A stretch of DNA of 64,000 bases from Pelotomaculum schinkii (GTDB lineage Bacteria; Bacillota; Desulfotomaculia; Desulfotomaculales; Pelotomaculaceae). Where the stretch lies: the NCBI RefSeq assembly GCF_004369205.1, contig NZ_QFGA01000003.1, forward strand, positions 124,001 through 188,000. Direction: 5' to 3'. The notes under the pieces are model-generated. The model did no database searches, had not been told where the DNA came from, and worked only from the letters and a program-made list of their open reading frames with translations. Shown piece by piece: positions 1 through 64,000 of this stretch; the stretch's first letter is position 1, and every line of letters starts with the position of its first letter. Position numbers and translations under genes: made by a program.

Positions 1-1
1 T

Positions 2-616
2 GATCAAAATGATGGCTTGCTGCGAGGGGAATTTGGATTTAGCAAGGAAGACATGGTTATAGGAACGGTGGCTCGCCTGGCCCCTCAGAAAGACCCGATA
101 TTTTTGTTGCAGGTGGCAGAGAGGATATTGAGTCGGCAAAACAGCTATGCGGGCCAACGACAGCCTTTTTTTGTGATGATCGGTGACGGACCGCTCAGGT
201 CAAGCTGCAAGGCATATCTTACGGCAAAGGGGATTGACAAGAGTGTCTTTCTGCTGGGTTCGCGTGAGGAAGCGGCATGTCTGATGCGGGACTTCGATGT
301 CTTCGTCCTCTTTTCACGTTGGGAGGGACTGCCGCTGACCATCATTGAGGCGATGCTGGGGGGGTGCCCGGTTGCAGCCACCAAGGTCGGGGGTGTCAGT
401 GAGCTGGTGGAGGATGGGAAGACGGGTCTTTTAATCGACGAATCCGACCTGGCTGCGGCTGAAGCTGCTCTCATGGACTTGATTGCCAATCCTCCCAGGC
501 GCCGGGCTATGGGTAAAGCTGGTAGGGAGCGTGCTCTGCGACTGTTCAGCATAGATAAAATGATTCAAAAGTACAGGGATCTGTACCTTGAGCGTCTCCC
601 GGGTTGCAGGCAATAG
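2..616 (+). CDS. Glycosyltransferase family 1 (GT-B), 3' part only
   Basis: The reading frame is open to the left edge, so the gene starts outside the window; about 204 C-terminal residues are visible. They form the nucleotide-sugar-binding half of a GT-B enzyme: a GTVARLAPQKDP strand-loop, a VMIGDGPLR segment, and the donor-binding FSRWEGLPLTIIEAMLGG region with the paired glutamates of the EX7E motif, followed by VGGVSELVEDG. The family transfers sugars from activated donors to surface polysaccharide or lipid acceptors in the cytoplasm. The substrate cannot be read from this half. A convergent terminator follows. Confidence 0.85.
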   Translation, partial: DQNDGLLRGEFGFSKEDMVIGTVARLAPQKDPIFLLQVAERILSRQNSYAGQRQPFFVMIGDGPLRSSCKAYLTAKGIDKSVFLLGSREEAACLMRDFDVFVLFSRWEGLPLTIIEAMLGGCPVAATKVGGVSELVEDGKTGLLIDESDLAAAEAALMDLIANPPRRRAMGKAGRERALRLFSIDKMIQKYRDLYLERLPGCRQ

Positions 617-685
617 AATAGTACTGAAATGCGATGGCGAATGCATGAAAGAATGTGCGAATGATCTGTCGATAATGCGGCGCCG

Positions 686-716
686 CCGCCCGGTGTAAGC
701 CGGGCGGTTGATTTTT
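686..716. terminator. Rho-independent terminator, probably bidirectional
   Basis: An 8-bp perfect GC stem (CCGCCCGG at 686-693 with CCGGGCGG at 700-707, 6-nt loop) is followed by a T-rich tract. It lies between two convergent genes, directly at the stop codon of the minus-strand DUF1015 gene. Confidence 0.8.
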
Positions 717-2126
717 CTAGAGCGGATTAATAACCAGCCCTGTAATAAATTTCGGGTAAAAGTAGGTACTTTTCTGCGGCATCTTTTCCCCTTGGGCGGC
801 GACCTCGGTAACTTCTTCAACCAGGGTCGGGTTCAGGAAAAAGGCCAACTGGTATTCACCCCGGTCAACCGCCGCCAGCGCTCCTTCTTCTTCCTGGGTG
901 TAGGTAATATGTTCAGCTCTGGCCCGCAGTTTACCGCAGATGCCTAAATATTTTTCTATTATCAGCGTGTGCAGCACTGCGACGTCCAGCCTTTGCCAGA
1001 CGGGGGGCTTGTCCTGCGGCATTATACCCGCCAGGTCCCTCTCATTAATCAAGGAAAGTAAATAAAGCTTGTTGTCCCCGGTATAGAGACCAAAGACGTT
1101 TTTCTTAATATCGCCTGGGTGCGGCTTCCCACGCTCGCCCATGACACCTAAAAAATCCTGGAGGTCGCTCCTGTCCGCCGCCAGGGGATACTCTTCAACC
1201 GAGAAGTTCTCTTTTAACTGTTCAATCAACTTGCTTCTGTCAAAGCCGGTAACGTTTTTGACCAGCCGGTGCGTTGGCAAAATGACCAGACCCGGGTCGT
1301 ACAGGTTGACCAGGGTCATCATGACGTAATTGTAGGCCGGGTCGGCGCTGGACGAACAGTAGGAAACACCTTGCTGGGCGGTGGAGCAGGAACTGGCCGC
1401 GCTTACCAATCTGTCTGCAGGGCTTTGGCCTGAAAGCTCACGCTCCCTTTTATAATTCAAGGCAGTTTCGTAACGGTGGTGGCCGTCGGCAATAAAAATA
1501 CGCCTGCCGGCCATAGCTTCCTGGACCTTGCCGATGGCGCCGGCATCCTGGACAACCCACATCCGGTGCGTCTCACCGTTGCTGCCGGTGAAATGAATAT
1601 CCGGCTCGCGGTCTCCTGCGGCCTGCTTTAAGATACGGTCCACCATTTTTTCCTGGTCGGCGTACAAGCTGAAAACAGGGCTGAAATTGGCCATACAGGC
1701 CCTCATCAGCTCCAGCCGGTCGGCCTTATGTTTGGTCATGGTCTCTTCATGCGGCAGTACTATGCCTTTTTCGTACGGTTCCAGTCTCACTCCGCAGATA
1801 CAGCAGCTGCGTACGACCCTTTCGCCGGCCAGACTGAACTCCTGCTCGTAATAGTAAAGGGCCGGGGCCGTTTCGGAGACCAGCACCTCCTCTTTCAGCC
1901 AGGCGCTGAGATCGGCGGAGGCCCGGGTGTAGCGGTTGTTGGTTTCGTCGTCCCCCGGCAAGATCCTGCCGTATTCCAGACGGATGATGTTATAAGGGTG
2001 GCGCTGGTAGAATCCCTCCTGGGCAGCGCCGTCGATGACATCGTAGGGCGGTGTGACCACCTCATCCAGTTTGGCCGCTTTGGCCGGATTGTAGCGTAAA
2101 CCCTGAATCGGAATAATTATTGCCAT
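717..2126 (-). CDS. DUF1015 family protein
   Basis: A 469-residue protein that begins with the family signature (IIPIQGLRYNP, then VVTPPYDVID) and holds the conserved FIADGHHRYETALNY segment near residue 230. DUF1015 proteins are widespread and of unknown function; some databases describe them as HTH-like or kinase-like without proof. The ATG is supported by GGAGG nine bases upstream. The gene stands alone on the minus strand, with the MazG-like gene upstream in the same orientation about 75 bp away. Confidence 0.85.
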   Translation of the reverse strand: MAIIIPIQGLRYNPAKAAKLDEVVTPPYDVIDGAAQEGFYQRHPYNIIRLEYGRILPGDDETNNRYTRASADLSAWLKEEVLVSETAPALYYYEQEFSLAGERVVRSCCICGVRLEPYEKGIVLPHEETMTKHKADRLELMRACMANFSPVFSLYADQEKMVDRILKQAAGDREPDIHFTGSNGETHRMWVVQDAGAIGKVQEAMAGRRIFIADGHHRYETALNYKRERELSGQSPADRLVSAASSCSTAQQGVSYCSSSADPAYNYVMMTLVNLYDPGLVILPTHRLVKNVTGFDRSKLIEQLKENFSVEEYPLAADRSDLQDFLGVMGERGKPHPGDIKKNVFGLYTGDNKLYLLSLINERDLAGIMPQDKPPVWQRLDVAVLHTLIIEKYLGICGKLRARAEHITYTQEEEGALAAVDRGEYQLAFFLNPTLVEEVTEVAAQGEKMPQKSTYFYPKFITGLVINPL

Positions 2127-2201
2127 TCAATAGTTCCTCCATGATTCCAGTAAATAAAACTATCGACCACTTGAGTGATAATGGTTGGTTGAGAACCGCT
2201 G

Positions 2202-2540
2202 CTACGGGTTTTCCTTCCTGGTATACCTGTCACTGTCACGGTAGCGGTACTTGGCCATAACCCTTTTGAAAGCGTCTTCCAGGTTTATATTGAGGGAATT
2301 GGCGTAACAAAGCAGGATGAACAAAATATCTGCAATTTCCAGCGCCAGGTCACCGATCGGCTCGTCCTGTTTTTTAGGCTTTTCCCCGTACTGGTGGTTA
2401 ATCTCCCGCGCCAGTTCTCCCACTTCTTCCGTCAAGCACGCCATCATCGAGAGGGGGCTCCAGTAACCCTCTTCGAATTGGCTGATCCAATTATCTACTT
2501 CTGCCTGCATATCTTTGATTTCCAAATATATTTCCTCCAT
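2202..2540 (-). CDS. MazG-like nucleotide pyrophosphohydrolase
   Basis: A small protein of about 112 residues matching the MazG/all-alpha NTP pyrophosphatase fold. The helix LTEEVGELAREI and the later LALEIADILFILLCYAN supply the paired acidic metal-binding residues (EEXXE and EXXD). The family hydrolyses nucleoside triphosphates to monophosphate and pyrophosphate, a house-cleaning role. The frame stays open to a TTG at 2597, but that has no ribosome site; the internal ATG at 2540, with AGTGGA upstream, gives the usual family length. It precedes the DUF1015 gene on the same strand. Confidence 0.8.
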   Translation of the reverse strand: MEEIYLEIKDMQAEVDNWISQFEEGYWSPLSMMACLTEEVGELAREINHQYGEKPKKQDEPIGDLALEIADILFILLCYANSLNINLEDAFKRVMAKYRYRDSDRYTRKENP

Positions 2541-2708
2541 AAAGTCCACTTGGAACTGGTATGAGTAAATTTTACCCTGTTTCTCTCTCTCGCGCAAGTT
2601 TAGGATGTTTTTAACTAATTATTAGCCCGGGGCCTTCTTGAACTGTCATATTTACCTCACAATATCAGTAAAATAGGATAAGTTTTAATTTTTCTCAAGA
2701 AACGGGGG

Positions 2709-3431
2709 ATGACCGTGCAGCGTCCGCGTTGGTTGGTTCTGAAAAGGAGAGCGGTTGTTCCTTCACTGGCGCTGGCTCTGGTATTATTTTTGGTGATTTG
2801 GGGCGTCGGGCAGCTGATTTCCCGCGGAGCCGGCAAAGTTCCACCCCGGGAAATGCTCAAGACCGGGTTGGAAAAGACGAAAGCCAGCGTGAGTTTCCGC
2901 TACCAGGCTGAAACCAGGCTGACCTCGGAAGGTAAGAGCGATATGGAGTTCTTTAGCAAGGTGGAAGGAGAAATGGTTGCCCCGGCCAATATCCACATGC
3001 AGGGTACCATGATGAATACACCCATTGAGTTTATTCAGGTGGGCGACAGCTCCTATTTTAAGGACCAGCCAAGCGGCAGGTGGGTGACTCTCACCGGCAA
3101 CAGGCTGGCGGATTCCGAGCTTTTTTATGCCGAACTGAACCCCCTGGCCTATTTTAATTTCAAGGACGTCCCCGAACTAAAATATGCGGGGACAGAGAAA
3201 GTCAACGGAGAGACGCTGCTCTTGCTGGAAATGCGCCCCAACCTGATGGATCCCTTTTTAGAACTGCGGCTTACTGATTATTATTATAAGGTGTGGTTGA
3301 GCCCGGAGGACTACCGCCTGCGCCAGGCTGTGCTGCAGGCCAAAGATAAGCACAATCCCAAGGGCGGTATCGAAATCAACCTCCGTTTCTGGGACTATGA
3401 TAAAGTCCCTCCCATTAACCCGCCCGTTTAA
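2709..3431 (+). CDS. Membrane-anchored LolA-fold-like hypothetical protein
   Basis: A 240-residue protein with a basic N-terminus, one hydrophobic helix at about residues 14-37 and an extracytoplasmic remainder. The body alternates beta-type stretches (VSFRYQAETRL, GEMVAPANIHMQGTM, YYKVWLSPEDYRLRQAVLQ), resembling lipoprotein carrier/sigma-regulator-type beta sheets. I do not recognise a named family. The ATG is very close to GGGGG; a GTG at 2715 has better spacing. A strong terminator follows, so it is probably monocistronic. Confidence 0.65.
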   Translation: MTVQRPRWLVLKRRAVVPSLALALVLFLVIWGVGQLISRGAGKVPPREMLKTGLEKTKASVSFRYQAETRLTSEGKSDMEFFSKVEGEMVAPANIHMQGTMMNTPIEFIQVGDSSYFKDQPSGRWVTLTGNRLADSELFYAELNPLAYFNFKDVPELKYAGTEKVNGETLLLLEMRPNLMDPFLELRLTDYYYKVWLSPEDYRLRQAVLQAKDKHNPKGGIEINLRFWDYDKVPPINPPV

Positions 3432-3461
3432 GGTATTACATTCCTGCCGCTGAGTCGCGAA

Positions 3462-3484
3462 CCGCCCCCTGGGGCGGCTTTTTA
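3462..3484 (+). terminator. Rho-independent terminator
   Basis: Short GC hairpin CCGCCCC/GGGGCGG followed by a TTTTT run, 30 bp after the preceding gene. Confidence 0.85.
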
Positions 3485-3625
3485 TTCGTACGGAGCAATT
3501 CCCAAAAAAAATGTGGGTACGAATTCATTCGCACACGGCCCCATGGAAATGCAGTATATTATGGTTTAGTAGAATACTTTAAACCAATCCGCAGTTTTAT
3601 GCGCTTGAAATCGCGCCAGTCGCAA

Positions 3626-3655
3626 TTGACATGAGTTCATCAAAACTGTTATATA
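3626..3655 (+). promoter_or_regulatory. Sigma-A-type promoter for hpt-guaA
   Basis: A perfect -35 box TTGACA (3626-3631) is followed after 18 bp by TATATA (3650-3655). It is 50 bp before the hpt start. No purine riboswitch is visible between promoter and gene. Confidence 0.65.
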
Positions 3656-3704
3656 TTAATATGTTAAATGTGAAGTGTATTTCATTAACGGGGGGCTTTA
3701 GTGG

Positions 3705-4289
3705 ATGCATCCGGACTGTGAAAGGATCCTCTTGACAGAAGAAGAAATACGTTTAAAAGTAAAGGAACTGGCCGCGCAGATATCCCGCGACTACGCAGAT
3801 AAGGAACTGTTGGTGGTCGGTATCCTGAAGGGGTCGGTTATCTTCCTGGCCGACCTGGTGCGAAATATCTCCGTGCCCACCTGTTTTGACTTTATGGCTG
3901 TCTCCAGCTACGGGGCTTCCTCCAAGTCCTCCGGAGTGGTGCGGATTTTGAAGGACCTGGACCAGGGTATCGAAGGACGGCATGTCCTCATCGTGGAAGA
4001 TATTGTTGATACCGGCCTGACCCTCAGCTATCTGGTGGAAAACCTCAAAACCCGCGGACCGGCCAGTCTAAAGATCTGCACCCTGCTGGACAAACCATCC
4101 AGGCGTGTTGTTGATGTAGATGTTCACTATAACGGTTTCAAAATAGAGGACCATTTTGTAGTGGGTTACGGGCTTGACTTTAACGGGCTGTACCGGAATC
4201 AACCCTGCATCATGGTTTTAAAACCGGACGTATACAAAGGGGGAAAAAAACATGACTCTGCCCGAGCAGGAATTGGTAATCGTCCTTGA
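3705..4289 (+). CDS. hpt: Hypoxanthine phosphoribosyltransferase
   Basis: A 194-residue purine salvage enzyme that makes IMP/GMP from hypoxanthine/guanine and PRPP. The PRPP-binding signature [14 protein letters not shown] sits near residue 95-108, with GILKGSVIF as the PPi loop and [11 protein letters not shown] near the end. The family normally ends around VLKPDVY; here about 15 extra residues run into the start of guaA, giving a 38-bp overlap that suggests translational coupling. The start has a G-rich site just upstream. It pairs naturally with guaA: both produce guanine nucleotides. Confidence 0.95.
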
Positions 4290-5793
4290 TTTCGGCGGCC
4301 AGTACAGCCATTTAATTGCCAGGCGCATCCGGGAGCTGAAGGTCTTCTGCGAGATGCTGCCCTTTTCCACCCCGGTGGCGGAAATCGCCGCCAAAAAGCC
4401 GAAAGGCATCGTTTTTTCCGGTGGCCCCTCCAGTGTTTACCAGGACAAGGCGCCGGCCTGCGACCCTGCCATATATGAAACAGGTATCCCTATCCTGGGT
4501 ATCTGCTACGGGATGCAGTTGATGGCCCAGCAGCTTGGCGGCGGGGTATCCCGGGCCGTCCAGCGGGAATACGGCAAGACCGGGCTTAATGTCCTGGAGC
4601 GGGACAAGCTGTTGGGTTGTATGGAACCTGTGGAGCAGTGCTGGATGAGCCACGGTGACCGCGTAGAAAAAGCTCCACCCGGTTTCTCTATTACCGCGAG
4701 TACGGATCACTCCCCTGTTGCAGCCATGGTCTGCCCGGACCGCAGGCTCTATGCCGTGCAGTTTCATCCGGAAGTGGTGCATACCCCCAAAGGCCAGGAT
4801 GTGTTGAAGGCCTTTCTTTACGATATCTGCGGCTGTCACGGCCTCTGGACCATGGGTTCCTTTCTGGAGCGGGCAGTGGCGGAGGTTAAGCGGCGGGTAG
4901 GCGACAAAAAGGTGCTATGCGGCTTAAGCGGCGGGGTCGACTCTTCGGTTGCCGCCGTGCTGGTGCAGCGGGCGGTGGGCGACCAGCTCACCTGCGTTTT
5001 TGTCAACCAGGGTCTCCTGCGTAAAGGGGAGGCGGAACAAGTCCAGAAGACTTTTCGGGAAAAATTTAAGATAAATCTGGTTTATGTCGACGCCAGGGAG
5101 AGGTTTTTGTCCAAGTTGGCCGGGGTTACCGATCCTGAACGGAAGAGAAAGATTATCGGTGAGGAGTTCATCCGCGTTTTTGAGGACGAGGCCGCCAGGC
5201 TCGGCGATATTGATTTCCTGGTCCAGGGCACCCTTTACCCGGACGTGGTGGAGAGCGGCACGGCCACAGCGGCGGTGATCAAAAGCCACCATAACGTGGG
5301 CTGCCTCCCGGAGGACATGAAGTTTGAACTGGTGGAACCGTTGCGCTGGCTGTTCAAGGACGAGGTCAGGGCGCTTGGCGAGGAGATGGATCTGCCGGAA
5401 GAGGTGGTCTGGCGGCAGCCTTTCCCCGGTCCCGGCATGGCTGTACGGGTATTGGGCGAGGTCACCGCTGAGAAGGTGGCGGTGGTACAGGAAGCCGACG
5501 CCATCGTGGAGGAGGAAATCCGCAAAGCCGGCCTCTACCGCCGGATCTGGCAGTCCTTTGCCATCCTGCCGGATATGAAGAGCGTCGGCGTGATGGGGGA
5601 CGAGCGTACCTATTCCTATACGGTCGCCATCCGGGCCGTTATGAGCAACGACGCCATGACCGCCGACTGGGTGCGCCTGCCCTACGAGGTGCTGGAAGCG
5701 ATCTCCTCACGCATTGTTAGCGAGATCAAGGAAGTCAACCGGGTGGTCTACGACATCACTTCGAAGCCCCCGGCGACAATTGAGTGGGAGTAA
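4252..5793 (+). CDS. guaA: GMP synthase (glutamine-hydrolysing)
   Basis: A 513-residue, full-length enzyme that converts XMP to GMP using glutamine and ATP. The N-terminal class I amidotransferase domain has the nucleophile Cys85 in GICYGMQL and the HPE motif in [10 protein letters not shown]. The ATP pyrophosphatase P-loop SGGVDSS lies near residue 225, followed by the C-terminal dimerisation domain ending in PPATIEWE, the conserved family terminus. It overlaps hpt and is followed by a terminator, so the two genes form a small operon. Confidence 0.97.
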
Positions 5794-5803
5794 AGGAAAA
5801 AAT

Positions 5804-5848
5804 CCCCGGAAGCCTGAAATCATGCGGGCTTCCGGGGTTATTTTTTTA
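5804..5848 (+). terminator. Rho-independent terminator after guaA
   Basis: An 11-bp perfect stem (CCCCGGAAGCC at 5804-5814 with its complement at 5827-5837) is followed by a long T tract, 10 bp after the guaA stop. Confidence 0.92.
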
Positions 5849-5987
5849 TTCGTGGTTCTACTTTGGTTCTATTTTCCCGGAGGCGTGAGTTTTTTTTGCA
5901 GCTCATCGTTTCATAACTCATTTTACCATTTGCGAACATGGGTGGCCTCGATTTTGTTGATCGGATGGTTCTTCAAATAAAGAATAA

Positions 5988-6043
5988 TGCGCATAAAATA
6001 TACGCACATTTTTATTGATATACGCATAAAATGGGCGTATAAT
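5988..6043 (+). promoter_or_regulatory. hicAB promoter with two operator-like palindromes
   Basis: TTGATA (6015-6020), a 17-bp spacer and a perfect TATAAT (6038-6043) form a strong promoter. A palindrome ATACGC-N9-GCGTAT (6020-6040) fills the spacer, and a related copy built on the same GCATAAAAT core lies upstream at 5988-6006. Overlap with the promoter fits autorepression by the HicB DNA-binding domain; that role is inferred. Confidence 0.65.
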
Positions 6044-6061
6044 GAATAATGTAAGGAGGGG

Positions 6062-6162
6062 AAGCATCCAACAAAGCCCGGCAAAGTCACTGTCCAAACC
6101 ATTCAGGCGATATGCCCACCGGGACATTACGCAGCATAAAAAAGCAGGCAGGGCTAAAATAA
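6062..6162 (+). pseudogene. hicA: hicA toxin remnant (truncated and frameshifted)
   Basis: Two adjoining frames together spell the C-terminal half of a HicA mRNA interferase: KHPTKPGKVTV (from 6062) and then, one frame over, PNHSGDMPTGTLRSIKKQA ending at TAA 6162. Restoring one C at about 6095 rejoins them. The N-terminal half, including the start and the glycine-rich RNA-binding edge with the catalytic His, is absent, so the toxin cannot be active. It lies directly between the promoter and hicB, where hicA is expected. Confidence 0.8.
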
Positions 6163-6193
6163 CCAAGCCCCACCTGCCGCGAGAAAGGAGTTT

Positions 6194-6631
6194 ATGCATA
6201 TGCGCAAGTTGTCATATTTGGCTGTTTTTGAGCCCAGCAAGGACGGATACGGCGTATACTTTCCGGAGCTCCCTGGCTGCGTCAGCTTTGGAGCGACCTT
6301 TGAAGAGGCGCAGCGGGAGGCGGCCGACGCGCTCGGGCTGCACATTTATGGGATGGAAAAAGACGGAGAGCCGATTCCGGAGCCTTCAAAAGTGCCGGAG
6401 ATAGACCCCGATACCGCGCCCGGTTATTTGGTTTCTCCGGTTGTTATTTTCCCTGACATGGTGAAAAATGAACTGGACAATAAACGGGTAAAGACCAATA
6501 TCACCCTGCCGGCATGGCTCAAGGAGGCTGCCGAGCAAAAGGGCGTAAATTATTCGAGGGTGCTCGAGACCGCGCTGCTTGATTATCTTAACATGCCGCC
6601 GAGCCCAAAACCACCGGGGCAGAGCAGATAG
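6194..6631 (+). CDS. hicB: HicB family antitoxin
   Basis: A 145-residue antitoxin. The N-terminal HicB fold is clear (LAVFEPSKDGYGVYFPELPG, then FGATFEEAQREAADALGLH), and the C-terminal part (TNITLPAWLKEAAEQKG to YLN) is a ribbon-helix-helix-type DNA-binding domain. HicB normally neutralises HicA and represses its own promoter. Here the adjoining hicA is broken, so it may persist only as a repressor or by inertia. AAAGGAG precedes ATG 6194; a second ATG at 6200 is also possible. A partial second copy lies at 7865. Confidence 0.92.
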   Translation: MHMRKLSYLAVFEPSKDGYGVYFPELPGCVSFGATFEEAQREAADALGLHIYGMEKDGEPIPEPSKVPEIDPDTAPGYLVSPVVIFPDMVKNELDNKRVKTNITLPAWLKEAAEQKGVNYSRVLETALLDYLNMPPSPKPPGQSR

Positions 6632-6682
6632 AGGCCGCATAATTCAGCGTTTGGATTGTGAATAGTCAGGGGCAATACCTTA
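6258..6682 (+). repeat. 425-bp direct repeat, copy 1 (hicB body and downstream)
   Basis: This segment recurs almost identically at 7865-8288. It begins inside hicB at about codon 22 and continues about 50 bp beyond its stop, to a shared CAATACCTTA end. Only scattered substitutions and one single-base indel separate the copies. Confidence 0.92.
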
Positions 6683-6775
6683 ATGTCTCAACGGCACCCT
6701 AATAAACCATATTCAAAATATTGGGAATGTACGGGCGGTTCTGTGTTTGCTGCGGGATCTAGATGGAAGAATGCC
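6683..6775 (+). pseudogene. Nudix hydrolase fragment
   Basis: The translation starts QRHPNKPYSKYWECTGGSV, which matches the region just before and at the beginning of a Nudix box (HPNKP..WECTGGSV.AGE), then degrades. The REXXEE part of the Nudix motif is missing. It starts exactly where repeat copy 1 ends and stops just before the convergent Fic gene, so it is a leftover of rearrangement. Confidence 0.55.
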
Positions 6776-6786
6776 CGCTCGGTTGG

Positions 6787-7536
6787 CTATGTCATTTTAG
6801 GAAATGGAATGTGCAGCAACCGCATGATTTCCTTCTGTGTTTCGTATACCCGCTCAGCAATGAAATCCATAAATGGTCGGTCATCTTTATGGGCTCGCTC
6901 CAGCAGGCTGTTATACTCCTGACGCAAAACCGGCGGGATCACAGCCAGCATGTAGCCGTCCTGAATGAGAGCCGTGTTCATCAGCAGTCTGGAAATTCGA
7001 CCATTGCCGTCGATAAAAGGATGAATAAATACAAATCGCTTGTGTAACTGAGCTGCGAACTTGACTGGGTGATATTTGTCCCGCTTCTCTGCGACCCATT
7101 GAAATAGTTTTGCCATCTCCTGCCCGATCAGCTTCACGTCGCACACTTTATACTGGGAACCGGCTATGAAGACAGGGCGGTCACGATAGCGGCCGGCTTC
7201 TTTAGCATCTATTCCTGTATAAAACATACGGTGCATTGTTAGAGCATCAGCCTCGGTGATACGGCGGCTGCCCAGCAGCGTGAACATAAAGTCATACGCC
7301 TGCGCATGCCCCAGTGCCTCAAATGTGTCTTTAAGCGGCTTACCGCCAACAGTCAGCCCATCCTCCAGCAGCACCTTTGTCTCGCTAATAGTGAGGGTAT
7401 TTCCTTCCAGAGCATTGCTCGACCAGGTGAGACCAATACGGTAATAGCCCTTTATTTCATTAAGCAGGTGGCCCTCAAAAGGACGATGCTCATCAATCGA
7501 CGCCTTGTAGCGGTCGATTTTATCATATAAAGTCAT
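6787..7536 (-). CDS. Fic domain protein (class II autoinhibited AMPylase)
   Basis: A 249-residue Fic protein. The catalytic loop HPFIDGNGR (His172) is canonical, and the flap region around VFIAGSQYKVCDV fits the target-docking hairpin. The N-terminal inhibitory helix motif [ST]xxxE[GN] is present (Ser40-Glu44-Gly45 in SSNALEGN), which marks an autoinhibited class II enzyme. Such proteins transfer AMP or another phosphate-containing group to target hydroxyls. It is 15 bp downstream of a small HTH gene on the same strand; both are enclosed by the hicB repeats. Confidence 0.92.
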   Translation of the reverse strand: MTLYDKIDRYKASIDEHRPFEGHLLNEIKGYYRIGLTWSSNALEGNTLTISETKVLLEDGLTVGGKPLKDTFEALGHAQAYDFMFTLLGSRRITEADALTMHRMFYTGIDAKEAGRYRDRPVFIAGSQYKVCDVKLIGQEMAKLFQWVAEKRDKYHPVKFAAQLHKRFVFIHPFIDGNGRISRLLMNTALIQDGYMLAVIPPVLRQEYNSLLERAHKDDRPFMDFIAERVYETQKEIMRLLHIPFPKMT

Positions 7537-7551
7537 TGAACGATCCCCCTT

Positions 7552-7767
7552 TCAGTACGTGACCTTTTCGCCGGAAGGCATAATAAAGGCTCCCTCATAT
7601 CGGCAACCAGCGGCCTCCGCAATTTGCTTCAATTCGTCGACCGTAAAACTCTCCCGTTTCATTTTTTGGCTGAAAGCTTGCGGGCTTTTCCCTGATATTC
7701 GTCCGAGTTCGGAAACGCTTATCCCGAGCTTGACACACAGTATTTTAAGCTGTTCGGATACTGACAT
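7552..7767 (-). CDS. Small XRE-type HTH protein, partner of the Fic gene
   Basis: A 71-residue protein with an HTH of the XRE type (LGISVSELGRISGKSPQAFSQKMKRESF) and a C-terminal tail ending in EGAFIMPSGEKVTY, typical of small regulators upstream of fic genes. AAGGAG lies just before the ATG. Gene order HTH-fic on one transcript suggests autoregulation of the Fic module. A short homologous remnant lies at 9961-10000. Confidence 0.85.
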   Translation of the reverse strand: MSVSEQLKILCVKLGISVSELGRISGKSPQAFSQKMKRESFTVDELKQIAEAAGCRYEGAFIMPSGEKVTY

Positions 7768-7791
7768 ATCACCACTCCTTCCAATATTTTC

Positions 7792-7820
7792 ATTATAAAC
7801 GAAATAATTTAATAAATCAA
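7792..7820 (-). promoter_or_regulatory. Promoter of the HTH-fic operon
   Basis: On the minus strand TTGATT (7815-7820), a 17-bp AT-rich spacer and a perfect TATAAT (7792-7797) lie about 25 bp before the HTH start. Confidence 0.72.
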
Positions 7821-7864
7821 CATTAGTATTTCTCTTTTATTGAAAAACGTTAAAAAAAGAATTG

Positions 7865-8288
7865 ACTTTCCGGAGCTCCCTGGCTGCGTCAGCTTTGGAG
7901 CGACCTTTGAAGAGGCACAGCGTGAGGCGGCGGACGCGCTCGGGCTGCACATTTATGGGATGGAAAAAGACGGAGAGCCGATTCCGGAGCCTTCAAAAGT
8001 GCCGGAGATAGACCCCGATACAGCGCCCGGTTATTTGGTTTCTCCCGTTGTTATTTTCCCTGACATGGTGAAAAATGAACTGGACAATAAACGGGTAAAG
8101 ACCAATATCACCCTGCCGGCATGGCTCAAGGAGGCTGCCGAGCAAAAGGGCGTAAATTATTCGAGGGTGCTCGAGACCGCGCTGCTTGATTATCTTAACA
8201 TGCCGCCGAGCCCAAACCACCGGGGCAGAGCAGATAGAGGCCGCATAATTCAGCGTTTGGATTGTGAATAGTCAAGGGCAATACCTTA
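7865..8288 (+). pseudogene. 5'-truncated second hicB copy (direct repeat copy 2)
   Basis: Near-identical to 6258-6682 but joined upstream to unrelated AT-rich sequence, so the first 21 codons of hicB are lost. One A is missing in the run at about 8213, which shifts the C-terminal frame. An in-frame TTG at 7840 exists but has no ribosome site. It is therefore treated as a duplicated fragment that defines the right border of the Fic module. Confidence 0.85.
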
Positions 8289-8335
8289 TGTAGTGCTATA
8301 CTGAACCGAGGGGGTAACCGGTACGGGGCACAAGG

Positions 8336-8379
8336 AAATCAGACATCCATTCACAATTATGTGAATGGATGTCTGATTT
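8336..8379. terminator. Perfect 19-bp inverted repeat, terminator-like
   Basis: Arms 8336-8354 and 8361-8379 are perfectly complementary with a 6-nt loop. The plus-strand side continues into a T-rich stretch. It lies 24 bp beyond the stop of the minus-strand M56 remnant, so it may insulate both directions. Confidence 0.6.
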
Positions 8380-8402
8380 CTTTTCCTGCATTGCTATAAT
8401 CT

Positions 8403-9860
8403 CTAATGTCCAAAACCTTCTATTTTCCATCCCGTCTGAGGAGATTCATAAACCATGCTACAATCCCAAAACTGCTCTCCGCTGCTGATGATCCTATCCT
8501 CATTGTATTGAATGTCCATCGTTACCCTGAAGATTTTAGTGCTGTTATCCGGCTCGTCAATCAGTTCGGCTTTCAATAGTTTTACGGATTTCAGATTATC
8601 AAAGTTTGATGGAGCTCCGACCCCGGAATCCGTCAAAGGCAATCCGACCCCTTCGTTAAATAATTCCTCGTTTGGCATGTTTGAGGTTAAATTTCCTAGC
8701 AGCGTTTTTTTCGAGAGACAATATCCAGCAGTCTTAGCGTCTTTTTTATCCAGCGCCACAAAATATTCTTCAATAACCTGTTCCGGCTCTAATTTGGAAA
8801 GACTTTCTTCGGTGCTATCCGCTTGAATCATTTCCGCAAGCCATTCGTTGAGCGTTCGGCCTGTCACTTTTTCAAAGCTGTTTCCTTTCAGACTACAAGC
8901 GTTAAAAGCGCTGTGCCTCCCGGCACTGATAAATGCACCGATTATTTTGTCGCTGTGTTTTACAACAATACCCCTGCAATTCTGTATCGGATAAAACTCC
9001 TGCGGCATACTCTCATGGACCTTATATATTTCAACGTCAATGGCGGCGGTATTGGAGTATCCGCTCATGTCCAAGCCGATATCCTTTGAAAGCGCATTGT
9101 TATATGCGAAATAATATGCGTTTGGATTAAAACCAGATAAGGCGTTAATGTTGTTGAGCTTGTTTTTCATTGCGCTGATCTGATAATCGAGCGTCCAACC
9201 ATATTCCTTAAACAGCGCCACAGCGTCGGCGTCGTCTATGTGGGCGGTGATGTCTGTGTTCTCCAGAAATGAATCGATATATCGCGCAAAATCCGTCTCC
9301 GTTTCGAAAAGGCCGCCGTCTTTCAGGATATAGGCTTTTTTATACAGCGTATCATAGTAGAGTCCGCAGCTATATCCTCCTATCTCATTAGACAGTTTTA
9401 TTGTATATTGATTTGTATGATTGTTATTCAGGTCATCCTCCTGTGCAGACGTCAGGCTGGTCCGGATCGTCGAATCGATGTATGCCACTATCCGGGAATT
9501 GGTCGTTTCAAACTCGTTTGCCGACTTGAAGCCTTTATTTTCGGAGAGAAACTCAATTTTTACTCTGTTATACTCCGTATGATATGCCGCTTCTGAAGGG
9601 CTTTCCGATATTGAGCTTAGCCCGCCGTCCTGATTTGGTAAGCCTTCAGGCGCTTCCGTTTGCCTGCTGACCAAAAGAGAAAGGCTGATGGCAGCAACAA
9701 CCACAACTACTGCGGCGCTTACCCAAAACACGGGCTTTTTATAATGCAGCACATTATTCACCCTCGCCTTTACTTCCGTTTTACCAAAGGCACATGAAGC
9801 GGTATTCGGCGTCGAATATTCGCAAATTATCCATTTTAGTTCTCTGCTAAGTCGAATGCG
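8403..9860 (-). pseudogene. BlaR1/M56 peptidase-like protein, N-terminal domain lost
   Basis: The frame reads ...FGKTEVKARVNNVLHYKKPVFW followed by a hydrophobic helix, exactly the junction after the M56 zinc-peptidase domain of BlaR1/MecR1-like proteins. The extracytoplasmic part ends in a DUF4829-type domain (EQVIEEYFVALDKKD...WKIEGFGH). The peptidase domain with HEXXH is missing: the frame meets a TAA inside a perfect palindrome at 9851-9892. A GTG at 9761 could start a 452-residue membrane-anchored protein, so residual expression is possible. Confidence 0.65.
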
Positions 9861-9892
9861 TTAGACCTTGTTATTAGTCTAACGCATTCGAC
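9851..9892. repeat. Perfect 15-bp inverted repeat with 12-nt loop
   Basis: GTCGAATGCGTTAGA (9851-9865) is exactly complementary to 9878-9892. It sits at the point where the M56-like reading frame breaks off, so it marks a junction or an inserted small element. Confidence 0.85.
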
Positions 9893-9960
9893 CTGCGCCT
9901 GCCAAGAGGGAAGTTTATTCGGGCAAAGTACAGATTGAAAAGAAGAACATTTAGGATCGT

Positions 9961-10000
9961 CCTCTTGCAGGCTTTTCCCGGATATTCGCCCGAGTTCGGA
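9961..10000 (-). pseudogene. Fragment of an HTH gene like the Fic partner
   Basis: The minus strand reads SELGRISGKSLQE, nearly identical to SELGRISGKSPQAF of the HTH gene at 7552-7767. Nothing else of the gene remains in the surrounding 150 bp, which otherwise hold no recognisable feature. Confidence 0.6.
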
Positions 10001-10057
10001 CTGGTGACGTTGAAAGCTCTAATTCAGCAAGCATAATACAGCCGGAGGGCGGCGGTT

Positions 10058-10270
10058 TTATTCGTTGACCTCTGGTTTTTCGTCTATCACGTTGGGCAGA
10101 ATAAGAGGCATATCCTCACTTTCGATGTATTCGTTTTCCCCGTCCCGCTGGGCTTTTTGTAGTTGATCGATGGCGGATTTCACTGCGTTGAAAAGCGAAA
10201 AATACATGTTCTTGTAGTCGGGTATGGTATATCTCCCCTTTGCTCCGTTATCAGAGCAATTATAACTCAT
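10058..10270 (-). CDS. Small hypothetical protein, divergent from an XRE regulator
   Basis: A 70-residue acidic protein (MSYNCSDNGAKG...). The middle (YKNMYFSLFNAVKSAIDQLQKAQRDGE) is a predicted helix followed by an acidic tail, a pattern common in small phage-type genes. The open frame extends to 10588, but the upstream part is an antisense shadow of the HTH gene, so ATG 10270 with AGAAAAGAA before it is preferred. Function unknown. Confidence 0.5.
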   Translation of the reverse strand: MSYNCSDNGAKGRYTIPDYKNMYFSLFNAVKSAIDQLQKAQRDGENEYIESEDMPLILPNVIDEKPEVNE

Positions 10271-10334
10271 TTCTTTTCTATAATCAAGAAGAAAATGCTC
10301 CGTATTTAGAACAAAGAAAAGTGGTTGATCGTAA

Positions 10335-10568
10335 ATGGGCCAAAGCATCAAGGCCGATAAAAATATCGGCGAAAATATCCGCAAGTGGAGAAACGCCAAA
10401 GGCATGACGCAGGAACAACTTTCGGCGCAATTGCAGGTGTGCGGCTGTGACATCTCGCGCGGGACGCTGGCAAAAATCGAAGCGGGCATCCGCCATATTT
10501 CCGTAAAAGAATTAAACGCATTCAAGGCCATCTTGGATATCGCATACGACGATTTTTTCACGCAGTAA
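10335..10568 (+). CDS. XRE family transcriptional regulator
   Basis: A 77-residue single-domain HTH protein. IGENIRKWRNAKGMTQEQLSAQL and CDISRGTLAKIEAGIRHISVKEL form helices 1-4 of a Cro/CI-type domain that fills the protein. It is divergent from the small hypothetical gene, an arrangement typical of a phage-like switch or accessory regulator. No effector domain is present. It is followed by a large hairpin. Confidence 0.85.
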   Translation: MGQSIKADKNIGENIRKWRNAKGMTQEQLSAQLQVCGCDISRGTLAKIEAGIRHISVKELNAFKAILDIAYDDFFTQ

Positions 10569-10600
10569 AGCGCGGCGCAGCAGCTCAAAGGGTTTGGGGA

Positions 10601-10668
10601 TGCTTTCCCACAAGCGAAAGGGGGCTGGATTTTCCGTCAGGAAAAATCCAGCCCCCTTTCGGAAAGCA
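10601..10668. terminator. Long hairpin, terminator-like
   Basis: An outer stem (TGCTTTCC at 10601-10608 with 10661-10668) encloses a long inner stem built on GGGGGCTGGATTTTCC and its complement (about 10617-10660). No strong T tract follows the outer stem. It may stop transcription from either side. Confidence 0.6.
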
Positions 10669-10784
10669 TGATAAATGCGAAATATTTTATCCACGACAAA
10701 TAACGACACATTCCCCGAAGGTAAAAACAGAACTTATGTACAATAGCAAAACATATAACTTATTGTCGAGAGGATGAATGTCAT

Positions 10785-13088
10785 TTGAGTATCATAAGAG
10801 AGGCAGCTCCCGGAGTTTTAATAAAATGCAATGACATTACCAACTCGGACGGTACCGGCTTGACCAGGGAAAAGACTCCAGACATTTCAGAGCTTGAAGC
10901 AGTCAATTTACAACTTAAAGAGGAAGTTGAAAGAATAAAAAAGTCGGAAGAGATTTTAGAAATATTATTAAAACATACAATTTTCTCGGTAGCTATCCTT
11001 GACAGAAATTATACTTTTGTGCGTGTTAACGAAGCCTATGCAAAAGCAGGTGGGCGTAACGTCGATGTCTTTCCCGGTCATAATTACTTTGAATTCTACC
11101 CCTCCGATGCTAAAGAAATCTTTGATCATGTTGTGAGGACGAAAGAAACCTATAAGGTTTCTGCAAGACCTTGCATCTGCGGCGACCAACCCGAACGGGG
11201 GGTTACTTATTGGGATTGGACGCTTGCGCCTGTGCTTGATTCGTCCGGAGAGGTCGATTTGTTGATTCTCACTTTGTGTGATATTACTGAACATGTTAGA
11301 TTTAAAGAAAAGCTGTCTGCAAGTGAAGAACATTACCGTTCCATTTATGATAACAGCCACGATGGTATTATCTTGAGTCATGTAGAAGGTGCAATAATAT
11401 CAGCCAATCCCGCGGCTTGTCGTATGTTTGGCGGAACAGAAGAAGAGTTGTGTGCTGTTGGCAGGAATGGCATCTTTGATTTGGATGACCCAAGGATTAT
11501 GATAGCTGTTAAGGAGAGAGACCAGATAGGAAGCTACAACAGCGAGATGACATTGTTGCGCAAGGATGGAACTAAATTTCCGGGTGAGGTTACTTCGAAC
11601 CTGTTTAAGGATCAGAATGGCCGTATTTTAGCCAGCACGATTATTAGGGATATCACAAAGCGTAAGAAATCGGAAGAGGCCCTCCGTTTATCTGAAGAAA
11701 AATTCTCAAAAGCCTTTTATAACAGTCAAGCTATGATGTCTATTACCAGGCTTAGCGATAACGAGTTAATTAATGTGAATAAGACTTTTGCGGAAGTCTT
11801 GGGTTACGACCGGAAAGAGCTTATAGGTAAAACTATTTATGAACTGAATATCTGGGCGGACCTGAAAGAAAGACAGGATATGCTGAGAAAACTGTTTGAA
11901 AATGGTTATGTCAAAAATCTTGAAATTATGTTCAAGAAAAGGTCGGGAGAGAGCGTTTATGCAATTTCTTCTTTTAATATTTTTGACGTAGAGGGCGAGA
12001 AGTGTTTACTTTCTTCCTTTATAGATATAACAGAACGTAAGATAATTGAAGAGAATTTGCGTGTATCTGAAGAACTGTTTTTTAAAGCTTTTAATACGAA
12101 CCCGCTTCCGATGATTATAGTGTCAATGAAGCATGGAGCATTTGTGGAAGTTAACGAAGCTTTCATCAGAAGAAACGGTTATGACAAAGAGGAATTAATG
12201 GGCGTCAGGATGATTGATATCCATCATTGGGTTGACATAAATCAGTATTTTGAGTTTATTGAGGATATTAAAAAAGAAGGTTCCATCAATAACTATGATG
12301 TCAGATTTCGCAAAAAATCAGGTGAGATATGGAGAGCCTTGTTGTCAGGGGTTATCATTATGTGGAATAATGAGCAATGCACCCTGGCAATCGCTAATGA
12401 TATTACAGAACTAAGACGTTACCAGAGAGAAATTGAGCGTTTAGAACGTCTAAACTTAATCGGAGAAATGTCAGCCAGTATTTCTCATGAGATAAGAAAT
12501 CCAATGACCACTGTCAGAGGCTTCCTGCAGTTGTTTTTGAAAAGGGAAAGGTATGCCCAGGACAAAGATTACATACTTTTGATGATAGAGGAGCTGGATC
12601 GGGCTAATTCAATTATCACAGAGTTCCTTGCCCTTGCCAAAAATAAGGCTGTTGAATTGAAGAGCCAAAGTCTAAATAAGATAATAGAGACCCTCTTCCC
12701 TCTGCTTCAGGCCGAAGCCATGAAACAAGATAAAATTATTGAACTGGAACTTGGTGATATTCCGTATGTAACCTTTGATAAAAATGAGATTCACCAGCTT
12801 ATCCTTAACCTTGTTCTTAACGGTCTCGAGGCAATGCCGGCAGGAGGATGTATAACCATCAAGACGTTCCAGGAACGCGCTCAGGTAGTCCTTGCTGTGC
12901 AGGACCGTGGGACAGGGATTGCTCCGGAGGTCCTTGAAAAAATAGGCACGCCTTTCTTTACAACCAAGGAGAATGGCACCGGGCTGGGAGTGGCCATATG
13001 CTACAGCATTGCTCAGAGGCATAATGCCAGGATAGATATAGCGACTGATTCCAACGGGACAACTTTTTACGTTAGGTTTAAGGCTTAA
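10785..13088 (+). CDS. Multi-PAS sensor histidine kinase (sporulation-kinase type)
   Basis: A 767-residue, apparently soluble kinase without membrane segments. After a short coiled coil (about residues 32-60) come four PAS domains (roughly 60-180, 183-300, 303-420, 428-545). The HisKA dimerisation domain carries the phosphoacceptor His568 in SHEIRNPM, and the HATPase domain has the N box (NLVLNGLEA), a DRGTGI G1 box and GTGLGV. The overall plan resembles Kin-type orphan kinases of spore formers. Start TTG 10785 follows GAGAGGA; the ATG just upstream is out of frame. No response regulator adjoins it, so it probably feeds a phosphorelay elsewhere. Confidence 0.9.
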   Translation: MSIIREAAPGVLIKCNDITNSDGTGLTREKTPDISELEAVNLQLKEEVERIKKSEEILEILLKHTIFSVAILDRNYTFVRVNEAYAKAGGRNVDVFPGHNYFEFYPSDAKEIFDHVVRTKETYKVSARPCICGDQPERGVTYWDWTLAPVLDSSGEVDLLILTLCDITEHVRFKEKLSASEEHYRSIYDNSHDGIILSHVEGAIISANPAACRMFGGTEEELCAVGRNGIFDLDDPRIMIAVKERDQIGSYNSEMTLLRKDGTKFPGEVTSNLFKDQNGRILASTIIRDITKRKKSEEALRLSEEKFSKAFYNSQAMMSITRLSDNELINVNKTFAEVLGYDRKELIGKTIYELNIWADLKERQDMLRKLFENGYVKNLEIMFKKRSGESVYAISSFNIFDVEGEKCLLSSFIDITERKIIEENLRVSEELFFKAFNTNPLPMIIVSMKHGAFVEVNEAFIRRNGYDKEELMGVRMIDIHHWVDINQYFEFIEDIKKEGSINNYDVRFRKKSGEIWRALLSGVIIMWNNEQCTLAIANDITELRRYQREIERLERLNLIGEMSASISHEIRNPMTTVRGFLQLFLKRERYAQDKDYILLMIEELDRANSIITEFLALAKNKAVELKSQSLNKIIETLFPLLQAEAMKQDKIIELELGDIPYVTFDKNEIHQLILNLVLNGLEAMPAGGCITIKTFQERAQVVLAVQDRGTGIAPEVLEKIGTPFFTTKENGTGLGVAICYSIAQRHNARIDIATDSNGTTFYVRFKA

Positions 13089-13111
13089 CAGCGCTTGGTT
13101 GCTTTACTTGC

Positions 13112-14368
13112 TTATGGGGCCGGTCCGGGCGGGCCGGCGAACTGTGCGTAAATCCGGTTGATTACACTCTCTTCGATGTTTTTATACCCGCTCTTTAAAA
13201 ACTCATAACAACCGCCGTTGGTCACGAAAATAACCCCGTTGTTTTCGTCGCGGTCAAAATACATGTCGCTGACCAGGCCGCAGGCATCCCCGGCGTGCCC
13301 GGTCAGCCTCCTGCCCGCCAGGGCGTCGGTGATGTGGAACATTAGACCCATCTGCCTGAAGAACCCTGCCAACCCGAAACCGCACCAATGTATCTGGTGC
13401 ATCAGATCAACAGCAGCTCTACTTAGAATACGGACACCGCCATAAACTCCCCCGTTCATATGAGCAATCGTGAACTTGGCCAGGTCAAGCACACTTGTCC
13501 TGACCGCCCCCGCCGGGCCGATATAGAAGTTCCCCAAAGGGTGTTGATATGTCCTTCTGGATGGCCTCTGGCCTTCCGGATAGTAATCGCAGGCCGGGTA
13601 AAACCTGTCGTCTCCGCTCGTTTCATAAAGAACGGCGATTTTTTGGTGATTGACGATATCGGCCGGCACATAGCTGGCATCCATCCCCAGCGGCTTAAAA
13701 ATGTGGTTTATGGCATACCGGTCGAAACGTTCCCCTGAGAGCATTTCCACCAGAGCGCCGATGATGCCGGCGCCGAAATTGGAGTAGTTGAAACGGGCGC
13801 CCGGCCGGTAGTCGCCCCAGGTCAAACTGCTGTAAGCCTCACTGCCGGGGACCAGGAGTTCCCTTAAGGGAGGTGGGTTGGGTGAACTTAAAGCCGCCGC
13901 ATATCCGCCGGTATCCAGGATGCTGGAGGTATGGGTTAAGAGCATGTGGAACGTAATTTTATCATCAGGATAATGCGGGTTTCTAACCGGGTAGCCCAGG
14001 CAACTGCTGATATCGCTGTCGAGGCGGAAGAGACCCGACTCCCAGAGCTGCATCAGTGCGGTAGCGGTAATTGTTTTGGAAACCGAGGCTATCCTGTAGA
14101 TAGTATCGGGGCCTGCCGGGCGGCTTTTCTCTAAATCAGCCCACCCATAGCCATTGGCCCAGACCACCCCGCCGTCCTTGACAAAGGCTGCGGAAACTCC
14201 GACGATTTGACTCTTATGCATTTCCTCCAGGATCGCAGTATCCAGGATGTTTTGGGGGACATTGGGGTAAGGTTTTAGGCTGACCTCTTGTGGTGGACCG
14301 GCCTGCTCCGGCCAAAAAGGTTCGGCCGGGTTGGCCTGTTGTTGCCAGTGGTACAGTGGACGGGACAT
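13112..14368 (-). CDS. Serine hydrolase of the beta-lactamase/penicillin-binding class C family
   Basis: A 418-residue protein with the SxxK catalytic motif (Ser95-Lys98 in ASVSKT) and a YSN tyrosine motif in RFNYSNFGAG; the C-terminal HAGDACG segment fits the third KTG-like box. The family includes class C beta-lactamases, DD-peptidases and esterases. No clear signal peptide is present, which argues for an intracellular esterase-like enzyme rather than a secreted lactamase. It is convergent with the kinase gene and probably monocistronic. Confidence 0.85.
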   Translation of the reverse strand: MSRPLYHWQQQANPAEPFWPEQAGPPQEVSLKPYPNVPQNILDTAILEEMHKSQIVGVSAAFVKDGGVVWANGYGWADLEKSRPAGPDTIYRIASVSKTITATALMQLWESGLFRLDSDISSCLGYPVRNPHYPDDKITFHMLLTHTSSILDTGGYAAALSSPNPPPLRELLVPGSEAYSSLTWGDYRPGARFNYSNFGAGIIGALVEMLSGERFDRYAINHIFKPLGMDASYVPADIVNHQKIAVLYETSGDDRFYPACDYYPEGQRPSRRTYQHPLGNFYIGPAGAVRTSVLDLAKFTIAHMNGGVYGGVRILSRAAVDLMHQIHWCGFGLAGFFRQMGLMFHITDALAGRRLTGHAGDACGLVSDMYFDRDENNGVIFVTNGGCYEFLKSGYKNIEESVINRIYAQFAGPPGPAP

Positions 14369-14400
14369 ATATATCCACCTCGCAGACCTCGTTTAAATAC

Positions 14401-14590
14401 GGAAGCAGGGGGACGGGAAGCAGGGGGACGGTTCTTTTGCTTCCCTGAAAATAGCTTTACGGCTCAGAGCGAATCCCCCAAAATGCAGGGGCGAATTCAA
14501 TCGCAAAGAAGTTACATTAGCCCCCATGCCGCCTGCCTGGTGTTTTCATGGCGCGGAGCGCCGCGCTGGCGGCGGGTGGAACTACTTTGT
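14401..14590 (-). repeat. Intergenic repeat element (reverse orientation)
   Basis: Begins with a doubled GGAAGCAGGGGGACG palindrome half and continues with GAGCGAAT, GCGAATTCAATCGC and CCTGGTGTTTTCATGGCGC segments shared, in order, with the elements at 17092 and 32357. It occupies part of the space before the purine promoter. The next ~230 bp hold no recognisable gene. Confidence 0.75.
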
Positions 14591-14868
14591 ATATCTATAT
14601 AAAATATGTATGTATCATACAAAAGAGCATACCCCATTAGAACCTTCATCTTTCCGGTTTGGCTGTGGTGCTGGAAGGTATTCCCGTGGCAATTAAGGGA
14701 TATGACGGCTCACCGGAAAAAATTCCTGTAGCTTTATCCCCGTTATTTGGACAACAAGCCAATAGAAATACAGTATGAAATGTACATAAACTTAAAATAA
14801 AAGGGTTTTTGATGTTGAAATTCTTCTATAAACTTGTTAATATAAGGCTGTAATAAATCCAGCCCGTT

Positions 14869-14897
14869 TTGCATACGGGCATATTGTTTTGTATAAC
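14869..14897 (+). promoter_or_regulatory. Candidate promoter of the purine operon
   Basis: TATAAC at 14892-14897 lies 17 bp after TTGCAT (14869-14874) and would start the transcript just before the riboswitch. A second candidate, TTGAAA (14815) with TAATAT (14838), also at 17 bp, is an alternative. Confidence 0.45.
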
Positions 14898-14911
14898 TTA
14901 GAACCACAAAC

Positions 14912-15113
14912 GGGGAGAAAGTGTGCCTAGGGTTCCATGTCTTCAGCCTTTAGGGAAGGCAGTTCGGTCCAAGCGGCACAGGCCTGATGGAAATTGGCCG
15001 GTATTCGGTTTGTGTCTGCAGCCATTTCCTTATGGTTACACCGATCAGGGAGAAAAGCCCAGGCGGGTAGGTTTCACTCGAAATCCTATTCGTCCGGGCT
15101 TATGTTTTTTGGG
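14912..15113 (+). ncRNA. ykkC-family riboswitch, probably the PRPP class, with terminator
   Basis: Hallmarks of ykkC RNAs are present in order: CTAGGGTTCC near 14928, a GTTCGGTCCAAG segment near 14963, and the 3' GGGAGAAAAGCCC block at 15048-15060. The AAGCCC arm (15055-15060) also begins a long hairpin that closes with GGGCTT (15096-15101) and runs into TTTTTT, so ligand folding and termination share one strand. Known classes of this family bind guanidine, ppGpp or PRPP; position directly before purE and the purine operon favours PRPP. High PRPP would then permit read-through. Confidence 0.75.
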
Positions 15114-15204
15114 GATTGGGATACTACTTGATATTAATAATATGATCAGGCCAAATGATATGGTGTTTGGTATGAATGTATTACCAAAGGGAGAGAAACT
15201 AAAA

Positions 15205-15729
15205 ATGTCAAAAATCCTGGTTGGCATAGTCATGGGCAGTGATTCCGACCTGCCGGTAATGAGAGCGGCCTCCGATGTGCTGGAGGAATTGGGAATTCCC
15301 TGTGAAGTGGTCATATCCTCCGCCCACCGGGTTCCGGACAAGACCGCCGCATACGCCAGGACAGCTGTGGAGCGGGGCCTTGCGGTAATCATCGCCGGGG
15401 CCGGCCAGGCTGCCCACCTGGCGGGCGTAATAGCGGCCCATACTCCTCTACCGGTTATCGGCGTTCCCCTGCAGTCGGGTCCTCTTAGCGGGGTTGACGC
15501 TCTCTATGCCACTGTCCAAATGCCTTCCGGTATTCCGGTAGCCACCGTGGCTATCAACGGGGCCAAGAACGCCGGTATCCTTGCCGCCCAAATCATTGGC
15601 GCGACGGACTCTGCAGTGAGAGACAGGGTAACGGCTTTTAAGGATAAGCTGGCCAGACAGGTCACTGAAAAAGACGCCCTTTTAAATGAACTGGGCATCG
15701 ACGGGTATCTGGAACGGTCGAGAAAATAA
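15205..15729 (+). CDS. purE: N5-carboxyaminoimidazole ribonucleotide mutase
   Basis: A 174-residue class I PurE. GIVMGSDSDLPVM (residues about 7-19), SAHRVPDKT and GAGQAAHLAGV are the substrate-binding signatures. It interconverts N5-CAIR and CAIR in de novo purine synthesis. The open frame extends upstream to 14923, but that part is the riboswitch; ATG 15205 has GGGAGAG before it. It is the first gene of the purine operon. No purK is present in the window, so the partner must be elsewhere or bicarbonate chemistry is used. Confidence 0.95.
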   Translation: MSKILVGIVMGSDSDLPVMRAASDVLEELGIPCEVVISSAHRVPDKTAAYARTAVERGLAVIIAGAGQAAHLAGVIAAHTPLPVIGVPLQSGPLSGVDALYATVQMPSGIPVATVAINGAKNAGILAAQIIGATDSAVRDRVTAFKDKLARQVTEKDALLNELGIDGYLERSRK

Positions 15730-15762
15730 GGCATAAAAGCTGTTGAGTATGGAGGATTAACA

Positions 15763-17058
15763 ATGATCGAAAGATACACTCTGCCTGAAATGAAGGCTGT
15801 CTGGTCCGAGGAAAACAAATTCCGCAAGTGGCTGGACGTTGAAATTTATGCCTGTGAAGCTTTGGCCGAGCTGGGTCAGGTGCCGCCGGCGGCGCTGGCT
15901 GAAATCAAGGAAAAAGCGAATTTTGATGTACAGCGTATTGCCGAAATTGAAGCTGTGACCAACCATGATATCATTGCCTTTACCACCAACGTGGCTGAGT
16001 ATGTGGGCGAAGCCGGCAAGTACATCCACCTCGGCCTGACTTCCTCGGACGTTTTGGACACGGCTATGGCTGTCCTGATGAAAGAGGCCGGGCGATATCT
16101 GCTGGTAAGATTGGAAAAGCTGAAGGAAGCTCTTTTGGAAAAAGCCGTGGAGCACCGCAACACCGTGATGATCGGCCGTACCCACGGCATCCACGCCGAG
16201 CCCATCACCTTTGGTTTAAAAATGTTGCTCTGGGTAGACGAGGTAGAACGCTGTATCCAGAGAATGGAGCGGGCGGTGGAGATTATCAGCGTGGGTAAAA
16301 TCTCCGGAGCGGTGGGGACCTACGCCAACATTAACCCGCGTGTAGAGGCGCATGTCTGCGCCAGGCTTGGCCTGGCGCCGGCCAAAGTGAGTACCCAGGT
16401 GCTGCAGCGCGACCGGCACGCCGAGTATTTGACCACGATCGCGGTTATCGGCAGTTCCCTGGACAAGTTCGCCACCGAACTGCGCAGCCTCCAGCGTACG
16501 GACATCCTTGAGGTTGAGGAGCAGTTCAAGAAGGGTCAGAAAGGGTCCTCGGCCATGCCGCACAAGCGCAATCCCATTACCGGCGAGCGTATCTCCGGGC
16601 TGGCCCGCCTCCTGCGCGGCAACGCTTTGGCCGCCATGGAAAACGTGGCCCTGTGGAACGAACGTGATATCTCTCATTCCTCGGTAGAGCGGGTCATTGT
16701 CCCCGACTCTACGATTACTCTGGACTACATGCTGGCCAAGCTCACCGACATTATCACCAACCTGCAGGTTTACCCGGAAAACATGTTGAAGAATATTGAT
16801 CGCACCCATGGCTTGATTTTTTCTCAGCGGGTGCTGTTGGCCCTGGTGGAAGAGAAAGGCCTGACCAGGGAGCGTGCTTACGAGCTGGTGCAGCGCAACG
16901 CTATGCAGTCCTGGCGCACCGGAGAGAGCTTCCGCAGCCTGCTGCTGAAGGATGGTGATGTTGCTTCGCTCCTCACTCCTCAGGAGGTTGATGAACTCTT
17001 TGACTATAACTACCACCTGAAAAATGTTGATTTAATATACAGCAGGTTCGGCCTGTAG
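15763..17058 (+). CDS. purB: Adenylosuccinate lyase
   Basis: A 431-residue member of the fumarase/aspartase superfamily. The signature loop GSSAMPHKRNPI (near residue 263) holds the catalytic serine; TSSDVLDTA and GRTHGIHAEP supply the other active-site histidine and serine regions. It cleaves SAICAR to AICAR and adenylosuccinate to AMP. GGAGG precedes the ATG; it follows purE by 33 bp in the same operon. Confidence 0.97.
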   Translation: MIERYTLPEMKAVWSEENKFRKWLDVEIYACEALAELGQVPPAALAEIKEKANFDVQRIAEIEAVTNHDIIAFTTNVAEYVGEAGKYIHLGLTSSDVLDTAMAVLMKEAGRYLLVRLEKLKEALLEKAVEHRNTVMIGRTHGIHAEPITFGLKMLLWVDEVERCIQRMERAVEIISVGKISGAVGTYANINPRVEAHVCARLGLAPAKVSTQVLQRDRHAEYLTTIAVIGSSLDKFATELRSLQRTDILEVEEQFKKGQKGSSAMPHKRNPITGERISGLARLLRGNALAAMENVALWNERDISHSSVERVIVPDSTITLDYMLAKLTDIITNLQVYPENMLKNIDRTHGLIFSQRVLLALVEEKGLTRERAYELVQRNAMQSWRTGESFRSLLLKDGDVASLLTPQEVDELFDYNYHLKNVDLIYSRFGL

Positions 17059-17091
17059 TTCACATAACACCGTCGTGGTTCCCGCAGCAGC

Positions 17092-17287
17092 GGATGAAAT
17101 GGGTTGCCCACGGGCCCCGTCGGCGAACGTATCATGAAAGCACCAGGCGATGCAAGGGCGATTTCAAACCGCACACGGCGCGCTGGTGCCGGACCTGCAT
17201 GACATTTGTGCGAATGAATTCGCGCTGCGAGCTAAACAGATGTACGGTTATTTTCAAGGAAGCAAAAGAACCGTCCCCCTGCTTCCG
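17092..17287 (+). repeat. Intergenic repeat element, near full length
   Basis: A roughly 196-bp unit: GGATGAAAT at the left end, CACCAGGCGATG, GCGATTTCAA, CGGCGCGCTGGTGCCGG, GCGAATGAATTCGC, and a right-end palindrome containing AAGAACCGTCCCC. The same order occurs in reverse at 32357-32600 and partly at 14401, 20910, 28365 and 31418. It fills the purB-purC gap. Confidence 0.8.
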
Positions 17288-17323
17288 TTATTTTCAAAAA
17301 TTAAGATGCGGGAGGTTTGACAA

Positions 17324-18043
17324 GTGCCTCGTCAACTTGAACGACTTTACGAAGGAAAGGCCAAGCGGGTTTACCGCACAGATGATCCGGATTTATACCT
17401 GGTGGAGTACAAGGACGACGCCACTGCCTTTAACGGCGCCAAAAAAGGGACCATACAAAATAAAGGCGTGCTTAACAACCAGATCTCGGGAGTGTTTTTC
17501 CGCATGCTGGAAGAGCGGGGGATACCTACCCACTTTGTAGAACTGGTCAGCGACCGGGAGATGCTGGTTAAAACACTGGAAATAGTACCGGTGGAGGTTG
17601 TGGTCCGCAATATTGCCGCCGGCAGCTTGGCCAAGCGCCTGGGACTGGCGGAAGGGACCGTCCTGTCCTCACCGGTTCTTGAGTATTACTACAAGAGCGA
17701 TGAACTGGGCGACCCCATGATCAACGACTACCATATCAGGGCGCTTGGCCTGGCTTCTCCTGAACAAATGGAGCGGATCCGGGATATTGCCCTGGCTGTA
17801 AACAGTATCATGCTCGAATACCTGGCAGACAAAAATATCGATCTGGTAGACTTTAAACTTGAATTTGGTATACACAAAGGTGCGGTTATCCTGGGCGACG
17901 AGATTTCTCCTGATACCTGCCGTTTCTGGGATAAACACACCCGCGAAAAGCTGGACAAGGACCGCTTCCGCCGCGACCTGGGCAATGTTGAAGGAGCTTA
18001 CGAAGAGGTTTTTAAACGGCTGACCGGGAAGAGTTTTAGTTAA
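17324..18043 (+). CDS. purC: SAICAR synthase
   Basis: A 239-residue enzyme that ligates aspartate to CAIR with [15 protein letters not shown] is the N-terminal P-loop-like strand, and [15 protein letters not shown] and [17 protein letters not shown] are the family signatures. GTG start with GGGAGG spaced nine bases upstream. Downstream purF begins after about 67 bp. Confidence 0.97.
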
Positions 18044-18110
18044 ACTTCCCATATCGTTAACAAGGTTTTAGAGAAGAGAAAATATAGAGATGTGGGAATG
18101 GAGGAGCAAA

Positions 18111-19568
18111 ATGGCCGGGGATTTTGGAAATGGATACGATGAGGTCTTGCCGGTGGTTGACAAGCCGCGGGAAGAATGCGGTATTTTCGGTATCTACGGG
18201 CCGGGCTTTGACGTAGCCAGGCTTACCTACTATGGTCTTTACGCCCTGCAGCACCGCGGCCAGGAGAGCGCCGGGATAGCTGTCGGCAACGGCAGCAAGA
18301 TTCGACTGGCTAAGGGTATGGGGTTGGTTTCAGATGTCTTCAACGACGAGAAACTGGGCAGCTTCCAGGGGCACTTGGCGATAGGACACGTACGCTACTC
18401 CACTACCGGCTCTAATAACCCGGCCAACGCCCAGCCTCTGGTTTTCAATTATTCCCGCGGGATGATTGGCCTGTCCCATAACGGCAACATCTCCAATATT
18501 GCCGAACTGCGCCGGCAATTGTCCTCGACCGGCTCGGTCTTCCAATCTACCACCGACAGCGAAGTCATTGTCAACCTGATTGCCCGTTACAGTCAGAACA
18601 GCCTGGTTGAGGCCATCGTCAAGTCCATGATCGATCTCAAAGGAGCCTACTCACTCCTGGTCCTGACGGAAAACAAACTGATTGGCATACGCGATCCCTT
18701 CGGCTTCCGCCCGCTGTGCCTGGGACGCAAAGGCGACGCTTATATTTTGGCCTCGGAATCCTGCGCTCTGGATACCATCGGAGCTGAATTTGTACGGGAC
18801 CTGGAGCCGGGCGAAATCGTCGTGATTGACGAGGACGGTCTGCAATCGCTTCAGTCACTGCAGGTTCCCCGCCGGAAAGCGCACTGTATCTTTGAATACA
18901 TTTACTTTGCCCGTCCCGACAGCCGCATCGACGGGTTCAACGTTAACCGTGTCCGGTACGAGATGGGTCGCCAATTGGCCAGGGAATATCCGGTTGAAGC
19001 GGACCTGGTGATACCGGTGCCGGATTCGGGGACGATCGCCGCCAGAGGCTTTGCCTGGGAATCCGGCATACCCTTTGAGGAGGGGCTGATGAAGAACCGC
19101 TATGTCGGCCGCACCTTTATTCAGCCTACGCAGGATATCAGGGAATTGGGAGTCAGGCTTAAACTGAACCCGGTCCGGCATATACTGCAGGGTAAGCGGG
19201 TGGTACTGATTGACGACTCCATCGTACGCGGCACCACCAGCGGCAAAATCGTGAGCATGGTACGGGAGTGCGGCGCCAGGGAGGTCCATTTCTGCCTGAG
19301 TTCTCCTCCTACCAAGCTGCCTTGCTATTACGGCATAGATACCTCCCTCAGTGAACTGATTGCCGCCCACAAAACGGTTGAGGAGATCAGGGAGTATATC
19401 AGCGCCGACGGCTTGCATTACCTGAGCCAGGAGGGCCTGCTGGGAATATTCGGTGAAGCGCGGGGCAACTTCTGCACTGCCTGCTTCAGCGGGGACTACC
19501 CCACCTATGTGCCCGATCCCAACCTGCAGGGCAAGCTGGTATTCGAGGAGGAGCACGGGTGCGGCTAA
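18111..19568 (+). CDS. purF: Amidophosphoribosyltransferase
   Basis: First committed enzyme of purine synthesis: PRPP plus glutamine to phosphoribosylamine. ATG 18111 follows GGAGGAG, giving a 22-residue propeptide before Cys23 (EECGIFGIYG), the N-terminal nucleophile after processing. The PRPP loop VVLIDDSIVRGTTS is intact. Cysteines in AHCIFEY, PCYYGID and NFCTACF fit the four-cysteine iron-sulfur site of Bacillus-type enzymes, which makes the protein oxygen sensitive. An earlier ATG at 18090 is less well placed. Confidence 0.95.
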   Translation: MAGDFGNGYDEVLPVVDKPREECGIFGIYGPGFDVARLTYYGLYALQHRGQESAGIAVGNGSKIRLAKGMGLVSDVFNDEKLGSFQGHLAIGHVRYSTTGSNNPANAQPLVFNYSRGMIGLSHNGNISNIAELRRQLSSTGSVFQSTTDSEVIVNLIARYSQNSLVEAIVKSMIDLKGAYSLLVLTENKLIGIRDPFGFRPLCLGRKGDAYILASESCALDTIGAEFVRDLEPGEIVVIDEDGLQSLQSLQVPRRKAHCIFEYIYFARPDSRIDGFNVNRVRYEMGRQLAREYPVEADLVIPVPDSGTIAARGFAWESGIPFEEGLMKNRYVGRTFIQPTQDIRELGVRLKLNPVRHILQGKRVVLIDDSIVRGTTSGKIVSMVRECGAREVHFCLSSPPTKLPCYYGIDTSLSELIAAHKTVEEIREYISADGLHYLSQEGLLGIFGEARGNFCTACFSGDYPTYVPDPNLQGKLVFEEEHGCG

Positions 19569-19813
19569 GTACAGGGGCTGAACATGCCGGCAGCAGCTTG
19601 GTGCGGATGATGCCCGGCAGGTACTTGAAACTATTTCTAAAGGCTAGCTGCATGACGGGACTAAACTCAACGATATTGTGACATAAGATTCTCATATTAG
19701 GTTTGCCCTACGCCTTGCGACAATAATATACAACCTTTAACTTATTTTCAAACAAAGTATTTTTTTGCCTGCGTCCAACGTCCAACGACTCACGTCTAAA
19801 TACGGAGGTATAC

Positions 19814-20857
19814 ATGACCGAAAAGAAGAAGGGCCTCACTTATGCCGATGCCGGGGTGGATATTGAAGCCGGCAACAAGGCGGTCCACCTGATGAAAGAC
19901 ACCGTGCGCAGCACTTTCAGACCTGAGGTCTTGGCCGATATCGGCGGCTTTGGCGGTTTTTTTGCCCTCAATAAGGACAGGTACCGGGAGCCGGTGCTGG
20001 TTTCCGGTACGGATGGCGTCGGTACCAAGCTGCGGGTGGCCATGTTGACAGGCAGGCATGATTCAGTAGGCATAGATGCGGTGGCCATGTGTGTCAACGA
20101 TATCCTGGCGCAGGGGGCGGAGCCGCTCTTTTTCCTTGATTACCTGGCAGTCGGCCGGTTGTCGCCGGAACAGGTGGCCGCTATCGTGGGCGGCGTGGCT
20201 GAGGGCTGCCGCCAGGCCGGTTGCGCTTTAATCGGCGGGGAGACCGCCGAGATGCCTGGTTTTTATGGACCGGAGGAATACGATATAGCTGGTTTCGCCG
20301 TAGGAGTGGTGGAACGGAGCAGGATTATCGACGGCCGGGATATTGTGCCGGGGGATCTGGTAATCGGCCTGCCTTCAAGCGGGCTGCACAGCAACGGCTA
20401 CTCTCTGGCCCGTAAAGTCCTGCTGGAGGTCGCCGGGTACGGTGTTGATACATATTTGGAACAACTGGGGCGGACCGTGGGTGAGGAAATGCTCGAGCCC
20501 ACCAGGATTTATGTGAAAGCTATCCTGCCTTTACTGGATCGGTTTAAAATGAAGGGGTTGGCCCACATTACCGGAGGCGGCCTGACGGAAAACGTGCCAC
20601 GCGCTCTGCCGGAAGGTACCGGGGTCGAGTTTCGTTTAGGCACCTGGCCCGTGCCCCCGGTGTTTAACCTGATTCAAGAGACGGGTAATATTGCGGCAAG
20701 CGAGATGCTGCGGACTTTTAACATGGGTGTCGGCCTGGTGGCGGTGGTTGCCCGTGCGGAGGCAGGCGCCGTAATGGCTGACCTGTCCGCCAGGGGCGAG
20801 ACAAGCTACCTGATCGGCGAAGTGGTGGAAGGCAAACGGGAAGTAACTTACACCTAA
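19814..20857 (+). CDS. purM: Phosphoribosylformylglycinamidine cyclo-ligase (AIR synthetase)
   Basis: A 347-residue enzyme of the PurM/ThiL fold that closes FGAM to AIR with ATP. The start [42 protein letters not shown] and [13 protein letters not shown] are characteristic. GGAGG lies before the ATG. The 245-bp gap from purF holds no gene, only a half copy of the GCCCTACGCCTTGCGAC sequence seen again around 23338-23546. The FGAM synthetase genes (purS/Q/L) are not in the window. Confidence 0.97.
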
Positions 20858-20909
20858 ACACGCCTTGATTTGCGCCCGCACAGGGAGTCGCGATCACGGC
20901 GCAGCAGAG

Positions 20910-21077
20910 AGTGAAAACCAGGCGATGCAGGCGCGATTTCAGCAGCGCACGGCGCTCGCGCCGGGCTTATGTGGAAAGGTAGCAATGAATTCGCAGCTAT
21001 ATTTGGGGGGCGCTCTATGGGCTGAACAGCTGTACAGTTATTTTTCAAGGAAGCAAAAGAACCGTCCCCTTGCTTCC
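20910..21077 (+). repeat. Intergenic repeat element
   Basis: Contains AACCAGGCGATGCAG, GCGATTTCA, CGGCGCTCGCGCCGG, GGGCTGAACAGCTGTACAG and the terminal palindrome with AAGAACCGTCCCC (21049-21077). Same family as 17092-17287, inserted between purM and purN. Confidence 0.8.
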
Positions 21078-21150
21078 TTTTGAGCGGCATTGTAGTGGTC
21101 AAGTGAAGTGTGAAAATGTGAAAATTGGGCTTGGCTAAGGAGGGGATCAA

Positions 21151-21777
21151 GTGAGCAAGCTACGCCTGGGCGTTCTGGCCTCCGGCCGGGGCTCAAACCT
21201 CCAGTCCATCATGGACCAGGCTGCTGCCGGGAAAATAAACGCCGCGGTAGCCGTGGTCATCAGCGACAAAAAAGATGCCTATGCGCTGGAGCGGGCGAGG
21301 ATGGCGGGTATCCCGGCCGGACACATTAATTACAGTGATTTCCCATCCAAGGATGCGTATGAAAGGTCAATTGTCGAACTTTTGCAGCAGCATGGAGTGG
21401 AACTGGTCTGTCTCGCCGGTTATATGAGAATTGTAGGCAAGGTACTCCTGGCAGCTTTTCCGAACAGGGTTATGAACATCCACCCGGCGCTCCTGCCGTC
21501 CTTTCCGGGGTTGCATGGCCAGGAACAGGCCTGGGCCTACGGGGTCAAATTCAGCGGCTGTACCGTCCATTTTGTTGACGAGGGCATGGATACCGGGCCG
21601 ATTATTCTCCAGGCTGTGGTTCCGGTTTACGATGAAGATACGGCCGATGACTTGTCCGCCCGTATTTTGGAGCAGGAACATAAGATTTACCCGGAAGCTA
21701 TCCGGCTCTATGCGGAGGGACGGCTGAGGATTGAAGGCAGGAAAGTATACGTGAGTAAAATAAATCATAGGAGGTAA
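21151..21777 (+). CDS. purN: Phosphoribosylglycinamide formyltransferase
   Basis: A 208-residue folate-dependent GAR transformylase. [12 protein letters not shown] at the N-terminus binds GAR phosphate, and [13 protein letters not shown] with [13 protein letters not shown] holds the catalytic Asn-His-Asp set. GTG start preceded by AAGGAGG. Only 5 bp separate it from purH, consistent with coupled translation. Confidence 0.96.
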
Positions 21778-21782
21778 ATAAC

Positions 21783-23324
21783 TTGGCTCTTCAACGTGCT
21801 TTAATCAGCGTATCGAACAAAGCTGGTGTAATTGAGTTTTCCCGCGGGCTGGTGGAACTGGGTGTGGAGATTGTTTCCACCGGGGGCACGGCTAAAGCCC
21901 TGCGTGAGGCGGGTGTGCCTGTTACATATATCTCCGACGTCACAGGGTTCCCGGAAATATTGGACGGCCGGGTCAAGACCCTGCACCCCACCGTGCACGG
22001 CGGCATCCTGGCTTTAAGAAATCCTGATCACCTGGGCCAGTTGGCAAAGCATAACATTACCCCCATCGACCTGGTGGCGGTAAACCTTTATCCCTTCCGC
22101 GAGACCATCGCCAAGCCCGGGGTAACCCTGGCGGAAGCCATTGAGAATATTGATATCGGCGGTCCCACCATGGTCCGTTCCGCAGCCAAGAACTACGAAA
22201 ATGTGCTGGTCATCGTCAACCCGGAACGCTATCATGAGGTGCTGGAAGCCCTGCGCAAGGGTGAAGCCGGGCGGGAGCTGAGGATGGCCCTGGCCCGTGA
22301 GGCTTTTGCCCATACTGCATCTTACGATGCAGCTATCACGGCTTACCTCTCCGGGATAGGTGAGGGCGCGGAGCAATTTCCGCCGACCATGGATCTCTCG
22401 CTCAAACGGGTCCAGGTCCTGCGCTACGGAGAAAATCCCCACCAGCAGGCTGCCTTCTACCGCGACCCGGCCGTGACCGGGCCCTGCGTCGGCAATGCTG
22501 TTCAGCTTGCGGGCAAGGAACTGTCGTATAACAATATCCTGGATATCAACTCGGCTTTTGAGCTGGTAAGAGAATTTATAGAGCCGGCCGCGGTTATTGT
22601 CAAGCACAACAACCCCTGCGGCTGTGCTGTTTCGGCACAACTGACAGATGCTTACCTTAAGGCTCTGGAAGGTGACCCGGTGTCGGCGTTTGGGGGCATA
22701 ATAGCGCTAAACCGGGTGGTGGACGCCCCCACCGCACAGGAGATGGCCAAACTATTCGTGGAAGCGATTATTGCGCCGGGGTACGAAGATCAAGCTCTTG
22801 AGATTCTGAAGAAGAAGGCGAACTTAAGGCTGCTTTCAACCGGCGACTTAACCATCCAAACCAACGACCGCCTGGATATGAGGAAGGTAAACGGCGGTCT
22901 CCTGGTGCAGGAATTCGACCGTGAGGTACTTAAGCTGCCTGAGTTGAAAGTAGTTACCAAAAGGACCCCGACGCAGAATGAAATGGACGAGCTCATTTTT
23001 GCCATGACCCTGGTCAAGCACGTCAAGTCCAACGCCATCGTGCTGACCAAGGAACGCCAGCTCATCGGTGTGGGAGCGGGCCAGATGAACCGGGTGGGTT
23101 CGGCCAAAATAGCCATCAACCAGGCCGGGGAAAAGGCTGCGGGGGCCGTATTGGGCTCGGACGCCTTCTTCCCCTTCAACGATACCGTGCTTGAAGCAGC
23201 CCGCGCCGGCATCACCGCCATCATTCAGCCGGGCGGCTCCATCCGTGACGAGGAGTCGATCAAAGCATGTGATGAGGCCGGTATGGCCATGGTGTTCACA
23301 GGCATGAGACACTTCAAACACTAG
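21783..23324 (+). CDS. purH: Bifunctional AICAR transformylase/IMP cyclohydrolase
   Basis: A 513-residue enzyme catalysing the last two steps to IMP. The N-terminal MGS-like cyclohydrolase domain shows STGGTAKAL and GRVKTLHP; the transformylase domain has the KHNNPCG motif with the catalytic lysine-histidine pair, DPVSAFGG and a C-terminal [12 protein letters not shown] start preceded by AGGAGG. Full length with no defect visible. Confidence 0.97.
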
Positions 23325-23337
23325 CAGGATGAATGAT

Positions 23338-23546
23338 GTCGCAGGCCGTAGGGCGTAAGGCGTAAAAAGAATGGGCTGCAGGGTTAGTTTGTTACGTTGG
23401 TTGTTGTGTAAGATAAAGCAGCCGAAGGAAGCAGGGGGACGGTTCTTTTGCTTCCGAATTCGGAAGCAAAAGAACCGTCCCCCTGCTTCCCGTGTCAACC
23501 CCAAAGAAATGCTTAAACCTACGCCCTGCGCCCTACGGCCTGCGAC
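23338..23546. repeat. Nested palindromic element with a perfect 64-bp core
   Basis: The core 23427-23490 is a perfect palindrome: a 29-bp REP-like unit, GAATTC in the centre, then the same unit inverted. It is framed by a second perfect 18-bp inverted repeat (GTCGCAGGCCGTAGGGCG at 23338-23355 and its complement at 23529-23546). It separates purH from purD. Confidence 0.9.
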
Positions 23547-23621
23547 TGCTTCCTAAACGGTTTAAAATTTTAGTATCTAACCGGCCTTTCGATGTTTATG
23601 TACGAATTGGGAGGGTAGTGT

Positions 23622-24893
23622 ATGAGGGTTTTGGTTGTGGGTGGCGGCGGACGTGAACACGCCCTGGTGTGGAAGCTGAAGCAAAGCCCCCGCGTGACTA
23701 AAGTTTACTGTGCTCCGGGCAACGCAGGCATAGCCCGGGACGCTGACTGTATTCATATAAAAGCTGAGGATGTACAGGGGCTGTTGAATTTCGCTCTTAA
23801 AAACGAAATTGGCCTTACTGTGGTAGGACCGGAAGCGCCGCTCAACGCAGGTATTGTCGACCGGTTTGAGGCGGCAGGGCTGAAAATCTTCGGGCCCTCA
23901 CAGGCAGCGGCTGAGATTGAGGGCAGCAAGGTGCTGTCCAAGGAGATTATGGCCAGGTACGGTATCCCCACGGCTTCTTACGCTGTTTTTACCGACCCCG
24001 CTGAAGCCGCTTCTTACATCAAACGAACCGGCGCTCCCTGTGTGGTCAAGGCTGACGGCCTGGCCGCCGGCAAGGGAGTAATCGTGGCCCTTGATGAGGA
24101 AAGCGCGCTCGATGCGGTGCGTTCGATTATGATGGACAAAGACTTTGGGGCGGCCGGGGAGCGTCTGGTCGTGGAGGAGCGCCTGTCAGGGGAAGAGGTC
24201 AGCATCCTGGCTTTCACTGATGGGGTCAGCGTAGTGCCCATGATTGCCTCGCAGGACCACAAGCGCGCCTATGACAACGACGAGGGGCCGAACACCGGCG
24301 GTATGGGAGCCTATGCCCCGGCTCCGGTTTATACTGCCGATGTGCACAGGAAAACCATGGAGGAAATATTAATTCCCATGGTCCAGGCTATGAACAATGA
24401 GGGCCGGACCTACCGCGGTGTTATCTACGCCGGGCTGATGGTTGATGAAAACGGACCGAAAGTACTGGAATTTAACGCGCGTTTTGGCGACCCGGAAGCG
24501 CAGCCGGTCCTGATGCTGTTGGAGACTGATCTGGTTGATATTATCGAGGCCATCCTGGAAAAGCGCCTGGGCCAAATCGAAATCAAGTGGAAGGAACAGG
24601 CCGCAGTGTGCGTAGTGTTGGCCTCGGGAGGCTATCCCGGTTCTTACGAAAAGGGAAAAGTCATCAAAGGTTTGGAAAACCCAGGCGGGGAAGTGCTCGT
24701 CTTCCACGCCGGCACCGCCGCGAAGGACGGGGACATTGTTACCGCCGGGGGGCGGGTGCTGGGTGTGACGGCAGCCGGTTCGGACATCCCTTCGGCTATC
24801 GAACGGGCTTACGCGGCAGTGGAAAAAATCCATTTCGACGGCATGCACTACCGGCATGACGTGGGGCGCAAGGCGCTGGAGCGTTTAAAATAG
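23622..24893 (+). CDS. purD: Phosphoribosylamine-glycine ligase
   Basis: A 423-residue ATP-grasp enzyme making GAR. MRVLVVGGGGREHAL starts the N-domain; KADGLAAGKGV, NTGGMGAYAP and FNARFGDPEAQ are ATP-grasp and substrate signatures. It ends the purine cluster: about 200 bp follow without a gene, including a possible hairpin (CAGGC/GCCTG near 25000-25015), before yerC. Confidence 0.97.
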   Translation: MRVLVVGGGGREHALVWKLKQSPRVTKVYCAPGNAGIARDADCIHIKAEDVQGLLNFALKNEIGLTVVGPEAPLNAGIVDRFEAAGLKIFGPSQAAAEIEGSKVLSKEIMARYGIPTASYAVFTDPAEAASYIKRTGAPCVVKADGLAAGKGVIVALDEESALDAVRSIMMDKDFGAAGERLVVEERLSGEEVSILAFTDGVSVVPMIASQDHKRAYDNDEGPNTGGMGAYAPAPVYTADVHRKTMEEILIPMVQAMNNEGRTYRGVIYAGLMVDENGPKVLEFNARFGDPEAQPVLMLLETDLVDIIEAILEKRLGQIEIKWKEQAAVCVVLASGGYPGSYEKGKVIKGLENPGGEVLVFHAGTAAKDGDIVTAGGRVLGVTAAGSDIPSAIERAYAAVEKIHFDGMHYRHDVGRKALERLK

Positions 24894-25110
24894 CGAGAGA
24901 GCTCTCATAGATAGCTGATGGAACCATGGTTTGGCGCATTTGCGCAACCGTTAATCATTATATACAAATGGCACTGCGGAACCCTAACATCCTCACAGGC
25001 TGCAACGCCTGCTGTTAGTTAACCAAAAGCGCCTTTTTTTGTCTTGATTTTTCCTCTTTAACGTATTAAAATATTAAAGAAACAGATTATCAGCCCAGGG
25101 GGTTGTAGCT

Positions 25111-25476
25111 GTGTACGCAGGAAGACTTAGAGATGAGCTTTTGGACAGGCTTTTTGAGGCAGTGCTGCTTTTACGAAACACGGATGAATGCTACCAATTT
25201 TTTGAAGACGTCTGTACTGTTGCAGAACTCAGGTCGTTGGCCCAGCGCCTGGAAGTCGCCAAAATGCTGCAGAATAACCATACTTACGGCGATATAGCCA
25301 GTCGTACCGGCGCCAGCACGGCCACTATCAGCAGAGTAAAGAGATCTCTCAACTACGGTGCGGACGGTTATAAACTGATTCTGGAAAGACTTGCCTCAAC
25401 ATCCGGCAAAGCTTCCCTGGATAGTCGGTTAGAAAAAGCGACTGTTGCGGAGCCAATAATGGATGATGAAAAATAA
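25111..25476 (+). CDS. yerC: YerC/YecD family TrpR-like regulator
   Basis: A 121-residue protein of the TrpR superfamily: AELRSLAQRLEVAKML followed by TYGDIASRTGASTATISRVKRSLNYG, the TrpR-type HTH. Homologues are found in many Firmicutes, often beside histidine or purine genes, and are suspected amino-acid or pathway regulators, unproven. Here it immediately precedes hisD (about 75 bp), so it may control the his operon. GTG start with GGGGG before it. Confidence 0.88.
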   Translation: MYAGRLRDELLDRLFEAVLLLRNTDECYQFFEDVCTVAELRSLAQRLEVAKMLQNNHTYGDIASRTGASTATISRVKRSLNYGADGYKLILERLASTSGKASLDSRLEKATVAEPIMDDEK

Positions 25477-25549
25477 TGAATCTGATGAAGCGCCGGTAGA
25501 TGATGTAACCACTTTAAACCATTCGTTTGTTTTCTGGGAGTGAAGAAAA

Positions 25550-26899
25550 TTGGAACCGTTGATTAAAATTTTTGAAGCTGATGAACCGGTTCTCGAAAAA
25601 ATACTGCGCAGAAAAGCCCTTGACCAAAGTGCAACAGCGGCTGTGGTCGCGGAAGTCCTCTCAGCTGTGCGAGGTGACGGTGACGCTGCAGTGTGCGCGT
25701 TAACCGCCCGCTTTGGCGGGCCTGAACTGCGACCGGACCAGCTAAGGGTTAATGATGAAGAAATTAAGGCTGCGTACGGCCTGGTGGAGGAAAATTTTCT
25801 GAGTTCCCTCCGCCTGGCAATCAAAAACATTACCGCCTATCATCAAAAACAGCAGGCCAATTCCTGGTTCAAAACTGATGAAAATGGGGCTATTCTGGGA
25901 CAGTTGGTCAGACCGTTGCGCCGGGTCGGGATTTACGTGCCGGGCGGCAAGGCGTCCTATCCTTCCTCGGTGCTGATGAACGCAATACCGGCCAAAGTTG
26001 CCGGTGTGCGGGAAATTGCCATGGTTTCGCCCCCCGCTTCCGACGGTTCAATGAACCCCTATACTCTTGTGGCGGCTGCCGAGGTGGGTATAAGCGAAAT
26101 ATACAAAGCCGGTGGCGCCCAGGCAGTGGCGGCCCTGGCTTACGGCACGGCATCCATTCCAAGAGTCGACAAGATCACAGGCCCCGGAAATATTTACGTT
26201 ACATTGGCCAAACAGCAGGTCTACGGCCAGGTGGATATCGATATGCTGGCCGGACCCAGCGAGGTGCTGATCATTGCCGACGAAACGGCAGATCCGGGCT
26301 ATGTCGCCGCAGACCTTTTGTCCCAGGCGGAACACGATGAAAGGGCCTCCGCCATATTGCTCACCCCCAGCCGCGAACTGGCGGGCAAAGTCCAGGAGCA
26401 GGTGGCCGGGCAGGCCGGCCGGCTCGGACGCTACGAAATCATCACGCATTCCCTTGCTGACTATGGGGCGATTGTAATCACGGGTGATATTGACCAGGCT
26501 TTTGACCTGGCCAACCAGGCTGCGCCGGAACACCTGGAGTTAATGCTGGCCGAACCCTTCCGCTGGCTTTTCAAGGTGGAAAATGCCGGCGCTGTATTTA
26601 TGGGACATTACTCGCCTGAGCCGGTGGGGGATTACCTGGCCGGACCCAACCATATCCTGCCGACCGGCGGTACGGCAAGGTTCTACTCGCCACTGGGTGT
26701 CGATGCCTTTTTGAAAAGGACCAGCTTGATTGCTTATAATGAGCCTGCTCTGGAACAGGTAGGGGCCGACGTAATCAATCTCGCCGGTGTGGAAGGACTC
26801 TCCGCCCATGCCAACGCGGTAAGGATCAGGATGAAAAATTGTTCGAAAGAAAGAGGAGGTTTTAAACAGCTACAGAATACCAAATTGAGGGAAGATTAA
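25550..26899 (+). CDS. hisD: Histidinol dehydrogenase
   Basis: Performs the last two oxidations to histidine with NAD and zinc. Conserved blocks: VPGGKASYPSSVLMN, ITGPGN-YV-LAKQ, DMLAGPSEVLI, and SQAEHDERASA with the zinc-binding residues. The TTG start has GTGAAGAAAA before it. The family normally ends soon after HANAVRIR; here about 20 extra residues (GGFKQLQNTKLRED) are read into the 410-bp structured repeat that starts at 26864. The repeat therefore supplies the C-terminus and the stop. Confidence 0.95.
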   Translation: MEPLIKIFEADEPVLEKILRRKALDQSATAAVVAEVLSAVRGDGDAAVCALTARFGGPELRPDQLRVNDEEIKAAYGLVEENFLSSLRLAIKNITAYHQKQQANSWFKTDENGAILGQLVRPLRRVGIYVPGGKASYPSSVLMNAIPAKVAGVREIAMVSPPASDGSMNPYTLVAAAEVGISEIYKAGGAQAVAALAYGTASIPRVDKITGPGNIYVTLAKQQVYGQVDIDMLAGPSEVLIIADETADPGYVAADLLSQAEHDERASAILLTPSRELAGKVQEQVAGQAGRLGRYEIITHSLADYGAIVITGDIDQAFDLANQAAPEHLELMLAEPFRWLFKVENAGAVFMGHYSPEPVGDYLAGPNHILPTGGTARFYSPLGVDAFLKRTSLIAYNEPALEQVGADVINLAGVEGLSAHANAVRIRMKNCSKERGGFKQLQNTKLRED

Positions 26900-27273
26900 C
26901 AAAAACCGTTGATACGAACACCTGTTCTATGGTGGTATAGTAACAGGAGGTGGTAACGGTGTATGAATACTGAGCCAGTATAAGTGAAAGGAAAAAGGTT
27001 TCTTAGCAGTCACTTCCGATGACGCGTCGCAAAGACACGCTGTGAAAGTCGGGCGCGGAGGTTAGAACAACCAGGCGGTGGGTAACACCCCCTTCCGGGC
27101 AGGACGGATACCAGAAAGGTGACGGCGGCATAAGCCACCCGGAATGCAAGCGAAAGCTTGCAGCTAAGCAGTTGAATCCTGTGACACTGCCTCCCGTTAG
27201 TCGGCGGGAGAGAAAGTTAATCAATCTGGATTATCTTGTATAAATCAGATTTGTTTAGCTTTCAGAAACCAGG
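26864..27273 (+). ncRNA. Structured ~410-bp repeat, copy 1 (unclassified RNA candidate)
   Basis: Nearly identical to 31529-31944. It can fold strongly: ACCGTT...AACGGT encloses CACCTGTT...AACAGG-GGTG; further hairpins are GCAAGC-GAAA-GCTTGC with a GNRA loop and CTCCCG...CGGGAG. The copies differ mainly in loops and by A-U to G-U changes. Both copies end within 8-12 bp of a his gene start. No T-box core, no group II domain V and no ORF was seen, so the class is unknown; an ORF-less intron remnant or cis-regulatory RNA are both possible. Confidence 0.6.
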
Positions 27274-27284
27274 CTGTTCATAGA

Positions 27285-28358
27285 ATGACTACTGTATTTA
27301 ACGCGGCGTCACTGGTACGGGAAGAATTAAAAGGCCTGCTTCCCTATCAAGCGCCTTACTACCCGTCTGTGCTTAAACTTGACGCCAACGAAAACCCGTA
27401 TCCATTTCCGCAAGCTGTGATGAAGGAGATTTACCGGGAAACGGCGTCGGCCGGTTTCAGCCGCTACCCCGATCCAATGGCCGTGGAATTGCGGGAGAGC
27501 CTGGCTGCTTACACCGGAGTAAACCCGGAAAACATTATGGTAGGCAATGGTTCAGATGAACTTATTCTGGACTTGATGCTGACTTTCGGTACCGGGGCGA
27601 AATTTGTCGTGGCCTCGCCTTCCTTTGTGATGTACGGGATACAGGGACAAATCGCCTCCTCGACCAGGCTGGACGTTCCCCGGCGAAGCGACTTCCGCCT
27701 TGATGTGGCGGCGATGCAAAAGGCCGCGGCTGAGCCGGAGGTGAAACTGGTTGTCATCTGCACACCGAACAACCCGACCGGGACCGCCACCCCGCGGCAG
27801 GAGATTGAGGCCATCCTGGCAAGCACCGGCGCGCTAGTGGTGGTTGACGAAGCCTACGGGGAATTTGGCGGGGAGTCCTGCATACCGCTCTTAAGCCGCT
27901 ATCCGAATTTAATCATACTAAAGACTTTTTCCAAGGCCTTCGGCCTGGCCGGGCTGAGGGTAGGCTACCTCCTGGCCGGCGCTTCGATTATTAATGAGTT
28001 GTTGAGGGTGAAACAACCTTTCAATTTAAACGCTTTTTCCCAGATTGCCGCGCGGGTGGTCATGAAAAACCTCGATCCTTTCCGGGAAAGGATCGGGACC
28101 ATCTTAAAGGAAAGAGACCGCCTGCATGCCGAGCTCTCGGCTGTCCCAGGTGTGGAGACCTTTCCTACTGAGGCCAACTTTATTTTATTCAGGACTGCCC
28201 TGCCGGCCGCCCAGGTTTACCAGGGGCTGCTTGAACGAGGTGTGCTGGTGCGCAATGTGGACAGCCCTAGCCTTCCCCGCTGTCTCAGGGTTTCAGTGGG
28301 TAAGCCGGAGGAGAACACAACATTCCTTGCCGGTATGCGGGAAATCCTGGCTGGATAA
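27285..28358 (+). CDS. hisC: Histidinol-phosphate aminotransferase
   Basis: A 357-residue fold-type I PLP enzyme that transaminates imidazole acetol phosphate. [11 protein letters not shown] near the N-terminus, [17 protein letters not shown] and [17 protein letters not shown] (the PLP lysine in SKA) are clear. The ATG lies 11 bp after the structured repeat, and only a weak ribosome site (CCAGG) from the repeat end is available, so expression may depend on that RNA. Confidence 0.96.
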
Positions 28359-28364
28359 GGGGTG

Positions 28365-28503
28365 TAGGTGCGATTTCAATCGTACAACGGCGCTCGCGCC
28401 GGACTTGTGTGGCTAACGGGGATTCGCTCTGTGGGCTGAACAGCTGTACAGTTATTTTCAAGGAAGCAAAAGAACCGTCCCCCTGCTTCCTCCCCCTGCT
28501 TCC
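28365..28503 (+). repeat. Intergenic repeat element
   Basis: GCGATTTCAATCG, CGGCGCTCGCGCCGG, GGGCTGAACAGCTGTACAG and the terminal palindrome with AAGAACCGTCCCC (from 28462, with an extra partial unit). Same family as 17092; fills the hisC-hisB gap. Confidence 0.8.
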
Positions 28504-28541
28504 TTAAAAGAGGCTGTTAATAAGATAAAGAGGTGATACAA

Positions 28542-29129
28542 ATGTCCGAACCACGCGAGAGTTTAGTCAACCGCAAAACGCTGGAAACGGAAGTCAACAT
28601 TTCTTTCAGCCTGGACGGCGAAGGGGTTTACTTCGTCAATACGGGACAGCCGTTCTTTGACCACATGCTGGAGCTATTCTGCAAGCACTCCTCGTTTAAC
28701 ATGGAGTTGACCGCACGTGGCGACCTGGCGGTGGATGGTCACCATACCGTTGAGGACGTGGGACTCTGCCTGGGTTTGGCCATCAAGCGGGCTCTGGGTG
28801 AAAAACACGGCATAAAACGCTACGGCTATGCCATAATTCCCATGGATGAGGCGCTGGCCATGGTTGCCGTGGACCTTTCCGGGCGGGGTTTTCTGGCCTT
28901 TGACGCGCCCATGCCGGCGGCGCGGGTAGGAGAATTTGAAACCGAGCTGGTTCAGGAATTTTTCAGGGCTCTGGCCGTCAGCGGTGAATTCACACTGCAT
29001 ATCCGGCTTCTGGCGGGGACCAACACCCACCACATCATTGAGGCCATTTTTAAGGGCTTGGCCCGTGTTCTTAAGGACGCCACTACCTATGTCGGCGGGG
29101 GCATTCCCTCCACCAAGGGTGAACTTTAA
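28542..29129 (+). CDS. hisB: Imidazoleglycerol-phosphate dehydratase
   Basis: A 195-residue monofunctional HisB. Two metal-binding repeats are present: FFDHMLELFCKHS with DGHHTVEDVGLCLG, and TNTHHIIEAIFKGLARVLKDA. It dehydrates IGP to imidazole acetol phosphate. ATG 28542 after AAAGAGGTG is preferred over the GTG at 28533, which is inside the ribosome site. Downstream hisH follows after about 150 bp without a gene. Confidence 0.96.
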   Translation: MSEPRESLVNRKTLETEVNISFSLDGEGVYFVNTGQPFFDHMLELFCKHSSFNMELTARGDLAVDGHHTVEDVGLCLGLAIKRALGEKHGIKRYGYAIIPMDEALAMVAVDLSGRGFLAFDAPMPAARVGEFETELVQEFFRALAVSGEFTLHIRLLAGTNTHHIIEAIFKGLARVLKDATTYVGGGIPSTKGEL

Positions 29130-29281
29130 GACGTATTGCCCTAAAGATCAAAAAGTGGGGTTAACCAGGGTATTGTGAAGTAAATGCCTGGCCGGGAATG
29201 GCGCCGGTACGATCGCCGTTTTTGATTGGTTACGGTCTTATATTTCCGTGTCCTCTACCGGGAAGAATTGCAGGGGGAAAC

Positions 29282-29896
29282 ATGATTGCTATTATTGATT
29301 ACGGGATGGGAAACTTAAGGAGCGTCCAGAAGGGCTTTGAGAAAATGGGCGTTGAAGCTGTCGTGACCGGAAAACCGCAACAGGTGGTCCAGGCCGCCGG
29401 GGTGGTTTTACCCGGGGTGGGGGCCTTTGCCGACGCTATGACCAATTTGCGTTCGTCAGGAATGGACGAGGCCGTCCACCGGGCGGTTGAGGCCGGGAAA
29501 CCTTTTCTGGGTATCTGTCTGGGGCAGCAGCTGCTCTTTGACGCCAGTGAGGAATGGGGCCTGACCAGGGGGCTGGGTATTTTCCGGGGCCGGGTCCGGC
29601 GCCTGCCGGACGGGTTGAAGGTACCCCACATGGGGTGGAACCAGGCCGAAATTCAACGGGCCGACCCGCTTCTGGAGGGTATTCCCCAAGCGTCTTCTTT
29701 CTACTTCGTGCACTCCTATTATGTTGATCCGGAGGAGCAAGCGGTTGTCTTGACCAGGACCGAATACGGGGTTCGCTTTGCTTCCATCGTCGGGAGGGAA
29801 AACGTTTACGGGATCCAGTTTCACCCCGAAAAAAGCAGCGGGATAGGCTTAAGGATCCTAGAAAATTTCGGGAGGATGGTTAAAAAATGTTGCTGA
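29282..29896 (+). CDS. hisH: Imidazole glycerol phosphate synthase, glutaminase subunit
   Basis: A 204-residue class I glutamine amidotransferase that feeds ammonia to HisF. Cys79 in FLGICLGQQLLF is the nucleophile; the His-Glu pair is in YGIQFHPEKSS. GGGGG precedes ATG 29282; the frame is open farther upstream but the start at MIAIIDYGMGN is typical. Its end overlaps hisA by 10 bp, indicating coupling. Confidence 0.96.
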   Translation: MIAIIDYGMGNLRSVQKGFEKMGVEAVVTGKPQQVVQAAGVVLPGVGAFADAMTNLRSSGMDEAVHRAVEAGKPFLGICLGQQLLFDASEEWGLTRGLGIFRGRVRRLPDGLKVPHMGWNQAEIQRADPLLEGIPQASSFYFVHSYYVDPEEQAVVLTRTEYGVRFASIVGRENVYGIQFHPEKSSGIGLRILENFGRMVKKCC

Positions 29897-30624
29897 TCCC
29901 AGCTATTGACCTGCGGGAAGGGAAGTGCGTCCGCCTGGTGGAGGGACGACTCGATAAGGAAACCGTTTATTCAGATGACCCGTCCGCTATGGCCGCCCTC
30001 TGGCAGGACCAGGGCGCCCGTATGCTGCACGTGGTGGACCTGGACGGCGCTTTTGCCGGCGCTCCCAAAAACCTTGACGTCTTAAAGGAGATACTGTCCG
30101 CTGTTGATATTCCCGTTCAGGTGGGCGGGGGCATTCGCAGCATGGAGACCATCGAGAGCCTTTTGGGCATGGGTGTAGCCAGGGTTATTCTGGGTACGGT
30201 AGCCATTGTGGACCCTGAACTGGTGTCAGAAGCCTGCGGCAGGTACGGCGAGGCCGTCCTGGTGGGTATCGACGGGCGCAACGGGCAGGTCGCCATTGAA
30301 GGCTGGGGGCTGACGGTTGAAAAAGGAACAGTTGAACTCGCCCTGGACATGAAAAATTTGGGTGTAAAGCGTGTGGTCTTTACCGACATCAGGCGGGACG
30401 GAAAGCTGCAGGGACCCAACCTCGAGGCGACCGGACAGTTGGCGAAAGAAACCGGCTTAAAGGTAGTTGCTTCCGGCGGTGTTTCCACCCTCAATGACCT
30501 GCGGGCAATTCGAGCTATGGAGAGCCTGGGTGTTGACGCAGTGATCATGGGCAAGGCCCTTTACTCCGGAGCCATAGACCTGAGGGAAGCTCTGGCTGTG
30601 GCGGAAGGAAAGGAAGTAGGGTAG
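29887..30624 (+). CDS. hisA: ProFAR isomerase
   Basis: A 245-residue TIM barrel that isomerises ProFAR to PRFAR. Asp8 in [15 protein letters not shown] and the aspartate of [10 protein letters not shown] are the catalytic acid-base pair; phosphate loops VQVGGGIRS and [10 protein letters not shown] are intact. It overlaps hisH and is 4 bp before hisF. Confidence 0.97.
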
Positions 30625-30628
30625 GGCT

Positions 30629-31387
30629 ATGCTTCTCAAAAGGATCATCCCCTGCCTTGATGTCACCGGCGGCAGGGTGGTTAAAGGAACCAATTTCATA
30701 AACTTGCGGGATGCCGGGGATCCCGTCGAGCTTGCCGCTTTTTACGACCGGGAAGGCGCCGACGAGTTGATTTTCCTTGATATCACCGCTTCCTCCGATG
30801 GTCGCAAGACTACCCTGGATATGGTTTACCGCACCGCCGGAGAGGTCTTTATTCCTTTTACCGTCGGCGGCGGGATCAGCACCCTGGAGGATATCCGGGC
30901 CATGCTCAGTGCCGGGGCCGATAAGGTATCGATGAATACGGCCGCGGTTAAGAAGCCGGAATTGGTGGCCGAAGCCGCAGCACGGTTTGGCAGCCAGTGC
31001 ATCGTGGTGGCTATCGACGCGCGGCAGTGCGGGCCGGAAAGCTGGGAAGTATACATACATGGCGGTCGCACGCCCACCGGTATTGACGCCGTGGCCTGGG
31101 CGCGGCGGGTGGAAAAACTGGGCGCGGGGGAAATTATGCTCACCAGCATGGACCGGGACGGGACCAAGGACGGTTATGACCTGCCCCTGACCAGGACCAT
31201 TGTCAGGGCGTTGAATATCCCGGTAATTGCCTCCGGCGGAGTGGGTAATCTCGAGCATGTGGCCGCGGGGGTGACTGAAGGAGAAGCCGACGCCGCCCTG
31301 GCCGCTTCAATTTTCCACTTTGGCGAGTACTCCATCCGGGAAACCAAGCAATACCTGCACTCCCAAGGCATCCCCGTGCGTATTTAG
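30629..31387 (+). CDS. hisF: Imidazole glycerol phosphate synthase, cyclase subunit
   Basis: A 252-residue TIM barrel partner of HisH. Asp11 in [15 protein letters not shown] and the aspartate of [14 protein letters not shown] are the catalytic residues; VGGGI and ASGGVGN bind the two phosphates. It makes IGP and releases AICAR, which re-enters the purine path through PurH encoded upstream. Confidence 0.97.
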
Positions 31388-31417
31388 ACGTGGGACGTGG
31401 GAAATGAGAACGTGAGG

Positions 31418-31508
31418 AATGCAGGTGCGAATTCATTCGCACAAATGTAACATTGACCTCAACAAGTGCGGCGCAAACGCGCCGTTGTGCGATTGAAATG
31501 GCGCCTAT
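31418..31508 (-). repeat. Partial intergenic repeat (reverse)
   Basis: Carries GTGCGAATTCATTCGCAC, GGCGC...GCGCC and GCGATTGAAAT blocks of the 17092-type element but lacks the AAGAACCGTCCCC end. It lies directly before structured repeat copy 2. Confidence 0.65.
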
Positions 31509-31528
31509 TCTATTGCAATGGAGGAATG

Positions 31529-31944
31529 AAACAGCTACAGAATAACTGAATAAATTGAGATAAGAATAACAAAAACCGTTGATGCAAACACCTGTTCTGT
31601 AGTAGTATAGTAACAGGAGGTGGTAACGGTGTATGAATACTGAGTCAATATAAGTGAAAGAGAGAAGGTTTCTTAGCAGTCACTTCCGATGATGCGTCGC
31701 AAAGACACGCTGTGAAAGTCGGGCGCAGAGGTTAGAACAACTAGGCGGTGGGTAACACCCCCTTCCGGGCAGAACGGATACCAGAAAGGTGACGGCGGCA
31801 TAAGCCACCCGGAATGCAAGCGAAAGCTTGCAGCTCAGCAGTTGAATCCTGTTACGCTGCCTCCCGTTAGTCGGCGGGAGAGAAATCTAAATATTTCTGG
31901 ATTATCTTGCATAAATCAGATATGTTTAGCTTTCAGAAACCAGG
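31529..31944 (+). ncRNA. Structured ~410-bp repeat, copy 2 (unclassified RNA candidate)
   Basis: Second copy of 26864-27273, same orientation, six bases longer near its left end. The GNRA hairpin, the CTCCCG hairpin and the long ACCGTT/AACGGT stem are all preserved; substitutions fall in loops or keep pairing. It ends 8 bp before the hisI start and provides its CAGGAAG-type ribosome site region. Confidence 0.6.
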
Positions 31945-31952
31945 AAGATCGA

Positions 31953-32351
31953 TTGTCATTCGACGTAAGCAGCTTAAAATATGATCAGGCGGGACTGATT
32001 CCCGCCATAGTCCAGGACGCGGCCAGCGGCGTGGTCTTAATGATGGCCTATATGAACCGTGAAGCGGTTGCAAAGACCCTGGCCACCGGTGAGACCTGGT
32101 TCTGGAGCCGCAGCCGGCAGGAGTTCTGGCACAAGGGGGAGACCTCGGGCAACGTCCAGAAGGTGCGGGAAATTTTGTACGACTGCGATCGGGATTCTCT
32201 TGTGGTGAAAGTGGAGCAAAAGGGCGCCGCCTGCCACGAGGGCTATTTCACCTGTTTTCACTACCGGGTGGAGCAGGACGGTAATGTAACAGTAGTCGGA
32301 GAGAAAATGTTCGACCCGGACCAGGTTTACGGCAGAAAACAGCGGGGTTAG
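31953..32351 (+). CDS. hisI: Phosphoribosyl-AMP cyclohydrolase
   Basis: A 132-residue enzyme opening the purine ring of PR-AMP. Zinc ligands Cys78, Cys94 and Cys101 ([13 protein letters not shown]) and the acidic magnesium site in DCDRD are intact. An upstream open frame to 31842 is only repeat sequence; TTG 31953 with CAGGAAG before it gives the usual length. The fused HisE pyrophosphohydrolase domain found in some species is absent. It is the last his gene here; hisG, hisZ and hisE are not in the window. Confidence 0.93.
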
Positions 32352-32356
32352 AAAAA

Positions 32357-32600
32357 GGAAGCAAGGGAAGAAGCAAGGGGACGGTTCTTTTGCTTCCCTT
32401 AAAATACTGTATAGCTGTTCAGCCCGCAGAGCGAATCTCAAAAAAGGTGCGAGTTCATTCGTACAAATGCAACACAGCCACACAAGTCCGGCGCCGGCGC
32501 GCCGTGTGCGATTGAAATCGCAGTCACATCACCTGGTGTTTTGATCATACGTGGCGCCGCCGGCGGCATGGGCAACTGCCCTGCGGATGCGATTTCATCC
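32357..32600 (-). repeat. Intergenic repeat element, full length (reverse)
   Basis: Reads in reverse the same order of blocks as 17092-17287, from the palindrome containing AAGAACCGTCCCC (32357-32397) to GGATGAAAT at 32592-32600, with extra GC-rich hairpin sequence. It separates the convergent his and aro operons and may also act as a terminator. Confidence 0.8.
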
Positions 32601-32617
32601 CAATCAAACCTGACTGC

Positions 32618-33760
32618 TTAAAATATTTCGCTGTAACTCCCCAAAAAAATAAATTTACTCAGACTGTTTTCCAGCTCACAGAGCAAATTCACTGTTTCGG
32701 TCAAGTAAATGGAAGCGTCGAAATCGAAGTAGAACATGAACTCAAAATCTTTTCCGATAACCGGACGGCTTTCAAGCTTGGTCAGATTGAGCCCGAGCGA
32801 TGAAAATTTTGAAAGCAGTGTGCAAAGCGATCCCGGCTTATGGGGGAGCGATAGCAAGATGCTGATTTTGTTTGCTCCGGGATAGATTTTCATATCTTTG
32901 GAGATACAGATAAAACGGGTATAGTTGTTATCCCGGTTTTGGACGTTGTTTGTCAAAATGTCAAGGTCATAAAGCTCTGCACAGGTTTCAGATGATATCG
33001 CAGCAAGATCGGAACGGCTTGACTCAGCGACGTATTTTGCTGCGGCGGCCGTGTTGCTGAACAATGTAACCTTGATTTGCGGGTTGGCTTTCAAGAATTC
33101 GCTGCATTGGCCGATGGCCTGTTCATGCGAAACAATTTCTTTAATATCATCGAAAACTACGCTTTTTTTGGCGAGCAAGGCGTGATTAATTCTCAGCCTA
33201 ATACTGCGGACAATATGAAATTTATGTTTCTCCATCAAGTCATATACGGCGATCACCGTACCTGCCAAACTATTTTCAACCGGTAATAAACCGTACTCGC
33301 ACATCCCTTTTTCTACTGCCTGGAAAACAGATTCAAAATCATTAAAAAACATCAGAGTCGGTAGTGAGAAAAGTTTTTCGCAGGCTTGTTGGGAATAGGA
33401 ACCTTCTGTCCCCTGGCAGGCGACATTTGCTTTTGAAGGAAATTGCCTGGCCAGTTCGCAGGTCGCTGCTTTAATGTCCTGCGCCAGCTGAGAGTTGTGC
33501 GACAAAAGCTGATTTTGGTAGCTTTTGCTCAGGTCGAACAGGGTATTAAACAGCCTCTTTGCATATGTTTCCATTTTCTCTCCGGAAATTTCTGCAACGC
33601 GGTTTAAAACCTCGCGTTCCCGCTCATTGTCTAAAACAGGAAAATTGTTTTGTATTTTATACTTTGAAATCCTGGCGATTGCATCCATCCGTTTGGTAAA
33701 CAACTGAACCAACTCTAAATCAATTTGACTGAGTTCTTCTCTCAATTCTTTGATATCCAT
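32618..33760 (-). CDS. pheA: Bifunctional chorismate mutase/prephenate dehydratase
   Basis: A 380-residue P-protein. Residues 1 to about 85 form an AroQ chorismate mutase (LREELSQIDLELVQLF, KRMDAIARISKYK), the middle is prephenate dehydratase with the NYTRFICIS motif, and the C-terminal ACT domain has KLESRPVIG for phenylalanine feedback. ATG 33760 follows GGGAGG; a TTG 18 bp upstream is less likely. It is the last gene of the aromatic operon and commits chorismate to phenylalanine. Confidence 0.95.
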   Translation of the reverse strand: MDIKELREELSQIDLELVQLFTKRMDAIARISKYKIQNNFPVLDNEREREVLNRVAEISGEKMETYAKRLFNTLFDLSKSYQNQLLSHNSQLAQDIKAATCELARQFPSKANVACQGTEGSYSQQACEKLFSLPTLMFFNDFESVFQAVEKGMCEYGLLPVENSLAGTVIAVYDLMEKHKFHIVRSIRLRINHALLAKKSVVFDDIKEIVSHEQAIGQCSEFLKANPQIKVTLFSNTAAAAKYVAESSRSDLAAISSETCAELYDLDILTNNVQNRDNNYTRFICISKDMKIYPGANKISILLSLPHKPGSLCTLLSKFSSLGLNLTKLESRPVIGKDFEFMFYFDFDASIYLTETVNLLCELENSLSKFIFLGSYSEIF

Positions 33761-33863
33761 TTTTTGGCCTCCCAACACGTTTTAAATCACTATTATAGCC
33801 TCAACACAGGGAACCGCACGTGGCGCGATACAAGGGTCGTGTCGCCCCTTGATGGAAATCGTA

Positions 33864-35129
33864 TCAAATGACATCTGCAATTCCTCCAAGCCTTTTGAAG
33901 TGATCAAAAAATTGTGGATAGGATTTATCTACCGCCTCCGCCCCCTCAATGATCAGCTCGCTTTCGCAAAGCGCTGCAGCGATCGCCATTGACATCACGA
34001 TGCGATGGTCTCCAAATCCCTGCACAACTCCGCCGCGTAAAGGTTTGCCCCCGCGGATGAGCAGCGCGTCCTCCCTCTCGGTAACATCGGCGCCCACCTG
34101 TGACAGGCTTTGCGCAATTGCCGCAAGTCGATCGCTTTCTTTGATCCGCAGGCGTTTGGCGTTGTAGATGACTGTTGTTCCGGCTGCCGCTGTCGCCACC
34201 ACTGCCATAACAGGGATTAAATCGGGGATTTCGGCCGCGTCAATACGCAGAGCCTTGAGTGGTTTTCCGGTTGCGTAAGCGGTATCTTTAAAAAAAGACA
34301 CATTGGCGTCAAAACCGCGCAGCAGGTTGATGATCTCTTTATCCCCTTGCCATGAGTCTTGCGCAAGGCCGCCGCATAGGATCTCATTGCCTTGCAAGCA
34401 ACCTGCGCAAATCCAGAATGCCGCGTTGGACCAATCCCCCTCGACACTAAGATGTTGAGGCGAGCGGTATTTTTGTCCGCCTTTGATTTGATAGCCGTGC
34501 GCATGCTCTTCGATGGCGATGCTGAATTTCTTGAGAGTCGCGATGGTCATTTGGACATACCCTTTTGATTCCAACTGCGATGCGAGAACAATGCGGCTGT
34601 CTTTTTCCAACAGCGGCAAAGCCAACAGCAGTCCGGTGATAAACTGTGAGCTTACATCGCCGGGCAGGGTATAACGCCCTCCTGTCAATCTGCCGCGAAC
34701 AGTCAGCGGCAGCCCTGCCCTGTCAAAATGGCAGCCGTGGTTTTCCAGTTGCTCCACCAGCGGTTGGAGCGGGCGCTGCGGCAGTCTGCCCTGTCCCGAG
34801 AAAGTTGCCGGGACGCCCAGCGCCGCCGCGACAGGGAGCAGAAAACGCAGTGTCGCGCCGCTTTCGCCGCAATCAAGGCTGGCAAAATCACCAGTATTGC
34901 CCCAAACGGGCGAGATATTTAAAAACCCCGGCGCATCGTGATCTATCTTCGCTCCAAGCGACCTCACACATTCCATTGTGGCCTGGATATCCCGGGAGGA
35001 GGAGCCAAGCCGGACAACCGTGGGCTGATCTGCCAGAGCAGCTGCAATCAAAATGCGATGGGCGTCTGATTTTGAGGGGATTGCTTCAACCCTGCCCCGC
35101 AAAGCCGACGGCGTGATGCGAATGTTCAT
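33864..35129 (-). CDS. aroA: EPSP synthase
   Basis: A 421-residue 3-phosphoshikimate 1-carboxyvinyltransferase. [17 protein letters not shown] at the N-terminus, [20 protein letters not shown] and [12 protein letters not shown] are the PEP- and shikimate-phosphate-binding signatures. The motif after GESG is ATLRF, of the class less clearly assigned to glyphosate-sensitive enzymes. AAAGGAG precedes the ATG, one base after the aroB stop. Confidence 0.95.
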
Positions 35130-35130
35130 T

Positions 35131-36195
35131 TTACGGCTCCTTTCCCATACCCTGCCGGATGAAATCAGGCAGGGCAGACACCGGCATTTTATAGAGAACA
35201 CATTGACCGATTTTTTGGGGAATGACAAGGGTAATGCTGTCCTGGCGACGTTTTTTATCACGCAAAGCAACCCCGGCCAGCTGCTCGGCGGTAAAAGGAG
35301 AGGAAACAGGCAGATGGTTGGCTGCCAGGCAGGCTTTAATGAGCCCGGAACAGTCTGTTTCGGAAAGCCCCAGCCGCCAGGCCGCAGCGCTGATAAGCGC
35401 CATGCCGATGGCTACGGCATAGCCGTGCGTGATTGAATAGCCGCTGCAATGCTCAACGGCGTGTCCTATGGTGTGTCCGAAATTGAGCAGTTGGCGATCC
35501 CCGTTATCGAATTCGTCCCGCATGACCAGATCACGCTTAATGCTGATACATTGTTCAATACTGTCTTCCAGGTCACAATGCGCATTTCCGCCCGCCAGTT
35601 TGTCAAACAGCTTTGGGGACGCTATCACGCCGTATTTTATGGCTTCAGCTACGCCTTCGGCGAAAACGGTCTCCGGTAATGTGGAAAAGGTTGCGGGGTC
35701 GCAGAGCACGAAGCTGGGTTGGTAAAAAGTGCCCGCGAGATTTTTGCCTGCGGCGAGATTGATTGCCGTTTTACCGCCAACCGAGGCGTCAATTGCCGCC
35801 AAAAAGGTGGTTGGAATTTGCACCAGACGAATCCCGCGCAGGTAAACGGAAGCAGCAAAACCGGCCACATCTCCGGTCACCCCGCCCCCCAAAGCCACGA
35901 CAAGATCGGTCTTGGTCAGCTGCCGCTGCGCGAAAAATTCAAGAATTTGACCGAAAACAGCAAGATTTTTCGAGCTTTCTCCGTTATGTAATACAAATTT
36001 CACGACATTAAAACCTGCCTGCCGCAAAGATTCGCAGAGCGCTTCCGCGTATAGTGAATCGACAATACTGTCGGTCACAATCGCAGCCGTGCAGGCGGGG
36101 ACTCTTTTTAATATTTCCTTTCCTGCCTTATGCAGGCTTTTGTTTTCGATAAGAATGTCATAACTCCTGGATGCGTTAACGGTCACTGTTTTCAT
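35131..36195 (-). CDS. aroB: 3-dehydroquinate synthase
   Basis: A 354-residue NAD- and metal-dependent enzyme of the second shikimate step. ALGGGVTGDVAGFAASVYLRG is the nucleotide site, PTTFLAAIDASVGGKTAIN the substrate site, and NFGHTIGHAVE the metal-binding histidines. It overlaps the tyrA end by 20 bp and abuts aroA, so translation is likely coupled along the operon. Confidence 0.96.
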   Translation of the reverse strand: MKTVTVNASRSYDILIENKSLHKAGKEILKRVPACTAAIVTDSIVDSLYAEALCESLRQAGFNVVKFVLHNGESSKNLAVFGQILEFFAQRQLTKTDLVVALGGGVTGDVAGFAASVYLRGIRLVQIPTTFLAAIDASVGGKTAINLAAGKNLAGTFYQPSFVLCDPATFSTLPETVFAEGVAEAIKYGVIASPKLFDKLAGGNAHCDLEDSIEQCISIKRDLVMRDEFDNGDRQLLNFGHTIGHAVEHCSGYSITHGYAVAIGMALISAAAWRLGLSETDCSGLIKACLAANHLPVSSPFTAEQLAGVALRDKKRRQDSITLVIPQKIGQCVLYKMPVSALPDFIRQGMGKEP

Positions 36196-37051
36196 GGAAG
36201 CTCCCCATCCCGTATGAATAGTCGATAGACTCTTTCATTATTCTTCCGTCCTGCAGCAGTTTTTCAACGCTACCCCGGTTGCCGGATTTTAAAGCGTCGC
36301 TATACTCGACAAGCCGTTCGATCAAACCGTCAAGCTCGCCTATAAGATTTTCTTTATTCTCAAAGAAAAGCTCGGTCCACATTTTTTCGTGCAGCTTTGC
36401 CACTCTGGTCATATCCTGGTAGCTGCCTGCCGAAAAACCTTTGTGCTTATGCGCCAGGCTGCTTTTGACATAGGCGCTGGAAACCACATGCGCCAATTGG
36501 GAGGTGTATGCGATCATCTGGTCATGCTCTGCGGGAGAGCAAAGGGTGATGTTTGAGAATCCCAGGCTCAGCCAAAATTTTTTCATGGCTTCAATGAGCC
36601 CCAGAGGCGTTGCGCTGAAGTAAGGAGTCATAATCATGGAGGCATTATGAAACAGGCGCGTGCAAGAGTGTTTAAATCCGGAAAATTCCTTGCCGGCCAT
36701 TGGGTGGCAACCGATAAAGACAAAATCATTTTTAGCTGCGGGATCCTGCAGGGCGTCACAAACCATTTGCTTAACCCCGCAGCAGTCACATACGACACTT
36801 CCCTTTTTAAAGCTGCCGGCGTGCGCTTGTATGTAATTGATTGTGTCATTTGGATAAAGCGCCACAATAACCATGTCGCATTGCGGCAGGAGCTCGTCGC
36901 TCAACACCTCGTCTATTGCCTCCATTAGTTTCGCCAGGCAAATCACCGATTCCTGGATATCTGTGCCAAACACTTTGTGATCCGTGTTTTGTTTGATTGA
37001 TTTGGCTATTGATCCGCCAATCAATCCAAGACCGACAATCCCGATATTCAT
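36176..37051 (-). CDS. tyrA: Prephenate dehydrogenase
   Basis: A 291-residue NAD(P)-dependent enzyme. GIVGLGLIGGSIAKSI is the Rossmann loop, and GCHPMAGKEFSG holds the catalytic histidine. It makes 4-hydroxyphenylpyruvate, committing prephenate to tyrosine. There is no separate ACT domain, so feedback would differ from PheA. Confidence 0.94.
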   Translation of the reverse strand: MNIGIVGLGLIGGSIAKSIKQNTDHKVFGTDIQESVICLAKLMEAIDEVLSDELLPQCDMVIVALYPNDTINYIQAHAGSFKKGSVVCDCCGVKQMVCDALQDPAAKNDFVFIGCHPMAGKEFSGFKHSCTRLFHNASMIMTPYFSATPLGLIEAMKKFWLSLGFSNITLCSPAEHDQMIAYTSQLAHVVSSAYVKSSLAHKHKGFSAGSYQDMTRVAKLHEKMWTELFFENKENLIGELDGLIERLVEYSDALKSGNRGSVEKLLQDGRIMKESIDYSYGMGSFHENSDR

Positions 37052-37081
37052 TGTTCACTCTCCTCATCAAAAGCAGACTTT

Positions 37082-38086
37082 TCACTGCGCAAAAGGTAAA
37101 ACATTGCGGACTTCATTGGCCAAATGAGCAAAAGCATCCGGTGTCAGCGATTGCGCTCCGTCGCAAAGGGCTTTGCTTGGGTCATTGTGGACTTCAATCA
37201 TAAGTCCGTTCGCTCCCACAACGGTTGAAGCAAGCGCCAGCGGCTTTACCAGTGCGGAGATACCCGCCGCATGACTCGGATCGACAATGATGGGCAGGTG
37301 TGTTTTACTGCGCAGCACAGGTATCGCTGAAATATCAAGGGTGTTTCTTGTCGCGGTTTCAAAGGTGCGGATGCCTCTTTCACACAGAATTACATTTTCA
37401 TTTCCGCCGGCCATGATATATTCCGCGCTCATCAGCAGTTCTTCCAGCGTGTTTGCCAGGCCGCGCTTTAAAAGGATTGGTTTTTTAATCATGCCGAGTT
37501 CTTTAAGCAGTTCAAAGTTTTGCATGTTTCTGGCGCCGACCTGAATCACATCTACCTTTTCAAAAAGCGGCAGGTGTGAAATATTCATGATTTCCGTCAC
37601 AATGGGCAGCCCGGTCATCTCTTTTGCTTCGAGCAGCAGTTCAATTCCCTCGGCGTGCATACCTTGGAAAGAGTAAGGTGAGGTGCGAGGCTTAAAAGCG
37701 CCGCCGCGCAGCATAGATGCTCCGGATGCTTTAACGCTTTGCGCAACAGAACAAATTTGTTCACGCGACTCTACTGAGCACGGGCCTGCAATGATTTGAA
37801 AATTATCTCCGCCGATTTTGACACCGTTGACATCAACCACAGTATCATCGGTGTGAAACTTGCGGTTTGCTTTTTTATACGGCTCCAGAATCCTTTTAAC
37901 ATCCTCAACGATTTCCAGCGATTTGATCAGACCAATATCAACGACACTGGTATCACCAATCAAGCCGATGATCGTCTGGTGTTTTCCAACTGAACAATGC
38001 GTGCTGATGCCCAGGCTTTTTAGCCAGGCAACAAGAGGTTCCAGCTGCTTTTGGACCGGTTTGTTGTTCTTCAGTATGACAATCAT
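37082..38086 (-). CDS. aroF: DAHP synthase with N-terminal regulatory domain
   Basis: A 334-residue first enzyme of the shikimate pathway. An N-terminal ferredoxin/ACT-like segment (about 1-70) precedes a type I-beta barrel with IIAGPCSVESREQ, GGAFKPRTSPYSFQG, VGARNMQNFELL and PIIVDPSHAAGI. The arrangement resembles Thermotoga-type enzymes, where the N-terminal domain mediates Tyr/Phe inhibition. It is the first structural gene after the Phe/Tyr leader attenuator. Confidence 0.93.
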   Translation of the reverse strand: MIVILKNNKPVQKQLEPLVAWLKSLGISTHCSVGKHQTIIGLIGDTSVVDIGLIKSLEIVEDVKRILEPYKKANRKFHTDDTVVDVNGVKIGGDNFQIIAGPCSVESREQICSVAQSVKASGASMLRGGAFKPRTSPYSFQGMHAEGIELLLEAKEMTGLPIVTEIMNISHLPLFEKVDVIQVGARNMQNFELLKELGMIKKPILLKRGLANTLEELLMSAEYIMAGGNENVILCERGIRTFETATRNTLDISAIPVLRSKTHLPIIVDPSHAAGISALVKPLALASTVVGANGLMIEVHNDPSKALCDGAQSLTPDAFAHLANEVRNVLPFAQ

Positions 38087-38110
38087 GTTTTTTCTCTCCT
38101 TAATTTCTTA

Positions 38111-38154
38111 ATAAAAAAGGGTCCAGCGTGAATTTGCATTTCACTGCTGAACCC
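38111..38154 (-). terminator. Attenuator terminator of the aromatic operon
   Basis: On the minus strand GGGTTCAGC-A-GTGAA (38140-38154) pairs with TTCAC-GCTGGACCC (38119-38132), followed by TTTTTT. It lies between the leader peptide and aroF. Its 5' arm region TTTCACTGC on the plus strand (38139-38147) is also perfectly complementary to nine bases inside the leader reading frame (38211-38219), giving a mutually exclusive antiterminator. Confidence 0.85.
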
Positions 38155-38185
38155 TTTGGTATCAATTTAGACACTGTGCTTCGTT

Positions 38186-38293
38186 CTAAATCAAATATCG
38201 ATACCTGCTTGCAGTGAAACTCAAATTAACCTTACCCCAAAAAGAAGTAAAGTAAAAATAAAAGTATTCCGCTGCAAACAATAGCTTTGTCAT
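38186..38293 (-). CDS. Phe/Tyr-rich leader peptide of the aromatic operon
   Basis: A 35-codon ORF, MTKLLFAAEY then FYFYFTSFWG, with an unbroken run of six alternating Tyr and Phe codons at 38249-38266 and then Thr, Ser, Phe and Trp to 38237. GAGGAG lies before the ATG, and a strong promoter is just upstream. It is followed by alternative RNA hairpins and a terminator before aroF. This is the classical layout of ribosome-mediated transcription attenuation: stalling on scarce Phe/Tyr-tRNA would favour the antiterminator. The gene functions through its translation rather than as a protein. Confidence 0.85.
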   Translation of the reverse strand: MTKLLFAAEYFYFYFTSFWGKVNLSFTASRYRYLI

Positions 38294-38321
38294 TTTCAGC
38301 ACTCCTCGAATATTGTGTTTG

Positions 38322-38350
38322 ATAGTAGCATAATGAAGCGCGTTTGTCAA
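38322..38350 (-). promoter_or_regulatory. Promoter of the aromatic operon
   Basis: Minus strand TTGACA (38345-38350), 17-bp spacer, TACTAT (38322-38327), about 28 bp before the leader peptide start. Confidence 0.82.
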
Positions 38351-38577
38351 CAGAAAAGTATTTGGAAAAAAATGTTTTTCAGCTTTCTCTCCGAAGATCC
38401 CACCCGGTAAAACCATCTGACAGGGGAGGCTTTCGACGCGGCTGTTGAGGTGGTTATACGGGCGGTTTCTGCTTGGGACTTTTTCCTGGCGTTGCCGGAC
38501 ATGAAGGATTTGCACATCTTTATTAGAATCTTTATTATTATATAGAGATTACATTAAAAGATTAAGCGGAGGAATGA

Positions 38578-40746
38578 ATGGATTTATTATCCCAGCTGAA
38601 CCCTGACCAGAGAGAGGCCGTGGTTTACGGCGACGGCCCGCTTTTGGTGCTGGCCGGGGCAGGCAGCGGCAAGACCAAAGTATTGACCAGCCGGGTAGCC
38701 TACCTTCTACAGGAGATGAGGGTATCTCCCCGCCAGATTTTAGCTATCACCTTTACCAACAAGGCAGCCCAGGAGATGAAGGGCCGCGTTGCGGAACTCG
38801 CGCCGGAGGCGGCCCGCGACCTCTGGATTTGCACCTTTCATGCCGCCTGCCTGCGCATCTTAAGGCGGCAGGTCGAATTTTACGGGCGTGACCGCAATTT
38901 TGTGATCTACGACACCGATGACCAGCTGACCCTGGTAAAGGAATGCATGAAAGATCTGGCCCTGGATGATAAAAAGTTCCCGCCCAGAGCGGTAGCCGCA
39001 GTGATATCCCAGGCCAAGAACCAGCTATACAGCCCGGTCGACTTCGAGCAGCGCGCCTATGATATCTTAAGCCGTAACGCTGCGAGTGTTTATCATCGCT
39101 ACCAGGAAAAAATACGCCAGAACAACGCTGTTGATTTCGACGACCTGATATTTCTGACCGTACGGCTTTTTAGAGACTATCCGCAAGTCCTTTCCTACTA
39201 TCAGGAACGGTTCCGCCACATCCTGGTGGATGAATACCAGGATACCAACCATGCCCAATATGTCCTGGTCAACTTACTGGCTAAAACCAGCCGTAATTTG
39301 TTCGTGGTGGGCGACCCCGACCAGGGGATTTACAGCTGGCGGGGAGCTGATATTAAAAACATCATGAGTTTTGAGCGTGACTACCCCGAGGCAAAGGTAA
39401 TCAAGCTGGAGCAAAATTACCGTTCTACCTCCGCCATCCTGGATGCGGCCAACCACCTGATCCGGAACAACTCCAACCGCAAGGAAAAACGGCTCTGGAC
39501 TGCAGCCGGGCCGGGGGCCCCCCTGGTAAACTATTTTGGGGAACACGAACATGCCGAGGCTGATTTTGTGGTCAGCCGCATCATACGTTTAAAGGAACTT
39601 GAAAACCGTAAATACGGGGACTTTGCCGTCTTCTACCGTACCCATGCCCAGTCGCGTGTATTTGAAGATATCCTCGTCAGGGCGGGTATACCATATATCA
39701 TCATCGGCGGTCAGAAATTCTACGAGCGCAAGGAAATTAAGGACATCCTGGCCTACCTGAGGCTAATCCTCAATCAGTTCGACGCGATAAGCCTGGCTAG
39801 AGTTGTCAATGTGCCCAGGCGCGGCATCGGGCAGGCTTCCTTAAGCAAAATAATAGCATTTGCCGGGGAAAAGGGTATCAGTCCGGTTGAGGCTATGGCC
39901 GGCGCGGCAGGAGTAGCCGGCCTGACAGTCAAAGCCCGGGCTGCCGGCGCCGCCTTGGGAGAGTTCATCCAGCGGCTGGCGGAGGAATCGATAAACTTAA
40001 CGGTTACCGAACTGGCCCGGACCGTCATGGAAGAGACCGGTTACCGCCAGGAGCTCGTGGCCGAAGACACGGTGGAGTCCCGCACCAGGTTGGAATACCT
40101 GGATGAATTCCTCTCCGCCACCGGAGAGTTTGACCGGCTGGCTGAGGAAAAGGATTTGAGAAGTTTCCTGGAAAACATAGCCCTGGTCACGGACATGGAT
40201 AATTTGGACGAGGAAATAGACCGCGTTTCTTTGATGACGCTGCACAGCGCCAAAGGCCTGGAGTTCCCTGTGGTATTCGTGACCGGTCTGGAGGAAGGAG
40301 TGTTTCCCCACAGCCGTTCGCTCCTGGATCCCGGTGAAATGGAGGAAGAGCGCAGGCTTTGCTATGTGGGTCTAACCAGAGCCAGGGAAAGGCTTTATCT
40401 TACCCACTGCTGGAAGCGGACTTTGTACGGGGCGGAGCGGTATAACAAGCCTTCCCGCTTTCTGGAAGAGATCCCTCCTCACCTTATGGAGGGTGACGAT
40501 GCTCTGTCCGGACCCGGGAAAAGTAAATCCTCCAGGCCGGCGCCAGTAAGGGATTTCCGCGAAAGAAGTCCCCAGGCGCTGGAAGCGTTCGTGCTGGGGG
40601 ACAAAGTGAAGCACAGCAAGTGGGGCGTCGGTGTTATTGTCGGGATCCAGGGGGAGGGCGTGAATGCCGAGTTTAAAGTAGCCTTCCCGGACCAGGGTAT
40701 CAAGCTGTTGCTGGCCAAGTACGCCCCGCTTGAGCGGGCCAACTAG
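38578..40746 (+). CDS. pcrA: ATP-dependent DNA helicase PcrA/UvrD
   Basis: A 722-residue superfamily 1A 3'-5' helicase. Motif I GAGSGKTKVL (Lys32), motif Ia TFTNKAAQEM, motif II VDEYQDTN, motif III GDPDQGIYSWRGA, motif IV LEQNYRST and motif V/VI TLHSAKGLEF, YVGLTRARERL are all intact. The C-terminus has the PcrA-type Tudor-like fold (GDKVKHSKWGVGVIV). It acts in repair and in removing proteins from DNA. GGAGG precedes the ATG. ligA downstream is a common neighbour. Confidence 0.97.
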   Translation: MDLLSQLNPDQREAVVYGDGPLLVLAGAGSGKTKVLTSRVAYLLQEMRVSPRQILAITFTNKAAQEMKGRVAELAPEAARDLWICTFHAACLRILRRQVEFYGRDRNFVIYDTDDQLTLVKECMKDLALDDKKFPPRAVAAVISQAKNQLYSPVDFEQRAYDILSRNAASVYHRYQEKIRQNNAVDFDDLIFLTVRLFRDYPQVLSYYQERFRHILVDEYQDTNHAQYVLVNLLAKTSRNLFVVGDPDQGIYSWRGADIKNIMSFERDYPEAKVIKLEQNYRSTSAILDAANHLIRNNSNRKEKRLWTAAGPGAPLVNYFGEHEHAEADFVVSRIIRLKELENRKYGDFAVFYRTHAQSRVFEDILVRAGIPYIIIGGQKFYERKEIKDILAYLRLILNQFDAISLARVVNVPRRGIGQASLSKIIAFAGEKGISPVEAMAGAAGVAGLTVKARAAGAALGEFIQRLAEESINLTVTELARTVMEETGYRQELVAEDTVESRTRLEYLDEFLSATGEFDRLAEEKDLRSFLENIALVTDMDNLDEEIDRVSLMTLHSAKGLEFPVVFVTGLEEGVFPHSRSLLDPGEMEEERRLCYVGLTRARERLYLTHCWKRTLYGAERYNKPSRFLEEIPPHLMEGDDALSGPGKSKSSRPAPVRDFRERSPQALEAFVLGDKVKHSKWGVGVIVGIQGEGVNAEFKVAFPDQGIKLLLAKYAPLERAN

Positions 40747-40865
40747 GGCAACAGTAAAAGAACGGGGCTGCCAGGTGAACGCAGCCTGGCACAAAACCTG
40801 CCGGATGCGTACGAACAACACATTCGGAGTTACGGTAACCTTGGGGGGGAGGTATCTGTAGCAGA

Positions 40866-41027
40866 GTGGGAAAAATACCAGGTGTTATTTTTGGCATACT
40901 AACAATTTGCGGCGTGATCTTTGTCCTTGCTGCAGACGGACGGGCGAATGCGGGGTATGCAGTAATTCCCATGATTTTTTACCTGGCGTTTGTTACCTTG
41001 GCCCGAAACAAGCGAAAAGACAATTAA
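40866..41027 (+). CDS. Small two-helix membrane protein
   Basis: A 53-codon ORF from GTG: a hydrophobic helix (IPGVIFGILTICGVIFVLAA), a short GRAN loop, a second helix (AVIPMIFYLAFVTLA) and a basic RNKRKD tail. GGGGAGG lies 13 bases upstream, rather far but clear. No family is recognised. It sits between pcrA and amj. Confidence 0.6.
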   Translation: MGKIPGVIFGILTICGVIFVLAADGRANAGYAVIPMIFYLAFVTLARNKRKDN

Positions 41028-41141
41028 GCCTTATGGCTCAGCGTATTAAAAAGATCCTTGGCTGATAACTACGAACAGCTTATTGCGTTTCTGGTAATAC
41101 TTATATATATTACCTAAAGTTAAGCAACCTTTGGAGGCAGT

Positions 41142-42011
41142 ATGGAGCGACTCCTGGCTGTCGCTGTGTTGACGGCGATTATTCACCTGATAAATACACT
41201 GATTTATGCGGTTCGCATCTCGGGAGTACGTACCCAGCGGTTGGCCACCGCTTTTTCCCTTTTCAACGTAATCTTTCTGCTGGCCAGCACCGCCAACAGC
41301 ATTCAGGGCTTTTTATTGGCGTCCATAGTGGAAAAAGCAATCAAGACCGCCCAAACACAAGCAGGTATCTCTGTCCTTGAACAGCTGGTACATCACCCTG
41401 CCTATCAGGTCCAACTATCCGTTATTGATCACAATATCCGCCTGGTCATCGCGGCCGCGACTCTGGGTACATTAATCGGAGCGGCCTTGATTCCGGCATT
41501 CGTGAATATTTTTACCAGGGCTATCTATCTTTTTGAGGAAACAGGTTCGGTGCCGAGGATGCTGGGGATGGTCATCTTTTCTCCCCGCCGGGTCTTTGGA
41601 CTGGCCGGGGAGATGCGCCTGCCCGGGAAAAAAACTTTTAAGCTGGCGGCCGTCAGGCGCCTGGCCATTCCCAAAATGTTTCTGATCCTTAATTTCTTTG
41701 TAACCGGTATATACACTACCGGGGTCCTCTCCGCGCTCTTTGCCGGAGCGCTTTTCCCTGATTTCCGGGCAGCAGCCGCAACGCTTTCGGCAGTCGTGAA
41801 CGGTCTTGCCACTATCCTGTCGGCAACGGTGGTGGACCCCACCGCGGCGGCTATCACCGACCAGGCCTTACGTGGGGAGCGCAGCGAGGACGACGTCAAG
41901 CAAATGGCTCTCTACCTGTCCATCACCAGGCTTTTGGGCACCGGTTTCGCCCAGCTGATCTTTGTCCCGTCCGCCTACTTCATCAAATATATGGCGTCAT
42001 TGCTGGCGTAA
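41142..42011 (+). CDS. amj: Lipid II flippase, Amj family
   Basis: A 289-residue multi-spanning membrane protein matching the Amj/YdaH (DUF2837) family: N-terminal ISGVRTQRLATAFSLFN, a central basic loop with FSPRRVFGLAGEMRLPGKK, and a C-terminal VVDPTAAAITDQALRGERSEDDVK. Amj is an alternative flippase for the peptidoglycan precursor lipid II, able to replace MurJ in Bacillus subtilis. GGAGG precedes the ATG. Confidence 0.88.
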   Translation: MERLLAVAVLTAIIHLINTLIYAVRISGVRTQRLATAFSLFNVIFLLASTANSIQGFLLASIVEKAIKTAQTQAGISVLEQLVHHPAYQVQLSVIDHNIRLVIAAATLGTLIGAALIPAFVNIFTRAIYLFEETGSVPRMLGMVIFSPRRVFGLAGEMRLPGKKTFKLAAVRRLAIPKMFLILNFFVTGIYTTGVLSALFAGALFPDFRAAAATLSAVVNGLATILSATVVDPTAAAITDQALRGERSEDDVKQMALYLSITRLLGTGFAQLIFVPSAYFIKYMASLLA

Positions 42012-42118
42012 ACAGGACAATGCGCCCGGAAATAAGGGCGCACTCCATAATGAAGTTACCAAATCCCTGATAAGGGGCGCTATTATATTGCCTTGTAATC
42101 TTTTTCGATTTCAATAAC

Positions 42119-44227
<2,109 letters not shown>

Positions 44228-44239
44228 CCAATACTGCCG

Positions 44240-44276
44240 GGGCGGGCAATATCCCGCCCATTATTAATATTTTTTT
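44240..44276 (+). terminator. Terminator after ligA
   Basis: GGGCGGG (44240-44246) pairs with CCCGCCC (44253-44259), followed by an AT-rich stretch and TTTTTTT. Confidence 0.75.
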
Positions 44277-44408
44277 AATCAGATAGTCCTTGATGCTTTT
44301 ATTGATGAATAAAATTCTATAGTTTGTGTACTGGTTATGAAAATTTGGAAATTTGATTGCGCTAATTCCGGAGCCTTTTATTTGAAATCTGATTAAGGAT
44401 ATGAAAAT

Positions 44409-44762
44409 ATGAAGCAATTCTTGTTTTCAAAATTAAAAAAAATTATCTTTCGAGATTCAAAGGCTAGCGGTTACTTGGATAAGATTCAAGAATTAGAAAA
44501 TCAAATTGAACAAATTAAATTACAAATAAATGATAGAAAGATTGTAAAAATAAATAAAGTTGTTGTTGAAAAAATTGTTTGTGAAAAGATTGAAACTAAT
44601 TACAAAATTGATTCTGTCGCAGTGGAAAATCTTACGGGAACAATGAATATTGGAACCATATATCCTAGCTCGAAGCTGAAATGGAGTCTTGATAAGAAGG
44701 AAAATTCCTTGGGACATACAGAACCTGAAAAACCACCAAGGATTAATATGGTTTATGAATAA
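44409..44762 (+). CDS. Coiled-coil hypothetical protein, possibly GerPC-like
   Basis: A 117-residue protein with a coiled coil at about residues 22-42 (YLDKIQELENQIEQIKLQIN), then a beta-rich region INKVVVEKIVCEKIETNYKID and TGTMNIGTIYP. This plan resembles GerPC of spore coat permeability clusters, and the next gene is GerPA/PF-like. Codon use is much more AT-rich than in ligA. The upstream site is weak. Confidence 0.5.
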   Translation: MKQFLFSKLKKIIFRDSKASGYLDKIQELENQIEQIKLQINDRKIVKINKVVVEKIVCEKIETNYKIDSVAVENLTGTMNIGTIYPSSKLKWSLDKKENSLGHTEPEKPPRINMVYE

Positions 44763-44870
44763 AGGTATTGTTATCACCTTTTGACTTTTTAACAATATAA
44801 TATAATATGAAATTTGCTGATAGTATTAAGGTGATATGAGGTGCAATTCAATGATTAAAGGGTTGGTTCG

Positions 44871-45086
44871 ATGGCACAAATAGTAATAGGTAGTTTAAAA
44901 ATAAATTGCATTAATTCAGGTGCGGTATTAAATATTGGAGACATTATTTTTAGTTTGCCTTCCAACAAAATTAGGTTGTCGGCAAGCGGCAATTCTTTTT
45001 GCTCTGGAGACGGTGTAACTGCAATAGTCCAAAAAGAGCAGCAAAGTCTTGATAGAGTTAAAAAAACTTTATTATCAAAAAAATAA
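44871..45086 (+). CDS. GerPA/GerPF-like spore protein
   Basis: A 71-residue protein. IVIGSLKINCINSGAVLNIGDIIFSLPS followed by SASGNSFCSGDG matches the pattern of GerPA/GerPF (short beta strands, INxxSGGVVxFGD, then a GSGSFNTGD motif). These proteins influence coat permeability for germinants. The FNTGD motif is altered to FCSGD. Downstream a minus-strand relative is convergent with it. Confidence 0.6.
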   Translation: MAQIVIGSLKINCINSGAVLNIGDIIFSLPSNKIRLSASGNSFCSGDGVTAIVQKEQQSLDRVKKTLLSKK

Positions 45087-45166
45087 TATATACTACCATT
45101 ATATCACAGATAACATTACTTTGTATCAAGACGTATTTTAAAGAGCAGCTTAATTGCTTTTGAGGC

Positions 45167-45394
45167 CTAATCCACTAGATCGTCATCGAATAAATTACTA
45201 GCCGGACTAGCTAGCGAAATAGTTGGTTCATTATTGCCGATATTTATCATAAGACAAGCATCACCGGTATTAAAAGCATTATCGTCAGCATTTTGGTTTA
45301 TGGGAACTTTGTCGCGCGTTATGATAAGAGTTCCTAAATTAATTTTGCCTCCATATTGAATTACCAATTTAAAAGGACTTATTAAGAGGGGCAT
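45167..45394 (-). CDS. GerP-like small protein
   Basis: A 75-residue protein beginning MPLLISPFKLVIQYGGKINLG with NAFNTGDACLMIN, which carries the FNTGD motif of GerPA/PF proteins. ATG 45394 with TGGAGG upstream is clearly better than the upstream frame extension. Orientation opposite to the other two gerP-like genes is unusual for a gerP cluster. Confidence 0.6.
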   Translation of the reverse strand: MPLLISPFKLVIQYGGKINLGTLIITRDKVPINQNADDNAFNTGDACLMINIGNNEPTISLASPASNLFDDDLVD

Positions 45395-45540
45395 TGTTAA
45401 CCTCCAGGTGATTTCCTGCCTCTGCAAAAGCAATCTGGTTCACTATGGGATTATCGGTGGCAGTCCTTTATTGCAAAATAAATATATATTGCATTTTATG
45501 TGTAAGAAGGAGATTTTGTTACGTAAAGTATCCGCAAGAC

Positions 45541-45668
45541 CTGATGCGGGAGTTGAGAGCCTGGAAAACCGGTATCCGTCTCTGGTTACGCCCTTATTCG
45601 CCCACCCGGCGCGTCGGGGTCGCCCCAGGGAGGGCTTTTCCACTGTCCGCCACTTGGCCCGGACGTAA
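45541..45668 (+). pseudogene. Fragment of ligA 5' region
   Basis: Reads ESLENRYPSLVTPLFAHPARR...GFSTVRHLA, homologous to lig[20 protein letters not shown]...GFSTVRHLT. Nucleotide identity to 42336-42465 is high, but an extra base after CCCTTATTC shifts frames and a TAA follows. It is a decayed partial duplication 3.2 kb downstream of ligA. Confidence 0.85.
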
Positions 45669-45683
45669 GAAGAACGCCGGGGT

Positions 45684-46022
45684 TTGTATAAATTATTAAT
45701 ACACGGCGGTGATGCAGTTGGGATAATTTATTATTTTTGGTCTTTTATTAAGCCTGTCATTAAAAGAGCTAACGGTAATATATCGCTCTTGATCAGAGGC
45801 ATAGGGTTTGAAGGCAGAAGTGAAAAAGATTTACTTAGCCAGGTTGAGAGTTATTGTAATTATTTAAGAGAAAAATTGCGTAATGATGTTCAAAATGCGG
45901 CCATTATGCAAAACGCAGGGAATATTCATGGCAAATGGAATTTAGGAATATCAAATATGAATACCACTAGAAAAAACCTGGAAGCCCTTGAGACGTTTTA
46001 TGATAAAGGTAGCTTTGATTAG
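45684..46022 (+). CDS. Hypothetical protein, uncertain
   Basis: An open frame of up to 112 residues (IIYYFWSFIKPVIKRANGN..., then KDLLSQVESYCNYLREKLRND). The first part is hydrophobic and the second is a charged helix. The only start is a TTG without a good ribosome site. No family recognised; it may be a gene remnant in a rearranged AT-rich stretch. Confidence 0.3.
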   Translation: MYKLLIHGGDAVGIIYYFWSFIKPVIKRANGNISLLIRGIGFEGRSEKDLLSQVESYCNYLREKLRNDVQNAAIMQNAGNIHGKWNLGISNMNTTRKNLEALETFYDKGSFD

Positions 46023-46176
46023 CCTTGGGGAAGAGGTTGAGCCGGGTAATTTTGCTTTATTAAAAATCTGGCGGGAATGTCAAAGAGAGTCGCTGGCAGC
46101 AGCCCGGTTATATTTAAAATTATTCAGCATTGCCAGGACTTTGAAATATATGTTGGGTAATGGTATAATATTGTAG
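46000..46176 (+). CDS. Hypothetical small protein, uncertain
   Basis: A 58-residue frame from ATG 46000 (MIKVALISLGEEVEPGNFALL...), overlapping the end of the previous frame. It has helical, amphipathic character (RECQRESLAAARLYLKLF). The gatC promoter lies at its 3' end. No family recognised. Confidence 0.3.
   Translation: MIKVALISLGEEVEPGNFALLKIWRECQRESLAAARLYLKLFSIARTLKYMLGNGIIL
46141..46169 (+). promoter_or_regulatory. Promoter of gatCAB
   Basis: TTGAAA (46141-46146), exactly 17 bp, perfect TATAAT (46164-46169), about 80 bp before gatC. Confidence 0.8.
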
Positions 46177-46247
46177 GTTTTTGTGTGATTATCTTGATAA
46201 CAGCGGGATCCTGTCCGTATCCCGACAAATAGAGAGTAGGTGATATT

Positions 46248-46529
46248 TTGATCACGAAAGAGGACGTCGACCATGTTGCTCTCCTGGGCCGTCTGGAATT
46301 GACCGAGGAAGAAAGGGAGATGTACACCAGGCAGCTTAACGATATCCTGGGACATTTCCAGGCACTGGAACGCCTTAACACCGAAGATGTCCAGCCCACT
46401 GCCCACGTTTTACCGCTTAAAAATGTTTACCGTGAGGACTGGGTGGGGCAGCACCTTTCCCGTGAAGAGGTCCTGGCCAACGGCCCCGACGTAGAGGAAA
46501 ACTGCTTCAAGGTTCCTAAAATTGTATAG
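46248..46529 (+). CDS. gatC: Asp/Glu-tRNA(Asn/Gln) amidotransferase subunit C
   Basis: A 93-residue GatC with the typical [16 protein letters not shown] start and [18 protein letters not shown] belt region that clasps GatA. The GatCAB complex amidates misacylated Glu-tRNA(Gln) or Asp-tRNA(Asn). TTG start with AGGTGA before it. First gene of the operon. Confidence 0.95.
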
Positions 46530-46573
46530 ACGATTGGTTTATTGATAACCCATCATCAGGGAGGCGATTTGCG

Positions 46574-48031
46574 TTGCAGCTTTTCCGGCTGACGGCCCAT
46601 GAACTGCACGATCTTCTAGTAAAAAAGGAAATATCGGCGGAGGAATTAAACCTTGCCGTTTTTACCCGGGTTGAAGCGGTGGATGACAGGGTTAAGGCCT
46701 ACGTTACCATGACCAAAGAGAGGGCCCTTGAGCAGGCCCGCTCGGTGGACAGGCAGATTAAAAACGGAGATAAAATCTCACCGCTGGCCGGGATCCCGGT
46801 AGCGATTAAGGACAACATGTGCATAGACGGGGTCCGGACCACGGCCTGCTCAAAAATACTGGCTAATTTCGTCCCTCCTTACAGCGCCACAGTGGTCAAA
46901 AGGCTGGATGGGGCCGGAGCGACCATGCTGGGCAAAACCAACTGTGATGAATTTGCCATGGGATCTTCCACAGAAAACTCGGCCTTCTTTGTAACCCGCA
47001 ATCCCTGGGATACTGAACGGGTGCCCGGCGGCTCCAGCGGGGGGTCCGCCGCGGTCATTGCAGCCGGTGAGGCTATCTGTTCCCTGGGTTCCGACACGGG
47101 CGGCTCCATCCGCCTGCCGGCTTCCTTCTGCGGAGTGGTTGGGCTAAAGCCGACTTACGGAGCTGTTTCCCGTTATGGATTAATTGCCTTTGCCTCTTCA
47201 CTTGACCAGATTGGTCCTTTCACCAGGGATGTGACCGACTGCGCAGCGATGCTGAATGTCATTTGTGGACATGATCCTCTTGATTCAACCTCGGCCAGTT
47301 ATAATATGCCGGATTACACCGGCTTTCTGAAAAATGACGTGCGTGGCCTAAAGGTTGGAGTTCCCCGGGAATACATGGCCGAAGGCATTAACCCAGGGGT
47401 ACGGGAAGTAATCGAAGAGGCGCTGGCCCGTCTGGAAACACTCGGCGCGCATGTTGAATACACCACCCTGCCGCATACCGAATACGCCCTTTCTACTTAC
47501 TACCTGATTGCGCCGGCTGAGGCCAGCTCGAACCTGGCCCGTTATGACGGAGTACGTTACGGTTACCGGGCGGAAAACGCCGACGATGTCATCGACATGT
47601 TCATGAAAACACGCAGCGAAGGCTTTGGCTCCGAGGTCAAAAGGCGGATTATGCTGGGGACTTACGCCCTTTCCGCCGGTTATTACGATGCTTACTACCT
47701 GAAGGCTCTGCGGGTACGCACCCTGATTAAGCAGGATTTTGACCGGGCCTTTGAAAAATACGACCTGCTGGTTTCGCCGGTTTGTCCTACAACAGCTTTC
47801 CGGATTGGGGAAAAAACGGACGACCCGCTTGAGATGTACCTGTCCGATGTCTGCACTATTTCGATTAACCTGGCCGGGATCCCGGGCATGTCCATCCCTT
47901 GCGGGTTTGCGCAGGGGATGCCGGTCGGGCTCCAGCTTATGGGCCGGCACTTTGACGAGGGAACGCTGCTGCGGGCAGCCTACACCTTCGAGCAAAATAC
48001 CGACTACCATAAAGCGTTTCCCGAACTTTAG
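46574..48031 (+). CDS. gatA: Asp/Glu-tRNA(Asn/Gln) amidotransferase subunit A
   Basis: A 485-residue amidase-signature enzyme that releases ammonia from glutamine. The Lys-Ser-Ser triad is Lys79 (VAIKDN), Ser154 (GGSSGGSAA) and Ser178 (TGGSIRLP). TTG start after GGGAGG. It is 44 bp after gatC; a 360-bp gap with a hairpin element separates it from gatB. Confidence 0.96.
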
Positions 48032-48215
48032 GCAGTTATTTTAATCCCCTTTTTTGCTAGAGATGTCCAAAGATATAGTACACGCCGCAGCCGTGGTATC
48101 AGTAGAGAATTAAAACTTAGCAATGTGGATGCGATTTCAATTGCACAAGGCAATGGGGAGTGTCAATGGAGAGACATATGTCTTGTCATTTGCCTCACCT
48201 GTCTCAAAAATTTTG

Positions 48216-48301
48216 CTCGAAAAGGCTTGACTTGCGGGTTTGGGGTTATCCGGAGCGAGCGGAGGATAACCCCAAACCCACTACGCATGAGGCTTTTCGA
48301 G
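48216..48301. repeat. 86-bp palindromic hairpin element
   Basis: A perfect 16-bp inner stem (48236-48251 with 48264-48279, GGGTTTGGGGTTATCC) lies inside matching outer ends CTCGAAAAG (48216-48224) and CTTTTCGAG (48293-48301). It sits in the gatA-gatB gap, which otherwise holds only a short piece (GCGATTTCAATTGCAC, about 48128) of the intergenic repeat family. Confidence 0.8.
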
Positions 48302-48391
48302 AACCCAGTTAACAATGACCTTTACTCCTTTACTATGTTTTCAGGTGCGGGAATGAATGCGAATTTAAGGACCGACCTAGGAGGGTTTCAA

Positions 48392-49831
48392 ATGGCCCAG
48401 TACGAAAGTGTTATCGGCCTGGAAGTTCATATAGAGCTCAAGACCAGGTCAAAAGTATTCTGTGACTCAACCACCGAATTCGGCGGCGACCCCAATACCC
48501 ACGTATGTCCGGTCTGCCTTGGCCTGCCCGGGACACTGCCGGTCATCAACAAGACCGTGGTGGAGTACGCCATCCGTGCCGGCCTTGCCATTAACTGCAG
48601 CATAGCCGAATTTTCCAAGTTCGACCGCAAAAACTACTACTACCCCGACATGCCGAAAAACTATCAGATTTCCCAGTACGACCTGCCGATCGCCCTGAAT
48701 GGTTACCTGGATATCGAGGTGGACGGCGAGACCAGAAGGATCGGGATCACCCGGCTGCACATGGAAGAAGACACAGGCAAACTGGTGCACCAGGGAACGA
48801 TTACGACCACCCCTTATTCACTGGTGGACTACAACCGGGCGGGGGTCCCCCTGATAGAAATTGTCTCCGAGCCTGACCTGCGTTCGCCTGAGGAAGCCCG
48901 CCGCTATATGGAAAAGTTAAAGGCCATCATTCAATATACCGGTGTTTCGGACTGCAAGATGGAAGAGGGCAGCCTGCGCTGTGACGCCAATATTTCTCTC
49001 CGGCCGGCCGGCAGCGCCGAATTCGGCACCAAGACCGAGATTAAAAACCTGAACTCTTTCAGGGCCCTCCAGCGGGCGCTGGCTTACGAAATCGAGCGCC
49101 AGACCGAAGTGCTGGAGGAAGGCGGCCGGATTGTCCAGGAGACCCGCACCTGGGACGAGGGCAAGGGCATAACGCTCCCCCTGCGCAGCAAGGAGTTCGC
49201 CCATGACTACCGTTATTTGCCCGACCCGGACCTGGTGCCCATGATCATTGACCGGGAGTGGGTTGAGGATATCCGCAGCTCCCTGCCGGAACTGCCCGAT
49301 GACCGCCGGCAGAGATATATAGGAGAGTACGGTCTGCCGGCATATGACGCCACGATCCTGACCGATACCAAGGAATTGGCCGATTACTTCGAGGACTGTG
49401 TCAAAGCCTACCCCAACCCCAAGGTGGTCAGTAACTGGGTCATGGGTGACCTGACCAGGCTCTTGAATTCAGGCGCCGTGGATATTACCGGCTGCAGGAT
49501 CAGGCCGGAACAGCTCGCCTCTCTGCTGCAGCTTATGGATAAAGGCACCATCAGCGGTAAGATAGCCAAGACAGTTTTTGAGGAGATGTTTGCCACCGGC
49601 AAGGAGCCCGGGGTGATCGTTAAGGAAAAAGGGCTGGTCCAGATCAGCGACGAGGGGGCTATTGTTGCTGTCGTGGACAAAATCCTGGCAGACAACCCCA
49701 AATCAGTGGAGGACTTCCGGTCCGGCAAGGAACGGGCGCTGGGCTTCCTGGTGGGCCAGGTCATGAAGGCCACCAAAGGTAAGGCCAATCCCGACCTTGT
49801 CAACAGGCTGCTTAAGGAAAAGCTTCAATAA
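48392..49831 (+). CDS. gatB: Asp/Glu-tRNA(Asn/Gln) amidotransferase subunit B
   Basis: A 479-residue subunit that binds and activates the tRNA-linked acid with [38 protein letters not shown] and [16 protein letters not shown] are signature segments; the C-terminal YqeY-like tail domain is complete. The frame is open to 48125, but ATG 48392 with GGAGGG upstream gives the normal length. Confidence 0.96.
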
Positions 49832-50012
49832 ATGTATGTGATTTGAGGAGAATATGTTAAAATAAATAAGGTGAACATGAGCCCCGTAGTTATGGCGGCC
49901 GTACCAAATGAATAAAATATCTGTAGACAATGGCGTCTTTAAACCCGGTTAACATAGGGTTTCAGGGCGCCTTGTCTTATATTAATGGATCATGCGGAAA
50001 AATTGTTGATAA

Positions 50013-50166
50013 TACGATGGGGAGAAAAATTTGGCTGCAGGTCCCATTTTGGATTTCTTTATTGATAAATTGGCGCCTGAATTTTACAATCAAGGTGTTT
50101 GTTTATGATTCATACAAATATATGAGTGACAGAATAGAGGACTTATTAGGCATTCAAAAATATTAG
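50013..50166 (+). pseudogene. DUF2164 gene remnant (frameshifted)
   Basis: One frame reads LAAGPILDFFIDKLAPEFYNQGV and the next reads VYDSYKYMSDRIEDLLGIQ; together they match the C-terminal two thirds of a DUF2164 protein. A GTTTGTTT tandem at about 50097-50104 suggests that a 4-bp duplication caused the shift. The N-terminal part and a start are missing. DUF2164 has no known function. Confidence 0.6.
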
Positions 50167-50353
50167 ATACAAAGTTTTTCAGTTAATTTATGGACACAAA
50201 TTCACAGCAAGACGCCTAAATGTATACAATATTTTCAAACTATGATACTTCTATGTTGCGTGGATTTATGATACTATACGTATTACAAATTTCCCTCCGG
50301 ATGTCTGAGGTAACAATCAAATATTTATTCAGTTGAAAAGGTGGTTTGGTTTA

Positions 50354-51487
50354 ATGAGCGAAAAAGGAATTGTCATAGTGGATACCACCTTGCGTGACGG
50401 GGAGCAGACGGCGGGGGTTGTTTTTGCCAATAGAGAAAAAGTCCGGATCGCAAAACTATTGGATGAGATCGGAGTTCCCCAGATTGAGGCCGGTGTTCCG
50501 GTTATGGGTGGTGATGAAAAAGAAGCGATCCGGGCCATTTGCAAAGCCGGGCTGAAAGCGAGCATTATGGGCTGGAACAGGCCGGTGCTTAAAGACATCG
50601 AAGCTTCCCTCGAGTGCGGGGTTGATGCGGTGGCCATCTCCATTTCAACCTCGGACATCCACATTAAGCATAAGTTAAAGTCATCCAGGGAATGGGTCCT
50701 GGAGCAGATGGTGAACGCCACCCGCTTTGCCAAAAGAGAAGGCATGTATGTCTCGGTCAACGCAGAGGACGCTTCCCGCAGCGAACTGGATTTTCTCCTG
50801 GAGTTTGCCGGGGCCGCCAAGGAGGCTGGGGCGGATCGTCTTCGTTACTGCGACACCGTAGGCATTATGGAGCCTTTTACCATCTATGAGCAGATTAAGC
50901 GCATCAAGGACAAGGTGGACATTGAAATTGAAATGCACACCCACAATGATTTCGGCATGGCCACCGCCAACGCCCTGGCAGGGGTCAAGGCAGGCGCCAA
51001 CTACGTCGGGGTGACCGTGCTGGGCCTGGGCGAGAGGGCGGGTAACGCCGCCCTGGAAGAAGTGGTCATGGCCCTCAAGCACCTGTATGATATTGATCTC
51101 AACTTTAAAACTGAAATGTTTGTGGAGGTGGCGGAATACATTTCCCGCGCCTCTGGCCGGGAGCTTCCCGCTTGGAAGGCCATTGTGGGTTCCAACATGT
51201 TTGCCCACGAGTCCGGCATCCACGCCGACGGAGTACAGAAGAACCCCAAAACCTACGAAGCTTTCCAGCCGGAGGAAGTCGGCCTGTTGCGCCAGATCGT
51301 TATTGGCAAACACTCGGGTACGGCAGCCCTGAAAGCCAAATTCGCTGAGTTCGGGATTGTCCTGACGGACCACCAGGCTCAGGAACTGCTCCCAAAAATC
51401 CGTTCTGTTACCATTTCACTGAAGCGGAACCTGTTTGACAAGGAATTAATGTATGTTTACGAAGATTATTTTGGAAAGAGGGATTAG
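50354..51487 (+). CDS. Homocitrate synthase-type enzyme (NifV/Re-citrate synthase family)
   Basis: A 377-residue DRE-TIM metallolyase. DTTLRDGEQTAGVVF is the catalytic/metal loop, EMHTHNDFGMATAN holds the HxH metal ligands, and GERAGNAALEEV and SGIHADG are family signatures. It condenses acetyl-CoA with a 2-oxo acid. Length and the C-terminal end suit NifV-like homocitrate synthases, but Re-citrate synthases share these motifs. ATG 50354 with AAGGTGG is chosen over TTG 50333. The next sequence is an isocitrate dehydrogenase fragment, which hints at a former TCA-type or homocitrate gene pair. Confidence 0.85.
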   Translation: MSEKGIVIVDTTLRDGEQTAGVVFANREKVRIAKLLDEIGVPQIEAGVPVMGGDEKEAIRAICKAGLKASIMGWNRPVLKDIEASLECGVDAVAISISTSDIHIKHKLKSSREWVLEQMVNATRFAKREGMYVSVNAEDASRSELDFLLEFAGAAKEAGADRLRYCDTVGIMEPFTIYEQIKRIKDKVDIEIEMHTHNDFGMATANALAGVKAGANYVGVTVLGLGERAGNAALEEVVMALKHLYDIDLNFKTEMFVEVAEYISRASGRELPAWKAIVGSNMFAHESGIHADGVQKNPKTYEAFQPEEVGLLRQIVIGKHSGTAALKAKFAEFGIVLTDHQAQELLPKIRSVTISLKRNLFDKELMYVYEDYFGKRD

Positions 51488-51489
51488 CC

Positions 51490-51660
51490 TTGCTGCCCGG
51501 GGTGATGATGCTCAAGCACCTGGGTGAAATGGAAGCCGCCGGCAGAATTATGGCCGCGGTAATCAAAGTACTGGAAGAGAAAAAAGCGCTGACCTATGAC
51601 CTCGGCGGCAGCGCCGGCACCAGCGGCATGGCTGACGCCATCATCGAGGCGATGGAGTAA
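51490..51660 (+). pseudogene. C-terminal fragment of an isocitrate/isopropylmalate dehydrogenase
   Basis: Reads MMLKHLGEMEAAGRI, VLEEKKALTYDLGGSAGT and MADAIIEAME, the universal end of the beta-decarboxylating dehydrogenase family. Only about 56 of the usual 330-plus residues remain. It begins two bases after the homocitrate synthase stop, so a deletion joined them. A TTG could start it, but no active protein is possible. Confidence 0.75.
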
Positions 51661-51665
51661 AAAAA

Positions 51666-51846
51666 GAAGCAGGGGGACGGTTCTCCTGCTTCCATGCTTC
51701 AAATATTGATTATTAACTTAAATAAACTTAAAGTATGCTTCTTTCTGGGTAATTCGATAATAATACCACAGAATAGCATGCTTTTTTTATTCCTCACGCA
51801 TCTTCCTTTGAAAAAAAGGAAGCAAAAGAACCGTCCCCCTGCTTTT
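51666..51846. repeat. Pair of inverted REP-like units
   Basis: A unit GAAGCAGGGGGACGG... (51666-51693) and an inverted unit with AAGAACCGTCCCC (51818-51846) flank about 125 bp of AT-rich sequence without a gene. This is the same unit that ends the larger intergenic repeats elsewhere. Confidence 0.75.
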
Positions 51847-51943
51847 TTTACATAATTTAGTCAAACAGCCGGCCTGGCTGCATAATATATCCACCTGTCA
51901 ACCATACTATTATGGATACAATTTTCAAAAGGAGGTGGCTGTA

Positions 51944-52321
51944 TTGGCGAACCGGAGCAGGTTCGGCGACAACGAGGCCAGGCTCAAAGCTATGCATGAA
52001 GTCGACTACCCCGGTGGAGTGGTAGTTGACCCCGTGCCGATAACCGCCGGGGAAGAAGTGACCGTTTTTTACAACGGACTGCTCGGCAAAGAAGGACAGG
52101 GACAGGTTTATCTGCACTACGGTTTCGGTAAGCACGACAGCTGGCGCAACGTGAGTGATATGAAAATGGAGAAAACCGGCTGGGGCTGGGTTACCAGCGT
52201 GGTGATGCCGGAGCATGAGGGGCGCTTTAACCTGTGTTTTAAGGATGGCGCGGACCACTGGGACAATAACAGCAGTGTCGACTGGAGCTTCCAGATTCAT
52301 AACGGGAGCAACCGCTACTAA
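51944..52321 (+). CDS. Stand-alone carbohydrate-binding protein (CBM25/CBM53 type)
   Basis: A 125-residue protein that is almost entirely one beta-sandwich: GEEVTVFYNGLL, VYLHYGFGKHDSWRNV, GWGWVTSVVMPE and NLCFKDGADHWDNNSSVDWSFQI, with the aromatic residues used for starch binding in CBM25/53. It has no catalytic domain and no signal peptide. TTG 51944 after GGAGGTG is preferred; GTG 51935 lies within that site. The following glycosyltransferase and nucleotidyltransferase suggest a role in glycogen or another alpha-glucan. Confidence 0.75.
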   Translation: MANRSRFGDNEARLKAMHEVDYPGGVVVDPVPITAGEEVTVFYNGLLGKEGQGQVYLHYGFGKHDSWRNVSDMKMEKTGWGWVTSVVMPEHEGRFNLCFKDGADHWDNNSSVDWSFQIHNGSNRY

Positions 52322-52329
52322 ACGGAACA

Positions 52330-52359
52330 ATCCCCACTGCAGTCCGGTGGGGATTTTTT
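52330..52359 (+). terminator. Rho-independent terminator
   Basis: ATCCCCAC (52330-52337) pairs with GTGGGGAT (52347-52354), followed by TTTTTT, just after the CBM gene. Confidence 0.88.
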
Positions 52360-52433
52360 AAAAATAAAATTAACCGCCGGACCTCCCAAGCACAACCAGG
52401 AGGTAGTGAGCGGTTTTAAGGGAGAGAATATAC

Positions 52434-53669
52434 GTGAGGGTTTTAATGTTGTCCTGGGAATACCCGCCTAAAAGCGTCGGTGGTTTGGCCCAGCACGTTT
52501 ATGACTTGACCGGCGCTCTGGCCTCAAACGGGGTGGAGGTGAGCCTGATTACTTCGGGAGGCCAGGGCGCCCCCTTTTTTGAAGATGTTAACGGGGTCAA
52601 GGTTTACCGGGTGGAACCTTACCAGGTGTCTTCGCCGGACTTTGTAACCTGGGTGGCCCAGTTCAACGTTGCCCTGCTGGAGCGGGCCATGCCTCTCCTG
52701 GCCAACACCGAATTCCATATCGTGCATGCCCACGACTGGCTGGTGGCTTACGCTGCCAGGGCGATCAAGTACGCCTCCCGGGTGCCGCTGGTGGTTACCA
52801 TTCACGCCACTGAATACGGCCGCAATAACGGGCTGCACAACGATACGCAAAGACACATCAGTGACATCGAGTGGTGGATTACATATGAGGCCTGGAAGGT
52901 CATCTGCTGCAGCAACTTTATGCAAGATGAGGTGCGCCGGGTTTTCCAGGTACCCAATGACAAAGTGGCTATAATTCCCAATGGTGTCGACGTCAATAGC
53001 TTCAAGGGCCTCAGCAGGACTGCCCGGCGAAGTGAGTATGCCGCGCCCGATGAAAAAATTGTCTTTTACGTGGGGAGGCTGGTCATGGAAAAAGGGGTCC
53101 AGGTCCTCCTGGATGCCGCACCGGAAATTTTGTCCCATCACCCCAAGACCAAGTTTGTGATTGCCGGCAAAGGCCCTTTCATGGATGCTTTAAAGCGCCA
53201 GGCGGCCTTCCTGGGTATAGCCAACAGGGTCTATTTCACAGGGTATATCAACGACGAGGTCAGGAACAGTCTGTACAGTTGGGCCGATGCGGCCGTCTTC
53301 CCAAGCCTTTATGAACCGTTCGGCATTGTGGCGCTGGAGGCCATGGCCGCCCGCACCCCGGTGGTCGTTTCAGATTGCGGCGGTATCAGTGAGATCGTCA
53401 GACACGGTGAGGACGGGCTGAAGGCCAACACCGGCAGCAGTCATTCCCTGGCCCGCAATATACTGGCCCTGCTGCAGCAGCCGCAGCTTGGCGCTATGTT
53501 GAGAGAAAGGGCTTACAACAGGGCTATAAATGAATTCAACTGGAAAACTATCGCCCGGCAGACGGCCTCGGTTTACCATGAGGTATGGGAAGCGCACTGC
53601 GGAACTCCGTGGTTTGACCAGCGGCAGGGCAATTTTTTCAGCCGCTTCAACCGTCTCCGCGCCAGATAA
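52434..53669 (+). CDS. Glycosyltransferase family 4 (glycogen synthase-like)
   Basis: A 411-residue GT-B enzyme. [18 protein letters not shown] is the acceptor-side glycine loop typical of GT4/GT5 starch-synthase-like proteins; [26 protein letters not shown] and [17 protein letters not shown] (EX7E) follow. It transfers a sugar from a nucleotide donor to an alpha-glucan or a related acceptor in the cytoplasm. GTG start. It precedes the sugar nucleotidyltransferase by 32 bp. Confidence 0.9.
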
Positions 53670-53701
53670 TCCAAGTGCAACAAAATGGAGGTTTTAAAGC
53701 C

Positions 53702-54415
53702 ATGAAAGCCATTATCATGGCCGGTGGTGAGGGTTCCCGCCTGAGGCCCCTGACCTGCGGCAGGCCTAAACCAATGGTACCGGTATTAAACAGGCCGATT
53801 ATGAGCCATATTGTAGCGCTTCTCAATGAGCACGGTTTTACAAATATAGGGGTCACCCTGCAGTACCAGCCGGAGGTGATCAAAGACTACTTCGGCAACG
53901 GGGCGGAATATGGGGTCAATTTGCGTTATTTTGTTGAGGAGTCGCCTTTGGGTACGGCCGGCAGCGTTAAAAATGCCGGCGGCTTCCTGGACCAGACTTT
54001 TTTGGTCATCAGCGGTGACGCCCTGACTGACCTGGAGCTTTCCAAAGCCCTGGAATTTCACAGGAAACAGGGGGCCATGGCCACCCTGGTGCTGACCCGG
54101 GTGGAGTGCCCGCTGGAATACGGCGTGGTTATCACCAGTGATAACGGCAGGATCACCCAGTTTCTTGAGAAGCCGGGCTGGGGCGAGGTCTTCAGCGATA
54201 CTGTCAACACCGGCATTTACGTCCTGGAACCCGAGGCGCTGGACTATTTTGCGCCGGGAGAAAAGTTTGACTTCAGCAAGGACCTGTTTCCCCTGTTGCT
54301 GCGGGAAAAGAAGCCTCTCTTCGGCCTGGTGCTGCCCGGTTACTGGTGCGACGTGGGAACTTTAAAAACAAAGGTAACTATAGAAAGGACGGTCTTTTTA
54401 AGATATAAGGGTTGA
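53702..54415 (+). CDS. Sugar-1-phosphate nucleotidyltransferase, C-terminally truncated
   Basis: The N-terminal nucleotidyltransferase domain is complete: [51 protein letters not shown] and YWCDVGTL. It makes a nucleotide sugar from NTP and sugar-1-phosphate (mannose or glucose). Relatives in this bacterial group often continue into a left-handed beta-helix and phosphomannomutase domain; here the frame ends about 18 residues after YWCDVGTL, inside a repeat also present at 57021-57184. Truncation by an insertion is inferred. Activity of the remaining domain is possible. Confidence 0.8.
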
Positions 54416-54514
54416 GTTGACCCCATGTCACAACCCTATAGAAAAAGCTGGGAATACCAAGGCTTCGAAGCTCTTTTAAAGGCTTTGAGTTCAACAACTC
54501 AGGAGCCTTTTTTT
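54354..54514 (+). repeat. Direct repeat, left copy, with terminator
   Basis: Matches 57021-57184: TTAAAAACAAAGGTAACTAT, GGACGGTCTTTTTA, GAGTTGACC..ATGTCAC and a terminator hairpin (GGCTTTGAGTT/AACTCAGGAGCC at 54481-54507 followed by T7). It supplies the last codons and stop of the truncated nucleotidyltransferase. Confidence 0.88.
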
Positions 54515-54633
54515 AATGATAAGCACCTTGATCCGGGCGTTTTGGGCTTGATATATGAGAATACTGGAATACTATTTTATCGCGTCGGTTAGTGAACATT
54601 TTGGTAAGAATGCAAAGCAAGGGAGGTTCCGTG

Positions 54634-55209
54634 ATGGAAAAATCAACAGGTTATGAAAAGTTAAAAATGGCAGTTAAAAAAGACTGCAATGATGGTAGAG
54701 GATGTTTCAATCCTAATGGTTGCAATAACGCTGAAAATAAACCTGGCGTCAAAGGTTGTTTCCACCGCTATTGCGACAAATTCAAGTGGGTTGTTGAAAG
54801 GGCAAAACATTACGGAGAAAAACTTGGGTTAAATTGGGAAGATGTTCTTAATCAGTGGGAAGCAGATAGGGGTTACTGGTACATGAATTATTACCAGGAA
54901 AGTAACCAGCCGGAAATAGGGAGCACCCATGTGCGGGTGTTTGAAACGGTCAGCGAAATGCTCCAAAGTATTGGAGACAAAGGTTTCCGTTGTCCTGTAT
55001 GTGGCGGTGTTTCAACGAGCCCTTACGCCTGTAATAGCGGTATGAAGTTGAATAACGAAAAGATCTGCGATTGGAAAGTATATGGGTTGTTGAGGGATCT
55101 GGGTAAAGGTGTGTTCGTGTACTGCAAAGACAAGCTGAGAGGGGAAACAATCTTTACACCTATAGCTTGGGAAAAGACTGTTGTAGTTGAAAAAGAAACA
55201 AATGTATAA
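54634..55209 (+). CDS. Cys-rich phage-like hypothetical protein (paralogue 1)
   Basis: A 191-residue protein with two cysteine-rich parts: an N-terminal DCNDGRGCFNPNGC...GCFHRYCDKF and a C-terminal zinc-ribbon-like CPVCGGVS...CNSGMK...CDWKVY. The middle helix WVVERAKHYGEKLGLNWEDVLNQWE is highly conserved with its paralogue at 58925. ATG follows GGGAGG. No function is known; zinc binding is inferred from the cysteine spacing. It starts the phage-like block after the left direct repeat. Confidence 0.75.
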   Translation: MEKSTGYEKLKMAVKKDCNDGRGCFNPNGCNNAENKPGVKGCFHRYCDKFKWVVERAKHYGEKLGLNWEDVLNQWEADRGYWYMNYYQESNQPEIGSTHVRVFETVSEMLQSIGDKGFRCPVCGGVSTSPYACNSGMKLNNEKICDWKVYGLLRDLGKGVFVYCKDKLRGETIFTPIAWEKTVVVEKETNV

Positions 55210-55221
55210 GAGGTATAGACT

Positions 55222-55632
55222 ATGCAAATAAATCTTAGCACTTTAAACGAGGTACGGGGGCAGCTGGAAAAAGCATACATAATACCAGGGGATACCCCCG
55301 TAAAAGTCTATACCGAGAGACTAGACCGGGAGGCAAGCAATATTTACCGTACCCTGAAAACCTATGAAAAACATTACAAATACCCTCTTGAAATCATTGT
55401 ACTTGGCAATAGACCGACCGGCTGGCGTTGCGTTTATTCTGCTATCGACGGAGAAATACTTGACGTCTATGGTACCGGCATAGAAAAGCAATACGTTTAT
55501 ATTTGCCCATATAACCTTATATGTCCGTTTTCTGGTGGCCGGGTGACAGATGCCAGAGTAGCTGAAGACATACACAGCTGCTATAAATCAAAATCCTGCA
55601 GAGATAAAAAAGGGGATATAAGACAAATATAA
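55222..55632 (+). CDS. Hypothetical protein
   Basis: A 136-residue protein (MQINLSTLNEVRGQLEKAYIIP...) with a helical N-terminal half and a later beta/Cys region (IIVLGNRPTGWRCVYSAID, YICPYNLICPFSGG). No family recognised. It begins 12 bp after the Cys-rich gene with AAGAGGT before its ATG, and is probably co-transcribed with it. Confidence 0.55.
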   Translation: MQINLSTLNEVRGQLEKAYIIPGDTPVKVYTERLDREASNIYRTLKTYEKHYKYPLEIIVLGNRPTGWRCVYSAIDGEILDVYGTGIEKQYVYICPYNLICPFSGGRVTDARVAEDIHSCYKSKSCRDKKGDIRQI

Positions 55633-55724
55633 AAATCAACTTGAAACTAAAAACATACTTTTCCCGGTAAAAACCAACTTAAGAAAGTGAAGAATAATGT
55701 TGTGCAATAGTGGAGGTATTTCTT

Positions 55725-55907
55725 ATGCACTATTACCTTGCTATTAATCCCCAAACTGGAAATTGGTGCATTAGTAAAACAAAAGATATTGCATGGAGCA
55801 CTGGAGAAAACGTAGTGCTTGATACAGGCACTATTCTTGCCGACAAGGCAATTGAGATAGCCAAAAAATATTCAAATGAAAATAATGTTATGGTGCTTTG
55901 GGCGTGA
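55725..55907 (+). CDS. Small hypothetical protein
   Basis: A 60-residue protein (MHYYLAINPQTGNWCISKT...) preceded by a good GGAGG. A beta hairpin-like start is followed by TILADKAIEIAKKYSNENN. It overlaps the next (decayed) gene by 4 bp (GTGA), the coupling expected of a compact phage operon. Function unknown. Confidence 0.6.
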   Translation: MHYYLAINPQTGNWCISKTKDIAWSTGENVVLDTGTILADKAIEIAKKYSNENNVMVLWA

Positions 55908-56329
55908 ACCGGACAAAAATTAAGTGGTGCGATTACACCTGGAATCCGTTGACCGTGCTTGCACGGATGTTCATTCATATTTGTTATGCTAGAAAAGGTT
56001 TGATAAGTATAAGTCAAAGAGCCTGTGCGACTGCGTGAAACACCTGCTGGCATACGGCAACTTTTCGACAAATGCAACATAAGCCTTAAAATCGCCGTCT
56101 ACGGAGAAGTATTTCCGCCGGTTTTATCCCTACGTTTTGTCCTGATAAATTAGGTAAACCTAAAAAGCTAAAAAAGCCTACAAAGATATTTGCGGTCAGC
56201 ATGGGTGAGCTCTTCGGGGATTGGATACCACAGGAATGGATTGACACGAACTTTTTTTCATATTTCTCTCCAAAAAATTTGCTAAAGATGGTGGAAAAAA
56301 TATTTAAACACATGGGAAAGGCATTTTAA
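55904..56329 (+). pseudogene. DUF5131 (phage Gp37/Gp68-like) gene, decayed
   Basis: The start NRTKIKWCDYTWNPLT matches KTKIEWCDYTWNPVTGC of DUF5131 proteins; after frameshifts at about 55955-55985 (the GCxxCYAR cysteine cluster is broken up) and stops, SMGELFGDWIPQEWID near 56198 matches the family again. The family has a radical-SAM-like cysteine motif; the present gene is nonfunctional and cut short. Confidence 0.7.
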
Positions 56330-56354
56330 CGTGAAGCAAAGGAGGTAATCGGAT

Positions 56355-56573
56355 ATGAAGAAACGAATCTGTCCGAATTGTGGTGAGGAATGTTTAAGTA
56401 CAAATCAGACAAGTATCCTGGCGTGTCGATTTTGCGGTACTGAGATACTTCCCCCAGGCCCAGGTGTATGCCGCGTTTGCGGATGTACTGATCAATACGG
56501 CTGTCCAGAAGGATGTTGGTGGGTTGAACCTGACCTTTGTAGTAGTTGCGTCGAGGCGGCTACAGATCTGTAA
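56355..56573 (+). CDS. Zinc-ribbon protein, phage-associated
   Basis: A 72-residue protein with a first ribbon CPNCGEEC...CRFCG and a second module CRVCGCTDQYGCPEGCWWVEPDLCSSC often seen in phage and prophage proteins. All eight or more cysteines needed for two zinc sites are present. GGAGG precedes the ATG. It likely binds nucleic acid or protein; role unknown. Confidence 0.72.
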   Translation: MKKRICPNCGEECLSTNQTSILACRFCGTEILPPGPGVCRVCGCTDQYGCPEGCWWVEPDLCSSCVEAATDL

Positions 56574-56598
56574 AAAACGTAGCAGAGAGGATGGTAAT

Positions 56599-56946
56599 AT
56601 GCCTGAATATAGAGAGTTTAGGTGCTGTATGTGTCCGAATATAAATAGACCTCAAAAGACCCAATGCCCGACTGGACCGATGAAGTCAGAAGTAACCCCG
56701 TGTCGATTTATAAAGATATATATGGATCAACGTGGCTGGCTTTACCGGGTTATGCGTGGCTTTGGAGAAAATAATTATAAGGCTAGATATCAAAAACCAG
56801 GTAAATCCGGATGGAAATGTATTACCAAATTGGAATGGAGAAAGAGCTTTGATGACGCCCAGAGTGACCTAAATACCATGGCCAAGAAGAAAGGGTGGGA
56901 GGAGTATAACAATGGGAAAATCAAAAATTACACATCAGTGGGATAA
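56599..56946 (+). CDS. Hypothetical protein with N-terminal cysteine motif
   Basis: A 115-residue basic protein: FRCCMCPNIN..QCP..CRFI at the N-terminus, then a helix-rich, lysine-rich body (WRKSFDDAQSDLNTMAKKKGW). The frame is open upstream, but ATG 56599 after GAGGATGG is preferred. It may be a small phage DNA-associated protein; not recognised. Confidence 0.55.
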   Translation: MPEYREFRCCMCPNINRPQKTQCPTGPMKSEVTPCRFIKIYMDQRGWLYRVMRGFGENNYKARYQKPGKSGWKCITKLEWRKSFDDAQSDLNTMAKKKGWEEYNNGKIKNYTSVG

Positions 56947-57020
56947 GGATACAAGAGACCGCCTTTCTTAGTGCTTGATTACTCTTCTTGATGAGTCTAC
57001 TCTACAACTCAGGGCAAACA

Positions 57021-57184
57021 TGGGCACGTTAAAAACAAAGGTAACTATAAAAAGGACGGTCTTTTTAGGATATAAGGGCTGAGTTGACCTCATGTCACTA
57101 CCTATAGAAAAAGCTGGGATACCAAGGCTTCAATCCTGAAGCAATATTAACGGCTCTGAGTTCAACAACTCAAGAGCCTTTTTT
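57021..57184 (+). repeat. Direct repeat, right copy, with terminator
   Basis: Second copy of 54354-54514 in the same orientation, with the same terminator (GGCTCTGAGTT/AACTCAAGAGCC at 57152-57178, then a T run). Together the copies bracket 2.5 kb of phage-like genes. Confidence 0.88.
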
Positions 57185-57226
57185 AGAATCACTTCGATCC
57201 TGGCTTTTTAGGAGGAGGTATTGAAA

Positions 57227-57457
57227 TTGAGTATTCATACAGAATTCCTTGCCAGTACTCCCAGGTGTGTCCATGGTGATGCCCTAGCCGGTGGGGTGCA
57301 GTTCATAGCTAAAGAGATAATAAAAGGTATGCGGGAGCCTAAACAGGCGGCAAAAGATATTCTGAAAATAGTTGGCGAGTATTTTGAGGGGCGAACTGAT
57401 GTAGATCCACAAGTGATGAATATGTGTAGGGCGGCAGCCAGACAGATTTTATCGTGA
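57227..57457 (+). CDS. Small hypothetical helical protein
   Basis: A 76-residue protein (LSIHTEFLASTPRCVHGDA...) with helices FIAKEIIKGMREPKQAAKDILKI and VMNMCRAAARQIL. TTG 57227 lies 8 bases after GGAGGAGG; TTG 57221 is too close. It precedes the methyltransferase by 38 bp, so the two probably share a transcript. No family recognised. Confidence 0.55.
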   Translation: MSIHTEFLASTPRCVHGDALAGGVQFIAKEIIKGMREPKQAAKDILKIVGEYFEGRTDVDPQVMNMCRAAARQILS

Positions 57458-57495
57458 GTTGTTATTAAATACACCGCACAGCGAGGGGTGAATAA

Positions 57496-58884
57496 ATGCA
57501 GCTACCTTTATTACAGGAAATTGTTATTGATCAGTTTGCTGGCGGTGGTGGTGTTAGCGAGGGGCTTGAAAACGCATTCGGTCGTCCGGTTGATATCGCT
57601 GTCAATCACGACGCCGCAGCCATCGCTATGCATCGAATAAATCACCCGGGGACCAAGCATTATCAGGAAGATGTGTGGATCGTTGATCCGTATGAAGTTT
57701 GTGCAGGGCACCCTGTCGCCCTAATGTGGCTGAGCCCGTCGTGCACGCATCACAGTATTGCGGCAGCAGGAAAACCAAAAAACGAACAACTGCGCGGGCA
57801 AGCATGGTTGTCGGTGAAATGGGCAAAAGCTGTTCGACCGAGGGTACAAATCCTTGAAAATGTTCGTGAATTTCAATCGTGGGGGCCTTTGATGGAAAAC
57901 GGGCAGCCGGACCCAAAACTTAAAGGTCTGACATATCGCACCTTTGTAAGTGCAATGCAACAGCAAGGGTACACCATAGAAACAAAAATTCTCCGTGCCT
58001 GTGATTTTGGAGCTCCTACAAGTCGGGAGCGTTTTTTTATGGTCATGCGTTGTGACGGAAGGCCTATTGTGTGGCCGAAGCCTACCCATGGAGATCCAAA
58101 AAGCAAAGCGGTGAAGTCCGGCAGATTGATGCCCTGGAAGACGGCGGCTGATTGCATAGACTGGTCTTTACCATGTCCCTCCATCTTTGAACGCCGAAAA
58201 CCTTTGGTAGAAAAAACGCTCAAGCGGATAGCCAAAGGAATACGACGCTTCGTGATCGAATGCGATGATCCTTTTATCGTTCCCGACGATGCTGCCGCCG
58301 GTAATTTGACAGATAAATCGGATATGGTTGTAGCTTTCTTGTCAAAGTATTACGGCGAAGTTTCGCCAACTGAGGCCCGCGGTCAACGTCTGGATGAGCC
58401 CCTGCACACTGTTAGCACGGCAAATAGGTTTGCACTGGTGACAAGTCATCTGATCAAGTTCCGGGGAGACAACTACGGTACGGCTACCAGTGAGCCACTT
58501 CCAACGATTTCAGCCGGCGGAACGCACATTGGAGAAGTGCGGGCTTTGTTAATTAAGTATTATGGCACTAATGTTGGCCAGAATTTGAATGAGCCACTAC
58601 ATACTATTCCGACTAAACACCGTTTTGGACTGGTGCTGGTTAAAGGAACGCCTTATCAGATTGTTGACATTGGATTCCGCATGTTAGAACCGCATGAATT
58701 GTACTTGGGGCAAGGGTTTCCTTCCACATACATCTTTAGTGGTTTTGAAGTGAGCGGGAAACCGATCACCAAGGCTGAGCAGGTGGCCAAGTGCGGAAAT
58801 GCGGTGCCGCCTCAGTTTGCCGAGGCGTTAGGTCGGGCTAATTTGCCGGAGCTTTGCACTGGCTCTGACAGGTGGGCTATGTAG
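57496..58884 (+). CDS. DNA cytosine C5-methyltransferase, phage-type orphan
   Basis: A 462-residue Dcm-family enzyme. Motif I IDQFAGGGGVSEG, motif IV LSPSCTHHS with catalytic Cys83 (SC in place of the usual PC), motif VI ENVREF at residue 121, motif VIII TSRERFF and the C-terminal GFPSTYIF...AKCGNAVPPQF are present. Between VIII and IX three repeats of EPLHTVST/EPLPTISA/EPLHTIPT replace a normal target-recognition domain. No restriction endonuclease adjoins, so it is likely an orphan enzyme protecting phage or element DNA. Confidence 0.9.
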   Translation: MQLPLLQEIVIDQFAGGGGVSEGLENAFGRPVDIAVNHDAAAIAMHRINHPGTKHYQEDVWIVDPYEVCAGHPVALMWLSPSCTHHSIAAAGKPKNEQLRGQAWLSVKWAKAVRPRVQILENVREFQSWGPLMENGQPDPKLKGLTYRTFVSAMQQQGYTIETKILRACDFGAPTSRERFFMVMRCDGRPIVWPKPTHGDPKSKAVKSGRLMPWKTAADCIDWSLPCPSIFERRKPLVEKTLKRIAKGIRRFVIECDDPFIVPDDAAAGNLTDKSDMVVAFLSKYYGEVSPTEARGQRLDEPLHTVSTANRFALVTSHLIKFRGDNYGTATSEPLPTISAGGTHIGEVRALLIKYYGTNVGQNLNEPLHTIPTKHRFGLVLVKGTPYQIVDIGFRMLEPHELYLGQGFPSTYIFSGFEVSGKPITKAEQVAKCGNAVPPQFAEALGRANLPELCTGSDRWAM

Positions 58885-58924
58885 AGTGATTTTGATATGA
58901 AAGCGAAGCAAGAGAGGTTCCATG

Positions 58925-59557
58925 ATGGAGAAGTTAACAGGTTATGAAAAATTAAAAGCTGCAGTCGAAAAAGACTGCAATGAGGGAAGCGGTTGCTTCA
59001 ATCCTAACGGATGCGATAACAAAAATTATAAGCCGGGCGGCAAAGATTGTTTCCACAAATATTGCGATACATTCAAATGGGTTATAGAACGGGCGAAGCA
59101 CTACGCTGAAAAACTTGGGCTTAACTGGGAGGATGTGCTTAATCAGTGGGAAGCCGATAGACGTTACTGGTATATGAATTATTACCACGAACTTAACCAG
59201 CCGGAAATAGGAAGCAACTATGTACGGGCGTTTGAAACGGTCAGAGAAATGCTCCAAAGTGTTGGAGACAAAGGTTTCCGCTGTCCTGTTTGTGGAGGCG
59301 TTTCAACGGACCCTTACACTTGTAATAGTGGGATGAAGTTGAATAACGGAATGATCTGCGATTGGAAAGTATATGGGTTGCTTGGGGACCTGGGTAAGGG
59401 TGTGTTCGTGTACTGCAAAGACAAGCTGAGAGGAGAAACAATCTTTACACCTATAGCTTGGGAAAAGATTGGTGTAGTTGACAGGAAAAAAATGTATAAG
59501 GTTATCTGTTTGGGTGACTATGGCTATTGCCCTTGCTCATTAGTGAACATTGAATGA
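58925..59557 (+). CDS. Cys-rich phage-like hypothetical protein (paralogue 2)
   Basis: A 210-residue paralogue of the protein at 54634, roughly 80% identical over the shared part (KLGLNWEDVLNQWEADR, RCPVCGGVST, CNSGMKLNN). All cysteines are preserved. It has a different C-terminal tail (KVICLGDYGYCPCSLVNIE). Two ATG codons (58922, 58925) follow AGAGAGG. Two copies on either side of the methyltransferase suggest duplication or the joining of two related prophage segments. Confidence 0.75.
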   Translation: MEKLTGYEKLKAAVEKDCNEGSGCFNPNGCDNKNYKPGGKDCFHKYCDTFKWVIERAKHYAEKLGLNWEDVLNQWEADRRYWYMNYYHELNQPEIGSNYVRAFETVREMLQSVGDKGFRCPVCGGVSTDPYTCNSGMKLNNGMICDWKVYGLLGDLGKGVFVYCKDKLRGETIFTPIAWEKIGVVDRKKMYKVICLGDYGYCPCSLVNIE

Positions 59558-59635
59558 TTTTATAAATCCGTTAATTCTATATATGCTAATATTGCACGTT
59601 TTGTTAATTATGTGCATTAAGGCAAGGTGAAGCCG

Positions 59636-59986
59636 TTGGAAAATAAAATATCAAAACGAATGGTAGCTGCACTGGAAAATATGCGTCAATATGGAGATTA
59701 TGAGCTATGGGAGTTGCTGTACTGGAATTCATGGCACGCAATCATAGGTGTTGGCCCTCCCAGTATTCGTACCGATACTAAAATAGTTACGCATAATAAA
59801 GGTAGCAATAACCAACCGGCATTTCCCGTAATTGCTTCTTTTCAATACTATTTAGCAATGCTGTTTCATTGCATATTCTGTCTATTAATGTATTTTCAAT
59901 CACCGAATACCTTTCGTCGATGGCTTGTTTATTTTCGATATCCTTTAATATTTCCTCGGCTTTTTTATCGCTATATGACTCTTTAA
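59636..59986 (+). pseudogene. Chimeric frame: phage-like gene start fused to antisense sequence
   Basis: The first ~45 residues (ENKISKRMVAALENMRQYGDYELWELLYW) look like a real small protein with AAGGTGA before TTG 59636. From about 59800 the frame runs antisense through the opposing gene at 59787-60152, giving unlikely protein. Truncation of the original gene at this junction is inferred. Confidence 0.45.
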
Positions 59987-60152
59987 GTATTGTTAGTTTT
60001 TGAATTAAATCAAATAAAACTACTGAATATAAAACTACTATACAAGAACGATAATTGCCATTATAGTAAGTCGACAGCACCTCTTCTAAATAGACTTTGG
60101 TTTTTTTGCTAGTAACATTTTTTATTTCTTCGTCGAGAATGAAATCCTTCAT
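59787..60152 (-). CDS. Hypothetical protein, 3'-truncated
   Basis: A 121-residue protein starting MKDFILDEEIKNVTS; the segment VLSTYYNGNYRSCIVVLYSVVLFDLIQKL and the following YSDKKAEEIL are typical of a clostridial family of unknown function that is normally longer. The C-terminus ends abruptly with PVGYCYLYYA at the junction with the phage-like block. GAGGAG precedes ATG 60152. Nothing is seen in the 220 bp upstream except an AT-rich stretch and a terminator. Confidence 0.6.
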   Translation of the reverse strand: MKDFILDEEIKNVTSKKTKVYLEEVLSTYYNGNYRSCIVVLYSVVLFDLIQKLTILKESYSDKKAEEILKDIENKQAIDERYSVIENTLIDRICNETALLNSIEKKQLREMPVGYCYLYYA

Positions 60153-60370
60153 AAATATAACTCCTCTTAAATTTAGCATTATAGACAAAACATTACGGTA
60201 CGAAAAAATTTAAGTAGTATGTATAGTTGATCTAGCTCCATGAGTTTCTGCTTATTGAGATGCATTGTAGAATAGGCCAATAGTTATTAAATGGAAAATT
60301 CAATATGAATAGTAAATCTCCTCCCGTTCAAGAAAAATATTCGGTAAATATGTCTTTCCCGAACAAAATC

Positions 60371-60397
60371 AACCCGGTAAGCCGGGTTTCTTGTATT
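60371..60397 (+). terminator. Terminator-like hairpin
   Basis: AACCCGG (60371-60377) pairs with CCGGGTT (60382-60388), followed by a T-rich tract, just before the recombinase gene. Confidence 0.65.
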
Positions 60398-60415
60398 TTA
60401 GGGGGTGATTAATGC

Positions 60416-61309
60416 ATGGAAAATACTTCGGGAAATATTCTAAATGAATTTTTTGAGGAGATTTACTCTGAGGGTGCGGCCCGAAGCACGGTAGAAGCGT
60501 ACCGAAAAGACTTGACATATTTTTTTAAATGGTACGAAGAAGTAAACGATCAGTTACAAGATCCGGAACAGATAACCAGCATCGACCTCCGGGAGTATCA
60601 AAATTTCCTACAAAATGAAAAAGAATTAAAACCGGCAACGATAAATCGAAGAATGGCAGCGCTGGAAAAGTATCTTAAGTGGGTGAAACAGGCCGGATAT
60701 ATTTCCCGCCTTCCAAATTTCCCAAAAACGATCAGGGAGCAGAAGGTTCCGCCGAAGTCCCTGGGTCGCACGGAACAGAACCGGTTGTTAAGAGAGGCGG
60801 AGAAGCGTTGCAATACCAGGGATTTTGCTCTATTGCGATTATTGATGAGCTGTGGCCTGCGGGTGAGTGAGGCCGTGGCCATTCGACTTATGGATCTGGA
60901 TATAGGAGAGAGGCACGGTCAGGTAATCGTGAGAGGTAAAGGAAACAAGTGGAGAGAGGTGCCTATACCGCCAGATGCTCGTAAAGCACTGCGTGAGTGG
61001 TTGGCATACAGGGAGTTATTACCGGCTTATACTAACTCTCCATGGCTTTTCCCGAGCCGGAATGGTGAATATATATCAGCGCGGTACGCAGAGCAGGTAG
61101 TTAAGAACCTGGGGCAATTCGCCGGTCTAAATATTCACCCTCACATCCTTCGTCATACTGCTGCCACAAATATGATTAGAAGCGGTGCAGATTTGGTGAC
61201 AGTGGCCCAGGTATTGGGACATTCTAACCTCAATACTACAGCCATATATACAAAACCAGGTAACTATTCAGTAAACCACGTAGCAGTAGCAGGAGCTATA
61301 AACTTGTGA
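60416..61309 (+). CDS. Tyrosine recombinase/integrase (XerC/D-like)
   Basis: A 297-residue tyrosine recombinase. The N-terminal SAM-like domain (about 8-95) precedes the catalytic domain with Arg149 (CGLRVSEA), Lys175 (RGKGNK), His243-Arg246 (HILRHTAA), His269 (LGHSN) and the nucleophile Tyr278 (TTAIYT). It cuts and rejoins DNA at specific sites. Position at the edge of the phage-like block and beside IS66 suggests an element integrase rather than housekeeping Xer. G-rich ribosome site before ATG 60416. No attachment site could be defined. Confidence 0.92.
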   Translation: MENTSGNILNEFFEEIYSEGAARSTVEAYRKDLTYFFKWYEEVNDQLQDPEQITSIDLREYQNFLQNEKELKPATINRRMAALEKYLKWVKQAGYISRLPNFPKTIREQKVPPKSLGRTEQNRLLREAEKRCNTRDFALLRLLMSCGLRVSEAVAIRLMDLDIGERHGQVIVRGKGNKWREVPIPPDARKALREWLAYRELLPAYTNSPWLFPSRNGEYISARYAEQVVKNLGQFAGLNIHPHILRHTAATNMIRSGADLVTVAQVLGHSNLNTTAIYTKPGNYSVNHVAVAGAINL

Positions 61310-61838
61310 TAACCCCGACAGTATTTTTCAGTTCCCGATACTCTTCGTTAAATCTTTTTCGTATGCCGCTGCCATAAGTAATATTATAGGTAGTTATCAA
61401 ACTGTCATAAATGATTTTACCTTCAAAGGGAAGAAGGACCGCCTTCGAATAAAGAGGCAGGGCATAAGAAGGAAACAGTTCCTCAATGTGACTGGCTATG
61501 CCGACTACACCATAGAGCTTGCCGTTACCCATGAAAACAGAGTAGTTCTTCAGGTGTTTGTAGATTAGAAAATCACCAATGACCCTCTTTCTCCAGCTCA
61601 CCACCAGTGATAGTTCCCGCTCAGAGAAGCAAAGAGGGTTATCGGTGACTATACGGTTGATAATATCATCGCTTTCCCAAAGCTTGTCGCGGACCGGCAT
61701 AATCGCGGTGGGGTCGACGTCATCAGCACCGGACGTATTTTTAAGCCCGGGTACCACCTGGTAGCAGCCATTGGTGTAATCGATCAGTTTAAAGAATACT
61801 TCATAGAACCAGACCGTATCTTCCCTGGTCAGCTTCAT
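61296..61838 (-). CDS. Hypothetical protein next to the IS66/DruA-like unit
   Basis: A 180-residue protein (MKLTREDTVWFYEVFFKLIDYTN...) with LSLVVSWRKRVIGDFLIYKHLKN and GIASHIEELFP. ATG 61838 follows GGAGAGG; the upstream frame to 62015 is not needed. Its end overlaps the integrase end by 14 bp in convergent orientation. The family is unknown; it lies downstream of the DUF4338 gene on the same strand and may belong to the same insertion. Confidence 0.6.
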   Translation of the reverse strand: MKLTREDTVWFYEVFFKLIDYTNGCYQVVPGLKNTSGADDVDPTAIMPVRDKLWESDDIINRIVTDNPLCFSERELSLVVSWRKRVIGDFLIYKHLKNYSVFMGNGKLYGVVGIASHIEELFPSYALPLYSKAVLLPFEGKIIYDSLITTYNITYGSGIRKRFNEEYRELKNTVGVITSL

Positions 61839-61983
61839 CGGCCAACCTCTCCAATCTGCGTAAATTGCGGGTGACTTGCTAAAATCATTCGTAAATATAA
61901 TTAACACCAGCCGGCCATCTTCGTTAATCACTATAACAAAAAAAAGCGTCCCTTGGAAGGATACGCCGATAATAAAAGCAAGG

Positions 61984-62862
61984 TTAAACCAGAAACATGC
62001 GAAAGTTTTTATCAAGAGGGTAGAGATAGATATCCTTTACCGGTACCTTGTGTTTATGAAACCTGTCCAGTTTACCCCGGCCCTGGGTGGCGCCGACATA
62101 AATCCAGTTGGCCGCCTTGTAACAGGTACCGGCAAAACGATCTTTCTCAACAAAAGTCTCCATGAGCACCGGCCTGTAGCCATAGACCTCCTGCCAGTCC
62201 AGAGGCAACCTTTTAGCACAGAGAGACAGGATCTTTGAGGCAAGGTGTTGGCATCGCACCCAGGGCAGGATCAGAAAGCGGGAGTTACCGACCAAAAGAT
62301 GCAGATTTTGCACCCGGCGCTCTGCGCTCCAGCCGATCCAGGCGTCCCTGGGCCCCACCTTCCAGGCTGCGGCAGAAAACCCGATGGCGCATAGATAGCC
62401 GGCCGGCGAGTTGATCAGATACCGGAGCTGGGCGCCCGGCAAGGGAGTGTAGCCAAGGTAGTGATATCGGTCGATAAGCTCGTTCCAGAGGGAGGAGTCC
62501 TTTTTAGAAGCAACCCGCTTTAGTTCCAGGGGTAGCAGGGACTGCAGCTGTCCGGCGATGTTTTCTTTAACCTCGCCCTGCTTCGTCCGGCGGGAGAATT
62601 TCTGCCCGTTGCCATTGGTTGTCCTGGGCTCCGGCAGGGTGATCAGACCGCAGCGGTGCAGCCTTAAGAGCAACACCCGGCAGCTCATGTCTTTGAGACC
62701 TCCGTCCGGCTTGCGCCATGACCAGGCCAGACAGACATCCCGTGAGATCTGCGCACGGGTGGCGGATGGATTAGCATCAATAATCCGGCGGATTATTTCC
62801 AGGTCAGCAAGGCTAAGGAGCTTGCCGCAGATAGTCCGGGGGAAGTCAGCCAGTTGCAGCAT
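61984..62862 (-). CDS. DUF4338 / DruA-like protein
   Basis: A 292-residue protein. An N-terminal HTH-like part (LADLEIIRRIIDANPSATRAQISRDVC, LLRLHRCGLITLP) is followed by the DUF4338 core: DRYHYLGYTPLPGAQLRYLI, GFSAAAWKVGPRDAWIGW, NSRFLILPWVR and YGYRPVLMETFVEKDRFAGTCYKAANWIYVG. DruA of the Druantia anti-phage system belongs to this family, but solitary copies are common inside transposons. The start overlaps the IS66 transposase end by 17 bp, with GGGGGGAAG before it, implying coupled expression as an IS66 passenger. Confidence 0.82.
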   Translation of the reverse strand: MLQLADFPRTICGKLLSLADLEIIRRIIDANPSATRAQISRDVCLAWSWRKPDGGLKDMSCRVLLLRLHRCGLITLPEPRTTNGNGQKFSRRTKQGEVKENIAGQLQSLLPLELKRVASKKDSSLWNELIDRYHYLGYTPLPGAQLRYLINSPAGYLCAIGFSAAAWKVGPRDAWIGWSAERRVQNLHLLVGNSRFLILPWVRCQHLASKILSLCAKRLPLDWQEVYGYRPVLMETFVEKDRFAGTCYKAANWIYVGATQGRGKLDRFHKHKVPVKDIYLYPLDKNFRMFLV

Positions 62863-64000
62863 GATGCTTCCCCCCGGTGCGCATGCCATATTTCCGGATG
62901 ATCTCCTCCGGAATGTTCCAGGGAAGATAGCGTTCCAAATGAGGCGGCGCTCCATTGCACCCGGCGCAGGCGTCCAGGTAATACCTGAGATAAGCCTCGA
63001 CATCGAGGTCATGTTTTGCTGCCGTCTGCAAGACGGACATGGAGTAGGCCAGCAGGTTGCCGCTCCATACGGAGTGCGTTCCATAATAGTTTTTACGCCC
63101 CAGTGCGGCAGGCCTTAACATACGCTCGGCCAAATTGTTGTCCATGGGCACATAGGGGTTATCGACAAAGACCGTCAGCCCATCCCAGTGTTTCAGAGCG
63201 CTATGCAAAATCTTTCGCTGCTGCCAGTGGAGGCTGGGATCTGCCAGTTCGGCACTAATCGAATTCAGCATTGATTCCAGGGCGCTTTCCAGTTGCTCAT
63301 TCGCGGCAGCAAAGAGTTCCGGTTTATCCAATACGGCCAGCCGCTCATCATTCAGGCGGTAGATGGCGGAAATCCTTGATACCCAAAGCTCCGCCCATGC
63401 TTTGAGGGCATTAAGAGATTTACCGGCATCAACGAAATCCCGACGGAAGTGAGACCAGCAGAGCGCCCTGACCAATCCCTCAATGAGAGCTGCCAGCTTG
63501 CCGTAGGCGGAAAACCGGTCGCAGCTGACAATGCCCCTGGCATCCTCGCCGAAATGTTTCCGGGGGACATCACTGGAGCGGGACTGATCAAGGACAAACA
63601 CCACCGTCATGGGCGAGACAAAGACCCACAGCCACCAGTGCCAGCCCTGTTTGCCGCTCGCCTGGACAAAGTTCATCCAGCCGGTCTCGTCAACATGCCA
63701 TTGGCTTTCGCTGCGATTGATTTCCGCCAGCAAGAGATAGAGGGGATAAAGGAGCGGTTCCAGCTTTTGGAGCATGCCGGTCAAGGCGCCCTCACTGATT
63801 GCCAATCCCTGCATCCGCATAATCGTGACCATCCGGTGCAGGGGAATCTGGAAAAAGAATTTCATGATCAGGATATGGGCCAGAAAAGCGTTGGAGAATT
63901 TCCCCTTGGGTATGACCTGAGGCGGTTTACCGGCAGTCACAGCTCTGGGGCCGGGGCAGTTGCAAGTGCTGAAGGCCTTCTTGCGTACATGCTTCTTGCA
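62846..64000 (-). CDS. IS66 family transposase (partial at window edge)
   Basis: The frame is open beyond 64000. Visible are part of the zinc-finger region (CKKHVRKKAFSTCNCPGP), then TAGKPPQVIPKGKFSNAFLAHI, the DDE core with VDETGW, SCDRFSAY and PMDNNLAERMLRP, and the C-terminal YLPWNIPEEI. It catalyses cut-and-paste transposition of IS66-type elements. The accessory tnpA/tnpB genes would lie outside the window. No terminal inverted repeat could be identified on the left. Confidence 0.93.
   Translation of the reverse strand, partial: CKKHVRKKAFSTCNCPGPRAVTAGKPPQVIPKGKFSNAFLAHILIMKFFFQIPLHRMVTIMRMQGLAISEGALTGMLQKLEPLLYPLYLLLAEINRSESQWHVDETGWMNFVQASGKQGWHWWLWVFVSPMTVVFVLDQSRSSDVPRKHFGEDARGIVSCDRFSAYGKLAALIEGLVRALCWSHFRRDFVDAGKSLNALKAWAELWVSRISAIYRLNDERLAVLDKPELFAAANEQLESALESMLNSISAELADPSLHWQQRKILHSALKHWDGLTVFVDNPYVPMDNNLAERMLRPAALGRKNYYGTHSVWSGNLLAYSMSVLQTAAKHDLDVEAYLRYYLDACAGCNGAPPHLERYLPWNIPEEIIRKYGMRTGGKHHAATG

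Follow-up and report, generated by a model that had tools for sequence, protein, structure and literature searches.

A putative attenuator with a phenylalanine- and tyrosine-rich leader peptide upstream of the aroF operon in Pelotomaculum schinkii and related loci of Clostridia

How Pelotomaculum schinkii adjusts the transcription of its genes for phenylalanine and tyrosine synthesis is a question raised by a short open reading frame (ORF), rich in Tyr and Phe codons, that lies upstream of aroF-tyrA-aroB-aroA-pheA. The locus is part of a 64,000-nucleotide stretch of contig NZ_QFGA01000003.1 (positions 124,001 to 188,000; hereafter the window, whose own numbering is used throughout). The initial annotation of this DNA had proposed ribosome-mediated attenuation at Phe and Tyr codons, a classic mechanism that is already known from other bacteria. 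The proposal gained support from a conserved ORF, a terminator and two mutually exclusive pairings, and the conservation of these three elements is the main evidence for an attenuator. We consider it highly probable (about 0.9, judged from sequence) that the region controls all five genes by ribosome-mediated transcription attenuation, in response to the levels of charged Phe- and Tyr-tRNA.

The gene order given in the initial annotation agreed with the NCBIfam assignments, with the top matches of tyrA and pheA scoring under the curated cut-offs (Table 1). The N-terminal part of pheA matched chorismate mutase models, which also scored under their cut-offs. Within 29887-32351, the + strand carries hisI (NCBIfam) and two genes that we take, from their translations, to be hisA and hisF; these genes and the aromatic operon face each other with their ends. 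Another DAHP synthase gene (G000:C2:134789-135775) is 54% identical to the window aroF and belongs to the type that is widespread in the order.

Table 1. Positions of the leader elements, the operon genes and the T-boxes used for comparison (window numbering unless a locus is named).
Feature	Position	Strand	Basis or remark
Leader region	38350-38111	-	promoter, Shine-Dalgarno, ORF, hairpin and terminator in this order, 5' of aroF
Predicted promoter TTGACA-17-TACTAT, TG before -10	38322..38350	-	10 of 12 consensus matches
Shine-Dalgarno GAGGAG before leader ATG	38302..38307	-	sequence
Putative leader peptide ORF MTKLLFAAEYFYFYFTSFWGKVNLSFTASRYRYLI, 35 codons plus stop	38186..38293	-	sequence; conserved in G001
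Putative control codons Tyr10-Phe18 (YFYFYFTSF)	38240..38266	-	leader ORF sequence
Arm 1, codons 6-11, TTTGCAGCGGAATA, partner of arm 2	38265..38278	-	folds, covariation
Arm 2, codons 25-28, antiterminator 5' strand	38210..38221	-	folds, covariation with arm 3
Hairpin between arms 2 and 3, overlapping ORF 3' end	38158..38205	-	folds
Arm 3 core, terminator 5' arm	38139..38147	-	exact complement of arm 2 core
Intrinsic terminator, hairpin 38156-38117 (arms 3 and 4), T tract to 38113	38113..38156	-	fold
aroF, DAHP synthase	37082..38086	-	NF006421, TIGR01361
tyrA, prephenate dehydrogenase	36176..37051	-	best NF006307, below cut-off
aroB, 3-dehydroquinate synthase	35131..36195	-	TIGR01357
aroA, EPSP synthase, start inferred at an ATG	33864..35129	-	TIGR01356
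pheA, chorismate mutase / prephenate dehydratase	32618..33778	-	NF008865 just below cut-off
T-box of G042, 5' of orthologous aroF	L003 3084-3328		Rfam, 119.8 bits
T-box before pheS, window's genome	L142 1501-1765		pheS by TIGR00468; 88.9 bits, gathering score 93

A consensus promoter, a 35-codon ORF rich in Tyr and Phe from Tyr10 onward and a strong terminator had all been noted in the initial annotation, and each was borne out. Both strands of 37900-38700 together gave six promoter-like matches, with 1.6 expected, and this promoter was the best of them. Between it and the terminator lies the leader ORF, which is translatable and presumably translated; Tyr or Phe occupies seven positions in codons 10-19, a run of codons for the operon's own amino acids. 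The intrinsic terminator stands before the first structural gene; its hairpin had a folding energy of -22.5 kcal/mol and was followed by six T, and aroF starts thirty bases past it. A simple terminator scan did not list this terminator, perhaps because of a bulged A. At gathering score, zero Rfam families matched the window, and a comparison of the leader with the T-box family (RF00230) gave no match above the gathering score.

The nine-base complementarity between 38211-38219 and 38139-38147 pointed out in the initial annotation is exact: TTTCACTGC, the core of arm 2 at 38219-38211, is the reverse complement of GCAGTGAAA at 38147-38139 in arm 3. Of the alternative structures that the initial annotation had envisaged, the pairing of arms 2 and 3 stood, but the protector arm had been overlooked. 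Arm 1 is able to pair with the same stretch of arm 2 that complements arm 3. The arms give a textbook layout in which arms 1 and 2 form the protector, arms 2 and 3 the antiterminator and arms 3 and 4 the terminator; the antiterminator excludes the terminator, and the protector is placed where a stalled ribosome would disrupt it. By eye, from sequence only, the congener G001 has a stretch that matches the hairpin separating arms 2 and 3, with sequence changes.

In the mechanism that we propose, the leader peptide would be translated while RNA polymerase advances. With ample Phe and Tyr, the ribosome would pass the YFYFYF codons and reach the stop codon, arm 1 would refold behind it and capture arm 2, and arms 3 and 4 would make the terminator. 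A shortage of charged Phe- or Tyr-tRNA would make the ribosome stall in the run; since arm 1 lies just 5' of the Tyr/Phe run, a ribosome stalled early would cover arm 1 and leave arm 2 free. Arm 2 would then pair with arm 3 before arm 4 exists, so that the terminator would fail and the operon would be transcribed.

Computed folds of the window agreed in part with this sequence of events. The 200-nt leader folded far better than its shuffled versions (z -6.3; 0 of 200 as good), and a stretch beginning 3' of the Tyr/Phe run folded into the antiterminator. Within the window alone, the antiterminator was modest against chance, with z -2.7 and 2 of 200 shuffles equal or better for the folded stretch and 13 of 100 shuffles equally good in a duplex test; its significance comes from comparing loci. 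When a ribosome footprint was placed on Tyr10, Phe11 or Tyr14 in folds extending to the end of arm 3, arm 3 paired with arm 2. The pairing did not form with the footprint on Tyr12, Phe15 or Phe18 (three of six stall positions gave the antiterminator), because the model permits pairing across the ribosome and pairing of arm 3 with 38299-38303. Arm 2 stayed uncovered and the protector formed when a ribosome with a +-15 nt footprint was placed on the stop codon, so that in this model termination must rest on the protector. When the footprint reached 24 nt upstream, arm 3 paired with 38213-38219 of arm 2 before arm 4 was present, a modeled fold that is a point against the simple termination picture. 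TGCTGAA, the sequence at 38295-38301 that adjoins the ribosome-binding site, has its complement, TTCAGCA (38145-38151), in the 5' arm of the terminator, and this pairing was used in some of the footprint folds; it may be a fifth arm or may have arisen by chance.

The distribution of the leader was determined in 82 loci of this aroF subfamily, comprising the window, G001 and 80 others, which were the best 80 of 585 and not a random sample. A leader was defined as an ORF with at least five Tyr or Phe in 10 residues, 5' of any terminator. A Tyr/Phe-rich ORF was present in 64 of the 82 loci and was accompanied by a called terminator in 59, whereas 18 loci had no leader by this rule. Three loci with a Tyr/Phe-rich ORF that failed the location rule (L057, L074, and L107) were counted as lacking a leader, and L083 was excluded by hand, its match being in the upstream coding region (pheA). 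At least six Tyr or Phe per 10 residues were found in the real upstream region of 64 of the 82 loci, compared with 23 of 1640 shuffled regions, and a Shine-Dalgarno-like 4-mer preceded 52 of the 59 leaders. Twelve of 398 genomes drawn from the phylum contained this aroF subfamily (E<=1e-140); all 10 further loci, which are those of the draw minus the window and G042, had a Tyr/Phe-rich ORF and a called terminator, with only Phe in the leader of L155. These loci answer the search for a conserved small ORF before aroF that the initial annotation had suggested. Conservation, on which that annotation had let its proposal depend, was found for both the ORF and the pairing.

The window aroF belongs to a particular subfamily. 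Among 60 genomes of the order, only G000, G001, and G042 contained the subfamily, with more than 80% identity; outside the order it was detected in many other Clostridia. A search with the leader DNA in 113 genomes of the order, including P. schinkii itself, gave strong matches only in its own genome and that of the congener G001, and the next-best matches had E values of 0.001 or weaker, were short and in many cases were inside the Tyr/Phe run. The order also has ordinary aroF paralogs, and none of the 19 covered here (L012-L030) had a leader as rich as that of the window; the maximum number of Tyr, Phe or Trp per 10 residues was six in L026, five in L029 and at most four in the other paralogs, compared with eight in the window.

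Single-locus comparisons of the antiterminator with shuffled sequences were weak: in 16 of 59 loci, no more than 5 of 100 shuffles equalled the real pairing. Shuffling by locus was underpowered, and we therefore used permutation tests that compared the pairing of an arm within its own leader with its pairing to the leaders of all other loci. Near-duplicates (L002, L034, L094, and L110) were removed before permutation, which was the sole correction for kinship. Arm 3 paired with its own leader 2.25 kcal/mol better on average (z -7.0, n=55), a difference reached in 0 of 20000 permutations; the controls were flat (z +0.8 for reversed arm 3 and z -0.9 for the region 5' of the ORF). The same pairing was favored by -2.94 kcal/mol in 10 hold-out loci, which include the close kin L151 and L152 (1 of 20000 permutations, z -4.3; control z +0.5). 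The protector also covaried (-3.07 kcal/mol, 0 of 20000 permutations, z -8.0; control z -1.0) in the 49 loci that remained after those with fewer than 46 nt from ORF start to arm 2 were removed as well. In 41 of these 49 loci, the arm 1 stretch began no later than codon 8, either before the Tyr/Phe run or where that run starts.

One member of the order appears to regulate the orthologous gene by other means. The aroF of G042 is 81% identical to that of the window and groups in the tree with those of the window and G001 with full support, but no Tyr/Phe-rich leader was detected within 450 nt of it. A T-box is located about 600 bases 5' of this aroF with one ORF in between, presumably a shikimate kinase gene by its resemblance, and was the sole Rfam match at gathering score among 32 related loci. 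Its specifier is probably UUC (Phe), since GAAGUUC occupies the same aligned position in the G042 T-box and in the T-box before pheS in the window's genome. The G042 T-box shares with the window the aroF subfamily, a tRNA-sensing leader and, probably, Phe as the amino acid; the difference is that a T-box reads the tRNA directly. The window's genome had 16 T-box matches, 11 of them above the cut-off, and a single cell appears to sense Phe-tRNA through a T-box at pheS and, as predicted here, through a leader peptide at aroF.

The 64 leaders contained 347 Phe, 256 Tyr and 6 Trp among 1916 residues, which suggests that Phe and Tyr are sensed and Trp is not, although aroF also feeds Trp synthesis. 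An attenuator that is real but responds to Phe alone or mainly, with the Tyr codons serving only spacing and pairing, is unlikely. The Phe-Tyr-Phe aroR leader of Corynebacterium glutamicum reportedly responds to Phe and not to Tyr (Neshat et al. 2014, as reviewed in PMC11802643), the leaders of L155, L109, and L058 are nearly or wholly free of Tyr, and the specifier of the G042 T-box points to Phe. The large share of Tyr in the leaders argues against a response to Phe alone. The Tyr share was lower in operons without a tyrA match (0.30, n=10) than in the others (0.47, n=49; p 0.002 with kinship ignored, 5 of the 64 leaders being omitted for short flanks). In the tree, supported branches left two independent pairs for this comparison, too few for a conclusion; a Tyr share that may follow the presence of tyrA is a lead.

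The constraint on the leader appears to act on the RNA. The nucleotides TTTTGCTG in arm 2 encode F-A-A in L076 and L089 and F-C-C in L087 and L093, and they are part of covarying arm 2. It is very improbable that the peptide itself is active, for example as a nascent-chain arrest peptide, even though residues such as FAAEY and GKV recur. The ORF could also be incidental, in a region that is either an ordinary 5' UTR ending in a partial terminator or an element that senses a metabolite or protein. The hairpin that separates arms 2 and 3, an extra structure outside the four-arm layout, speaks for this reading, but the reading is just as improbable given the enrichment of Tyr/Phe runs over shuffled sequence, the overlap of the ORF with the covarying arms and the lack of Rfam matches at this locus and elsewhere in the window.

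The TRAP-regulated trp leader has an array of NAG triplets before or in its terminator; the operon studied here makes Phe and Tyr. Ribosomes stall at Phe codons in the pheL-pheA and pheST systems of E. coli, where an antiterminator competes with a terminator. These two attenuators resemble the predicted one in codon-dependent stalling and competing structures, but they respond only to Phe, serve a single biosynthetic gene or a synthetase and belong to another phylum. Both are cited as known Phe attenuation systems (PMC11802643). The aroR leader of C. glutamicum, compared by description only, is also located before an aroF operon and has Phe and Tyr codons, and ribosome stalling there is described as enhancing transcription; it differs in its reported Phe-only response and in belonging to the Actinobacteria (PMC11802643). 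The uORFC-13-1 motif is a uORF with a possible promoter, a ribosome-binding site and Phe codons immediately 5' of a terminator and aroF (PMC8632094). The description of this motif, which again allows comparison by description only, covers 24 sequences exclusively from Acholeplasma and unassigned environmental sources, proposes only Phe and mentions another base-paired substructure, but not alternative arms, in contrast to the window. Leader-peptide attenuators are also reported in Firmicutes for other amino acids (His and Leu) and other operons; these are the hisS leaders of bacilli, which also replace T-boxes (PMC2965389), and the ilv-leu attenuator of S. aureus (PMC5794164). With these examples and the recurrence of the Phe/Tyr type before this aroF subfamily, the rarity in Gram-positive bacteria claimed by the initial annotation was overstated. 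An open-access literature search, mostly without full text, did not find this leader family described in Clostridia, and the predicted Phe/Tyr leaders are more broadly distributed than the descriptions found there.

Across species and with statistical support, these results indicate that aromatic amino acid synthesis in Clostridia is probably controlled by leader-peptide attenuation as well as by T-boxes; the window's genome itself also carries T-boxes. The leader peptide of the window and G001 and the T-box of G042 precede the same aroF, which would make the choice of tRNA sensor directly testable. We tentatively suggest, as a possibility that is on balance doubtful, that a dual Phe/Tyr attenuator family travels with this aroF subfamily through Clostridia and was transferred to Spirochaetota, Lentisphaerota, and Planctomycetota, that its Tyr:Phe ratio tracks tyrA in the operon and that one lineage has replaced the attenuator by a Phe T-box and so still senses tRNA. 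Ten loci came from metagenome bins named for these three phyla, which may be misassigned; four of them (L062, L082, L098, and L106) had the leader, by transfer or misbinning, and six had none. The leaders of L155, L154, L058, and L109 contain almost only Phe codons and are possibly Phe-specific versions of the switch.
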